Part shown: in pieces, positions 1-49,281 of the stretch
How positions within the stretch are numbered: the first letter of the stretch is position 1
How the letters are laid out: each line of letters starts with the position of its first letter
Source: Rhodospirillales bacterium
GTDB lineage: Bacteria > Pseudomonadota > Alphaproteobacteria > CACIAM-22H2
Assembly: GCA_947445225.1 (NCBI GenBank)
Contig: CANFCX010000006.1
Span: 1 to 49,281 of the forward strand
DNA: 49,281 nt
Direction of reading: 5' to 3'
Made by a program: the position numbers and the translations under genes
The notes under the pieces: generated by a model
What the model was told of the DNA's origin: nothing
The model's database searches: none
What the model saw: only the letters and a program-made list of their open reading frames with translations

Positions 1-142
1 CTCGGCTACCGACCGCCGGCCCCGGAAACCGCGACACCGCCATTGCCGCCTTCCGGTTCCGCTACGCTCCACCTCCAGGCGGCAATGGCCAGGGAGGAAG
101 CAATGCACTAACATTCAACCCGGACCACCTAATGGGGGCCGA
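1..142. other. Non-coding debris, probable end of a mobile element
   Basis: No gene is recognisable here. A perfect 12-bp inverted repeat lies at 39-50 and 78-89. The stretch around 108-145 (ACATTCAACCCGGACCACC and following) resembles, from memory, the non-coding end of IS21-type elements; this was not checked. The stretch directly abuts a pirin gene that lacks its 5' part, which fits an insertion or deletion boundary. No transposase is in the window. The mobile-element reading is inference. Confidence 0.35.
39..89. repeat. 12-bp perfect inverted repeat
   Basis: GCCATTGCCGCC at 39-50 is the exact reverse complement of GGCGGCAATGGC at 78-89, with a 27-nt spacer. No T-tract follows, so it is not a classical terminator. 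It most likely belongs to the mobile-element remnant described for 1-142. Confidence 0.6.
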
Positions 143-340
143 TCAACTCTGGGGGCCGGCCAATCGGTGAGGCACCGGCTGGAGCCCGGGCGGCGTGTAT
201 ATCTCGTGGCGGCTCGCGGTCGCCTCTCCCTCAACGACGTGGCGATAAAAGCGCGCGACGGCGTCGCCGTCTGGGACATGGCGGAACTGACGATTGAGGC
301 CATCGAGGACAGCGAGCTTCTGGCGCTCGATCTGCCCTGA
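143..340 (+). pseudogene. Pirin-family protein, 3' remnant (5' part missing)
   Basis: The plus frame ending in TGA at 338-340 encodes about 65 residues that look like the C-terminal cupin of YhaK-type pirins. It has a GAGQSVRHRLEPGR-like strand, then YLVAARGRLSLND, then a closing strand ending in ELLALDLP. Pirins are about 230-290 residues, so three quarters are missing. The frame stays open to the window edge, but the upstream residues are Arg/Pro-rich and unlike pirin. There is no credible start codon. The boundary near 140 is approximate. It is probably a dead remnant cut by a mobile element or deletion. Confidence 0.5.
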
Positions 341-443
341 CACCGGCGCAAAAAAGTCTTGATTCGGGGAAAAACCGGCTAGGATGCGGTCGATTCGGGC
401 CGGCTCAGGGCTTAGGTGACGGCCCGTCGCGGAGTGGCAGTGG

Positions 444-1724
444 ATGAAAGAGCCGTCAAGTTATGTGGAGCTGCACCTTAGGAACTACGTCGATCGCCTC
501 GCCAAGAATTCTCAGAATATGTATGCCGTTCACCTGCGGCTATCCGAATCCCCCTTCTATCGACGCAATCACCACTTCCTGAAAATCGCCGTCAACACGG
601 TGGAGACCCTGGCGCGCGATTTTGGCGGCCAGGTCTTCCAACTTCAGAACAGCGACGTCATCTTCGTCTTCTCGGCTAAGGACCAACACGCCCTCAACGA
701 ACTGGCCAAGCAGATTCGGCTGGTCTTCACCGAAGACCCGCTGACCTATGAGGCGGGCACCGGGACGGACTACGAAAAGTTGGTCAAATGGTACGACCTC
801 GACGCGGATTTGGCGCAATTTCGAGTCGTCGTGAACCGGGTTGCGACGACCGCGGAAAAATCCCTCCAGACGCAGAAGCCCCATTTCGGCCATCCCGTCG
901 CCGCCGAAAAAAAATTGGCGAAGCTGTCGTCCAAGACCGTTGGCGAGGTCGAAGGTGTTCTGCAAACCGCGGATATCAGCCCCTATGTCCGGCGCCAGCC
1001 CGTCTGCGTTCTTCTCCGCGACAAACCCCCGGTCATGGTCTTCGAGGAAATCTATGTTTCGATCAAGGATCTCCGTGCCCAGCTTTTCCCCAAGGTCGAT
1101 TTGCGCAATGCGCGGTGGCTCTTTCAGCAATTGACGCTGTCGCTCGATCGGCAGGTCCTCGTCATGTTGAACCGCGAAAGCGAAAGGGCCGTGGCGAAGG
1201 TCAGCATCAACCTCAATGTTCCCACGCTTCTTGGCGACGACTTTCTCAAATTCGACAGCAATTTGAAGGCCGCCAGTCGCGGCGGCATCATTATCGAGAT
1301 CAATAAAGTCGACGTCTTCTAAGACCTCGGCGCCTTTCGCGCCGCCCGCGATTTTCTGCGCAAGCGCGGCTATCGCGTCGCGATCGATGGCGTCACGCCC
1401 GACATGTTGTCGATGATCGATCGGGAAAATTTGGAGGCCGATTTCGTCAAGGTCTTTCACCACAAGGACCAGGCGGCCGAGTGGCAGAAGCCAGGTGTGC
1501 GTGCCATGATCGAAAAAAGCGGGCAGGCGCGTATCATCATGTCGCGCTGCGATTCCCCGGACTCCGTGGAAACCGGGCAGGGCCTGGGCATCAATCTATT
1601 CCAAGGCTACTACGTGAAAAAGCTGCTGGATGCCGCTCGCCATGGCGCCGTGCCGGATTCAACCCGCGCAATCGCCGGCCGGAAGCCGGCCGCCGCCCTG
1701 CCTGGAAACGGAGAGGGCGATTGA
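444..1724 (+). pseudogene. Degenerate GGDEF/EAL-like protein split by an in-frame TAA
   Basis: The frame opens at ATG 444 with GGAG upstream, reads 292 codons to TAA at 1320-1322, then continues in the same frame to TGA at 1722-1724 (426 codons in all). The N-terminal part looks like a degenerate GGDEF fold (GGQVFQLQNSDVIFVF). From about residue 200 an EAL-like fold appears: FEEIYVSI in place of the EAL motif, then INLNVPTLL, then IIIEINKVDVF directly before the stop. After the stop comes DLGAFRAARDFLRKRGYRVAIDG. The usual DDFG catalytic signature is AIDGVTP, so phosphodiesterase activity is unlikely even for an intact protein. Either a recent nonsense mutation, a sequencing error, or a gene made as a truncated 292-residue protein. 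Confidence 0.65.
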
Positions 1725-1781
1725 TGACCGAGAGGCCGGCGATCGGTGCCGCCCTCCGCCGCCACTGATCGGGATTCGCCC

Positions 1782-2951
1782 ATGAAATTCATCCTACCGG
1801 CGGCCTTCATGGCCGGGCTGCTGGCTGGCCCGGCCTTCGGCGAAATGAAGGACGCCGTCGCGGCCTATGACCGTGGCGATTACGCGCTGGCCCTGCGCGA
1901 ATTCCTCCCGATGGCGTTGGCGGGAGTCCCGCAAGCCCGATTCGATCTCGGTCTGATGCACGCGACCGGTCGCGGTGTTCCGCGCGATATAGCCTCTGCG
2001 GCGATGTGGTATCGACTGGCCGCCGATCAAGGCTTCGCGCCCGCCCAGTATGAATTTGGACGCCTTGTTGCGCCCGCCGAGGGCGCCGCCTGGTTCCAAC
2101 GCGCCGCCGATCAAGGATATGCGCTTGCCGCCTTCCGGCTCGGCCTTGCCTATCGCGAGGGACGGGGTGTGCCGCGCAGCGATGTCGAAGCCGCCCGTTT
2201 CTACCGGAAGGCGGCCGAAGCGGGCCTCGCCGAGGCCCAGTCCAATCTCGGGCTGATGCACGAACGCGGCGACGGCGTTCCCCGTGACGAGGCCGAGGCC
2301 CTGCGCTGGTATCGTCGGGCCGCCGAACAGGGGCAGCCCGAAGCGCAGTTCAATCTTGGCGCGATGCTTGAGGAAGGCCGGGCCGTTGCGCCCGATGCCG
2401 CCGCCGCGGCCGCATGGTATCGGCGGGCGGCGGACCGGGGTGTCGTGGCGGCGATGAACAATCTTGGCGTTGTCCTCGAACGGGGCGAAGGCATTTCCGG
2501 CGATCCGGTGCAGGCCTATGCCTGGTACGAGGCCGCTTCCATGCGTGGAGGTTCGGGCGGCGCGGCCGAGCAGGCGGGGCGCAACCGCGACCAGATCGCG
2601 GCACGACTGTCCCTCGACGAGCTGACCCGTGCCCGGCGAGAGGCGCAACAGATCTTGGCGCGAGTCCCGGCGGCGCCAACGGCGGCCGCGCCGGCCGAGG
2701 GGCCAGGCGCCTCGGGGGTTCCCCCGTCCGACAAACCCTTGGTAGTCCATATCCAGGAGAGCCTGCGCACGCTGGGCTACGACCCGGGCCCGCCGCAAGC
2801 GCGCATCGGGGCAAAAGCGGCGAGCGCCATTCGTGAATTTCAGGCCGATGTCGGTGCCCCGGTGACCGGGGAGGCCTCCGAGGTGCTGGCGTTGGGCCTG
2901 CGGGCCGCAGTGGCGGCCCGGCTGACGATGCGTTCACCGGTCTTGCGATAG
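1782..2951 (+). CDS. Secreted Sel1-repeat protein with C-terminal peptidoglycan-binding-like domain
   Basis: A 389-residue protein. The start at ATG 1782 is chosen because it begins a clear Sec signal peptide (MKFILPAAFMAGLLAGPAFG); an in-frame start at 1746 would bury it. After the signal come about six Sel1-type repeats (AxxWYRxAAxxGxxxAQxxLGxMxxxGxGV), roughly residues 35-260, one shortened around residue 90. After a Pro/Ala linker, a module like the three-helix PG_binding_1 domain lies at about 325-375 (IQESLRTLGYDPG, AIREFQ). Sel1 repeats mediate protein contacts; with the binding module this suggests a periplasmic envelope-associated scaffold. The partner is unknown. A second Sel1 gene follows after 89 nt. 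Confidence 0.85.
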   Translation: MKFILPAAFMAGLLAGPAFGEMKDAVAAYDRGDYALALREFLPMALAGVPQARFDLGLMHATGRGVPRDIASAAMWYRLAADQGFAPAQYEFGRLVAPAEGAAWFQRAADQGYALAAFRLGLAYREGRGVPRSDVEAARFYRKAAEAGLAEAQSNLGLMHERGDGVPRDEAEALRWYRRAAEQGQPEAQFNLGAMLEEGRAVAPDAAAAAAWYRRAADRGVVAAMNNLGVVLERGEGISGDPVQAYAWYEAASMRGGSGGAAEQAGRNRDQIAARLSLDELTRARREAQQILARVPAAPTAAAPAEGPGASGVPPSDKPLVVHIQESLRTLGYDPGPPQARIGAKAASAIREFQADVGAPVTGEASEVLALGLRAAVAARLTMRSPVLR

Positions 2952-3040
2952 TGCGGCTTAACGAGAAGTTGTTCGGCGGCCGCTTCCGTCGCGGCCAGCG
3001 GAGACATAGAGTTATCCGCACACCTGGAGTGTGGGATGCC

Positions 3041-3958
3041 GTGAAGCGCCTGGTTCTGATCGCCCTGTTGGTTACGTCCGCGCCCGCCTTCGCCGGAGTC
3101 GACGAGGGTCTCGCGGCGATCGAGAGCGGCGATTTTGCGACGGCATTGCGGGAGCTGCGGCCCGCCGCGGAAGGCGGCGATGCTCGCGCCCAGTTTGCCA
3201 TTGGGCTCATGCATGAAAGCGGGCAGGGCGTGGCCGCCAACGCCGCCGAAGCCGCGCTCTGGTATCGGAGCGCGGCCGAGCAAGGATTTGCACGCGCCGA
3301 ACTCAGCCTCGGCAATTTGTACCGGCAGGGTCGTGGCGTCCAACAGAGCGATGTCGAAGCCGCGAAGCTCTATCGCCGCGCCGCGGAAAATGGATTGGCC
3401 GGCGCCCAGCTTAATCTCGCCAACATGTATCTCGAAGGCCGCGGCGTCCAGCAGAGCGATGTCGAGGCCGCCAAATGGACGCGGCGCGCGGCCGATCAAG
3501 GCTCGGCGGAGGCCCAGCTCAATCTCGGGAACATGTATAGGGAGGGGCGCGGGGTCCTGCAGAACGATGAGGCGGCGATCACCTGGTACAGCCACGCCGC
3601 CGAGCAGGGTCATTCGCGCGCGATGTTCAGCCTCGGCCAAATGTACGAACAGGGTCGCGGCGTGCCGCGCGATCTGTCGGAGGCCGCGCGCTGGTATGGC
3701 CGCGCCGCGGAGCAAGGGCTGCCGCTCGCGCAGTACAATCTCGGCGTGTTGCTGGAAAGGGGCGAGGGCGTCCAGCGCAACCCGGTGAAGGCGATGGCCT
3801 GGTATGTCCTGGCCCGGCTCCGGCTCCCGCCTGGGCCTGACCGCGACCGCGCCGAATCCGCCATGCTGCGCGTGGATACGCAGCTGACCAATGAGGGCCG
3901 TGCCCAGGCCCGCCGTCTCGCCGAGGACCTTCTGGATCAATTGCCCGGCGAAAAATAG
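3041..3958 (+). CDS. Secreted Sel1-repeat protein
   Basis: A 305-residue protein. GTG 3041 is preferred because it starts a signal peptide (VKRLVLIALLVTSAPAFA), with GGAG at 3026-3029. The GTG at 2951 would add a long charged N-terminus. Six to seven Sel1 repeats fill most of the mature protein. Several contain GRGVQQSDVEAAK, so neighbouring repeats are close copies. The C-terminus is a charged helix. It resembles the upstream Sel1 protein but lacks the peptidoglycan-binding module, suggesting a local duplication. Probably periplasmic; function unknown beyond a protein-interaction role. Confidence 0.85.
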   Translation: MKRLVLIALLVTSAPAFAGVDEGLAAIESGDFATALRELRPAAEGGDARAQFAIGLMHESGQGVAANAAEAALWYRSAAEQGFARAELSLGNLYRQGRGVQQSDVEAAKLYRRAAENGLAGAQLNLANMYLEGRGVQQSDVEAAKWTRRAADQGSAEAQLNLGNMYREGRGVLQNDEAAITWYSHAAEQGHSRAMFSLGQMYEQGRGVPRDLSEAARWYGRAAEQGLPLAQYNLGVLLERGEGVQRNPVKAMAWYVLARLRLPPGPDRDRAESAMLRVDTQLTNEGRAQARRLAEDLLDQLPGEK

Positions 3959-3976
3959 ACCGCGGCGCGGTTTCGC

Positions 3977-6163
3977 CTAAGGCGAGGCCGGCCCGCCCCC
4001 CGTCTGCTTACGCCGCGCGACCCCGCGGACGACATTATCGATCAACAGCCGACCGGCCGCGCCGCCCATCGTCAGGATCGATTCCGGGTGGAACTGGACG
4101 CCTTCGACCGGCAGGTCCCGGTGCCGGATCGCCATGACCAGGCCGGTTTCGTTGCGCGCCGATACTTCCAGGCTGGATGGGAAACGATCTTCGCGGGCAA
4201 CGAGTGAGTGATAGGCCCCCGCTTCATAAGGCGAGGGCAGGCCGGCGAAGATGGTCCGTCCGTCATGGCTGATCTTCCACGTCTTTCCGTGGCGCGGCTC
4301 GTCGAGGACGCGTAGGTCGCCGCCAAACGCTTGGACCATGCCCTGAAGGCCGAGACATACGCCGAATTGGCCGACGCCGCGTTCGGCCAAAGCGCGCACG
4401 AGGTCGGGCACGCCGAATTGCTCCGGCCACCCAGGTCCCGGCGAATGGACAACGAGATCCGGCGATCCGGCAAGCAATCGGTCCAATTGCGTGCCGGCGC
4501 GCAACGTACGAACCTCCGCGCCGGTCTGGCGGAAATAGTCGGCCAACGTGTGGACGAAGGAATCTTCGTTATCGACGAACACGATCTTCAGCCCGGCGCC
4601 CGGCTGCGACGGTGCGGCGCCGACCGCCGGGGCGGGCGGCGGCGATGTGAGGTCCGCGAGCGCTCGAAACAGCGCGTTCGATTTCGTTCTTGTCTCTTCT
4701 TCTTCCTCGACCCCGACGGAATCCCAGACCAACGTCGCGCCGACTCGATAGCGCGCCTTTCCGGCAGTCAGATGGAACGTGCGGATGGTGATGCCGGTGT
4801 TGAGGTTGCCGTTGAACAGAAGCGCGCCGACCGCGCCGCCATACCAACCCCGGGGGGAGGCCTCGAAGCGTTCGATGAGCTTTACGGCCATCTTCTTTGG
4901 CGCGCCGGTCAGCGTGACCGCCCACATATGCGACAGGAAGGCGTCAATGCCGGAAAAGCCCGGCCGCAACCGGCCTTCGACATGATCGATGGTGTGATAA
5001 AGCCCGGCATAGGCCTCGATCAGCCGCCGGTCGAGCAGTTTCACCGTGCCGGGGACGCAAACGCGCGACTTGTCGTTGCGATCGACGTCGGTGCACATCG
5101 TCAGCTCGACCTCGTCCTTCTCGGAATTGAGAAGCGCCAGCAAGCGCTCCGCATCCTCCATCGCGTTGCCGCCGCGGCGCACGGTGCCGGAAATTGGGCA
5201 GGATTCGATGCGGTCGCCCTCGACCCGAATGAACATCTCGGGTGATGTGCCGACCAAACGGTCCTCCCCGAGTTGCAGGAAGAACTCATACGGACTCGGG
5301 TTGACCCGCCGGATTTGATGGTAGAGCGCCGAAGCCAGCCCGGTGTATTCGGTCTCGAAGACGCGGCTCAACACGACCTCGAAGATATCGCCGGCCTTCA
5401 TGTGGGTCCGGGCCGTGTCGACCATCGCCGCATAGTCCTGCGGCGTGCGATCGGAGGTTATCGCGGCCTTTCTAATCCCGGCGTTCGCGACGGGTTGGGG
5501 TAGGGGCGCGAAGCTCGTCGCGTCCGCCCCGGCCATGCTGGTCCCGTCCCGGGAAAGCACATAATCGAAGCGGTAGGCCGCTTCCTTGCGGCGATCCACG
5601 CAGGTCAGGCAATCGGGAAAATAGAGATGGAGGTCGCGGTGTTCCGGGTCGCGCTGATGGCTTAAGACAATTCTCTCGAACTGAAAAATCAGGTCGTAGC
5701 CGAACGCTCCATAGAGTCCGAAAAAGGCATCGTCAATCCCGCGAAACTCTCCGATCAGGCGGCGCAGCGGCGAAAACAGCGAGGGCTGAAGGCTGCGGTC
5801 TTCCTCGGCGAAAAAGCCGTCGGACGGCCTGATGTCCAGACCAAGGCGCCGCGGAGTATCCTCGGCGATATCGGTCTCGGGGCCGATGAGAATGGGCTTC
5901 AGGATCGCCAGAAGCCTCGTGCCGCGTTCGTTGAGCGCGGATAGGGACAGGCGTTGGCCCCGCGCCTTGATTTCGATCGGCGGACCGGCGAACCCGATGT
6001 CCCAGCGTGAATAGCGGCCGGGATATTCGACGCCGGAGGACAACAGCACCCCGCGTTCGCTGTCCAGGCGTTCGGCGAGGCCGGCGATACCTTGTTTGAA
6101 ATCCAGGGTCGTGGTCGTGCGTTCGACAAGGACTCCGGAAGGCGTGGTAAAGCGATCTGTCAT
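3977..6163 (-). CDS. trpE(G): Fused anthranilate synthase, components I and II, TrpE(G)
   Basis: A 728-residue single-chain enzyme making anthranilate from chorismate and glutamine, the first step of Trp synthesis. The TrpE part (about 1-510) has GTSPEMFIRV, CPISGTVRRGG, DVDRNDKSRVC and TLTGAPKKMAV. The TrpG glutamine amidotransferase part (about 530-720) has VDNEDSFVHTLADYF, HSPGPG, the nucleophile Cys in FGVCLGLQGM, and the His-Glu pair in GVQFHPES. ATG 6163 is chosen over an in-frame start at 6235 because MTDRFTTPSG fits the family N-terminus. This fused form is known in Azospirillum and rhizobia. A Trp-rich leader peptide lies 105 nt upstream, so attenuation control is likely. Confidence 0.96.
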   Translation of the reverse strand: MTDRFTTPSGVLVERTTTTLDFKQGIAGLAERLDSERGVLLSSGVEYPGRYSRWDIGFAGPPIEIKARGQRLSLSALNERGTRLLAILKPILIGPETDIAEDTPRRLGLDIRPSDGFFAEEDRSLQPSLFSPLRRLIGEFRGIDDAFFGLYGAFGYDLIFQFERIVLSHQRDPEHRDLHLYFPDCLTCVDRRKEAAYRFDYVLSRDGTSMAGADATSFAPLPQPVANAGIRKAAITSDRTPQDYAAMVDTARTHMKAGDIFEVVLSRVFETEYTGLASALYHQIRRVNPSPYEFFLQLGEDRLVGTSPEMFIRVEGDRIESCPISGTVRRGGNAMEDAERLLALLNSEKDEVELTMCTDVDRNDKSRVCVPGTVKLLDRRLIEAYAGLYHTIDHVEGRLRPGFSGIDAFLSHMWAVTLTGAPKKMAVKLIERFEASPRGWYGGAVGALLFNGNLNTGITIRTFHLTAGKARYRVGATLVWDSVGVEEEEETRTKSNALFRALADLTSPPPAPAVGAAPSQPGAGLKIVFVDNEDSFVHTLADYFRQTGAEVRTLRAGTQLDRLLAGSPDLVVHSPGPGWPEQFGVPDLVRALAERGVGQFGVCLGLQGMVQAFGGDLRVLDEPRHGKTWKISHDGRTIFAGLPSPYEAGAYHSLVAREDRFPSSLEVSARNETGLVMAIRHRDLPVEGVQFHPESILTMGGAAGRLLIDNVVRGVARRKQTGGGPASP

Positions 6164-6187
6164 GTCTTGCGCCCGCTGGCTTGCGAT

Positions 6188-6231
6188 CCTGCGACGGCAG
6201 GCCGCCGGCCTAAGCCGAGTACCCTGCGTCG
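6188..6231 (-). promoter_or_regulatory. Candidate trp attenuator stem-loops
   Basis: Between TrpL and trpE(G) two structures compete on the minus-strand RNA. CGACGCAGG (6223-6231) can pair with CCTGCCGTCG (6192-6201) with one bulged base. Alternatively CCTGC (6197-6201) can fold locally with GCAGG (6188-6192) around a 4-nt loop. This is the mutually exclusive geometry expected of an attenuator. There is no clear U-tract after the small hairpin, so termination here is unproven; it could act on trpE(G) translation instead. Confidence 0.4.
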
Positions 6232-6268
6232 TCAAGCGGTTGAAATGAAAGGCGGCGTGGAGCTTTGG

Positions 6269-6337
6269 CTAGCAGCTTCGCCAGAGCCAGACCTGCCAGA
6301 TGCGCGGATTCGTCAGACGGGATTTTTTCGCCGGCAT
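6269..6337 (-). CDS. trpL: Trp operon leader peptide
   Basis: A 22-codon reading frame starts at ATG 6337 and ends in TAG at 6269-6271, 105 nt upstream of trpE(G). Its C-terminal part reads RIWQVWLWRSC: three Trp codons within six. Trp is rare, so this clustering just before a trp biosynthesis gene is the hallmark of a ribosome-stalling leader peptide, as known upstream of trpE(G) in Sinorhizobium. No strong ribosome-binding site is visible. The downstream stem-loops fit attenuation. Confidence 0.8.
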   Translation of the reverse strand: MPAKKSRLTNPRIWQVWLWRSC

Positions 6338-6413
6338 GATGGCGGCACGATAACATTGGAGCCGGAGACGGTCCATCCTCCGGGCGCCGGAACCGGAACC
6401 GCGCGATCGCCGC

Positions 6414-7523
6414 TTACGTTTGGTAGGTGGGCAGCTTGAACAGCCGCGCGGCGTTGCCATAGGCGATCTTGGTCGCCAGCTCCGGCGGAAGTTGCGCGAT
6501 CAACGCCCGCGCCTCGGTCGATTTCGGCAGCTTGCGAAGACGGAACGCGGCGGCCATGTGTTGATGGCCGGAGCCGATCATGAAGCGGTCGCTGAAATCG
6601 CCAAACAATTTTAGCCAGTCCGGCTTGAGGCGGCTGTTGTTGTCGAGCGGACGCGTGGCGGCGACGCTCAACCGGTCGATGCGGATGCTCATATACAGGT
6701 TCGGGTTGGCGGCCAAAAGCTCCCGCAGAAGCTCCGGCGTGCGCTGGCCGGTATTGTCCCAGCCCGTGTTCGCCCAGATGATGTTGGCCTTGCGGTTGGC
6801 GCCGAGCAGCTTCTTGAATTCCTCGATATTGGCCGGCAGGCTTTCCGGATTGTTCGGCGTGCGCGCCGCCCAGACCTTGGCGAGGGTGTATTCCTTCACC
6901 ACCGCTTCCATATGGACCATCATAGGCACGCCGCTGGCCGCCGCGATGTCCGCCAATTGGGTCACCAAGGGATGGTCCGGGGGCGTCGAGACATAGGGCT
7001 GGTCCTTGTTGAAGGACAATTGTTCGAGCCCGATCTCGCCGAAACCCATGCTTCCGGCCGCCAAGATGGCCTTGGCCTTGGCCTCGAAATCGGTCTTCAA
7101 GGCCGGTGACACGGCGTTGGTGCGAATGGCCTGCTGGATGATGAGATTGAGTTGGCCGCCGCCGCCGAGAAAGCTGAACCGGTCGGCCTTGGCCTTCAGG
7201 ATGTCGGCGAAGAAATCATAATCGTGCAGCGAAAGGTGGTTGATGGCGAAGGGCGGCGGCATGACGATGGCACGCTTGAAATTGAGAGCGTCCATCGTTT
7301 CCAGCGCTTCATCGACCGCGCTCTCATAGTGGTTGCCGGGTATGCCCGGGGCGCGGCCGACCAGATAGACCTGCGTATCGATGACCGGGATGCCGATGTC
7401 GATATCCTGCGCGGCTGCCTCGCCCGACCGGCCCAGTGTGCGCAACGCGACCGCGCCAAGGGCCGCCCGCGAAAACACGCCAAGAGCCTTCCGGCGATCA
7501 ACAGGGCGATGGTTGTCGGTCAT
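6414..7523 (-). CDS. Tat-exported amidohydrolase-like protein (amidohydrolase-2/TIM barrel)
   Basis: A 369-residue protein. ATG 7523 is preferred (AAGGAA 7 nt upstream); an in-frame start at 7544 lacks that site. The N-terminus has a twin-arginine signal (DRRKALGVFSRAALG, then an Ala-rich h-region ending AAAQ), so export of a folded protein is likely. The mature part resembles metal-dependent amidohydrolases: IPVIDTQVYLVG at the first strand, GFGEIGLE, MMVHMEA, NIIWANTGWDN and MIGSGHQH. The first-strand HxH metal motif is replaced by DTQVY, so the metal centre, if any, is atypical. Substrate unknown. It is 76 nt upstream of trpL on the same strand. Confidence 0.75.
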   Translation of the reverse strand: MTDNHRPVDRRKALGVFSRAALGAVALRTLGRSGEAAAQDIDIGIPVIDTQVYLVGRAPGIPGNHYESAVDEALETMDALNFKRAIVMPPPFAINHLSLHDYDFFADILKAKADRFSFLGGGGQLNLIIQQAIRTNAVSPALKTDFEAKAKAILAAGSMGFGEIGLEQLSFNKDQPYVSTPPDHPLVTQLADIAAASGVPMMVHMEAVVKEYTLAKVWAARTPNNPESLPANIEEFKKLLGANRKANIIWANTGWDNTGQRTPELLRELLAANPNLYMSIRIDRLSVAATRPLDNNSRLKPDWLKLFGDFSDRFMIGSGHQHMAAAFRLRKLPKSTEARALIAQLPPELATKIAYGNAARLFKLPTYQT

Positions 7524-7757
7524 GCCTCGATTCCTTTCGCTCAAGCCCGTCGGTGACGAGTAGGGCCCGCTTTGTCGTCGTCGGCGCGGCTCGAAACTCT
7601 CAAATAAGCCTCTGATCTAGAGCAGATTGAACCCGCCATCAACCGTCAAACTTGTTACCGCTTTCTTGAGCCGTGGTGAATTTTTCCGGACAAGGCGCTA
7701 TACGGTGGCCAATTCCGTTTGGCAGTCGAGTTTGTCCCCAATGACCTCCCTCGCTCA

Positions 7758-8732
7758 ATGACCGTTCTCCTGACCGGCGCCGCCGGGTTTATCGGCTACC
7801 ATGTCGCACAGGCGCTGCTGGCGCGCGGAAACGCGGTCATCGGCATCGACGACCTCAACGCCTATTACGATCCGGGGCTGAAACAGGCTCGGCTCGACCG
7901 CCTCACGCGGCAAAAGGGATTTTCCTTCAGCAAGATCGATATCGCCGACCGCGATGCCGTAAACGCGCTGGTCGCGCGCCATCCCGAAATCGAAGGGGCG
8001 GTTCACCTCGCCGCCCAGGCCGGCGTTCGTTATTCGCTTGAACATCCGGAAGCCTATGTGCGGGCGAATCTGGATGGTCACTTTGCCGTGATCGATGCCT
8101 GCAGGCGCCTGCCCAGGCTCCGCCACCTGGTTTATGCCTCGTCGTCATCGGTCTATGGCGGCAACACCAAATTGCCCTTCGCCGTCGAAGACCGGGTCGA
8201 CCGGCCGATTTCCCTGTACGCCGCAACCAAGGCGGCGGACGAGCTAATCAGCCGCTGTTACAGCCACCTATACGGGATGAAGATGACCGGGCTACGGTTC
8301 TTCACGGTATATGGACCATGGGGCCGGCCCGACATGTCCGCCTATATCTTCACCAAGGCGATCCTCGCGGGCGAGCCGATCACGGTGTTCAACAACGGCG
8401 ACATGAGACGCGACTTCACCTATGTCGACGATATCGTTGCCGGTGTCCTGGCCTGCCTCGATCGCCCGCCGCCCGGGGGTGAGGACTCCCACCGGCTGTA
8501 CAACCTCGGCAACCATCGCGCCGAGCCGCTGATGCGGTTCATCGGCGAGATCGAACGCGCCACCGGCCGCAAGGCGCAAATGCACTTCGCCCCGCTACAG
8601 CCGGGGGACGTGAAGGAGACCTTCGCCGATATCGATTCCTCGCGGCGCGATCTTGGTTTCGAACCGAAGACCGGCATCGACGAAGGCGTGCCGCGGTTCG
8701 TCGCCTGGTACCGCGATTATCATCGGGTCTAG
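7758..8732 (+). CDS. NAD-dependent sugar epimerase, probably UDP-glucuronate 4-epimerase
   Basis: A 324-residue extended short-chain dehydrogenase. The Rossmann motif is GAAGFIGYHVA at residues 7-17. SSSSVYGGN and YAATKAADEL provide the Ser/Thr-Tyr-Lys catalytic set. The DDLNAYYDPGLKQARL stretch and MRRDFTYVDDIV are typical of UDP-glucuronate 4-epimerases (LpsL/Cap1J type). ATG 7758 is chosen because it begins the first beta strand directly; an upstream in-frame start at 7719 adds an unrelated segment. It would supply UDP-galacturonate for surface polysaccharide. The stop overlaps the convergent ABC1 gene by 4 nt. Confidence 0.88.
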   Translation: MTVLLTGAAGFIGYHVAQALLARGNAVIGIDDLNAYYDPGLKQARLDRLTRQKGFSFSKIDIADRDAVNALVARHPEIEGAVHLAAQAGVRYSLEHPEAYVRANLDGHFAVIDACRRLPRLRHLVYASSSSVYGGNTKLPFAVEDRVDRPISLYAATKAADELISRCYSHLYGMKMTGLRFFTVYGPWGRPDMSAYIFTKAILAGEPITVFNNGDMRRDFTYVDDIVAGVLACLDRPPPGGEDSHRLYNLGNHRAEPLMRFIGEIERATGRKAQMHFAPLQPGDVKETFADIDSSRRDLGFEPKTGIDEGVPRFVAWYRDYHRV

Positions 8733-10078
8733 TTGGCGGGCGGCACGCCGCAGGCGGACAAAGCTTCGCTCTGCCGCCGGGCCAGGGTGTCTTCGTCGAA
8801 ATCGCCGATCAGGTCGTGAAACAGGCGGTACCAGTTGATCTCGGCCTTGAGATGGAGAAAAACCGAGCCCAGGCCGATCGCCGCGCGGTCCATGAGGACG
8901 AATTCGCGCGGCGGCGTGACCCCGCCCAGACGGCGCAATTCGGCATGCACCTTGCCGGCGACCGCCGCGCCATAAACGCCGTCGGTAGTGTCCTGGATAC
9001 GCCGCGCCCTGTCCTCCATCAGCGGCGCGTACACGAATTCCGCCCAATGATTGAGAACCGCGATCACGTCCTTCGATAGGTTCTTGAACCCCCAAGTCTC
9101 ATAGGCATGCACGGCAAGTTCGGAATCGTTGGTGTTCAGCGCGTTGTACAGATCGATAACGCCGCGCACGAAAGACGGTTTGAACACGCGCACGCAGCCA
9201 AAATCGAGAAGATTGACCGACCCGTCTGAACAGGCGGCGTAGTTGCCCAGATGCGGGTCGCCATGGATGACGCCGTAATCGTAGAACGGCAGATACCACG
9301 CGCGGAACATGTTGTAGGCGACGACGTTGGCGCGCTTGGGGTGGCTCTTGACAAAATCGGTCAGCCTTTCGCCGTCCAGCCAGGTCATGGTCAACAACCG
9401 CCGGGTTGACAGCTCCTGCCGAACGCTGGGGACATTCACGCCCTTTTCGATTTGATGGATCAACCCATACAGGCGGACATGGCTGGCCTCGCGCGCATAG
9501 TCGAGTTCCTCGCGAAGCCGGGCGGAAATCTCGGCATGGATCTGACTCGTCGCAACGGCGCGGTCATACCGCTCGAAAATGGAGAAGGCGAGTTTGAGTT
9601 GCTGGAGATCCGCCTCCACCGCCGAATCCATGTCCGGATATTGAAGCTTGCATGCCAGTCGTTCGCCATCCGGCGATTGCGCGCGATGGACCTGCCCGAG
9701 AGAGGCCGCCGCCGCCGCCTCGCACTCGAAGGACCGGAACCGCTTTTCCCAGTTCGGTCCAAGCTCCGCGGCCATCCGCCTGCGGACGAAGGGCCAACCC
9801 ATCGACGGCGCCTGCGATTGGAGCTGCGTCAACTCGTGGACATATTCCTCGGGCAGGGCGTCGGGAATCGTTGAGAGGAGCTGGGCCACCTTCATCAGTG
9901 GACCTTTGAGTCCCCCGAGCGCCCGCCGCAAATCCGCGGCGTGGCGTTGGCGATCGATGGCGACACCGAAAAAGCGCTCGCCGGCGAGCCTGGCCGCCAG
10001 CCCGCCGACGGACGCGGTTACCCGCGCATAACGCCGCGCCCGACCGGTAAGCGTATTTTCGTCAACCGGCTCGGCCAT
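8729..10078 (-). CDS. ABC1/UbiB-family atypical kinase
   Basis: A 449-residue protein of the AarF/UbiB/COQ8 family. The family KxGQ motif appears as KVAQLLSTIPDALPEEY (about residue 62). An Ala-rich loop, EAAAAASLGQVHRA, replaces the Gly-rich loop. The catalytic and metal segments are VIHGDPHLGNY and LLDFGCVRVF. The family supports ubiquinone synthesis or lipid homeostasis through unusual kinase/ATPase activity; the substrate here is not known. ATG 10078 is preferred over a far-upstream in-frame start because it lies 5 nt past the stop of the pepF-like gene, giving a two-gene operon. The C-terminus meets the convergent epimerase gene. Confidence 0.88.
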   Translation of the reverse strand: MAEPVDENTLTGRARRYARVTASVGGLAARLAGERFFGVAIDRQRHAADLRRALGGLKGPLMKVAQLLSTIPDALPEEYVHELTQLQSQAPSMGWPFVRRRMAAELGPNWEKRFRSFECEAAAAASLGQVHRAQSPDGERLACKLQYPDMDSAVEADLQQLKLAFSIFERYDRAVATSQIHAEISARLREELDYAREASHVRLYGLIHQIEKGVNVPSVRQELSTRRLLTMTWLDGERLTDFVKSHPKRANVVAYNMFRAWYLPFYDYGVIHGDPHLGNYAACSDGSVNLLDFGCVRVFKPSFVRGVIDLYNALNTNDSELAVHAYETWGFKNLSKDVIAVLNHWAEFVYAPLMEDRARRIQDTTDGVYGAAVAGKVHAELRRLGGVTPPREFVLMDRAAIGLGSVFLHLKAEINWYRLFHDLIGDFDEDTLARRQSEALSACGVPPAN

Positions 10079-10083
10079 GCGCC

Positions 10084-11877
10084 TTAATCGAGCGTTTCGA
10101 GTTCGTCGATAAAACCTTCGATCACCGCCAGCCCGCGTGCCCAAAAAGATGGATCCGATGCGTCCAGTCCAAAGGGTGCCAACAGCTCCTTGTGCCGACG
10201 TGTGCCTCCGGCGCGCAGCATGTCGAGATATTTGGGCGCGAAACCCTCGGGTTGCCGGCGATAGACGGCGTAGAGCGAATTCACCAGGCAATCGCCGAAG
10301 GCATAAGCGTAGACGTAAAACGGCGAGTGGACGAAATGGGGGATGTATGTCCACCACACTTTGTATTCGTCATGGAGATTGAGGGCGGGACCTAGGCTTT
10401 CGTTTTGAACCGCCATCCAGATTTCGCCGATTCGTTCGGCGGTCATCTCCCCAGCGCGGCGTTCGTCGTGGAGGCGGCGTTCAAATTCGAAGAAGGCGAT
10501 TTGCCGCACCACCGTGTTGATCATGTCCTCGACTTTGCCGGCCAGCAGCGCCTTGCGCCGCTTGCCGTCGGCCTTGGCTAGCAGGGCCTGGAAGGTCAAC
10601 ATCTCGCCGAAGACCGACGCCGTTTCGGCCAAGGTCAACGGCGTGTCCGCCATCAATTGGCCTTGGGGAGCGGCCAGTATCTGGTGGACGCCGTGCCCCA
10701 GCTCATGGGCCAGCGTCATGACGTCCCGGGTCTTTCCCTGGTAATTGAGCAACAGATAGGGATGGGCCGAGGGCACGGTGGGATGGGCAAAGGCGCCGGG
10801 CGCCTTGCCCGGCCGCGCCTCCGCGTCGATCCAATCGCTGTCGAAAAAACGAGCCCCGATCGACGCCAATTCCGGCGAAAAGCGCGAATACGCCGAAAGC
10901 ACGGTCTCGCGCGCGCTCGGCCATTCGATGACCAGGTTGTCGGATTCCGGCAGGGGGGCGTTGCGATCCCAATAATCGAGGCGGTCCACGCCGAACCACC
11001 GCGCCTTGAGCCGGTAGTACCGATGGGACAGGCGCGGGAAGGATTGGCGCACGGCGGCAACCAGGGCGTCGACCACCTCGTCCTCGACGCGGTTGGCAAG
11101 ATTGCGCGCCGACACCGGGCGGCGAAAGGCCCGCCAGCGATCCTCGATCTCCTTGTCCTTGGCCAAGGTGTTGGTGACCAGGGAAAACAGGCGGGTATTG
11201 GCTCCGAACACCGAACTAAGCGATTGGGCTGCGGCGCGGCGCAAACGCGGATCGTGTTCGGACAAAAGGTGCAAGGCCTCCGCGCTCGACAAAGCGCGGC
11301 CGTCGACGGGAAAACGCAAGGAGGCGATGGTTTCGTCGAACAACCGCACCCAAGCGGCGCGGCCGGCGACCTGTTTTTCGTGCAACAGTTTTTCAAGGTC
11401 GTCGGCGAGCTGATGCGGCCTGAAGGCGCGCAGATCGCGCAGCCACGGCCGGTAATGGGCGAGTTCCGCGGCCTTGAGCTTGTTTTCGATCGCGTCATCG
11501 TCCAGGCGATTGAGTTCGAGAGTGAAGAACAGGGTGCGCGTGGAAATCGCGTTGATCTTCTCTTGCGTGGTCTGGAAAAAGCGGCCGATTTCAGGGTCGT
11601 CCATACACCCGGCATGGGTCAGTTCGGCGAAACTGCCGATGCGCCCAAGGCGTTCCTCGAGCCTTTCGTATTCGGCCACGGCCTTGCCCAGCGCCGCTCC
11701 GGGCATCGCCGCTAATTTTCCTTGATAGCGAAGTTGGAATGCCTCGGCCTCCGTGGCGGCGGTCGCCAAATCCGATTCCAGGGCAGCGGAATCCGGGCCG
11801 GAATAGAGATCGCTCAAATTCCAGCGAGGCGCCGTCACGGCCGCCTGTACCTTAGTCGCCGCGCCAACGTTCGACAT
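10084..11877 (-). CDS. pepF: M3-family oligoendopeptidase F
   Basis: A 597-residue cytoplasmic zinc metallopeptidase that cleaves oligopeptides. The HExxH zinc motif is in LAHELGHGVHQ (about residues 390-400), with the third ligand expected in TLAETASVFGEM. The N-terminal half has the all-helical PepF region after PRWNLSDLYSGPDS. ATG 11877 is chosen because GGGAG lies 6 nt upstream; an earlier in-frame start at 11919 adds a low-complexity leader. It is the first gene of an apparent operon with the ABC1 kinase, and divergent from the acyl-CoA ligase with 81 nt between them. Confidence 0.94.
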   Translation of the reverse strand: MSNVGAATKVQAAVTAPRWNLSDLYSGPDSAALESDLATAATEAEAFQLRYQGKLAAMPGAALGKAVAEYERLEERLGRIGSFAELTHAGCMDDPEIGRFFQTTQEKINAISTRTLFFTLELNRLDDDAIENKLKAAELAHYRPWLRDLRAFRPHQLADDLEKLLHEKQVAGRAAWVRLFDETIASLRFPVDGRALSSAEALHLLSEHDPRLRRAAAQSLSSVFGANTRLFSLVTNTLAKDKEIEDRWRAFRRPVSARNLANRVEDEVVDALVAAVRQSFPRLSHRYYRLKARWFGVDRLDYWDRNAPLPESDNLVIEWPSARETVLSAYSRFSPELASIGARFFDSDWIDAEARPGKAPGAFAHPTVPSAHPYLLLNYQGKTRDVMTLAHELGHGVHQILAAPQGQLMADTPLTLAETASVFGEMLTFQALLAKADGKRRKALLAGKVEDMINTVVRQIAFFEFERRLHDERRAGEMTAERIGEIWMAVQNESLGPALNLHDEYKVWWTYIPHFVHSPFYVYAYAFGDCLVNSLYAVYRRQPEGFAPKYLDMLRAGGTRRHKELLAPFGLDASDPSFWARGLAVIEGFIDELETLD

Positions 11878-11958
11878 GTTTTGCTCCCGGTTGTCGCCAT
11901 CGGTATAAGCTTCCTTCACAACCCGGCCAAGTCTCCACGCGCCGGGAGGGGGGGGACG

Positions 11959-13749
11959 ATGGACTACGATCGGTTGGTGAATCTTCCGAAACTGTTCTTC
12001 GACCAGGCCGATCGGTTGGGGGACAAGCCGTTTCTCTGGGCGAAACGGGATGGCCGTTTTACCGGCCGAAGCTGGAAGGAGATTGCGGCGGAAGTCAGCG
12101 CCCTTTCAAGGGGATTGCGCGCGCTTGGCATCGGCGCGGGCGACCGGGTCGTGCTGGTCTGTGAAAATCGGCCGGAGTGGCTGATCGCCGATATCGCCAT
12201 CATGGCCGCGGGCGCGGTCAGCGTTCCCGCCTATGTGACCAATACCTCGGACGATCATTTTCACATCCTGAACAATAGTGGCGCCAAGGCCGCGATCGTA
12301 TCGACCCCGGCGCTGGCCGAACGGCTGTTGCCGGCGGCGGCGCGCATCAAGGACCTCAATTGCGTCGTCGCACTCGAACCCACGGACGCGGGCAAGAGCG
12401 GCGTTCGGCTCCGGGCGTGGAGGGACCTGGTCAGTCTGGGCGAACGCCAGCCCGACGACGTGCGGGAGCGTGTGGGCCGCATCAAGCGCAACGAGTTGAG
12501 CTGCATCATCTATACCTCGGGCACCGGCGGTCTTCCCAAGGGCGTGGCCCTGTCTCACGGCTCGATGATCAGCAACTGCAAGGGCGCCTATCACGTCTTG
12601 TTGCAGCTCGGGCTTGCCGATGAGGTGTTCCTTTGCTTCCTGCCGCTTTCGCATTCCTACGAACATACCGCCGGGATGTTCTTCCCGATCTCCATCGGCG
12701 CGCAGATCTACTATTCCACCGCCGAGACACTTGCCCAGGACATGGTCGAAGTCCGGCCGACGATCATGACCGCCGTGCCGCGGCTATATGAAAGTCTCCA
12801 TCAGCGCATCCGCCGCGGCGTCGACCGCGAGACGGGGTTGAAGCGGTCATTGTTCGAGAAGGCGTTGGATCTGGGCATTCGCCGCTATGAGCGGCCCGAA
12901 TCCCTCACTTTGGGCGATCGACTGATCGATCTGGTGGTCGACAAGCTGGTACGCGACAAGGTGAGGGGGCGGTTCGGCGGAAGATTGAAGGCGCTGGTAT
13001 CCGGCGGAGCGCCGCTCAGCTATGACATCGGTCTGTTTTTTACGGCGCTCGGGCTGCGTCTGTTGCAAGGTTATGGCCAGACCGAGGCGGCGCCGGTGGT
13101 GAGTTGCAACCGGCCGTCGAAGGTCAAGCTGCGGACGGTCGGCCCGCCGCTTCCCGATGTCGAGGTGAAGATCGCCGAGGACGGAGAGATCCTCGTGCGC
13201 GGCGAGTTGGTCATGCAGGGCTATTGGAACGATCCCGCCGCGACCGCCTCGACCATCCGCGACGGCTGGCTGCACACCGGCGATATCGGCGTCGTGGACA
13301 GCGACGGTTACATACAGATCACCGATCGCAAGAAGGACATCATCGTCAATTCCGGCGGCGACAATGTTTCGCCGGCGCGCGTCGAAGCGGCGCTGACCCT
13401 TCAGCCGGAAATCGCCCAAGCCTATGTTCATGGCGACCGGCATCCCTATCTCGTCGGGTTGTTGGTGCCCGACGCCGAATTCACGGAGAATTGGGCGAAG
13501 GCTAACAACCGGCCCAACGATCTTGCCGCGTTGGCCAACGACCCCGGTTTTCATGCCGCGATGGAAGCCGTGGTCGAACGCGTCAACAAGACTTTGTCGT
13601 TGATCGAACGCGTTCGCCGCTTCGGTTTGCCAACCGAGCCGTTCACCGTGGCGAACGGCCAAATGACGCCATCGCTCAAGATCAAACGCCACGCGATTCG
13701 CAAGATTTACGGCGAACGCTTGGAGGCCCTTTACGAAGTCCAACGGTGA
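11959..13749 (+). CDS. Long-chain acyl-CoA ligase (AMP-forming)
   Basis: A 596-residue member of the ANL adenylating enzymes. The P-loop A3 motif is IIYTSGTGGLPKGVALSH (about residue 183). A5 is GYGQTEAAPVVSCN and the A8 hinge is ITDRKKDIIVNSGGDNVSP. The sequence is closer to the FAA1-like long-chain acyl-CoA synthetases (FadD15 type) than to E. coli FadD. It activates fatty acids to acyl-CoA through an acyl-AMP. ATG 11959 follows a GGAGGGGGGG ribosome site; the frame extends upstream but overlaps the divergent pepF gene. No lipid genes flank it, so the physiological substrate is unclear. Confidence 0.92.
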   Translation: MDYDRLVNLPKLFFDQADRLGDKPFLWAKRDGRFTGRSWKEIAAEVSALSRGLRALGIGAGDRVVLVCENRPEWLIADIAIMAAGAVSVPAYVTNTSDDHFHILNNSGAKAAIVSTPALAERLLPAAARIKDLNCVVALEPTDAGKSGVRLRAWRDLVSLGERQPDDVRERVGRIKRNELSCIIYTSGTGGLPKGVALSHGSMISNCKGAYHVLLQLGLADEVFLCFLPLSHSYEHTAGMFFPISIGAQIYYSTAETLAQDMVEVRPTIMTAVPRLYESLHQRIRRGVDRETGLKRSLFEKALDLGIRRYERPESLTLGDRLIDLVVDKLVRDKVRGRFGGRLKALVSGGAPLSYDIGLFFTALGLRLLQGYGQTEAAPVVSCNRPSKVKLRTVGPPLPDVEVKIAEDGEILVRGELVMQGYWNDPAATASTIRDGWLHTGDIGVVDSDGYIQITDRKKDIIVNSGGDNVSPARVEAALTLQPEIAQAYVHGDRHPYLVGLLVPDAEFTENWAKANNRPNDLAALANDPGFHAAMEAVVERVNKTLSLIERVRRFGLPTEPFTVANGQMTPSLKIKRHAIRKIYGERLEALYEVQR

Positions 13750-13764
13750 CCGCGACCCGTCGAT

Positions 13765-14133
13765 CTAACCGCGGGCGGGAAATTCCGGCGCTGCGTCGTC
13801 CAACCAGCCGAGGATGGCGATGTTTTCTCTTTCGACATAGGCAAGGAAATCGGTCTCCTTGCCGATCTCGACCAGCATCACGAATCGATGGCCGGTGGAC
13901 CGGTTTAGAGTCAGGGCCGGGCGCAGCCGGAAGCGGGCCAGCCGGCTGTTGAGCGAAGGCGTCGCGTAATATCCCCAGGATTTGCGGACGACATCGTATT
14001 CCGTGCCCGATTCGGTGGTGAAGGTCACGATTTCATCGGCCGCCAACGCGACATCGGCGACGTGCCGCAATGTTATGTCGCGCTCGCGGCCCACGCGGAA
14101 GTCGCGCGGCGGCTCGATCGGGGCCAACTTCAT
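13765..14133 (-). CDS. Unrecognised 122-residue protein of the sugar operon
   Basis: I do not recognise a family. The 122 residues are mixed beta/charged with no signal peptide or membrane segment: an early RERDITLRHVADVAL, central TEYDVVRKSWGYYATPSLN and a C-terminal TDFLAYVERENIAILGWLDD. The ATG overlaps the TGA of the cytidylyltransferase gene (ATGA), so it is translationally coupled and is the last gene of the sugar operon. Coupling and position suggest a role in the same pathway, perhaps as an accessory or substrate-handling protein. That is inference. Its stop faces the acyl-CoA ligase stop 15 nt away. Confidence 0.7.
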   Translation of the reverse strand: MKLAPIEPPRDFRVGRERDITLRHVADVALAADEIVTFTTESGTEYDVVRKSWGYYATPSLNSRLARFRLRPALTLNRSTGHRFVMLVEIGKETDFLAYVERENIAILGWLDDAAPEFPARG

Positions 14134-14846
14134 GCGCGCGCTGCCTCCTCCTGATCCGCCTGCCAGGCGCGGGCGATCTCGACGATGCGGTCGAAGGCCA
14201 TGGTTTCCGGCGGGCCGTCGTAACGCGCCACGATCCAGCGGGCCATCGCCAAATCCGCCGGTGTATCCACGGTGAGGTTGATGCCGGCATAAAGCCCCGG
14301 CGGCGCGGTCAGGTTGACGATGCTGAATCGGTCCGGGTGGGCGTAGATAAAACGCGTGACGTGCTCGCGGTCTTCGGCGTCGGTCGTTTCTCCGAGCACG
14401 CGCCGCAACGTCTCCGTCGCGACCACCTCAACGCTGTCGCCTGGCGGGAAGCTGCGCGGAAACACATTGGTCACCATTTCGGCGCCGCCCGCGTCATTGG
14501 CGGCGACGGCGCGATCGATCAGGACGGGATCGATAAAGGGGCTGTCGCCGGAGATACGCACGACATGCGAAAGGCCGAAGGCATCGGCACATTCGATGCA
14601 ACGTCGCAGCACATCGTCGGCTTGCCCACGAAACACCGGAACCCCGAGCAAACCGCCAAGGGTGGTTATGGGTGAATCAACTTCGCGGTCGCTGGTCGCC
14701 AGCACGAGAAGTTGCGGCGAGCGGGCGGCGGCGACGCGGGCGAGGACATGGGCGAGCAGCGGCCGGTCGCCGAGGGGTGCGAGCGCCTTGCCCGGTAGAC
14801 GGCGCGAATCGAAACGGGCGAGGACGAGGACGCCCGTCGTACTCAC
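14130..14846 (-). CDS. SpsF/NeuA-like cytidylyltransferase (nucleotide-sugar activation)
   Basis: A 238-residue nucleotidyltransferase. The start is GTG 14846, overlapping the TGA of the preceding epimerase gene (GTGA). The N-terminus has ARFDSRRLPGKAL, the nucleotide-binding signature of CMP-sugar and SpsF-type transferases (RxxSxRLPGK). VVRISGDSPFIDP carries the metal-binding Asp, and INLTVDTPADL is the conserved C-terminal segment. It would activate a sugar, probably with CTP; the exact sugar is not predictable. It sits in the sugar operon between the epimerase and the unrecognised small gene. There is no NeuB-type synthase nearby, so CMP-nonulosonate synthesis within this cluster alone is not supported. 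Confidence 0.85.
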   Translation of the reverse strand: MSTTGVLVLARFDSRRLPGKALAPLGDRPLLAHVLARVAAARSPQLLVLATSDREVDSPITTLGGLLGVPVFRGQADDVLRRCIECADAFGLSHVVRISGDSPFIDPVLIDRAVAANDAGGAEMVTNVFPRSFPPGDSVEVVATETLRRVLGETTDAEDREHVTRFIYAHPDRFSIVNLTAPPGLYAGINLTVDTPADLAMARWIVARYDGPPETMAFDRIVEIARAWQADQEEAARA

Positions 14847-15925
14847 GCCCCGGAGACCGAGCGCTTCGCCCGCTCCCATTCCGCGACGTACCATTCGCAA
14901 TACCGCTTGTAGCCGTCTTCGAGCGACCAACGTGCCTTGAACCCAAGCTCGCGTTCGGCGCGTTCGGTGGACAGCGTGCCGCGAATGGGCTTGTCCTCCG
15001 CGCGCGGACGCTCCTCCAACATTGCGCCCGGCACGACCGATTTGACCACTTTCGCCAGTTCGAGAATGGTGCGGGCGCGTCCAAACGTGATGTTGTAGGT
15101 GGACGACGAAATCGGGCCGACATGCAGCGCGAGCGATCGGACCAAACCGTCCACGAGGTCGCCGATATAGGTAAAATCAAGCCGGCCGTCCCCGCCGCCT
15201 TCGAGCAGCAACGGCTTTCCGACCAATGCGTTTTCGATGAACATTTGGCTCACCCGCCGGCTGATGCACCGTTCGCCGTAAAGCGCGCTCGGGCGGATGA
15301 TGGTCGTGCCGAGATTGTATTGATCGCGATAGACGCGAACCAGCCGCTCGGCCATGAATTTCGTGTTGGCGTAGATGCCCTTGGGCCGCGGCCGCGCGGA
15401 TTCATCAACCGTTGGCGTCTCGAAATCGCCATAGACCGTGGATGAACTCATCAGCAGGACCTGGTTGAGATCCTTGGCCGCGAACAGCCGGCTCAATTCA
15501 AGCACGTTGCGCAAGGTGAGCAACTGCACGTCAAAGCAGAGCCCGGGATTCTTGCGGGCGTCGACGGCGCTCGAAATCGCCGACAGATGCACGACCTTGG
15601 TCGGGAGGAATTCCTGAAACAGAAGTTCGATATCGAAAACATGGCGGGCGTCGGCGTTGCGAAGGTGGATGCCGGCCTCGCGCATCATCGCGAAGCGATC
15701 GAGCAAGAACGTCTGGTAGGCCTGGCGTTGGACGGGATGGCGTTCGCGTACATAGACGCTGTCGACCAGGCTGTTGAGCATGAGGTTGTCGACCACCATG
15801 ACCGCCGCGCCCAGTCGCGCGAGCTCCAGGGCCAGGTTATGGCCGATGAAGCCGGCGCCGCCGATGAGAATGATCCTCTGGTCGGCCAAACGCTGACGCA
15901 TGGAATCGTAAGGAATGTCGGTCAT
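14843..15925 (-). CDS. NAD-dependent epimerase/dehydratase (nucleotide sugar)
   Basis: A 360-residue extended SDR enzyme. The Rossmann motif is IGGAGFIGHNLA (about residues 21-32). SSSTVYGDFETPT and YANTKFMAERLV supply the Ser/Thr-Tyr-Lys set, and LDFTYIGDLVDGL is the conserved substrate-side segment. It epimerises or dehydrates a nucleotide-activated sugar. Its TGA overlaps the GTG of the cytidylyltransferase gene, and it follows the aminotransferase gene by 36 nt, so it is part of the operon. It differs clearly from the UDP-glucuronate 4-epimerase-like gene at 7.8 kb, so a distinct sugar is probable. Confidence 0.87.
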   Translation of the reverse strand: MTDIPYDSMRQRLADQRIILIGGAGFIGHNLALELARLGAAVMVVDNLMLNSLVDSVYVRERHPVQRQAYQTFLLDRFAMMREAGIHLRNADARHVFDIELLFQEFLPTKVVHLSAISSAVDARKNPGLCFDVQLLTLRNVLELSRLFAAKDLNQVLLMSSSTVYGDFETPTVDESARPRPKGIYANTKFMAERLVRVYRDQYNLGTTIIRPSALYGERCISRRVSQMFIENALVGKPLLLEGGGDGRLDFTYIGDLVDGLVRSLALHVGPISSSTYNITFGRARTILELAKVVKSVVPGAMLEERPRAEDKPIRGTLSTERAERELGFKARWSLEDGYKRYCEWYVAEWERAKRSVSGA

Positions 15926-15961
15926 GCGGGGTTCCCCCGGTTGTCTTTGGCGAGGATACGC

Positions 15962-17116
15962 TTAGAGCCTGGCGGCGGCGACAGCATCCTTGAATGCGCG
16001 AGCGACTCGGGCGGCGTCGTCCGCCGTGAGATGTGGACCGACCGGCAGCGAAATGGTCTGCGCCGCCAGCCATTCGGCGATGGGGAATTGCCCTGGGCGA
16101 TAGCCGTATTTGTCCCGGTAATAGCGGAACAGAGGCACGGCCGATGGGTAATGCACGCTCGATCCGATGCCGCGCGCCGTCAGGCCCGCCACGATCTTGT
16201 CGCGATCGAGCCGACCGTCGCGCGGCAATACCGCGTTCAGGCAATAATGGGACGACACGGCCTTGCCTTGGACGGCCTCGAATACGGTGACTTCGCTGAG
16301 GTCCGAGAGGCCGGCTTTCAGCACGCGGTAGTTTTCCGCGCGGCGTTTCTGGAAGGCGTCGAGTTTGTCGAGTTGGGCGAGCCCGACGGCCGCTTCGATT
16401 TCGTTCATGCGGTAATTGTAGCCAAGGGCATTGACGTCATAGATGCCCGGCCGCGCCCTTTCGCCGATCGCCTTGTCGTAGCCGAAGGCGCGCCGCTGGC
16501 GAATCGACGCCGCAAGCCCGTCGTCGTCTGTGGTCACCATGCCGCCTTCGATCGTGGTCATGTGTTTGATCGGATAAAACGAGAAACAAGCCGAATCTCC
16601 CAATGTGCCGACTTTGCGGCCGTCATAGACGGCATCCAGGGCCAGCGCCGCATCTTCGATGAGCAGCGCACCGGCGCGTTCGGCGACAGGTCGAATTCGA
16701 TCCATCTGGCAGGGCAGGCCGAGATAATGAACGACCGTGATCGCCTTCGTCCGCGTGGTGACTGCCGCGGCCACGCCCGCCGGATCGATGTTCCCGGAGT
16801 CGGGCGCGACGTCGACGAAGACCGGCCGGGCGCCGCAATATTCCGCCGCATGGGCGGTGGCGACGTGGGTCATCGCCGGCACGATGACCTCATCGCCGGC
16901 ACCGATGCCCTTGACGAATAGCGATAGGTGGAGCCCGGCGGTGCAGGACGACACGGCGATGGCATGGCGGGCTCCCGCCCGCTCGGCGAAGCGATGTTCC
17001 AGGTCGTGTGTCAGCGGGCCGTGAACCACGGTCGTGCCCTGAAGGACACGCGTCACGGCGGCGATTTCGGCGGCGTCGAACATCGGACGCCCGAAGGGGA
17101 TGGGATGGTCGCTCAT
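15962..17116 (-). CDS. DegT/DnrJ/EryC1/StrS-family sugar aminotransferase
   Basis: A 384-residue PLP enzyme that transaminates a keto nucleotide sugar to an amino sugar. VSSCTAGLHLSL binds the cofactor phosphate, LIEDAALALDA carries the Asp that contacts the pyridine nitrogen, and the Schiff-base Lys is in FSFYPIKHMTTIEGG (about residue 185). GYNYRMNEIEAAVGLAQL is the typical downstream signature. Start MSDHPIPFGRP at ATG 17116, 15 nt after the stop of the Gfo/Idh dehydrogenase. The dehydrogenase, this aminotransferase and the GNAT gene together form a canonical module for making an acylated amino sugar. Confidence 0.92.
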   Translation of the reverse strand: MSDHPIPFGRPMFDAAEIAAVTRVLQGTTVVHGPLTHDLEHRFAERAGARHAIAVSSCTAGLHLSLFVKGIGAGDEVIVPAMTHVATAHAAEYCGARPVFVDVAPDSGNIDPAGVAAAVTTRTKAITVVHYLGLPCQMDRIRPVAERAGALLIEDAALALDAVYDGRKVGTLGDSACFSFYPIKHMTTIEGGMVTTDDDGLAASIRQRRAFGYDKAIGERARPGIYDVNALGYNYRMNEIEAAVGLAQLDKLDAFQKRRAENYRVLKAGLSDLSEVTVFEAVQGKAVSSHYCLNAVLPRDGRLDRDKIVAGLTARGIGSSVHYPSAVPLFRYYRDKYGYRPGQFPIAEWLAAQTISLPVGPHLTADDAARVARAFKDAVAAARL

Positions 17117-17131
17117 TGGGTTTTGGTCCGC

Positions 17132-18133
17132 TCAGATGAGGTAGGAAACTTTCACGGTGCGCCGCTGCTCGATCGATTCCCAGGCAGCGAAACACACATC
17201 CATGACACGGAAAACGTCGGTAGCGGAGACCCCCGGCTCGCGGCCCTCGCGAATGGAGGCAACGAAGTCGGGGATGAGGTCGCCTTTCTCCATGCCCGGA
17301 TAGGGGGAGGAGTCCTGGGCTTCGTCCTCCGGGTTGTCGCCGCTGAAAATCTTCGCATGCGGGGTGTCGTTGATGAATGTCTTGCGTGTTCCATAGACGT
17401 TCAGCGCATGGAATTTCGGGCGCGCCGGGCCGAAATTCGTCGTGGTCTTGGCGAGCGCGCCGCCCTCGAACCGCAGCAGGTTGACGAGCAGGTCGTCATA
17501 GGGGTAGCGGCTACCGCGGGTCAGGATCTTGTTGCCCATGCCGCACACCTCCTCGACCTCGCGCCCGATCAGCCAGCGCATGAGGTCGATCAGATGGATG
17601 CCCCCGCCATAGGTCACGCAATAAAAGGCCATGCGACCCCGCCAGCCCTCGGTGATCTTATGCAAAATGTGATGAAGATAATCGGCCTCGAGGTAAACCA
17701 ACTCACCGAACTCGCCGGCCTCGATCATGTGCTTCAGTTTGAGGAAGCGGGGACTGGCCCGAAGAATTAGGTTGGAGCTGATGCTCCGCTTGCTGTCCTG
17801 CCAGGCGCGGCAGAGTTTGGCGGCATCGGCGCGGAACAGGGCTATGGGTTTTTCGATCATGACGTGTTTGCCGCCATTCAAGCAGGCGATGGCCTGCTCG
17901 GCATGGGCGTCGTCATAGGAACAAATTGAAACGATGTCGATGTCGGGCGCTTCGGCCAAACGCCGCCAATCGGTGAAACGGCGCTCGATGCCGTAACGAT
18001 CGCCGACCTCACCCAGCTTTTCGCTGTTGATGTCGCAAATCGCCACGACGTCGCAATCGGGTATGCGGCGATAGGTTCGTAGATGTTGCTCGCCGACACC
18101 CAACCCAATGACACCCGCGCGCAGCGCCTTCAT
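17132..18133 (-). CDS. Gfo/Idh/MocA-family oxidoreductase
   Basis: A 333-residue NAD(P)-dependent sugar dehydrogenase. The nucleotide-binding motif is GVIGLGVGEQHL (about residues 7-18). MIEKPIAL has the conserved EKP, and the C-terminal half (YLEADYLHHIL, GGGIHLIDLMRWL) is the alpha/beta substrate domain with the HxxD-type signature. It probably makes the 3-keto or 4-keto sugar used by the adjacent aminotransferase. The ATG overlaps the TGA of the GNAT gene (ATGA), so the two are coupled. The oxidised position is not predictable. Confidence 0.9.
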   Translation of the reverse strand: MKALRAGVIGLGVGEQHLRTYRRIPDCDVVAICDINSEKLGEVGDRYGIERRFTDWRRLAEAPDIDIVSICSYDDAHAEQAIACLNGGKHVMIEKPIALFRADAAKLCRAWQDSKRSISSNLILRASPRFLKLKHMIEAGEFGELVYLEADYLHHILHKITEGWRGRMAFYCVTYGGGIHLIDLMRWLIGREVEEVCGMGNKILTRGSRYPYDDLLVNLLRFEGGALAKTTTNFGPARPKFHALNVYGTRKTFINDTPHAKIFSGDNPEDEAQDSSPYPGMEKGDLIPDFVASIREGREPGVSATDVFRVMDVCFAAWESIEQRRTVKVSYLI

Positions 18134-18876
18134 TCGCGGCGAGCCATGGGGGTCAGGTGAAAGGTGACGGCCTCATCGATGACGGCGAAGTTAAATCGCC
18201 GATAAAGCCGGTTGGAGGGGAGGTTCGAGGCCTGTGTGCCGGCGCGCATCGTTTCGGCGCGGCCGTCATAGTGTCGCAGGGCGCCGGCGATGAGCGCCGC
18301 ACCCAACCCGCGCCCGCGTTTGTCCTGGGCGACGGCGATCAGATCGATGGTCACTTCCGGCCCAGCCAACTGGCAGATAACGAATCCGGCAATCGCATCG
18401 GCTTCGCACGCGACATGGATCGAATCGGCCCGGCCGTCGAAAGCATTGGCCACCCATTTCGCCTTGATTTCATCCGCGGCCGAACGTTCGATTTCCGGGT
18501 CGACATGATAACGATCATAACCGAATGCCGTGCGCGCGATAGCGACACATGCCGGCGCGTCGATCGCGGTCGCCGGTCGGACGCCGGGCGGCACCGACGG
18601 CACCGGTCGCAGCGGCCGGCGGTAGGTGACGAGAGTTTCGATCGGCCGGAAACCGCCACGCTCAAGGGCGGCGGCAAGATCGTGACGGGCGGCGGGGATA
18701 CGACAGGATACGAGGAGAGCTCCGGCGCGACGGGCCTCCTCGACAAGGAAAGGCACCTCGTCACCGCCGGGGCTGGAGGCCTGCGCCGGAAACACCAATC
18801 GAAAAACCGGCCCTCCAAGAATCCCCGATTCAAAGGGCTCTGGCCGCAGCATGGCGGCGGAGGTGTCTGCGCTCAT
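18130..18876 (-). CDS. GNAT-family N-acetyltransferase
   Basis: A 248-residue protein. ATG 18876 is chosen because it overlaps the stop of the methyltransferase gene (ATGA); an in-frame start at 19008 would read deep into that gene. The C-terminal half is a GNAT domain: PEVTIDLIAVAQDKRGRGLGAALI holds the acetyl-CoA-binding RGRGLG, followed by RAGTQASNLPSNRLYRRFNF. The N-terminal half resembles a second, degenerate GNAT half, as in WecD-like sugar acetyltransferases. In this operon it probably acetylates the amino sugar made by the DegT enzyme. Substrate unproven. Confidence 0.82.
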   Translation of the reverse strand: MSADTSAAMLRPEPFESGILGGPVFRLVFPAQASSPGGDEVPFLVEEARRAGALLVSCRIPAARHDLAAALERGGFRPIETLVTYRRPLRPVPSVPPGVRPATAIDAPACVAIARTAFGYDRYHVDPEIERSAADEIKAKWVANAFDGRADSIHVACEADAIAGFVICQLAGPEVTIDLIAVAQDKRGRGLGAALIAGALRHYDGRAETMRAGTQASNLPSNRLYRRFNFAVIDEAVTFHLTPMARRE

Positions 18877-19688
18877 CGCGAGGCGGTTGGCGCGAGGAAG
18901 GCGCGAAGCGTGAACTTTCCGCTCGGTTCGCGCAGCCGGCGCACAAGATCGGCGCGGCAACCGGCCCGTACGGCGAGCAGGCTCAACGATGTCAGGCTGA
19001 AGGCGCAATGATGTTCGACAAAAAACTCTTCGCGCTCCGGCCCCGCCGAAAGCGCCGCCTCGCCGTCGGGAACTTCCACATAAACGATGCCACCCGCCGC
19101 GGCCAGGCCAGCGGCCCGGGCCAGCATCTCGACCATATTCGGAACGTGTTCGATCACCTTGTTCAGGGTGACAAGCGTGAAGCGGCCGGAAATCGACGCG
19201 GTCATGAAGTCGCCACAGATCGCGGTCATTCCGGCGACGTCATTGGCGTGGCGCACGGCGGCCGGATCGGGATCGATTCCCGCGCATTGCCATCCCGCTG
19301 CGCGCATCGCCGCCCCGAATACGGCCAAGCCGGACCCAACATCGAACAAAGTGCGTGGCAGTGCGCCGGTATGTTCACCCGCATAGGCCAGTATCTCGGC
19401 GACCCTGTGCCGATTGTCTGAACGATCCAGGGGAAGCGCCATGATCCGGTCGAAAACCTGCCGCCGGCGATCGCCATAGGTGGCGGTGGCGTAGGCACCG
19501 GAGTAGATGCGCTCCAGGTCCATGGCATGGCGATTAACGACATGGCCGCAATTGTCGCATCGCCACAACTCGCGGCGATAGTTGGGCAGTCCGAAATCGG
19601 TTTCGCCGGGCGGCGGCGCGGTGAATCGATGGCGGAAGCTGTGGCTCGCGCCGCCACATAAACCGCAGGGTTCAACCGAGGACTTCAC
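18873..19688 (-). CDS. SAM-dependent methyltransferase with N-terminal zinc-ribbon-like cysteines
   Basis: A class I methyltransferase of the Methyltransf_23 type, about 271 residues. The N-terminal PCGLCGG and RCDNCGHV form two CxxC pairs, a probable zinc site found in sugar C- or O-methyltransferases. The SAM site is TLFDVGSGLAVFGAAMR, then GIDPDP; VIEHVPNM is the motif after the third strand. GTG 19688 is preferred because it lies 11 nt after the amidotransferase stop; ATG 19742 would add 18 residues and overlap that gene by 43 nt. Its target is probably a sugar of the operon, but could be a polysaccharide end group. Confidence 0.85.
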   Translation of the reverse strand: MKSSVEPCGLCGGASHSFRHRFTAPPPGETDFGLPNYRRELWRCDNCGHVVNRHAMDLERIYSGAYATATYGDRRRQVFDRIMALPLDRSDNRHRVAEILAYAGEHTGALPRTLFDVGSGLAVFGAAMRAAGWQCAGIDPDPAAVRHANDVAGMTAICGDFMTASISGRFTLVTLNKVIEHVPNMVEMLARAAGLAAAGGIVYVEVPDGEAALSAGPEREEFFVEHHCAFSLTSLSLLAVRAGCRADLVRRLREPSGKFTLRAFLAPTASR

Positions 19689-19699
19689 CGCCGCCAAGG

Positions 19700-20815
19700 C
19701 TACCAAATCCAGTCCTCGATCAGGAAATCCGGGATCCGCCATTTGCCCTGGTCATTGAGCCAAATTTCCCGGTTGCGGAAGCCTTCGGTCACTTCCCAGA
19801 ACCAGGCTTCCTTTTCGCCGAGAAATTCGCAGAAGGCCGCGATGTCGGCGGTTGGCACCTGGAGGCCGATCTTTCTCAATGTCGCCACGGCCTCGTCCCG
19901 GGTAAGGAGACCGTAGCGGATTTGCGAAGACAGATTGTCGAAAGCACGCGTGAACCCGAATTTGTACCATTTCAGGAAGTGATGGATCGACAGGAACTGG
20001 CAGTCGAGATCCGCGAACGCCCAGACCCCCACCTTGAGATAATCGCTGCCGGAAACGAAACCGCGGGCGGCGGCCAGACGCGCGTTCTCGAACGAGTTCC
20101 ACTTGAAAAATGTACCGAGAAAGATCGAATCCGTCATGAATTCGGCTTCGTCGGGAAGCTGATACGGCGTCAATTCTTGCGCCGTGAGACCTTCCGCCCC
20201 GACCCAGTCATGCGGGCGCGTGCCGAAAAGGCAGCCATGTTTGGCCAGCCAACCGCGATCCAGCCTCGTCGCGAACCGCTCTTCTTCCTTGCCGCCATAT
20301 TCAAGCTGCGGGTTCTCGCCCCAGACGATGAGGGGTATGCGGAGCTTGACCGCCAGGCGCAGCGGAATCGCGAACAAAGCCATGTGCATGGGCAGCCCGC
20401 TAATGCCCTTGCGGGTGAAGGCGGCCTTCATGAAACGGCGCTCGACATCGGGGTCGATGCTGTAATCGATATGATCGATGCCCAGCTTGGCGATCATGCT
20501 GTCGAGGTTGCGCTGGCCGACCGCGGTGCGCCCGGGCGTGCGCCATGTAATTCCCAGAACCTTCAGCCCGGCTTCCTGGCACCGAATCACTTGATACCAG
20601 CTATCTTTGCCGCCGCTGACCGGAACGATGCAATCGTAACCCGTGGACCGCGCCTTGGCCGATGCCACGATTTCCTGGAACGCCGCGGCTCGGGCGGGCC
20701 AATCGATTCGCGTTTCCTTGTCGGCATGGCCGGCGCAGGCGGAGCAAACGCCACGATCATCGATGGTTATTCCCGGGCGCGTATCGGGCAATATGCAGCG
20801 GGAGCAGTATCTCAT
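19700..20815 (-). CDS. N-acetyl sugar amidotransferase (PseA/WbpG-like)
   Basis: A 371-residue PP-loop ATPase that installs an amidine on an acetamido sugar in the known family members. The N-terminus has MRYCSRCILPDTRPG and CSACAGH, four cysteines probably binding zinc. The PP-loop is VPVSGGKDSWYQ (about residue 67). IVWGENPQLEYGG and SDYLKVGVWA are family segments. It is the first gene of the minus-strand sugar operon. In the WbpG system the ammonia comes from HisH/HisF-like partners; none is encoded here, so ammonia supply is unexplained. Product: perhaps an acetamidino sugar (inference). Confidence 0.88.
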   Translation of the reverse strand: MRYCSRCILPDTRPGITIDDRGVCSACAGHADKETRIDWPARAAAFQEIVASAKARSTGYDCIVPVSGGKDSWYQVIRCQEAGLKVLGITWRTPGRTAVGQRNLDSMIAKLGIDHIDYSIDPDVERRFMKAAFTRKGISGLPMHMALFAIPLRLAVKLRIPLIVWGENPQLEYGGKEEERFATRLDRGWLAKHGCLFGTRPHDWVGAEGLTAQELTPYQLPDEAEFMTDSIFLGTFFKWNSFENARLAAARGFVSGSDYLKVGVWAFADLDCQFLSIHHFLKWYKFGFTRAFDNLSSQIRYGLLTRDEAVATLRKIGLQVPTADIAAFCEFLGEKEAWFWEVTEGFRNREIWLNDQGKWRIPDFLIEDWIW

Positions 20816-20941
20816 TGAGATCGCATCCGGTCCGTTGTTTCGGCGGGAGGCCGTGTTTCACGATAGGGCGGTGATGGTAAATGATTGGTTTATGAATATG
20901 GCCGACGTCGCGTCCCGCGGCGGCCGGGACGCGGCGCAGAT

Positions 20942-20959
20942 TGTTGCATGTTTGCAACA
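20942..20959. promoter_or_regulatory. Perfect 7-bp palindrome between divergent genes (operator candidate)
   Basis: TGTTGCA (20942-20948), TGTT spacer, TGCAACA (20953-20959) form an exact inverted repeat. It lies in the 264-nt region between the minus-strand sugar operon (start 20815) and the plus-strand EPS remnant (from 21080), where a regulator of both could bind. Nothing else in that region is recognisable; I could not assign a promoter confidently. Confidence 0.5.
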
Positions 20960-21079
20960 TGCCTAGCGGCGATTAGCTGTATTCGTAATTTCCCTTGAGT
21001 TGGGCGGGCCTGCGCGGTGAAGCCTATACCCTAGCTTGGGTCACATCCGCGACCAGAGAGTGGGGTTTCCATTTCAAGA

Positions 21080-21323
21080 TTGACGAAGCTGTTTGCCAGG
21101 GCCGCGATCATCGGTCTCGCCATGTTCGGCGGCGCCCAGCCCGTGTTCGCGCAAACACTCACAGAAGCGGAGGCCGTTGCGGCTCAAGCTCTTGATGGAA
21201 ATCGGTGCCAAAGTCGGCATCGCCATATCGCAAGTCAATACGCGCAAACAGTCCCGCTACGGATACAATTATGGCGGCTATGGCGGGTACTATGGCAAGT
21301 ACCGGGACTACTACGTCGACTAA
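21080..21323 (+). pseudogene. Fusion scar: export-protein signal peptide joined to the Tyr-rich tail of a Wzc-like kinase
   Basis: From TTG 21080 one frame encodes a clean signal peptide (TKLFARAAIIGLAMFGGAQPVFAQ), like those of Wza/KpsD export proteins, then EAEAVAAQAL. From about 21183 a second frame encodes KLLMEIGAKVGIAISQVNTRKQ and then a tail with ten Tyr in about 20 residues, ending GKYRDYYVD and TAA at 21321-21323. The tail matches the C-terminal autophosphorylation cluster of bacterial tyrosine kinases such as Wzc, and EAVAA-LKLL joins smoothly if the frame is shifted. So an N-terminus and a kinase C-terminus appear joined by a deletion plus frameshift. About 600-700 residues of kinase are missing. 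Confidence 0.6.
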
Positions 21324-22038
21324 CAAGCGAAGGGATTTAGGGCGCGAGAATCGTCCCAGGCATTGGACATCTTATGTCGTCCCGCTCCTGGCGGGCGCGA
21401 TCGGTGTCCTTCTCCTGATATTGGCGGTCCCGCGGCTCATCGCCGCCTTCATCGTTTTACCGACGGCGCCAATTCTTCAGGACGTCAGGGATGGCAAGCC
21501 GGTAAGTCGAGAAGACCTCGAACGGCTGTCCGTAAGCCAAATAAGGGCGGCCGGTTATGTGGATTGGGGCCAGCTGTGGACCGATGCCGCGTTGGCCGAC
21601 GTGACGGCGTCGCTGCTCCCCTCCATACCCATCGAGGAGAAGCTGCAACTCCTGAACCGAGCGGACGATTCGCTTCGAAAGGGCCTGTCCCTCGCGCCCG
21701 CGAACACCTTTGGTTGGGCAAGGTTCGCCTATGTGCGATTTGTCCTTGGCGACCGCAAACAGGCGGCCGACGCGATCGAAATGTCGATTCTGACGGGGCG
21801 TTACGAACCGCGGCTTGCCCCCTCCCGGCTCGACCTGGCGTTTCTTGTTTGGCAATCATTCAGTGAAGACGCCCGCGATTTGCTTGCCGAGCAAGTGCGG
21901 TGGCAGTGGAAAAAGCAGCCCGACGACCTGCTGCGCTCCGCGATTAGGCGCAACATGGCTGCAATTGTGCGCGAACAGCTGGAGGAAGAAGAACGACCGG
22001 CATTTGACAAGAGGGTGTTGGCGCTTTCGTCGCGTTGA
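21271..22038 (+). CDS. Single-pass membrane protein of the EPS locus, function unknown
   Basis: About 255 residues. The start is uncertain: ATG 21271, 21280 or 21289, all overlapping the Wzc-like tail in another frame; 21271 is used here. After a polar N-terminus one strong membrane segment follows (SYVVPLLAGAIGVLLLILAVPRLIAAF, about residues 39-64). The remainder is helical and soluble, with a TPR-like pattern (NRADDSLRKGLSLAPANTFGWARFAYVRFVLGD). I recognise no family. Similar small membrane proteins often accompany polysaccharide export kinases, but this is contextual only. The overlap with the kinase tail suggests it was the next gene of the former EPS operon. Confidence 0.7.
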   Translation: MAAMAGTMASTGTTTSTNKRRDLGRENRPRHWTSYVVPLLAGAIGVLLLILAVPRLIAAFIVLPTAPILQDVRDGKPVSREDLERLSVSQIRAAGYVDWGQLWTDAALADVTASLLPSIPIEEKLQLLNRADDSLRKGLSLAPANTFGWARFAYVRFVLGDRKQAADAIEMSILTGRYEPRLAPSRLDLAFLVWQSFSEDARDLLAEQVRWQWKKQPDDLLRSAIRRNMAAIVREQLEEEERPAFDKRVLALSSR

Positions 22039-22260
22039 CGCCGGGATTTTGCGGCCCGGCCAGCCCGATCTTGCCGACACCCGGAACCAATGAGGAACGG
22101 GCCGACCGCGGTTGGCATTGACGGTCCCCGGTCTTTTGTCACACAACTATGTCGCTCGTCGTGACCGTGCCACGACAATGCGGCAGCAAAATGCTCTGCG
22201 CCTTCTAAGGGGCGGCCAAACAGCCCGGCGCGGTGATCCCAGGCATCCAAGGGGGAGCCT

Positions 22261-23376
22261 ATGTGGGGGAAATTTCGGTGGCCCCGGCCGGTGGTAGCGC
22301 TGCCGGCATCGATCTACGGCGCCGTTGCGACGGCGTTTCTGATTCCGGTCATTCTGCCACCGGCCGGACGTACCCCCGTCGATCCTCCACAACTGGCTGT
22401 GTCAGCGGGCCTCGGAGCCTCGCTTGCCCTCGACCTATCTTTCGGTAGCGAGAACGCTGCGGCGTCGGACGATGAACGTGAGCGCGGTATAGCAGCTTTC
22501 ACGCGCGGCCGACTGCCCGGCCAGAGTCGCGAAACCGAACACGACCGCGGCCAATGGCTCACCGCGGGGCTGCCGTGGAGATACGGCTCGGCCGAGCCCG
22601 AACGGCCGCTTTCAGCCCAGGTCGCCAGGGCGCAGGGGTTGGCGAGCCAATTTGCCGACCTTGGCTACACGCTCGACAGCGTTCGCGAAGAGGGCGGTTT
22701 GGTTCCCCGCCACTCCTTGGTTCGGCTGCCGAGAGAACTGCTTGGGCTCGATGTTCCCGAGATCCGTAAGCGGGTCTTTTTGACTTTGGTCTTGCCCCTG
22801 GTTCTCCAGGAAAACGAACGCATCCTCACTCAACGCGAGCGTCTAACCATCCTCCGGGATCGGATTGCCGATGGCGGATCGCCGGGGCCGGAGGAACGGC
22901 AATGGGTGCGGGAACTCTGCATCCAATATCGCCTCGCCGGTGATGACATCGACGAGCTGCTCCGGCGCGTGGACGTTATCCCACCGTCATTGGCCCTGGC
23001 GCAGGCGGCGGTGGAGACCGGTTGGGGCACCTCGCGTGTGGCGCAGCGCGGGCACGCCCTCTTTGGGCAGATGCGACAGGGCCGGCGTCCCGGCCAGTGG
23101 GTGGTTCGTACCTTCGGCGACTTGCCGGCGGCGGTCGCGGCCTATGCCACGAACTTGAATACACACTGGGCCTATCGGCGGTTCCGCGACCAGCGCGCCG
23201 AAATGCGGCAACACGCGCAAGAACCCGATGGCTACCGGTTGGCGTTATTGATCGATCTCTATTCGGAGAAGCGGTTCGAATATATTCGCGACGTGCGCAC
23301 CGTCATTCGCCACAATCGGTTGGACGCCCTCGACGCCGCTCGCCTCGGCGATCGGGCAGTATTGCCGCTGACCTAA
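22261..23376 (+). CDS. Bax-like glucosaminidase-domain protein
   Basis: A 371-residue protein. The start is ATG 22261, with AAGGGGGAG just upstream. A hydrophobic N-terminal segment (PVVALPASIYGAVATAFLIPVIL) indicates a membrane anchor or uncleaved signal. The C-terminal half (about 230-350) is the Bax/FlgJ-type glucosaminidase domain: DVIPPSLALAQAAVETGWGTSRVA, with the catalytic Glu, then HALFGQ and FGDLPAAVAAYATNLNTHWAYRRFR. It would cut glycan strands of peptidoglycan. A 222-nt gap separates it from the membrane protein gene; I see no regulatory signal there that I would defend. Confidence 0.87.
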   Translation: MWGKFRWPRPVVALPASIYGAVATAFLIPVILPPAGRTPVDPPQLAVSAGLGASLALDLSFGSENAAASDDERERGIAAFTRGRLPGQSRETEHDRGQWLTAGLPWRYGSAEPERPLSAQVARAQGLASQFADLGYTLDSVREEGGLVPRHSLVRLPRELLGLDVPEIRKRVFLTLVLPLVLQENERILTQRERLTILRDRIADGGSPGPEERQWVRELCIQYRLAGDDIDELLRRVDVIPPSLALAQAAVETGWGTSRVAQRGHALFGQMRQGRRPGQWVVRTFGDLPAAVAAYATNLNTHWAYRRFRDQRAEMRQHAQEPDGYRLALLIDLYSEKRFEYIRDVRTVIRHNRLDALDAARLGDRAVLPLT

Positions 23377-23399
23377 TCATCCACGGCCGGCGATGCACG

Positions 23400-23951
23400 T
23401 CACATCATGGGCGGCGCCAGAGCGCCATCGGCGATCAGCGGAAAACGTCGCGCGTCGTGGAGCTGGTAGTGCCACCATTCGCGTGCGTAAAAATCCCAAC
23501 CGGACGCCGTCATCAGGCCCAACAGAAGAAGGCGGTTGCGTTGCGCGGCGGGGCGAACCGCGCTCGCGCCGTGGTGCGACAGCGGCGTGAAGGCGTCGAA
23601 GGCCGTACCCATATCGAGTTCACGCCCGTCGCCATTCACCAGTGTTAGATCGATGGCCGCGCCGCGAGAATGCGGGGAGCCGCGCCGTGGATCGGCGAGG
23701 AAATCCGGATCCGGGCGAAACCGCCACATCATCCATTGCGCCTCCGGCGGTCGGTAGGCATCGAATACCTTCAGGCGCAGTCCCAATTCGCCGGCAAGCT
23801 CGGTCGCCCGCAGCAATCGGGCTGCGGCCTCTTCATTCAGGTAGCACGCTGGCCTTTGATAGATTGTATTGCCGGTGAAATTATCCCTCGTTGCATAGGC
23901 GATGCTGGCGATCACGCCGAATCGCGGTTGTGTGATGTCCACAAGATTCAT
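23400..23951 (-). CDS. D-alanyl-D-alanine dipeptidase (VanX/DdpX family)
   Basis: A 183-residue zinc dipeptidase that hydrolyses D-Ala-D-Ala. The zinc ligands lie in SPHSRGAAIDLTL (SxHxxGxAxD) and EWWHY, the two family signatures; KVFDAYRPPEAQ carries the conserved Arg. ATG 23951 is preferred (GGAGT 10 nt upstream), with GTG 23963 as an alternative. There is no obvious signal peptide, so it is probably cytoplasmic, as DdpX in E. coli, where it serves D-Ala reuse. No vanH/vanA ligase or ddp transporter flanks it, so glycopeptide resistance is not indicated. Confidence 0.9.
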   Translation of the reverse strand: MNLVDITQPRFGVIASIAYATRDNFTGNTIYQRPACYLNEEAAARLLRATELAGELGLRLKVFDAYRPPEAQWMMWRFRPDPDFLADPRRGSPHSRGAAIDLTLVNGDGRELDMGTAFDAFTPLSHHGASAVRPAAQRNRLLLLGLMTASGWDFYAREWWHYQLHDARRFPLIADGALAPPMM

Positions 23952-24034
23952 GAGCGCGGGCACTCCTTGCCAGGGACCGCTGTTGCCGCAGGGTGTATCA
24001 TGACCTGCGCTTTCGCGGGACGAGATCGGACATC

Positions 24035-24712
24035 ATGAATATTCTCGCGGTCGATAGTGCAACGAAGGCTTGCTCCGTGGCCATTTGGCGCGGCGATCGG
24101 ATTGGCGCGCGGCGTTTTGTGCCAACGGCTCGTGGCCATGCCGAGATGCTGGTTCCCATGGTGAGCGGGGTCATGAAGGATGCCGGCCTTAGGTTTTCTG
24201 ACCTCGATCGGCTGGCGGTAACCATCGGCCCCGGCCATTTCACCGGCCTGCGCGCCGGTCTGGCCGCGATTCGCGGCGTTGCCCTGGCTTCGGGGCTGCC
24301 GGTGATTGGAATGACCACACTGATGGCCGTTGCGCATGGTGTTGCCCTGGAGAAAAGGTTGGGTCGGCGAATTGTCGTGGCTTTGGAATCAAAACGCGCC
24401 GAGATCTACGTTCAGATGTTTGACGAGCGGTTGATGCCACTGTCCGCGCCCTTGGCGCTTACGCCCATGGCGGCCGCGGCAGATTTGCACGGCCCCGTTC
24501 TCCTTGTTGGTGATGGTGGCGTTCGTCTGATGGCGGCTCTGGCCGATGGACAGGCGGAGTTCGCCGATGCCGGCGCCTGGCCGGATGCGGCTGTTGTCGC
24601 CAGGGTGGCCGCGGCTTTGCCCGAGCCGGCCGCGGGGGATCTTCCGGCGCCTATTTATCTCCATCCCGCCGAGGCCCAAATTCCGGCGTCGGACGGGGGG
24701 CGCCGGCCATGA
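24035..24712 (+). CDS. tsaB: tRNA threonylcarbamoyladenosine biosynthesis protein TsaB
   Basis: A 225-residue ASKHA-fold protein. The N-terminus MNILAVDSATKACSVAIW and TIGPGHFTGLRAGLAAIRGVALA are the TsaB signatures. With TsaD and TsaE it transfers threonylcarbamoyl to A37 of ANN-reading tRNAs; TsaB is a non-catalytic partner. ATG 24035 begins the first beta strand; an earlier in-frame start at 23993 lacks homology. Its TGA overlaps the ATG of rimI (ATGA), a common pairing. Confidence 0.93.
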   Translation: MNILAVDSATKACSVAIWRGDRIGARRFVPTARGHAEMLVPMVSGVMKDAGLRFSDLDRLAVTIGPGHFTGLRAGLAAIRGVALASGLPVIGMTTLMAVAHGVALEKRLGRRIVVALESKRAEIYVQMFDERLMPLSAPLALTPMAAAADLHGPVLLVGDGGVRLMAALADGQAEFADAGAWPDAAVVARVAAALPEPAAGDLPAPIYLHPAEAQIPASDGGRRP

Positions 24713-25212
24713 GCCAAAGGCTGCCGCGGCCGATGCGAGCCGGCGATGTGCCGGCCGTAGCCGCGTTATACAAACAATGCCTGTCGGAAACGTGGAGCGC
24801 CGCTTCCATCGGGCAGTTCATATCGCGTACGGGTGTGGTCGCTCTCTTGATGGAAGACCCGGACGTCTTTCCCGGGAATCCGGTGGCGTTCGTGATCGCT
24901 CGCGTGGTTGGGGAAGACGGGGAGATTCTGTCGCTCGGCGTTCTTAGCCAACATCGTCGGCGCGGCGTCGCGGCGCGGCTGGTCACCGCGATCCTGCGTC
25001 GGGCGGCGGCCATGGGCGCGCGCCAGATCTTCCTTGAAGTCGCGGAGGACAATAATGCGGCACGGGCGCTGTATGCCGGGCTTGGTTTTGACCTTGTCGG
25101 GCGGAGAACTGCCTATTATCGCCGCCGCGACGCCGCGCCCGTCGATGCGTTGACGATGAGCCGCCAGTTGGCCCAAGAGGCGGAGATCGTGTCTACGCTT
25201 CGGCGGCGTTAA
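24709..25212 (+). CDS. rimI: Ribosomal protein S18 alanine N-acetyltransferase RimI
   Basis: A 167-residue GNAT protein. The acetyl-CoA site is SLGVLSQHRRRGVAARLVTAIL (about residues 76-97), followed by FLEVAEDNNAARALYAGLGFDLVGRRTAYYR, the C-terminal GNAT signature ending in the catalytic Tyr region. RimI acetylates the N-terminal Ala of ribosomal protein S18. Its ATG overlaps the tsaB stop, as in many bacteria. Some RimI homologues have other targets, so the substrate is inferred. Confidence 0.9.
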   Translation: MSQRLPRPMRAGDVPAVAALYKQCLSETWSAASIGQFISRTGVVALLMEDPDVFPGNPVAFVIARVVGEDGEILSLGVLSQHRRRGVAARLVTAILRRAAAMGARQIFLEVAEDNNAARALYAGLGFDLVGRRTAYYRRRDAAPVDALTMSRQLAQEAEIVSTLRRR

Positions 25213-25232
25213 CTCAGGGCGGTTGCTCCTTG

Positions 25233-25266
25233 CTGGCAAATTTGTCTCAAGACCGTCATTTGCCAG
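25233..25266. repeat. Nested inverted repeat between rimI and fur
   Basis: CTGGCAAAT (25233-25241) and ATTTGCCAG (25258-25266) are exact reverse complements with a 16-nt spacer. Inside the spacer, GTCT-CA-AGAC (25244-25253) is a second perfect palindrome. It lies 20 nt after the rimI stop, so it could be a transcription end without a T-tract, or an operator for fur. It is not a recognisable 19-bp Fur box. Confidence 0.6.
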
Positions 25267-25405
25267 GCGGCGCGTACGCTCATATAAGTCGCATTGTCCG
25301 CATGTCGCAGGGCGCGATTTGGCACCGAGTACATGAATCATCCGCGATTCGCGAGCCCGACCCCAACAGGTGTTTCTTGCCGCAATAGACCCGCGCCAGC
25401 GGGTT

Positions 25406-25435
25406 TTGTACCCGGCGGCGCCGCTTCGATATATA
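25406..25435 (+). promoter_or_regulatory. Candidate sigma-70-type promoter of fur
   Basis: TTGTAC (25406-25411) and TATATA (25430-25435) are separated by 18 nt, a good match to -35/-10 elements. Transcription would begin near 25442, just ahead of the GTG codons used by fur. This helps exclude the longer upstream start codons of that frame at 25294 and 25333. Confidence 0.5.
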
Positions 25436-25476
25436 CTTTGCCCGATACGATCCGATACGGGTGGGTGGCCTTGCCG

Positions 25477-25941
25477 GTGGAAATAGCGAGCGAAGGGAAG
25501 TCGGGCCGCGTTGAATCGCGCCTGGAAAGGCTTTGCCTCGAAAAAGGCTTGAAGATGACCGGCCAGCGCCGCGTGATCGCCCGTGTGCTCTCCGACGCGA
25601 GCGATCATCCCGACGTCGAGCAGGTCTATAATCGCGCCGTCGCCATTGACCCGCGAATCAGCATCGCAACGGTCTATCGAACGTTACGGTTGTTCGAGGA
25701 GGCCAGCATCCTCTCGCGGCACGAATTCGGCAGCGGTCGCTCGCGTTACGAAGAGGCGCGCGAGGATCATCACGATCATCTAATCGACATTCAATCCGGT
25801 CGTGTCATCGAATTCCGCAATGAGACGATCGAGGCTCTGCAGCAGGAGATTGCGCGCGAGCTTGGCTACCGACTCGTGGGGCACCGCCTGGAGCTTTATG
25901 CTTCACCCCTGAACGCGGTGCCGAAAACCGAAAAGACATGA
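25477..25941 (+). CDS. fur: Fur-family transcriptional regulator
   Basis: A 154-residue regulator, probably iron- or manganese-responsive. RLERLCLEKGLKMTGQRRVIARVL starts the winged helix, DVEQVYNRA and SIATVYRTLRLFEEA form the recognition region, and REDHHDHLIDIQSG carries metal-binding His residues of the dimerisation domain. The C-terminal CxxC pairs of gamma-proteobacterial Fur are absent, as is usual in alphaproteobacterial Fur/Mur. No ATG fits: the start is GTG 25477 or GTG 25465, both downstream of the candidate promoter. It could equally be Mur or Irr by family; Irr usually has a heme-regulatory motif, which I do not see. Confidence 0.87.
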   Translation: MEIASEGKSGRVESRLERLCLEKGLKMTGQRRVIARVLSDASDHPDVEQVYNRAVAIDPRISIATVYRTLRLFEEASILSRHEFGSGRSRYEEAREDHHDHLIDIQSGRVIEFRNETIEALQQEIARELGYRLVGHRLELYASPLNAVPKTEKT

Positions 25942-26000
25942 ATTGATTGGATGAGTTGTTGCCGTTCCAACCGGCACGCACCCAAGCAAGGAACCGGCCC

Positions 26001-26831
26001 ATGATGATCGCCGGCGAAGACCTAACCCCGGCCGAACCGCCAAAACCTCTTGGTGCGGGCGCCCTTGAAGTGCGGCTGGCGGTGGATGCCGCCGAAATCG
26101 AGGCCGCCCAGGCCCTGCGTTATCGCGTGTTCTACGAGGAAATGACGGCACGCCCTTCGCCGGAGATGGCTGCCCGGCGCCGCGACCACGATGCCTTCGA
26201 TGATCACTGCGATCATCTTCTAGTCATCGACACGTCGCTTCCGCCGCGCGCCTCGGCCGTGGTTGGAACCTATCGGCTGTTGCGGCGGAACGTTGCCCTC
26301 CGGCATTCCGGTTTTTATTCGTCGGCCGAATACGACATTTCCGCTTTGTTGAACTATCCCGGCGAAATCTTGGAATTGGGCCGATCCTGCGTGGACGCTG
26401 GCTATCGCAGCCGCGCGACCATGCAACTCCTCTGGCGAGGCATCTCCAGCTATATCTCCCACCACCGGGTGGGGTTGATGTTCGGCTGCGCGAGCCTACC
26501 CGGCACCCAGCCCCGAGACCTCGCACTTCCTTTATCGTATCTTCACCACCGCCACTTGGCCCCTCCCGCACTTCGCCCCCGCGCTCTGCAGGAACGTTAT
26601 GTCGGCATGAATTTCATGGATTCCGCGGATTTCGATCCGCGCATGGCGCTTTCGACCTTGCCGCCGCTGATCAAGGGCTACCTTCGACTGGGCGGCTTCG
26701 TGGGGGATGGCGCCGTGATCGACTATCAATTCAATACGACCGATGTCTGTGTTGTTGTGAAGACCGACCTCGTGACCGAGAAATACTCCCGGCACTACCA
26801 ACGCTCCGCCCAAGAAACTTGGGTCGCGTGA
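26001..26831 (+). CDS. olsB: L-ornithine N-alpha-acyltransferase (OlsB)
   Basis: A 276-residue GNAT-like acyltransferase that makes lyso-ornithine lipid from ornithine and 3-hydroxyacyl-ACP. The pattern is typical of OlsB/hemolysin-like: EAAQALRYRVFYEEM (about 35), EILELGRSCVDAGYR (about 128), then VGLMFGCASLPGT and GAVIDYQFNTTDVCVVV. ATG 26001 has AAGGAA 7 nt upstream; a start at 25947 would lack this. The next gene, 24 nt downstream, is OlsA-like, which strongly supports the assignment. Membrane-associated enzyme; the lipid is a phosphorus-free membrane component. Confidence 0.9.
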   Translation: MMIAGEDLTPAEPPKPLGAGALEVRLAVDAAEIEAAQALRYRVFYEEMTARPSPEMAARRRDHDAFDDHCDHLLVIDTSLPPRASAVVGTYRLLRRNVALRHSGFYSSAEYDISALLNYPGEILELGRSCVDAGYRSRATMQLLWRGISSYISHHRVGLMFGCASLPGTQPRDLALPLSYLHHRHLAPPALRPRALQERYVGMNFMDSADFDPRMALSTLPPLIKGYLRLGGFVGDGAVIDYQFNTTDVCVVVKTDLVTEKYSRHYQRSAQETWVA

Positions 26832-26855
26832 TTTCGGATCGAAGCGATTGACGCC

Positions 26856-27680
26856 GTGAAAGGTTCGGTGCTGAGGGCGATCTGGCGTGCATTGGCCTAT
26901 TTCGCCCTGTCATTGGCGCTGATCTGGATTCAGGCCCTCGCCGTTATTTTCAACCACCCCATCGCCGCGCGATTGCCCGTCGTTTATCACCGATGGTGTT
27001 GTCGGATTCTCGGGCTCACTCTTGAAACGCACGGACAGATGTCGGCCGAACGGCCGACCCTATTCGTCGCCAACCACACCTCGTACACGGATATGACAAT
27101 TCTCGGCGCGCTCATCGAGGGTGCGTTCGTGGGCAAACGCGAAATCGCAAGCTGGCCCTGGTTCGGCGTCCTCGCAAAACTTCAGCGTACGGTCTTTGTC
27201 GACCGCACGCGGCGCTTGGCCGCCGGGACCCAACGCGATGAAATGTCTGTGCGGCTGAATGGCGGCGAGAACCTTATCCTTTTTCCCGAAGGCACAAGCC
27301 ATGACGGCACGCACGTCTTGCCTTTCAAAAGCGCGCTGCTGGCCGTGGCGGAACGCGAGGTAAACGGCCGCAAGATCGCCGTCCAGCCGGTTACGATCGC
27401 TTATAGGTTGTTGGACGGCGTGCCGCTCGGCCGCATCGGCCGGGCCATGGTCGCATGGTATGGCGACATGGGGCTTGCCGCGCATTTGATGCGCCTTCTC
27501 GGGTTGGGTCGGCTGACCATTAGCGTCGCCTTCCACCCGACCGTTACCATCGACGCGTTTGGCTCGCGCAAGACACTGGCCGAGCATTGTCACCAAGTGA
27601 TCGCCGACGGTTTGGCGCTCGCCCTTTCCGGCCGCGACGCGGTGCCTGGGCCGGTTTTGGCGCCGCCCCCGCAACCTTGA
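26856..27680 (+). CDS. olsA: Lyso-ornithine lipid O-acyltransferase (OlsA, PlsC family)
   Basis: A 274-residue 1-acyl-sn-glycerol-3-phosphate-acyltransferase-like protein. It has an N-terminal membrane segment ([20 protein letters not shown]), the HX4D motif in NHTSYTD (about residue 73), and LILFPEGTS as the second acyltransferase motif. The GTG 26856 start follows OlsB by 24 nt. In the OlsBA pathway it esterifies the hydroxyl of the lyso-lipid with a second acyl chain to give ornithine lipid. By sequence alone it could be PlsC; the neighbour decides for OlsA. Confidence 0.88.
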
Positions 27681-27784
27681 CAGCAAGGGGCCGAGTGGTA
27701 GTGTTTGCCGCTGGGCTCGATAACAATCGACGATTGAACCGGCCGTCCGCCGGCAGATCTCCGGCGTCGGACCGAAGGGTAAGC

Positions 27785-29179
27785 TTGGCGAAAAGTCTCT
27801 TCATCAAGACCTATGGCTGCCAGATGAATGAGTATGACTCCGCTCGCATGGCGGATGTCATGGCCCCACTGGGCTATCGTCAGGTCGATCGGATCGGCGA
27901 CGCGGATCTCATCATTCTGAATACCTGCCACATTCGCGAGAAGGCGGCGGAGAAGGTCTTTTCCGAGCTCGGGAGGATTCGCGAAGTCAAGGTCGCGGGG
28001 CAACTGAGCGGTCGCCGCGTCTTGATCGCGGTCGCCGGGTGCGTCGCCCAGGCCGAGGGCAATGAAATCGTTCGGCGTGCGCCCTACGTCGACCTCCTGA
28101 TCGGGCCGCAGACCTATCATCGATTGCCCGAAATGGTCGTGCGGGCATTGAGCTTGCCGCATGGTGGAACGATCGCCGACACGGAGTTCCCGCTCGAAGC
28201 CAAGTTCGACCGGCTACCCGAGGAATCGGCGCCGCGTGGCGTTGCCGCCTATCTCACGGTTCAGGAAGGCTGCGACAAATTCTGCACTTTCTGCGTGGTT
28301 CCCTATACGCGCGGCGCCGAATACTCGCGCCCCGCCGCGGACGTTGAAAGCGAGGCCCGCCGGTTGGTGCATGCCGGCGCCAAGGAAATCACGCTGCTTG
28401 GTCAAAACGTCAATGCCTATCGCGCGCCGGCACCGGGCGATGGCGATATGACACTCGGCCGCCTGATCCGCCGCTTGGCGGCGATCGAGGGGCTGGAGCG
28501 GCTCCGCTACACGACATCGCACCCGCGCGACATGAACGACGAACTCATCGAGGCGCATGCGGAGGAACCCAAACTCATGCCCTTTTTGCATCTTCCCGCC
28601 CAATCGGGATCGGATCGCATTCTCGCCGCCATGAACCGCCGCCATGGGGTCGCGGACTATCTGCGCGTCGTCGAACGCCTGCGTGCCGCGCGGCCGGACA
28701 TCGCTTTGTCGTCGGATTTCATCGTTGGCTACCCCGGTGAAACCGAGGCCGATTTCGCGGACACCCTCGGCCTGGTGCGCGAAGTCCGCTACGCCCAGGC
28801 CTTTTCATTCAAATACAGCGCGAGGCCCGGGACACCGGCGGCCGAAAGCAATGAAGGTGTCGCCGACGAGGTGAAGGACGAACGCCTTGCGCGCTTGCAA
28901 GCGCTGCTGGCCGATCAAAGGACCGATTTCAACAACGCCACCGTGGACCGGGAGCTTGATGTGCTTTTCGAAAGACCGGGTCGCCTTCCTGGCCAATTGT
29001 CGGGACGCTCGCCTTATTTGCAGGGTGTGCATGTCGAGGGGCCGCCAGCGTATATCGGCAAAGTCGAGCGCGTGCGTATCGAGGCCGCGACGCACAGCAG
29101 CCTGTCGGGCAGGCTTCGCCATCCATCGGCTGTGGCGGCCGGCCGCGCCGAACTTGGTCTGGCGAGCCCAGCCGCGTGA
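27785..29179 (+). CDS. miaB: tRNA-2-methylthio-N6-isopentenyladenosine synthase MiaB
   Basis: A 464-residue radical SAM methylthiotransferase that modifies A37 of tRNAs. The N-terminal cluster domain has [24 protein letters not shown] and AGCVAQAEG. The radical SAM cysteines are in [17 protein letters not shown] (CxxxCxxC). The C-terminus has a TRAM region. The start is TTG 27785: GAAGGG lies 5 nt upstream, and the next residues ([12 protein letters not shown]) match the family N-terminus; the frame is open further upstream but without homology. Stop and phoH start overlap (GTGA). Confidence 0.94.
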
Positions 29180-30198
29180 CGACGCTTTCTCGCCGCTCCG
29201 GATCGGACAGCCCGGACGCCGCCCCGATTCACCTGCAATTCGACGACAACACATTGCTGGCGTCGCTCTACGGTGAACACGATCGGCATCTCGCGCGGAT
29301 CGAGCAGCGGCTCGGAGTCAGCCTCCGCTCGCGCGGCAACCGATTGGCGATCTCAGGCCCTCAGCATGCGAGCGCCGCCGCCAAAACGGCGCTTGGCGCG
29401 CTTTACGATCGCCTGAAACACGGCCAACCCGTCGATCTGGGCGAGGTCGAAGCCGCCATACGACTGGCGACGTCCCTGCCGGGCGATGGTGCCAGCGAAG
29501 CGGCGGGCGACGACGTGGCTTTCCGCACCAAGAAGCGCAACATCGTTCCGCGATCGGCCAATCAACTGGCCTACGCGCGGGCGCTCCGCGACTATGAATT
29601 GGTCTTTGCGCTCGGGCCGGCCGGGACCGGCAAGACCTACCTCGCGGTGGCTCAGGCCGTGACCATGCTGCTGTCGGGTCAAGTCGATCGCATCATCTTG
29701 TCGCGCCCGGCGGTGGAGGCTGGCGAAAGACTGGGTTTTCTTCCGGGCGATCTCAGGGAGAAGGTCGATCCCTATCTGCGCCCGCTTTACGACGCGCTTC
29801 ATGACATGTTGCCCGGCGATCAGGTGTTGAAGCGGCTCGCGCTCGGCGAGATCGAGGTCGCGCCGCTCGCCTTCATGCGCGGCCGAACGCTGGCTAATTC
29901 CTTTGTCATCCTGGATGAGGCGCAGAACACGACGCCCGTTCAGATGAAGATGTTCTTGACGAGGCTGGGAGAACATTCCCGCATGGTGGTGACCGGCGAT
30001 CCCAGTCAGATCGACCTTCCCGAGGGCGTCGATTCGGGTTTGCGCGACGCCTTGGGCGCTCTCGACGGACTTCAGGGGGCGGCCTTCATCCACTTCACCG
30101 ATGTGGACATCATGCGCCATCCCTTGGTGACCCGCATCGTCCGCGCCTACCAGAATCAGGCGCAGCAGCGGAGAAAACCAGGACGCCCGTCACCATGA
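29176..30198 (+). CDS. phoH: PhoH-family ATPase
   Basis: A 340-residue protein with Walker A in [15 protein letters not shown] (about residue 148) and Walker B in [12 protein letters not shown] (about 243). The [16 protein letters not shown] segment is the PhoH signature. The N-terminal third is a KH-like region. It is an RNA-linked NTPase of uncertain role that usually sits with ybeY. The GTG start overlaps the miaB TGA, and its stop overlaps the ybeY ATG, so the chain is coupled. Confidence 0.92.
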
Positions 30199-30710
30199 AG
30201 GGCGACAATCGGCGCCTACTAATTCGACGGAATCGCATCGCCGTCCGAGTCTTGGATGGCGCCTGGAAGCAGGCCTTGCCGGCGCCCGCCGTGAAGTGCC
30301 GGCGGTTCGCCGCCGCCGCGTTGCGGGCCATCGATCCCCTGGATGCCGTTGAGCTATGCATCGTCCTTGCCGACGACGGCTTTGTGCGCGACCTGAACCG
30401 CACTTGGCGTGGCCAGGATCGCCCGACCAATGTCTTGTCCTTTCCCGCCGGCCAGCCCCACCCCGGTGGAGACGCCGCGGAACCCACGGCTCTTGGCGAC
30501 GTTGTCGTGGCTCTGGGCACGACGGCGCGCGAGGCCGCCGCCCAGGGCAAAACGATGTCGGATCATCTTGCTCATTTGGTCGTCCATGGCGTGCTTCACC
30601 TTTTCGGCCACGATCACGTGAAGGCGCGCGCGGCGGCGGCGATGGAGCGCCTTGAGGTGACCATCCTCGCCGGGCTCGGCGTCGCCAATCCCTATGCGGC
30701 GGCGGCGTGA
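30195..30710 (+). CDS. ybeY: Endoribonuclease YbeY (16S rRNA maturation)
   Basis: A 171-residue zinc endoribonuclease acting in 16S rRNA 3'-end maturation and ribosome quality control. The zinc motif is HGVLHLFGHDH (about residue 132); RPTNVLSFP is the other family signature. ATGA overlap with phoH and a GTGA overlap with corC place it in the miaB-phoH-ybeY-corC-lnt chain, an arrangement common in Proteobacteria. Confidence 0.94.
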   Translation: MKGDNRRLLIRRNRIAVRVLDGAWKQALPAPAVKCRRFAAAALRAIDPLDAVELCIVLADDGFVRDLNRTWRGQDRPTNVLSFPAGQPHPGGDAAEPTALGDVVVALGTTAREAAAQGKTMSDHLAHLVVHGVLHLFGHDHVKARAAAAMERLEVTILAGLGVANPYAAAA

Positions 30711-31615
30711 TCCGGGCGATGGCGGAGACCCCCACGACTCAACCGGAGGCCGCCGGTGGCGAAGAACAAGCCGGCAGTTGGCGCGTGTTCGAGTGGCTGC
30801 GTCCATCGCGGCGACCGCGACAGCCGGAGGCTTCCCCGCGCGAGACGCTGGAAGAACTGATCGAAAAGCGTGAAGAGGCGCGGATACCGATCAGCGCCGA
30901 CGAAAAGGCTCTCCTCGGTAACATTCTCAAGCTGGTCGGCCTCAGCGCGGCGGACATCATGGTGCCGCGCGCCGATATCGTCGCGGTGGAGATCAACACC
31001 CTGCTGCCCGAATTGCTGCAACTTATTCGGCGCGAGGCGCATTCGCGCTTTCCGGTGTACAGGGGCACGCTCGACGAGGTCGTCGGCATGGTCCACATCA
31101 AGGACGTGCTGCGGTTTTGGGGCGACGAACCGCGTTTCAAGCTCGCCGACATCGTGCGCAAGGTCTTGTTCGCCGCGCCATCGATGCGCGTGCGCGATCT
31201 GTTGCTCGAAATGCGGGCCACGCGCATTCACATGGCTTTGGTCGTCGACGAATATGGTGGCATCGACGGGCTGGTCACGATCGAGGATCTCGTCGAAGAA
31301 ATCGTGGGCGATATCGAGGACGAACACGATGTCGCCGAGGGCCCGCGGCTCGTGACGCAGCCCGATGGCAGCATCGTGGCCGATGCCCGCGCAACCATCG
31401 AGGAGTTCGAGGAGAAACTAGGGCCGATCCTGACCGCGGAAGAACGCGAGGGTGAGTTCGACACGGTTGGCGGCATGGTTGTCGCCTTGGCCGGCCGAGT
31501 ACCCAGCCGCGGCGAAGTCATCGGCCATCCCGCCGGAATCGAATTTGAAGTGCTCGACGCCGATCCGCGTCGCGTGAAGCGCCTGTGCGTTCGGCGAACC
31601 CGGCCGCATCGCTGA
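30707..31615 (+). CDS. corC: CorC/HlyC-type CBS-domain transporter-associated protein
   Basis: A 302-residue protein. ADIMVPRADIVAVE (about residue 83) opens a pair of CBS domains reaching about 200 (YRGTLDEVVGMVHIKDVL, MALVVDEYGGIDGLVTIEDLVEEIVGDIEDEHD). The C-terminal CorC_HlyC domain follows (about 215-295, EREGEFDTVGGMVVALAGRVP). Role: magnesium/cobalt efflux or membrane protein partner; the exact ligand is unknown. GTG 30707 overlaps the ybeY stop; ATG 30719 is an alternative. Its 3' end overlaps lnt by 31 nt. Confidence 0.93.
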   Translation: MIRAMAETPTTQPEAAGGEEQAGSWRVFEWLRPSRRPRQPEASPRETLEELIEKREEARIPISADEKALLGNILKLVGLSAADIMVPRADIVAVEINTLLPELLQLIRREAHSRFPVYRGTLDEVVGMVHIKDVLRFWGDEPRFKLADIVRKVLFAAPSMRVRDLLLEMRATRIHMALVVDEYGGIDGLVTIEDLVEEIVGDIEDEHDVAEGPRLVTQPDGSIVADARATIEEFEEKLGPILTAEEREGEFDTVGGMVVALAGRVPSRGEVIGHPAGIEFEVLDADPRRVKRLCVRRTRPHR

Positions 31616-33162
31616 ATCGCGCAGCCGCGTTCGTGCGTGAGGTCGCGGGTTGGCGGCGGGCCGCGTTGGCCTGCGGTGCCGGTGTCGCGTCAACTCTGGC
31701 ATTACCGCCGCTTCATCTGCTGCCCTTCCTGTTGGTGGCATTCGTCGTCCTCGTCTGGTTGATCGAGGCAAGCCCCTCCGCGCGTGCCGCCTTCGCGCTG
31801 GGCTGGTGGTTCGGCGTCGGCCAGTTCGCGAGCGGGCTCTATTGGATTGCGCACGCCTTGCTGGTCGACGCCGAGCGTTTCGGATGGCTGGTGCCGTTTG
31901 CCGTCGGTGGCCTCTCCGCGGGGCTCGCGATCTTCACCGCGATCACCGCCGTGCTCGCCCGGTCCCTGGGCAAGCGGGGTGAAGCACTCGTGGCCGCCTT
32001 GGCCGCGTCCTGGGCGGCGATGGAATGGCTCCGGGGCACGATCCTGACCGGGTTTCCCTGGAATCCGATGTCCAGCGTATGGATCGAATCGACAGAAGTG
32101 GCGCAGTCCGCCGCCCTGTTCGGGGCCTACGGCTTGAGCCTGGTCACGGTCGCCGTCGGCGCCGCGCCGGCAACCCTGGTTGCCTCCGCCGGCGCGCGGC
32201 CATGGTCGCGCCGCCGCCCCACACTTCTTGCCGCGCTTGTGTTGGCGACGGTGTATGTCGGCGGCTGGATACGGATTGCCGGTGTGGAGGACTCCTCCGT
32301 CCCCGGCATCCACCTACGCATCGTCCAGGGCAACATCGAACAGGCGTTGAAATGGCGGCCCGAACAGGCGGAAGCAAGCTTTCTGCGCTACCTGCGGCTG
32401 TCGGCGCTGCCCGCCGATCCTCCCGTCACGCATGTCATTTGGCCGGAGACCGCGGCACCAATCCTGCTGACCGGCGATCCGGTGCGCCGCGCCGCCATCG
32501 GCGCCGTGGTTCCGCCCGGCGGTCTTGCCCTTATCGGCGTGATTCGGGCCGAGTTCGAAGGCGGCCGCGTTCGACGCGCCTGGAATAGCCTTCAGGCGCT
32601 CGACGCTGCGGGTAGCATCGTGGGCACCTATGACAAGTTTCATCTTGTCCCCTTCGGGGAATACATGCCCTTCCGCGAGTATCTGGCCGGGTTCGAATTC
32701 ATTCCCGGTTCGCTTGATTTCTCCACCGGTCCGGGCGTGGTGACACTCGACCTGCCCGGGTTGCCGGCCGTCGGTCCTCTCATTTGTTACGAGGTCATTT
32801 TTCCCGGCCAAGTCGTAAACCCCGATCGGCGGCCGATGTGGTTGCTCAATCTGACGAACGATGCCTGGTTCGGGAACTCGAGCGGCCCGTACCAACATCT
32901 CGCGAGTGCGCGAATGCGCGCGATTGAAGAGGGGCTGCCGCTTGTTCGCGCAGCCAATACGGGTATTTCCGCGGTCATCGACCCTTATGGCCGTGTCGTC
33001 TCAAGCCTCGGCCTAGGTCGCGAAGGCATCATCGATTCCGCCCTGCCAACGTCCATCGAGGGCGTGACGATGTTCGCGTTATACGGGAATTGGGTGGCTG
33101 GCATTCTAATTGTCGTGATGGCGCTCGTCGCGGCGTGGGCCGCGCATAGGCCCAGGAATTGA
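31585..33162 (+). CDS. lnt: Apolipoprotein N-acyltransferase
   Basis: A 525-residue inner-membrane enzyme that N-acylates the amino-terminal Cys of lipoproteins. About seven to eight membrane segments precede a nitrilase domain (about 245-490). The catalytic triad is visible: Glu in WPETAAP (about 290), Lys in YDKFHLVPFGEYMP (about 350), Cys in ICYEVIFP (about 400). A last membrane helix (YGNWVAGILIVVMALVAAW) closes the protein. The GTG start at 31585 gives a 31-nt overlap with corC; the frame has no better start before the first helix. Confidence 0.94.
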   Translation: MRSANPAASLNRAAAFVREVAGWRRAALACGAGVASTLALPPLHLLPFLLVAFVVLVWLIEASPSARAAFALGWWFGVGQFASGLYWIAHALLVDAERFGWLVPFAVGGLSAGLAIFTAITAVLARSLGKRGEALVAALAASWAAMEWLRGTILTGFPWNPMSSVWIESTEVAQSAALFGAYGLSLVTVAVGAAPATLVASAGARPWSRRRPTLLAALVLATVYVGGWIRIAGVEDSSVPGIHLRIVQGNIEQALKWRPEQAEASFLRYLRLSALPADPPVTHVIWPETAAPILLTGDPVRRAAIGAVVPPGGLALIGVIRAEFEGGRVRRAWNSLQALDAAGSIVGTYDKFHLVPFGEYMPFREYLAGFEFIPGSLDFSTGPGVVTLDLPGLPAVGPLICYEVIFPGQVVNPDRRPMWLLNLTNDAWFGNSSGPYQHLASARMRAIEEGLPLVRAANTGISAVIDPYGRVVSSLGLGREGIIDSALPTSIEGVTMFALYGNWVAGILIVVMALVAAWAAHRPRN

Positions 33163-33173
33163 TGGATACCATC

Positions 33174-33195
33174 CCTGGCGCCCAACCCCGCCAGG
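33174..33195 (+). terminator. Stem-loop after lnt, terminator-like
   Basis: CCTGGCG (33174-33180) pairs with CGCCAGG (33189-33195) around an 8-nt loop, 11 nt after the lnt stop. The following bases (TTGCAAGTTG) are only weakly T-rich, so it may terminate inefficiently. It ends the miaB-lnt chain before the XRE gene. A loose promoter, TTGCAA 16 nt TGATAT, begins right after it at 33196. Confidence 0.45.
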
Positions 33196-33252
33196 TTGCA
33201 AGTTGCTGAACTTAAGTTGATATTGACCCTCTACAACCAAAGAGTTTAGAGG

Positions 33253-33768
33253 ATGTCCCTCTTTCATCAAATGGTTGGACGTGTGTTCATGAATGCAGCC
33301 ACGCTTCGCACCCGTCGCGGACGCGGCGGTCGTGCCCTCAATGGACGACCCAATCCGATCGATGTGTATGTCGGGAGCCGGGTGCGCCTGCGGCGCACCT
33401 TGCTGGGGATGAGCCAGGAGAGATTGGGCCAGGCTATCGGCCTTACCTTTCAGCAAGTCCAAAAATACGAGCGGGGGGCCAACCGTGTTGGCGCCAGCCG
33501 CTTGTATGAACTCAGCCGCGTTCTGGACGTGGCGGTGTCCTATTTCTTCGAGGACATGCCGGACGAGGCCACCTCTCGCGGTAAAGGCCATGCCGCCGCC
33601 AACGGCAACGGCGAGGCCCACGAGACGGATCCAATGACCCGGCGGGAAACGCTGGAACTGGTCCGCGCCTATTACCGTATCGTCGAGCCCAAGGTTCGCA
33701 AGCGCGTCTTCGAGATGGTCAAGGCCGTGGCCAGCGTCAGCGCGCAGCCCGTCAAGAAGCGCGCCTAA
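33253..33768 (+). CDS. XRE-family helix-turn-helix regulator
   Basis: A 171-residue DNA-binding protein. The Cro/CI-type HTH lies at about 37-92: [56 protein letters not shown]. This HTH with a 70-residue C-terminal tail is common in alphaproteobacteria. The tail is helical and basic ([16 protein letters not shown]). The target genes are unknown. Start uncertain: ATG 33253 (used), 33271 or 33289, all before the HTH. It lies between the lnt and metK transcription units. Confidence 0.88.
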
Positions 33769-33790
33769 CCCACCCGCCGCCTAAATTCCG

Positions 33791-33822
33791 GCTCCGCGCA
33801 CCGGCCTTTGGGCGCGCGGAGC
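33791..33822 (+). promoter_or_regulatory. Strong GC-rich hairpin in the metK upstream region
   Basis: GCTCCGCGC (33791-33799) pairs exactly with GCGCGGAGC (33814-33822) around a 14-nt loop that can pair further (GCC-GGC). It sits 23 nt after the XRE gene stop and 90 nt before metK. No T-tract follows, so it is not a simple terminator. It could be a structured 5' leader of metK, but I could not match it to a SAM or SAM/SAH riboswitch. Confidence 0.4.
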
Positions 33823-33912
33823 ATTCGGCTTGACGCACCCGCGAAAGCTGGTAACAAGAGCCCCGCTGCGCGGTATCGCGCGCCGCCTGATCAACCGCAG
33901 CGCCCGGGGGAG

Positions 33913-35109
33913 ATGACAGTGCCGAAAGGCGATTTCGTATTCACCAGCGAATCGGTGTCCGAGGGGCATCCGGATAAGATCTGCGACCGCATTTCGGACT
34001 CGATCGTCGATCTGTTTCTGGCCGCCGACCCGATGTCGCGCGTTGCATGCGAAACCCTTGCGACCACGAACCGTGTTGTCATCGCCGGTGAAGTCAGGGG
34101 GCCGCAACCCCTGGTCGACCGCGCGGGTCACGTCGACAAGACGCGTCTCGAACAGGTTGTCCGGTCCGCGGTGCGCGAGATCGGATACGACCAGGTGGGG
34201 TTCGATTGGCAAAAGCTAGAGGTCGAGAACTACCTCCATTCCCAATCGCCGGACATCGCACAGGGCGTTGATGCCAAGGGCAACAAGGACGAAGGCGCCG
34301 GCGATCAGGGAATCATGTTCGGTTTCGCCTGCGATGAAACGCCGGAGTTGATGCCTGCTCCCATCCAATACGCGCACGACATCTTGCGCGCGTTGTCGGA
34401 AGCCCGCCACGCCGGCCGCGAGCCGCTTCTGGGTCCGGATGCGAAGAGCCAGGTGACGCTGCACTATGTCAACGGCCGCCCGGTAAACTCGACGGCGATC
34501 GTCGTATCCACCCAGCACAGCGAAAAAATCGGTCAGGACGAGGTCCGCGAGATCGTGCGGCCCTATGTGAAAAAAGTGCTGCCCGAAGGCTGGATGTGCA
34601 AAGAGGAACAATTCTACGTCAACCCCACCGGCCGATTCGTCATTGGTGGTCCGGACGGAGATTGCGGGCTGACCGGGCGCAAGATCATCGTCGACACCTA
34701 TGGCGGCGCGGCCCCGCATGGCGGCGGCGCGTTTTCGGGCAAGGATCCGACGAAGGTCGATCGCTCCGCCGCTTATGCGGCGCGATACCTTGCCAAGAAC
34801 GTCGTCGCTTCGGGTCTGGCGCGGCGCTGCCTCATCCAGCTCGCTTATGCCATCGGCGTTTCGCGTCCTCTGTCCGTCTATGTCGACACCCAAGGCACCA
34901 GCCAGGTCGATGAGAGCCATTTGTCCAAGGTTCTTCAGGACCTCGTGGATCTGTCGCCGCGCGGCATCCGCGAACATCTTGGATTAAACCGGCCGATTTA
35001 TGCCCGGACCGCCGCTTACGGCCATTTCGGCCGCGCGCCGGACAAGGATGGCGGTTTTTCATGGGAGCGTCTCGATCTCGTCGGATCGCTCAAATCCGCC
35101 TGCGCTTGA
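33913..35109 (+). CDS. metK: S-adenosylmethionine synthase
   Basis: A 398-residue enzyme making SAM from methionine and [30 protein letters not shown] is the N-terminal signature, [24 protein letters not shown] the central one, and [23 protein letters not shown] the C-terminal one. ATG 33913 follows GGGGGAG; an upstream in-frame start at 33808 adds unrelated sequence. Its 3' end overlaps trmB by 62 nt. The region before it contains a strong hairpin. Confidence 0.97.
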
Positions 35110-35824
35110 TGCGTCGCCGCCCGCGCGTCCGGTCTTTTATGGCCGCCGCCAGGGTCGCCGCCTTCGCCCCCATCGGGCGCAGCTATGGGATACGCTGCTG
35201 CCGAATCTAAGGGTCGTCGTTCCCGCGGGTTCCGCGCGGATAGATCCCAGGTCGTTGTTTGCTCCCCCGATTTCGGACGTATGGCTCGAAATTGGCTTTG
35301 GCGGCGGTGAACACATCGCGGCCCAGGCGGAGGCCAATCCGCAGGTCGGGTTGATCGGGGCCGAACCATTCGTTAACGGCGTGGCCACGCTGCTGGCCAG
35401 CATTGACGAAAGGCCGCTGACGAATATCCGCATCTTTCCCGACGATGTGCGCCTGCTTCTGGCGGCGATCGAGGATGTGAGCATCGCGCGCGCCTTTATT
35501 CTGTTCCCCGACCCTTGGCCGAAGCTGCGCCACCACAGAAGGCGCATCGTCGGGCCACAGACGCTCGATGCCTTGGCCCGCATCCTGGTCGATGGCGCCG
35601 AACTGCGGCTGGCCACCGATCACCCCGGATATGTGCAGTGGATGTTGTGGCATCTCATTCGCCACCCGGCCTTTGCCTGGCGCGCGCGTTCACCCACGGA
35701 TTGGCGGCAACGGCCGGCTGACTGGCCCGAAACGCGATATGAAGCCAAGGCCCTCGCCGAGGGTAAATCGTGCACATTTCTGACCTTCGAGCGTGTCGCG
35801 CGCCAGGGTGTCGGCCGTCCCTAG
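35048..35824 (+). CDS. trmB: tRNA (guanine-N7-)-methyltransferase TrmB
   Basis: About 258 residues. SAM-binding [11 protein letters not shown] (about residue 79) and the family motif [16 protein letters not shown] (about 156) identify TrmB, which makes m7G46 in t[28 protein letters not shown] is the conserved N-terminus. No start codon follows the metK stop before this segment, so translation must begin inside metK. ATG 35048, with AAGG just ahead, is the best choice (35000 is another), giving a long 62-nt overlap. This suggests translational coupling with metK. Confidence 0.88.
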
Positions 35825-35838
35825 AGCGGCGAAAGCCC

Positions 35839-35866
35839 TTGCAGTCCGCGTGGGAGTGACTATATT
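35839..35866 (+). promoter_or_regulatory. Candidate promoter of the rimP-nusA operon
   Basis: TTGCAG (35839-35844) and TATATT (35861-35866), spaced 16 nt, match -35/-10 elements. They lie in the only AT-rich part of the trmB-rimP gap. Transcription would start near 35873, so the terminator-like hairpin at 35913 would lie inside the rimP leader. Confidence 0.55.
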
Positions 35867-35912
35867 TTCCGCATAATCCCGTTGATCTGTCACCGCGATG
35901 GATTGGTTTAAG

Positions 35913-35937
35913 GGTGGGCAAAAGGCCCGCCTTTTTT
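35913..35937 (+). terminator. Rho-independent terminator in the rimP leader
   Basis: GGTGGGC (35913-35919) pairs with GCCCGCC (35925-35931), one G-T wobble, around an AAAAG loop, followed by six T residues (35932-35937). It is the best intrinsic terminator in the window. It may end trmB transcription, but because a promoter candidate lies between it and trmB, it may also act as an attenuator for rimP-nusA-infB. Confidence 0.85.
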
Positions 35938-35989
35938 GTTCGTGTATCCCTAACGTGGCGGAGGAATGCGGAGCGAGGAGAATTTTGGC

Positions 35990-36487
35990 GTGGCGGAATC
36001 GACGGAAAAGATCGAGCGGCTGGTAGCGCCGACCCTGCAATCGATGGGTTTCGATCTCGTCCGCGTATCGGTGTCCGGCGGACGCCATCCGACCCTGCAG
36101 GTGATGGCCGAACGTCTCGACGGTTTGGCCATGACGGTGGAAGATTGTGCAGCAATCAGCCGCGCTCTGTCGGCCGGACTCGATGGCGAGGACCCTTTGG
36201 CCGGGCCCTACATACTCGAGGTCAGCTCGCCCGGTATCGACCGGCCACTCGTACGGCCGCAGGATTTCGCTCGGTTCAGCGGTTTTTTCGCGCGAATTGA
36301 GACCGTTGAACCCGTCGACGGCCGGCGGCGGTTTTCGGGAAGATTGTTGGGGATCGCCGACGGACTCGTTCGCGTGCGGCAGGACGACAAGGATGTGGAA
36401 CTCAACTTCGCCGACATCAAGCGGGCGAAGCTCATGTTGACGGATGATTTGATCGCGGCAGCCGAAAAAGGACGTCGTCCCGGCTAG
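35990..36487 (+). CDS. rimP: Ribosome maturation factor RimP
   Basis: About 165 residues, needed for 30S maturation. LVAPTLQSMGFDLVRVSVSGG, ISRALSAGLDGEDPLAGPYILEVSSPGIDRPL and the Sm-like C-terminal part are typical. GTG 35990 is preferred: GAGGAG lies 9 nt upstream. ATG 35966, with GGAGG only 2 nt away, is the alternative and adds eight residues. It is first in the rimP-nusA-rnpM-infB-rbfA-truB chain, downstream of the leader terminator. Confidence 0.92.
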   Translation: MAESTEKIERLVAPTLQSMGFDLVRVSVSGGRHPTLQVMAERLDGLAMTVEDCAAISRALSAGLDGEDPLAGPYILEVSSPGIDRPLVRPQDFARFSGFFARIETVEPVDGRRRFSGRLLGIADGLVRVRQDDKDVELNFADIKRAKLMLTDDLIAAAEKGRRPG

Positions 36488-36539
36488 TTGGTGTAATCAG
36501 TGGTCCCCGCCGCATCGGCGCGGGCCGGAGTCGTGAAAG

Positions 36540-38093
36540 ATGGACAAGGTGGGAACTCAACATCGCGTCGAAATGCTTCAAGTCGCCGATACCGTCGCGC
36601 GTGAGAAAGGTATCGACCGCGAAGAGGTCCTTGAAGCCATGGAAATGGCCATCCAGAAGGCCGGCCGCGCCAAATACGGGCATGAACGCGACATTCGCGC
36701 CCATATCGACCGGCAGACCGGTGAGATCAACCTTGCCCGCTATCGCCTGGTCGCCGACCCGGTGGAAGGGGATGCGGTGCAGATTTCGCTGGCCGAGGCC
36801 TCGGCGCGTAATCCCGACGCCAAGATCGGCGATTTCATCACCGATGAACTGCCCCCCATCGATTTCGGCCGCATCGCCGCCCAGACCGCCAAGCAGGTCA
36901 TCGTTCAACGCGTGCGCGACGCCGAACGTCAGAGGCAGTTTCGCGAATACAAGGATCGCATCGGCGAAATCGTCAACGGTTTGGTCAAGCGTGTCGAATT
37001 CGGCAATGTCACCGTGGATCTTGGCCGAGCCGAGGCAATATTGCGCCGTGATGAATGTGTCCCGCGCGAAAGCTTCAAGCCCGGCGATCGCGTCCGCGCC
37101 TATATTTACGATGTCCGCCAGGAAGCGCGCGGTCCGCAGATTTTTCTATCGCGTACCCATCCGCAATTCCTGGCCAAGTTGTTCGCGCAGGAAGTGCCGG
37201 AGATTTACGACGGAATTATCGAGATCAAGGCCGTTGCGCGCGATCCGGGCAGCCGCGCCAAGATCGCGGTGATCTCCAATGATTCCGGCATCGATCCGGT
37301 CGGCGCATGCGTGGGCATGCGCGGCAGCCGTGTTCAGGCGGTTGTCGCCGAACTCCAGGGTGAAAAGATCGACATCATTCCCTGGTCCGTTGATACCGCC
37401 ACATTCGTCGTCAACGCCCTGGCGCCGGCAGAAGTGGCGAAAGTTGTCCTCGACGAAGACGCGCACCGCATCGATGTGATCGTACCCGACGACCAGCTCA
37501 GCCTCGCGATCGGCCGCCGCGGCCAGAATGTCAGGCTCGCGTCGATGTTGACGGGCTGGACCATCGACATCCTGACCGAGGCCGAGGAATCGGAGCGGCG
37601 AACCGAGGAATTCAAATCTCGTTCGCAGCAATTCATCGACGCCCTGGATGTTGACGACGTCATCGCGCACCTCCTCGTCACCGAAGGATTTTCGACGCTC
37701 GAGGACGTGGCCTTCGTCCCGACCGAAGAATTGGCCGTCATCGAAGGCTTCGATGAATCGATCGCCTCCGAGCTCCAGCAGCGTGCGCGCGCTTGGCTGG
37801 AAGAACGCGACAAGTCGCTGACCGACCGGCGCCGCGAATTGGGTGTCGCCGACGAGATCGCCGCTCTGGAGGGCCTGAGCCCAACGATGTTGGTGGCCCT
37901 TGGCGAAAAAGGCGTGAAGACGCTCGACGATCTGGGCGACTTGGCGAGCGACGAGCTCCGCGAAATCCTTGTCGACGCCAAGCTGAGCGAGGATGAGGCC
38001 AACGCCATCATCATGGCCGCGCGCGCGCATTGGTTCGAGGCGGGCGCCGAAGGCGCCGAAGCGGCGGATCAAGAAACCCGCGGCGGCGATTGA
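36540..38093 (+). CDS. nusA: Transcription termination/antitermination factor NusA
   Basis: A 517-residue protein binding RNA polymerase and nascent RNA. The N-terminal RNAP domain covers about 1-125. An S1 domain (about 135-200; VEFGNVTVDLGRAEAILRRDE) and two KH domains (about 230-345; GACVGMRGSRVQAVVAEL, LAIGRRGQNVRLAS) follow. Two acidic helix-hairpin-helix repeats end it (LVTEGFSTLEDVAFV, LGEKGVKTLDDLGDL). The start ATG 36540 follows CGGAGTCGTGAAAG. NusA raises termination at hairpins such as the one in its own operon leader. Confidence 0.97.
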   Translation: MDKVGTQHRVEMLQVADTVAREKGIDREEVLEAMEMAIQKAGRAKYGHERDIRAHIDRQTGEINLARYRLVADPVEGDAVQISLAEASARNPDAKIGDFITDELPPIDFGRIAAQTAKQVIVQRVRDAERQRQFREYKDRIGEIVNGLVKRVEFGNVTVDLGRAEAILRRDECVPRESFKPGDRVRAYIYDVRQEARGPQIFLSRTHPQFLAKLFAQEVPEIYDGIIEIKAVARDPGSRAKIAVISNDSGIDPVGACVGMRGSRVQAVVAELQGEKIDIIPWSVDTATFVVNALAPAEVAKVVLDEDAHRIDVIVPDDQLSLAIGRRGQNVRLASMLTGWTIDILTEAEESERRTEEFKSRSQQFIDALDVDDVIAHLLVTEGFSTLEDVAFVPTEELAVIEGFDESIASELQQRARAWLEERDKSLTDRRRELGVADEIAALEGLSPTMLVALGEKGVKTLDDLGDLASDELREILVDAKLSEDEANAIIMAARAHWFEAGAEGAEAADQETRGGD

Positions 38094-38100
38094 TCGGGAA

Positions 38101-38853
38101 TTGAACCAGGCCGCCTTATCGGGAGCACCGGACTCCTCGGACGCGGGCGATCGCGATGCACCCGATGCCGCGGACGTGCCTGTCGATCCCTCGTTCCGTC
38201 GATGTGTGGCGACCGGTCGAGTCCTGCCGAAATCAGCCCTGGTGCGCTTTGTCGTGGCCCCGGATGGCGTCATCGTGGCCGATGTCGCGGGGCGTTTACC
38301 GGGGCGCGGTTTGTGGTTGGTGGCCCGCCGGGATATAGTGGCGGCGCCGCGAACTCAGGGCGCGTTGATTCGGGCGGCGATGGCTGCGGTCGGTTCGAAG
38401 CCGACAATACCAGCAGACCTCGCCGATCGGGTCGAATCGCTGTTGGTGCGACGCTGCACCGATTGCCTTGGTTTGGCGCGCCGTGCGGGGCAGGCGAAGG
38501 TCGGCTTCGACACGGTTAAGGCGTGGTTGGAATCGGGACGGGCCGCGGTGCTAGTGGCTGCCCGCGATGGCGCGGCCAACGGGCGGATGAAGCTGCGATC
38601 TTTGGCGCCGGAGGCGCCATTGGTCGAAATGCTCGACTCCGCCGAAATTGGCGGCGCTTTCGGGCGCGGCGCGGTCGTGCATGCCGCCCTCGCGCGAGGG
38701 CGGCTGGCCGATCAGTTTCTGATCGAGACCGGCCGATTGGCGGGGTTTCGGTCCGGTGCTGGAGCGGACGGGACGGTTGATCGCGACGTCGACCCGGAAG
38801 ACGATCGGGACGGCGATGAATCAAGGCGGCGGAAGGGCGACGGATCGAGCTGA
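38101..38853 (+). CDS. rnpM: YlxR/RnpM plus L7Ae-like RNA-binding protein
   Basis: A protein of about 250 residues. The DUF448/YlxR fold comes first (about 32-115: [32 protein letters not shown]). An L7Ae-like RNA-binding domain follows (about 123-220: [35 protein letters not shown]). The fusion is usual in alphaproteobacteria. The start is uncertain because no ATG lies near: TTG 38101 is used, 7 nt after the nusA stop, but GTG 38176 is possible. Its TGA overlaps the infB ATG (TGATG). YlxR/RnpM binds RNase P RNA in other bacteria; here the role is inferred. Confidence 0.85.
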
Positions 38854-41444
38854 TGGATACGAACGAGCAGGATCAGAAGCGGCAACTGAAGTTGGCCCGT
38901 CCGGGTCGCTTGGAGTTGGCAAAGGGCACCGAAACCAGCCAAGTCAGGCAGAGCTTTCCGCATGGCCGGTCCAAGACCGTCACCGTCGAGGTGAAGCGCA
39001 AGCGAGCGGTCGCATCCGCGGTGGGCAAACCCGCGGATGCCAAGGTTCCCGCCATCGAAGCCGCGCCGCCGGACCGTGCGCTCGAGGTTGCCGTCGCCAC
39101 AGTCCAAGCCGAGGAGGCGCCCAAGGCCGCGGTTCTGCGGACGCTGACCGACGAGGAACGGGCCGCCCGGGCCCGCGCGCTCAAAGGGGCGCGGCTTCAG
39201 GACCTCGAAACCCGCCGTGTCGACGTCGAACAACTCCGCCGCATGGAGGAAGAAGAGCTGAGGCGCGCCGAAGATCAGGCGCGGCGCAAGGTGGAAGACG
39301 AGGCGCGGCGCAAGACCGAAGAGGAAGCGCGCCGCAAGGCCGAGGAAGAATCGCGCCGCAAGGCCGAGGAAGAAACCCGAAAATTGGCGGAGGCCGAGGC
39401 CGAAAAACGCCGGATCAAGGGTGAATCGGCCGGCGGCAAGCCGCAGGCCGCAACCGCCGAAGAAGACGAGTTGGAAAATAACCGCCGCCGCACGACGGCG
39501 CTGACCCGGCGTCCGCCCGTGGCCGCGCCGCGCCGGCCCGACGCCAAACGTCGGCCGGGCAAGATCACCGTCGTGCAGGCGCTCGATGAGGATCGCGGTG
39601 AACGTACGCGCAGCGTGGCGGCTTTCCGCCGCGCGCGGGAAAAAGAAAGGCTCCGCCAGCTCAAGGCCGAGACCGCGCCGCTCAAAATCGTCCGCGATGT
39701 CGTCGTCCCGGAAGCCATTGCCGTTCAAGACCTCGCCAATCGCATGGCCGAGCGCGGCGTCGACGTCATCAAGGCGTTGATGAAGATGGGCGTCATGGCG
39801 ACCATCAACCAGGTCATCGACGCCGATACGGCGGAGCTAGTCGTTACCGAATTCGGCCACCGCTTGCGCCGCGTCACCGAAGCCGATGTCGAAATCGGGC
39901 TCAAGGGCATTGCCGATGAAGGTGAGGTCCTTAAGCCGCGCGCGCCCGTGGTTACGGTCATGGGCCATGTCGATCACGGCAAGACATCGCTGCTCGATGC
40001 CTTGCGCACGACCGACGTCGCCAAACACGAAGCAGGCGGCATCACGCAGCACATCGGTGCCTATCGCGTGGAGCTGCGTTCCGGACGGCACATCACTTTC
40101 CTCGATACACCGGGCCACGAAGCCTTCACGGCCATGCGGGCCCGGGGTGCCAAGGCCACCGACATCGTGGTCTTGGTGGTTGCCGCCGATGACGGAATCC
40201 AGCCGCAGACGATCGAGGCCATCAACCACGCCAAAGCGGCGAATGTGCCGATCATCGTCGCCATCAACAAGATCGACAAATCGGACGCCAATGCGGACCG
40301 CGTGCGGCGCGATCTCCTCCAGCACAGCATCGCCACCGAAGAGATGGGCGGCGATACGCTCGCGGTCGAGGTGTCGGCGACGAAGGGCACCAATCTCGAG
40401 AAGCTCGAAGAAGCGATCTTGTTGCAGGCCGAGTTGCTCGATCTCAAGGCCAATCCGAGCCGGCCGGCGGAAGGTGTCGTCATCGAAGCCAAACTCGAAC
40501 GCGGTCGCGGCTCCGTCGCCACGGTTTTGATTCAACGCGGCACGCTGAGGACCGGCGATATCTTCGTGGCGGGCAGCGAATGGGGCCGGGTGCGGGCGAT
40601 TTATGACGACAAGGGCCGCAAAATCGACGACGCCGGCCCATCGATGCCCGTGGAAGTCCTGGGATTGAACGGCACGCCCTCGGCGGGAGACGATTTTACC
40701 GTCGTCGACGGCGAAAGCCGCGCTCGCGAGGTCACGCTTTTCCGCCAGCGTCGTTCGCGCGAAGCGCGGGTCGCCATCGGCAGTCGCGGCACACTTGAAC
40801 AAATGTTTTCGAAGATCGCGGCGGGCGAAGCCAAGGAGTTGGCCGTGGTCGTCAAGACCGACGTTCAGGGCTCCATCGACGCCATTCGCGGGGCGCTCGA
40901 AAAACTGACGAACTCCGAAGTCGCGGTGCGCGTCATCCATTCAGGCGTCGGCGGGATCAACGAAGGTGATCTCGCCTTGGCCAAGGCCTCCAACGCGCTG
41001 ATCGTCGGCTTCAATGTTCGCGCCAACCCACAGGCCCGCGAATTCGCCCGGCGCGACGGCGTCGAAATCCGGTACTACTCCATCATCTACAACATCGTCG
41101 ACGACGTGAAAGCCGCGCTGTCGGGAATGCTCACGCCGACAATTCAGGAAAAGGCGCTGGGGCTGGCCGAAATTCGCGAAGTGTTTTCGATCAGCAAGAT
41201 CGGCAAGGTTGCCGGTTGCCGCGTCACCGAAGGCGTGGTCAAGCGCGGGGCAAAGGTTCGCCTGCTGCGTGGCGACGTGGTGATCCACGAGGGTTCGCTG
41301 CGCACGCTTCGCCGATTCAAGGACGAAGTGCGCGACGTGCAATCCGGCTACGAATGCGGCATGGCGTTCGAGAACTATCACGACATCCAGGTCGGCGATG
41401 TCATCGAGTGCTTCGAGATGGAGGAAGTCAGCCGGACCCTCTGA
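38853..41444 (+). CDS. infB: Translation initiation factor IF-2
   Basis: An 863-residue GTPase that places fMet-tRNA on the 30S subunit. A basic N-terminal region has a long charged run of KAEEEARRK-type repeats (about 125-190), probably coiled coil or flexible. The IF2N region is at about 270-340. The G domain starts near 365: [12 protein letters not shown] (G1), DTPGHEAF (G3), NKIDKSD (G4). Domains II-IV follow and end in [12 protein letters not shown]. The ATG overlaps the rnpM stop. Confidence 0.97.
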
Positions 41445-41518
41445 GGGCTGCGGTCCCGGTCGGCGACATCTCGCCCGGCGTCGGTTTTTTCCTTGCCGCT
41501 CCGATTGGCCCTGACACC

Positions 41519-41932
41519 ATGACCAGACGCCACCACTCCGGCCATTCACCGCAAGGCGCCAGCCCCCGCCGGCTTCGCGTCGGCGAAGAGCTGCGTCACG
41601 CGCTCTCCTCGATTCTCGTGCGGGGTGAGATGCGCGACCCCAATCTTCGCGACTGCTCGATTACGGTCACCGAAGTACGCATGAGCCCCGATTTGCGCGA
41701 GGCGCGCGTGTTCGTGCTGCCGCTGGGTGGAGAAAATACCGACGTTATCCTGTCGGGGTTGAAGAGGGCGGCGCCCTATCTTCGGACCTTGATGGCGCGC
41801 GCGGTCCAACTCCGCCTCGCCCCAACCCTGATTTTCAGCATCGACTCCTCATTCGATCAGGCCAGCCGCGTCGATAACCTGCTGCGCGAACACGTCGCGA
41901 CGCCGTCCGAGAAAGAAAGCGACGATGGCTAA
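41519..41932 (+). CDS. rbfA: Ribosome-binding factor A
   Basis: A 137-residue KH-fold protein for late 16S rRNA processing and cold adaptation. RRLRVGEELRHALSSIL, ITVTEVRMSPDLREARVFVLPLGG and LRLAPTLIFSIDSSFDQASRVDNLL are typical. ATG 41519 starts the recognised N-terminus; the frame is open further upstream inside infB without homology. It overlaps truB by 8 nt. Confidence 0.94.
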   Translation: MTRRHHSGHSPQGASPRRLRVGEELRHALSSILVRGEMRDPNLRDCSITVTEVRMSPDLREARVFVLPLGGENTDVILSGLKRAAPYLRTLMARAVQLRLAPTLIFSIDSSFDQASRVDNLLREHVATPSEKESDDG

Positions 41933-42851
41933 ACGGCGCGGTCGCGCCGTCAATGGTTGGGTGATCATCGACAAGCCGGCCGGGATCTCTTCCGCCGCGG
42001 CCGTCGCCCGGGTAAAGCGGCTGTTCGATGCGGCCAAAGCAGGCCATGGCGGGACACTCGATCCGTTGGCAACCGGGGTCTTGCCCATCGCCTTGGGTGA
42101 GGCAACCAAAACCATGTCCTATGCAATGGACGGCACGAAGCAATACCGCTTCACGCTGCGCTGGGGTGAAGAGCGAACCACGGACGACGCCGAAGGCGAA
42201 GTTGTCGCTGAGAGTTCGGTAAGACCGGAAACGGCCGCCATCGCGGCAATACTCGGCGAATTCACCGGGGATATCGCCCAGGTGCCGCCAACCTATTCGG
42301 CGATCAAACTTGGCGGCAAACGGGCCTACGCATTGGCGCGCGCCGCGGAGCCGGTCGAACTTCGTTCGCGGACGGTGAGGATCGATCGGATCGATCTCGT
42401 CGATCGGCCGGACCCGGAGCGCTCCGTCTTTGAGGTGGCCTGTGGTTCGGGCACCTATATGCGAAGCCTGGCGCGCGACATCGCCCGGCGTCTGGGCGGG
42501 GTCGGTTACGTTGAGGCCTTGCGGCGTCTCGCGGTGGGTAAGTTCACCGAAGACCAGGCGATTCCGCTGGCGGAGTTGGAGGCCTTGGGGCATAGTGCTG
42601 CCGCTTTCGCACAGTTGAGGCCGTTGACGACCGCGCTGGACGACATCCCGGCGTTGGCCGTCGACTTGGCTCAAGCTGGCCGACTGACAAGTGGTCAGTC
42701 GGTGCGGATGCCGGGCTTGGCTCCCGGCGTCACCGGCGGCGGTGCCTATGGCCAAGGACAGGTCGTATGTGCAACCGCCGAGGGCCGCCTAATCGCCTTG
42801 GCCCGAATCGATGGTGACAGCCTACGGCCAATCCGCGTTCTCAACCTTTGA
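41925..42851 (+). CDS. truB: tRNA pseudouridine(55) synthase
   Basis: A 308-residue enzyme making pseudouridine 55 in the T loop of tRNAs. GWVIIDKPAGISSAAAVARVK is the N-terminal motif, and the catalytic Asp is in GHGGTLDPLATGVLP (about residue 46). YRFTLRWGEERTTDD and GTYMRSLARDIARRLGGVGYV are further family segments. It overlaps rbfA by 8 nt, consistent with translational coupling, and precedes rpsO by 18 nt. Confidence 0.95.
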   Translation: MAKRRGRAVNGWVIIDKPAGISSAAAVARVKRLFDAAKAGHGGTLDPLATGVLPIALGEATKTMSYAMDGTKQYRFTLRWGEERTTDDAEGEVVAESSVRPETAAIAAILGEFTGDIAQVPPTYSAIKLGGKRAYALARAAEPVELRSRTVRIDRIDLVDRPDPERSVFEVACGSGTYMRSLARDIARRLGGVGYVEALRRLAVGKFTEDQAIPLAELEALGHSAAAFAQLRPLTTALDDIPALAVDLAQAGRLTSGQSVRMPGLAPGVTGGGAYGQGQVVCATAEGRLIALARIDGDSLRPIRVLNL

Positions 42852-42869
42852 ATTCCCTGGAGTTTGCCG

Positions 42870-43139
42870 ATGTCGATTACCGCTGCTCGTAAGCAGGAAT
42901 TGGTTCAAGAGTACGCCGTCAAGACCGGCGATACGGGCTCGCCCGACGTTCAGGTGGCGATCCTCACCGAGCGCATTCGAAACCTCACCGATCATCTCGG
43001 CCTTCACAAGAAGGACTTTCATTCTCGTCGTGGGCTTCTGATGATGGTCGGTCAGCGCAGGCGTTTGCTGGAATATCTCAAGCGCTCCGACGCCACCCGT
43101 TACGAGAATCTCATCAAACGTCTGGGTTTGCGGCGCTAG
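42870..43139 (+). CDS. rpsO: 30S ribosomal protein S15
   Basis: An 89-residue ribosomal protein. [43 protein letters not shown] is the classic S15 sequence. It binds the 16S rRNA three-way junction of the central domain. ATG 42870 is used; TTG 42864 is also in frame. It precedes pnp as in most Proteobacteria. Confidence 0.98.
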
Positions 43140-43202
43140 CTTGCAGCGTCGCCGCTTTCTCGGCCTGCCTTCCGGACCTTGGGCCGGTCAGGCATCGCCC
43201 GT

Positions 43203-43222
43203 CGCCGCTTGGTTTGGCGGCG
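43203..43222 (+). promoter_or_regulatory. Stem-loop in the rpsO-pnp gap
   Basis: CGCCGC (43203-43208) pairs with GCGGCG (43217-43222) around an 8-nt loop. An earlier, weaker structure uses GCCTG (43163-43167) and CAGGC (43189-43193). The 217-nt rpsO-pnp gap often holds a processing stem-loop through which PNPase autoregulates; these are candidates. Neither has a T-tract. Confidence 0.35.
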
Positions 43223-43356
43223 GCGGATGACGCGACGTTCTTGCCGTATTTCTGGCGCGCTTGCCCGCAACCAAGGCGGCGGCGCGCTTTGTCACAACGA
43301 CTCTCCGTCGATCCATACGGGACGGCGGACTCACGCATGGGGAAGGAAGAAAAGTC

Positions 43357-45489
<2,133 letters not shown>

Positions 45490-45537
45490 TTTCGGTCCAT
45501 TGCGGTTCGAATTCGATCCGCGCGACACCGGGCAAAA

Positions 45538-46284
45538 ATGGCCGCCCCAGCGCTCGGTCTGCCGAAGATCATCGGTCATCGCGGGGCGGCCGCCACGGCC
45601 CCGGATAACACCCTGGCCGGACTGCGTCGAGCCCATCGGCTCGGCGCGGCTTGGGTGGAATTCGACGTCAAGCTGACCGCCGATGGCCGTTGCATCTTGA
45701 TGCACGACGATACGCTGGACCGCACGACGAACGGAAGCGGGCCGGTTGCGGCGGCCAGCTATGACGAGATTCGGCAGTTGGACGCCGGCAGTTGGTTCGA
45801 TGGAGGTTTTGCCGGCGAGAAGGTCCCGAGCCTTGAGGAGGCCTTCGCGCTGTGCGATTCCCTGAGCCTGGGGTGCAACATCGAGATTAAGCCCTGTCCG
45901 GGCCGCGAAGCCGCGACCGCCGAACGTGTGGTCGTCGCGATACAGGCCCATTGGCCCCTCGATAAACCTTTGCCCTTGGTTTCCAGCTTCAATCGGGAGA
46001 GCCTCATGGCCACCAATGCGGCGGCGCCCGACTTTCTCCCGCTGGGCCACCTCGTGCAGGCGCTCTCCCATCGTTGGCGGGAAGAAGCCGAGGAACTCGG
46101 TTGCAGCGCGATCCATTGTGACCATCGCCGCCTCACGCGCGCCGACGTCAAGGAGATCAAGGGCTCGCGTTATCCGGTCCTGGTCTACACCGTCAACGAC
46201 GGCGCACGTGCGCGCGAATTGTTCGATTGGGGCGTCGATGCGGTCTTAACCGACGTACCGGATGTCGTACGTGCGTTCGCCTGA
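45538..46284 (+). CDS. Glycerophosphodiester phosphodiesterase
   Basis: A 248-residue cytoplasmic GDPD/UgpQ-like enzyme cleaving glycerophosphodiesters to glycerol-3-phosphate and an alcohol. IIGHRGAAATAPDNTL (catalytic His and Arg-Gly), VEFDVKLTADG and LMHDDTLDRTTNG carry the metal and catalytic residues; NIEIKP and VYTVND complete the barrel. ATG 45538. It lies 48 nt after pnp on the same strand. The gap to the next gene (46285-46444) shows nothing clear. Confidence 0.92.
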   Translation: MAAPALGLPKIIGHRGAAATAPDNTLAGLRRAHRLGAAWVEFDVKLTADGRCILMHDDTLDRTTNGSGPVAAASYDEIRQLDAGSWFDGGFAGEKVPSLEEAFALCDSLSLGCNIEIKPCPGREAATAERVVVAIQAHWPLDKPLPLVSSFNRESLMATNAAAPDFLPLGHLVQALSHRWREEAEELGCSAIHCDHRRLTRADVKEIKGSRYPVLVYTVNDGARARELFDWGVDAVLTDVPDVVRAFA

Positions 46285-46444
46285 CCCAGGACGAGGTGGT
46301 TCCGTGATTGCGCCCGGCGGGTGGAAACTGAACGAACGGAGTTGGGTTTTCCGATGGCTTGCCCCATATTACTGGGAGTCGATTGGAGCGGCCTCGGCGG
46401 CCGTCCTGCGGCGGCACGACTGAAAACGTCTGCGGGGCCGGAAG

Positions 46445-47842
46445 TTGAAGCAACTTAATCCATTACTGATCGCCGGACGCGAAGTGCTGCCCCTGGTCGA
46501 AGGCGGCAAGGGCATTGCCGTGTCCAACGGCGAAAGTTCCGGTGCCTGGGCCGCCGCCGGGGGTATCGGCACGTTTTCGGGCGTCAACGCCGATGCCTGC
46601 GATCTCGACGGCCGCCTGATCCCGGTTCATTACTACGGGCGAACGCGGCGCGAAAGGCACGAGGAATTGCTGGCTTATGCGGTTCGCGGTGCCATCACCC
46701 AGGCGCGCATCGCTTATGACGTCGCCAGCGGGCACGGTCGCGTCCACATGAACGTTCTCTGGGAGATGGCGGGGGCCGAACGCATTCTCCACGCCGTGTT
46801 GGAAGGCGCGCGTGGTCTTATCCACGGCGTCACCTGCGGCGCGGGGATGCCGTACCGCATCGCCGAGGTCGCCGCCCAATACGGTGTTCACTATTACCCG
46901 ATCATCTCATCGGCGCGCGCGTTCCGAGCCCTGTGGAAGCGGGCCTATCACCGCTTTCGCGATTGGCTGGGCGGCGTGGTGTACGAAGATCCTTGGCTCG
47001 CCGGCGGACATAACGGCTTGTCAAACGCCGAAGACCCCCTCCACCCGGAGCCGCCCTATCCGCGGGTGCTGGAATTGCGCAGGCAGATGGCGGAATTCGG
47101 GCTGGGCGACATTCCCATCATCATGGCCGGCGGCGTTTGGTTTCTTCGGGAGTGGGAAGACTGGATCGACAATCCGGAGCTTGGTCCCATCGCCTTCCAA
47201 TTCGGGACGAGGCCGTTGTTGACGCGGGAGAGCCCGATTTCCGATGCCTGGAAACAGCGACTGATTGGCCTTCGCGAAGGTGACATCCTGCTCCATCGGT
47301 TCAGCCCAACCGGCTTTTATTCGTCGGCCGTGAACAATGCCTTCCTGCGGGAACTCTGCGGGCGATCGGAGCGTCAGGTGGCCTATTCGACGACGCCGGT
47401 GGGTGAACACAACGTGCCTTTCGCCGTCGGCGCGCGTGGCCGCCTCGTCTATCTGACCGCGGCCGACAAGACACATGCGGAAGGGTGGGTCGCCCAGGGG
47501 TACACCGAACCCATGCGCACCCCCGAATCGACATTGATATTCGTGACGCCGGCGAAGGCGGGCGAGATCCGAACCGATCAAATCAACTGCATGGGTTGCC
47601 TATCGGCGTGTTTGTTCAGCAATTGGGCGCAGACCGAACAGGGTTCGACCGGCAAGAAGGCCGATCCGCGCTCATTTTGCATTCAAAAGACTCTGCAGGA
47701 CATCAGCCATGGCGGCGAGTTGGAATCCCAACTCATGTTCGCCGGGCACAATGCCTTTCGTTTTCGCGATGATCCATTGTATTCGAACGGTTTTATCCCT
47801 TCGGTGCGCCAGCTTGTCGATCGCATCCGGACGGGCGACTGA
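46445..47842 (+). CDS. Nitronate monooxygenase/PfaD-like flavoprotein with CxxCxxxC motif
   Basis: A 465-residue FMN-dependent TIM-barrel protein of the NMO family (2-nitropropane-dioxygenase-like). GGIGTFSGVNAD (about residue 39), the YYPIISSARAFRAL and the IPIIMAGGVWF phosphate-binding strand are typical; IAFQFGTRPLL follows. Near residue 383 comes NCMGCLSACLFSNWAQ, a CxxCxxxC motif that could bind an Fe-S cluster, absent from typical NMOs. The TTG start at 46445 has a stop codon 24 nt upstream, so a start further upstream is excluded. Substrate unknown. Confidence 0.75.
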   Translation: MKQLNPLLIAGREVLPLVEGGKGIAVSNGESSGAWAAAGGIGTFSGVNADACDLDGRLIPVHYYGRTRRERHEELLAYAVRGAITQARIAYDVASGHGRVHMNVLWEMAGAERILHAVLEGARGLIHGVTCGAGMPYRIAEVAAQYGVHYYPIISSARAFRALWKRAYHRFRDWLGGVVYEDPWLAGGHNGLSNAEDPLHPEPPYPRVLELRRQMAEFGLGDIPIIMAGGVWFLREWEDWIDNPELGPIAFQFGTRPLLTRESPISDAWKQRLIGLREGDILLHRFSPTGFYSSAVNNAFLRELCGRSERQVAYSTTPVGEHNVPFAVGARGRLVYLTAADKTHAEGWVAQGYTEPMRTPESTLIFVTPAKAGEIRTDQINCMGCLSACLFSNWAQTEQGSTGKKADPRSFCIQKTLQDISHGGELESQLMFAGHNAFRFRDDPLYSNGFIPSVRQLVDRIRTGD

Positions 47843-47884
47843 CCACGAATCTTTGCCAAAAGTTAACCATCGACCGAGGTTGGC

Positions 47885-47914
47885 TTGACGTCCTCGATGT
47901 TAGCCCACTAGGGT
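47885..47914 (+). promoter_or_regulatory. Candidate promoter upstream of the FecR-domain gene
   Basis: TTGACG (47885-47890) and TAGGGT (47909-47914) are separated by 18 nt. The -35 is near-consensus, the -10 poor. It lies in the 186-nt gap before the next gene, where nothing else is visible. Transcription would start near 47921 and leave a leader of about 108 nt. Confidence 0.4.
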
Positions 47915-48028
47915 TGCCATGGCGGGGATACAATAAGAAGCGATAAGGTGGTTGGAGGCTGGCACAAGAAGCGCACCGGTTGGGCGCGGACGGTGTTTTG
48001 CTCTTTGCCCGGATAGGGGATTTGGCGC

Positions 48029-49281
48029 GTGGCGTTACAATCGGGAAGCTTTCTTGACGGGGCGACCACTGAGTCCGCCGCCGCGGGGCCTGGTCCCCAA
48101 ATTACCACGATCACGGCCGAATCAGGCGTCAACCTACTGGTTCCAGGTCAAAATTTCTTATTTCAGGCCGAATATGTCCGACAGGGGCCGGACCTTTTGC
48201 TTGTGGGTGCCGACGGCCGTCAGGTTCTGATTCGCGATTTCTTAGCCGTCGAGACGCCGCCTTCGCTGTTGAGCGAGGGTGGCCCGATCATGTGGGGTGA
48301 CTGGGCGGCGACCTTGGCCGGCCCGCTGGCTCCAAACCAATACGCCCAGGCCGGCTTCGGCAACGATCTCATCGCCCAGGCGCAGACCGACGCCATTGGT
48401 CGCGTGCAAAAAGTCCAAGGCCAAATCATCGCCGTACGCCCGACCGGCGCCCGCGTCGATCTCAAGGTTGGCGATCCGGTCTTCCAAGGCGATTCGCTGG
48501 AGACGCGTCCGGGTGCTTCGGTTGGCATCGTCTTTGCCGACCGCACCACGTTCTCGCTTGGCGAGAACGCAAAGATGTTGCTCGACAAGCTGATCTACGA
48601 CCCTGGGACGCAAAAGGGCAGCATGGTGCTGTCGATGCTGCAGGGCGCATTTCTGCTGGTCAGCGGCGACGTCGCCAAGTCCAATCCCGACGGCATGACG
48701 GTGCGGACGCCGGTGGCCACGATCGGTATCCGCGGCTCAACGGTGCTCGGCGAGACCGGAGGCGAGGGGTTTGAAAGCCGCTTCGCGCTGGCGCGCGATC
48801 CACCGGTCTTCGGTCAGGATCCGCCACCGCTCGGCCAGGTCGAGATTCGCAACCTCGGCGGCGTCCAGAGGCTGACGAGTGAAAATGCGATGACCCAGGT
48901 CAGCAGCTTCATTTTCAGCCCCACCGTCCCGGTGCAGGTAACCAAGACAACGCTACTGACCAGCATCGGCAACGCGATCAATTCGTTGCCAGCGCAGCCG
49001 CCCGCAATCGTTCGGACGGGCGGGGCCGGCCCTGGTGGCGCCGGCGGTGGTGCTTCGGGTGGCGGCCCGGGGCAGCCAGCGTCGGGTGGGCCGCAGCAGC
49101 CCGGCGCCGGTGATCCGCCCGGAGGCCCCCCTCCGGGCCAGGGCCCGCTCGGAGGTCCGCCAATCGGAGGCCCCCCTCCGGGCGAGGGCCCGCTCGGAGG
49201 TCCGCCAATCGGAGGCCCCCCTCCGGGCGAGGGCCCGCTCGGAGGTCCGCCAATCGGCGGCCCCCCTCCGGGCGAGGGCCC
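48029..49281 (+). CDS. FecR-domain protein, probable large secreted adhesin (5' part)
   Basis: The reading frame starts at GTG 48029 (AGGGGA 8 nt upstream; an in-frame TAG at 48014 excludes an earlier start) and runs off the window with no stop. No Sec signal is visible. The N-terminus (TESAAAGPGPQITTITAESGVNLLVPGQNFLFQAEYVRQG) and a following FecR domain (about 137-240: KVGDPVFQGDSLETRPGASVGIVFADRTTFSLGENAKM, then TPVATIGIRGSTVLG) are typical of proteins exported by type I systems. A Gly/Pro-rich 15-residue repeat begins at about residue 365. An outer-surface adhesin is inferred; the rest of the gene is outside. Confidence 0.8.
   Translation, partial: MALQSGSFLDGATTESAAAGPGPQITTITAESGVNLLVPGQNFLFQAEYVRQGPDLLLVGADGRQVLIRDFLAVETPPSLLSEGGPIMWGDWAATLAGPLAPNQYAQAGFGNDLIAQAQTDAIGRVQKVQGQIIAVRPTGARVDLKVGDPVFQGDSLETRPGASVGIVFADRTTFSLGENAKMLLDKLIYDPGTQKGSMVLSMLQGAFLLVSGDVAKSNPDGMTVRTPVATIGIRGSTVLGETGGEGFESRFALARDPPVFGQDPPPLGQVEIRNLGGVQRLTSENAMTQVSSFIFSPTVPVQVTKTTLLTSIGNAINSLPAQPPAIVRTGGAGPGGAGGGASGGGPGQPASGGPQQPGAGDPPGGPPPGQGPLGGPPIGGPPPGEGPLGGPPIGGPPPGEGPLGGPPIGGPPPGEG
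49121..49281 (+). repeat. 45-bp tandem repeat coding for Gly/Pro-rich 15-mers
   Basis: The unit, about 45 bp, encodes GGPPPGEGPLGGPPI. About 3.6 copies fit before the window ends. Copies are almost identical at the DNA level (the first has a Q in place of E, the last a silent GGA-to-GGC change), suggesting recent expansion or slippage. The repeat is in frame with the FecR-domain protein and continues past the window. Confidence 0.9.

Follow-up and report, generated by a model that had tools for sequence, protein, structure and literature searches.

In Vibrio, the gene order vpsM-vpsN-vpsO-vpsP corresponds to a porin, Wza, Wzc and VpsP. Wzc is a BY-kinase and polysaccharide co-polymerase of the PCP-2a type (TIGR01005, an exopolysaccharide transport family; PF02706 and PF13807 together with a kinase domain), and in E. 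coli its tail is the autophosphorylation site, which enters the kinase active site of the neighbouring subunit (PMC8285477). The window, by which we mean the whole 49,281-nucleotide stretch analysed here from a Rhodospirillales bacterium (contig CANFCX010000006.1), resembles export operons of this type in that the end of wzc lies immediately before a vpsP-like gene, but the porin and wza are missing from it, as is almost the whole of wzc. What is encoded at 21080-21323 corresponds to Wzc in its last 46 residues, where it has both the tyrosines of the tail and, close to the C-terminus, the conserved YY; in contrast to Wzc it has no membrane part, Walker motifs or kinase domain, and it is not a working Wzc. 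This segment is very probably the scar of a deletion that spared vpsP, and as such it is ordinary gene decay, unusually well documented.

Two frames make up the scar. The first opens at a TTG (21080) with LTKLFARAAIIGLAMFGGAQPVFAQTLTEAEAVAAQ and runs for 86 codons to 21340, whereas the +1 frame stays open until 21323, where it ends in LKLLMEIGAKVGIAISQVNTRKQSRYGYNYGGYGGYYGKYRDYYVD and a stop codon. The start of a secreted protein is predicted at 21080..21151 on the forward strand, with LTKLFARAAIIGLAMFGGAQPVFA-Q as the signal peptide. This peptide is probably real, because it passes a simple sequence rule (charged n-region, hydrophobic core and A-x-A-like site) that is met by just 1.2% of the ORF starts in the window, against 0.4% in shuffles; 21080 is also the only start between 20900 and 21300 that passes. 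Third-position G+C is 0.92 over 21080-21151 in the first frame and 0.74 over 21183-21320 in the second, so that the two parts are each coding-like in their own frame. Between them lies a junction zone (21152..21184, forward strand) across which the coding frame shifts by +1, the phase of codon-position G+C placing the switch between about 21152 and 21183. Then come, at 21183..21323 on the same strand, the final 46 codons of wzc, with the Tyr-rich tail, and the stop codon. A Pfam scan of both frames returned no match, including to Wzz, GNVR and PF02563. When the Wzc match was continued back through the first frame, with TEAEAVAA aligned to TpREavla, it gained 6 bits; this extension was rejected, as 83 of 2000 random extensions (4%) gained as much, and for this reason the exact joint is placed only to within 21152..21184.

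The tail at 21183-21323 is, as judged by homology, a remnant of Wzc. A profile HMM built from 19 Wzc tails of the class, run against all six frames of the whole window, matched the tail frame at E=3.1e-11, with the next best match at 1.5; a class profile search gave 6.4e-17, and the homology spans 21183-21320. A 696-position Wzc profile aligns here only at positions 652-696, its last 45, and the kinase domain with its Walker motifs is therefore absent from the scar. Aligned with the Wzc consensus, the tail has one residue missing and two extra. Used as a query, 43 residues of the tail matched the C-termini of ORFs of 728-771 aa in genomes of the same class, along with one frame-broken ORF of 366 aa. 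A second match in the source genome itself (C1:12888; 34%) was discarded as chance, since that region codes for ABC-type permeases. The translations and the HMM thus bear out the sequence-only reading, which had placed a signal peptide in one frame and a Wzc-like tyrosine tail in the shifted frame at these same positions, and the phase change in codon-position G+C agrees with its view that two ends had been joined out of frame.

That reading had overlooked the intact vpsP-like gene directly after the tail (21292..22038, forward strand), which encodes a membrane protein with a weak TPR-like stretch and makes the case for a scar firm. In all 19 intact loci that were read, a distance of 15-143 bp separates the end of full-length wzc (669-868 aa) from a vpsP-like homologue after it, and thus the window keeps the end of wzc and vpsP in their ancestral order. 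The two wzc genes checked from these loci both carry Wzz, GNVR and AAA_31, one scoring above the TIGR01005 cut-off and the other just below it. A family search at one locus placed a BBP2_2 porin and Poly_export/SLBB (Wza) upstream of wzc, and a small secreted head gene stands first in several intact loci. Of the 385 class genomes, 41, among them the source genome, contain matches to the vpsP-like ORF (21340-22038 and upstream) at E<=1e-8. The NF038257 VpsP model recognizes 5 of the 7 members of the vpsP-like alignment (best 7.5e-9) and not the window copy, for which neither Pfam nor NCBIfam gave a match above threshold. A joint query with the VpsP-like and amidotransferase proteins over named genomes returned only amidotransferase relatives and no closer intact operon, and none of the 25 loci of these relatives contained wzc or vpsP-like sequence. 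The VpsP-like gene is a widespread partner fixed behind wzc in alphaproteobacteria, and its function is little described; a literature search on this metagenome-assembled genome (MAG), on vpsM-P genes and on Wzc pseudogenes in Alphaproteobacteria found nothing. That the gene is intact here means either that the decay is recent or that vpsP has another use.

The strongest rival explanation holds that the wzc tail and vpsP were retained as a selected unit after the rest was lost, with the tail either carrying the vpsP start or encoding a small Tyr-rich partner peptide of VpsP. In its favour, every in-frame ATG of the window's vpsP (21271, 21280 and 21292) lies within the tail, and usual start codons are found only there. 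Most intact loci, however, can start vpsP past the wzc stop, and no convincing ribosome site precedes the tail's own ATG at 21195. A second genome bears on the same question. The tail profile gave 128 matches in 96 of the 385 class genomes, and only three of these lie in frames shorter than 150 aa: the one in the window (79 aa), a frame-broken full-length wzc in G367 (114 aa), and a second, independent wzc scar in G231, which belongs to another alphaproteobacterial genus (121 aa; G231:C15; L127 3633-4701 / L131 12133-13198). As in the window, a truncated wzc end stands directly before an intact vpsP-like gene in G231, here as the last 115 wzc codons about 20 bp upstream of it, and about 6.2 kb is missing relative to the congeners G397 and G320. 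The G231 scar differs from that in the window in the 115 codons kept, in having no fused signal-peptide start that could be seen, and in the existence of intact congeners. Its wzc remnant and the end of the intact G397 protein (773 aa) share 91% identity. The dN between this piece and the intact congeners is 0.058-0.067, as compared with 0.052 between the two intact ones (dS being saturated), and the G231 deletion is thus recent or the piece has been kept. Independent retention of both elements in G231, and a tail as conserved there in protein sequence as in intact congeners, would speak for a selected unit, but two cases in 385 genomes could arise by chance, and of the two congeners of the source genome at least one (G001) has lost the tail and vpsP, and the other (G002) is without either. 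We consider a retained unit improbable, and its having arisen at least twice in alphaproteobacteria equally so. The sequence-only reading had named, as evidence against its own account, a related genome in which this short gene is intact and conserved; no conserved short gene like 21080-21323 was found in the congeners or among the 385 class genomes.

The source genome (G000) is a single MAG of 157 contigs, 97.5% complete, in which neither PF02706 (Wzz) nor PF02563 (Poly_export) was detected at E<=0.01, controls being detected. Neither domain was found in the congeners G001 (CAMDDQ010000017.1) and G002 (SHVT01000001.1, Baikal-deep-G46), and several other family members have them. A 755-position Wzc model found only one short P-loop ATPase per genome (frames of 327, 265 and 327 aa in G000, G001 and G002, respectively) and, in G000 only, the tail. 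Loss of most of a wza-wzc-type locus, as originally proposed, is upheld by this absence and by the position of the wzc end before vpsP.

The left flank of the locus is an N-acetyl sugar amidotransferase gene of the WbuX family (19700..20815, reverse strand; TIGR03573, E=7.7e-87), which is common to all three genomes and 95-97% identical in the congeners, the left flank being kept in G001 and G002 at 92-95% identity. G000 and G001 form the closest pair by identity (94.6/92.9%), and G002 falls outside (91.3-92.2%). The intergenic segment that separates the scar from the divergent amidotransferase gene (20816..21079, forward strand), which probably holds the promoter of the lost operon, is kept in G002 as far as 21034 by blastn. 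G001 lacks the equivalent of about 20.95-22.04 kb of the window, and G002 lacks 21.03-23.64 kb, the equivalents of 21034 and 23637 being separated there by 127 unrelated bases. Since 20967-21034 is common to G002 and G000 (81%, E=5e-13) and missing from G001, at least this part was deleted in G001. On the right, a Bax-like glucosaminidase gene (22261..23376, forward strand; PF01832) is kept in G001 and missing in G002, where the gap also removes the 3' part of an M15 dipeptidase gene (L048 8478-8919; an ORF of 117 aa as compared with 187 aa in the window). Over its N-terminal ~100-120 residues (window 22261-22620) the glucosaminidase aligns only within the genus, other relatives aligning from residue ~104-124 onward.

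No intact operon is present at this site in either congener, and both show other deletions. Of the comparison with related genomes that the sequence-only reading had proposed, the gene order was recovered from loci of other families, and an intact locus in congeners was not. Stepwise loss would account for the three different outcomes at this locus, and the parts missing from G001 and G002 may once have held the whole operon. An assembly or sequencing error, in which the species has an intact operon and a contig of the MAG joins two distant parts of it, might be suspected of a single metagenome assembly in 157 contigs, where a joint could be faulty, but Wzz and Poly_export are missing from all of a nearly complete genome and from both congeners, which differ by deletions at the same site, and we regard such an error as very unlikely. 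A genuine small secreted Tyr-rich protein made by a programmed +1 frameshift would suit the coding-like codon composition of each part in its own frame, but it is scarcely credible given that the tail matches wzc and occupies the wzc position before vpsP, that no relative with such a short gene was found, and that a cytoplasmic kinase tail would have no evident use after a signal peptide.

By the deletion-scar explanation, and from the intact loci of other families, we infer that the ancestor had, between the sugar amidotransferase and glucosaminidase genes, an operon of the order (head gene) - BBP2_2 porin - wza - wzc - vpsP. A deletion, in one step or several, would have spared vpsP and brought the ~46 codons at the end of wzc, out of frame, behind the initial ~24 codons of some gene upstream that encoded a secreted protein. 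Since the exporter, the membrane part and the kinase with its Walker motifs are gone, the tail could no longer be phosphorylated and a Wza/Wzc channel could not form; polymer export would presumably be lost as a phenotype.

The parent of the signal peptide may be one of three genes of the lost operon (wza, the BBP2_2 porin gene or the small head gene) or an unrelated one. The first three correspond to the secreted products encoded upstream of wzc in intact loci (Poly_export/Wza, the porin and the small head protein, whose gene is present in at least seven of them), and they cannot be told apart from just 24-40 residues of signal peptide. The proposal that the ends of wza and wzc had been fused therefore stands for the wzc tail and not for the assignment of the signal peptide to wza, the other two products being possible too. 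The PF02563 (Wza) domain is absent after the signal peptide, which stands there alone, and a head-gene profile scored a nonsignificant 5.8 bits against it. The head gene of many intact operons encodes a small, secreted, poorly conserved protein with an S-P-rich end (L091 3557-4009, L095, L081), and the single one scanned had no family match.

The locus points to a loss of exopolysaccharide export, piece by piece, in a genus of freshwater alphaproteobacteria with small genomes, three members of which are in three different deletion states. It also shows that a short ORF may have a plausible signal peptide and yet be a scar, for which annotation as a secreted protein is unwarranted. An intact sugar cluster adjoins the scar (14843-20815, reverse strand), though the genome lacks Wzc/Wza export; it comprises genes for an SDR dehydratase, a DegT aminotransferase, a Gfo/Idh/MocA oxidoreductase, a GNAT protein, a methyltransferase and the WbuX amidotransferase.
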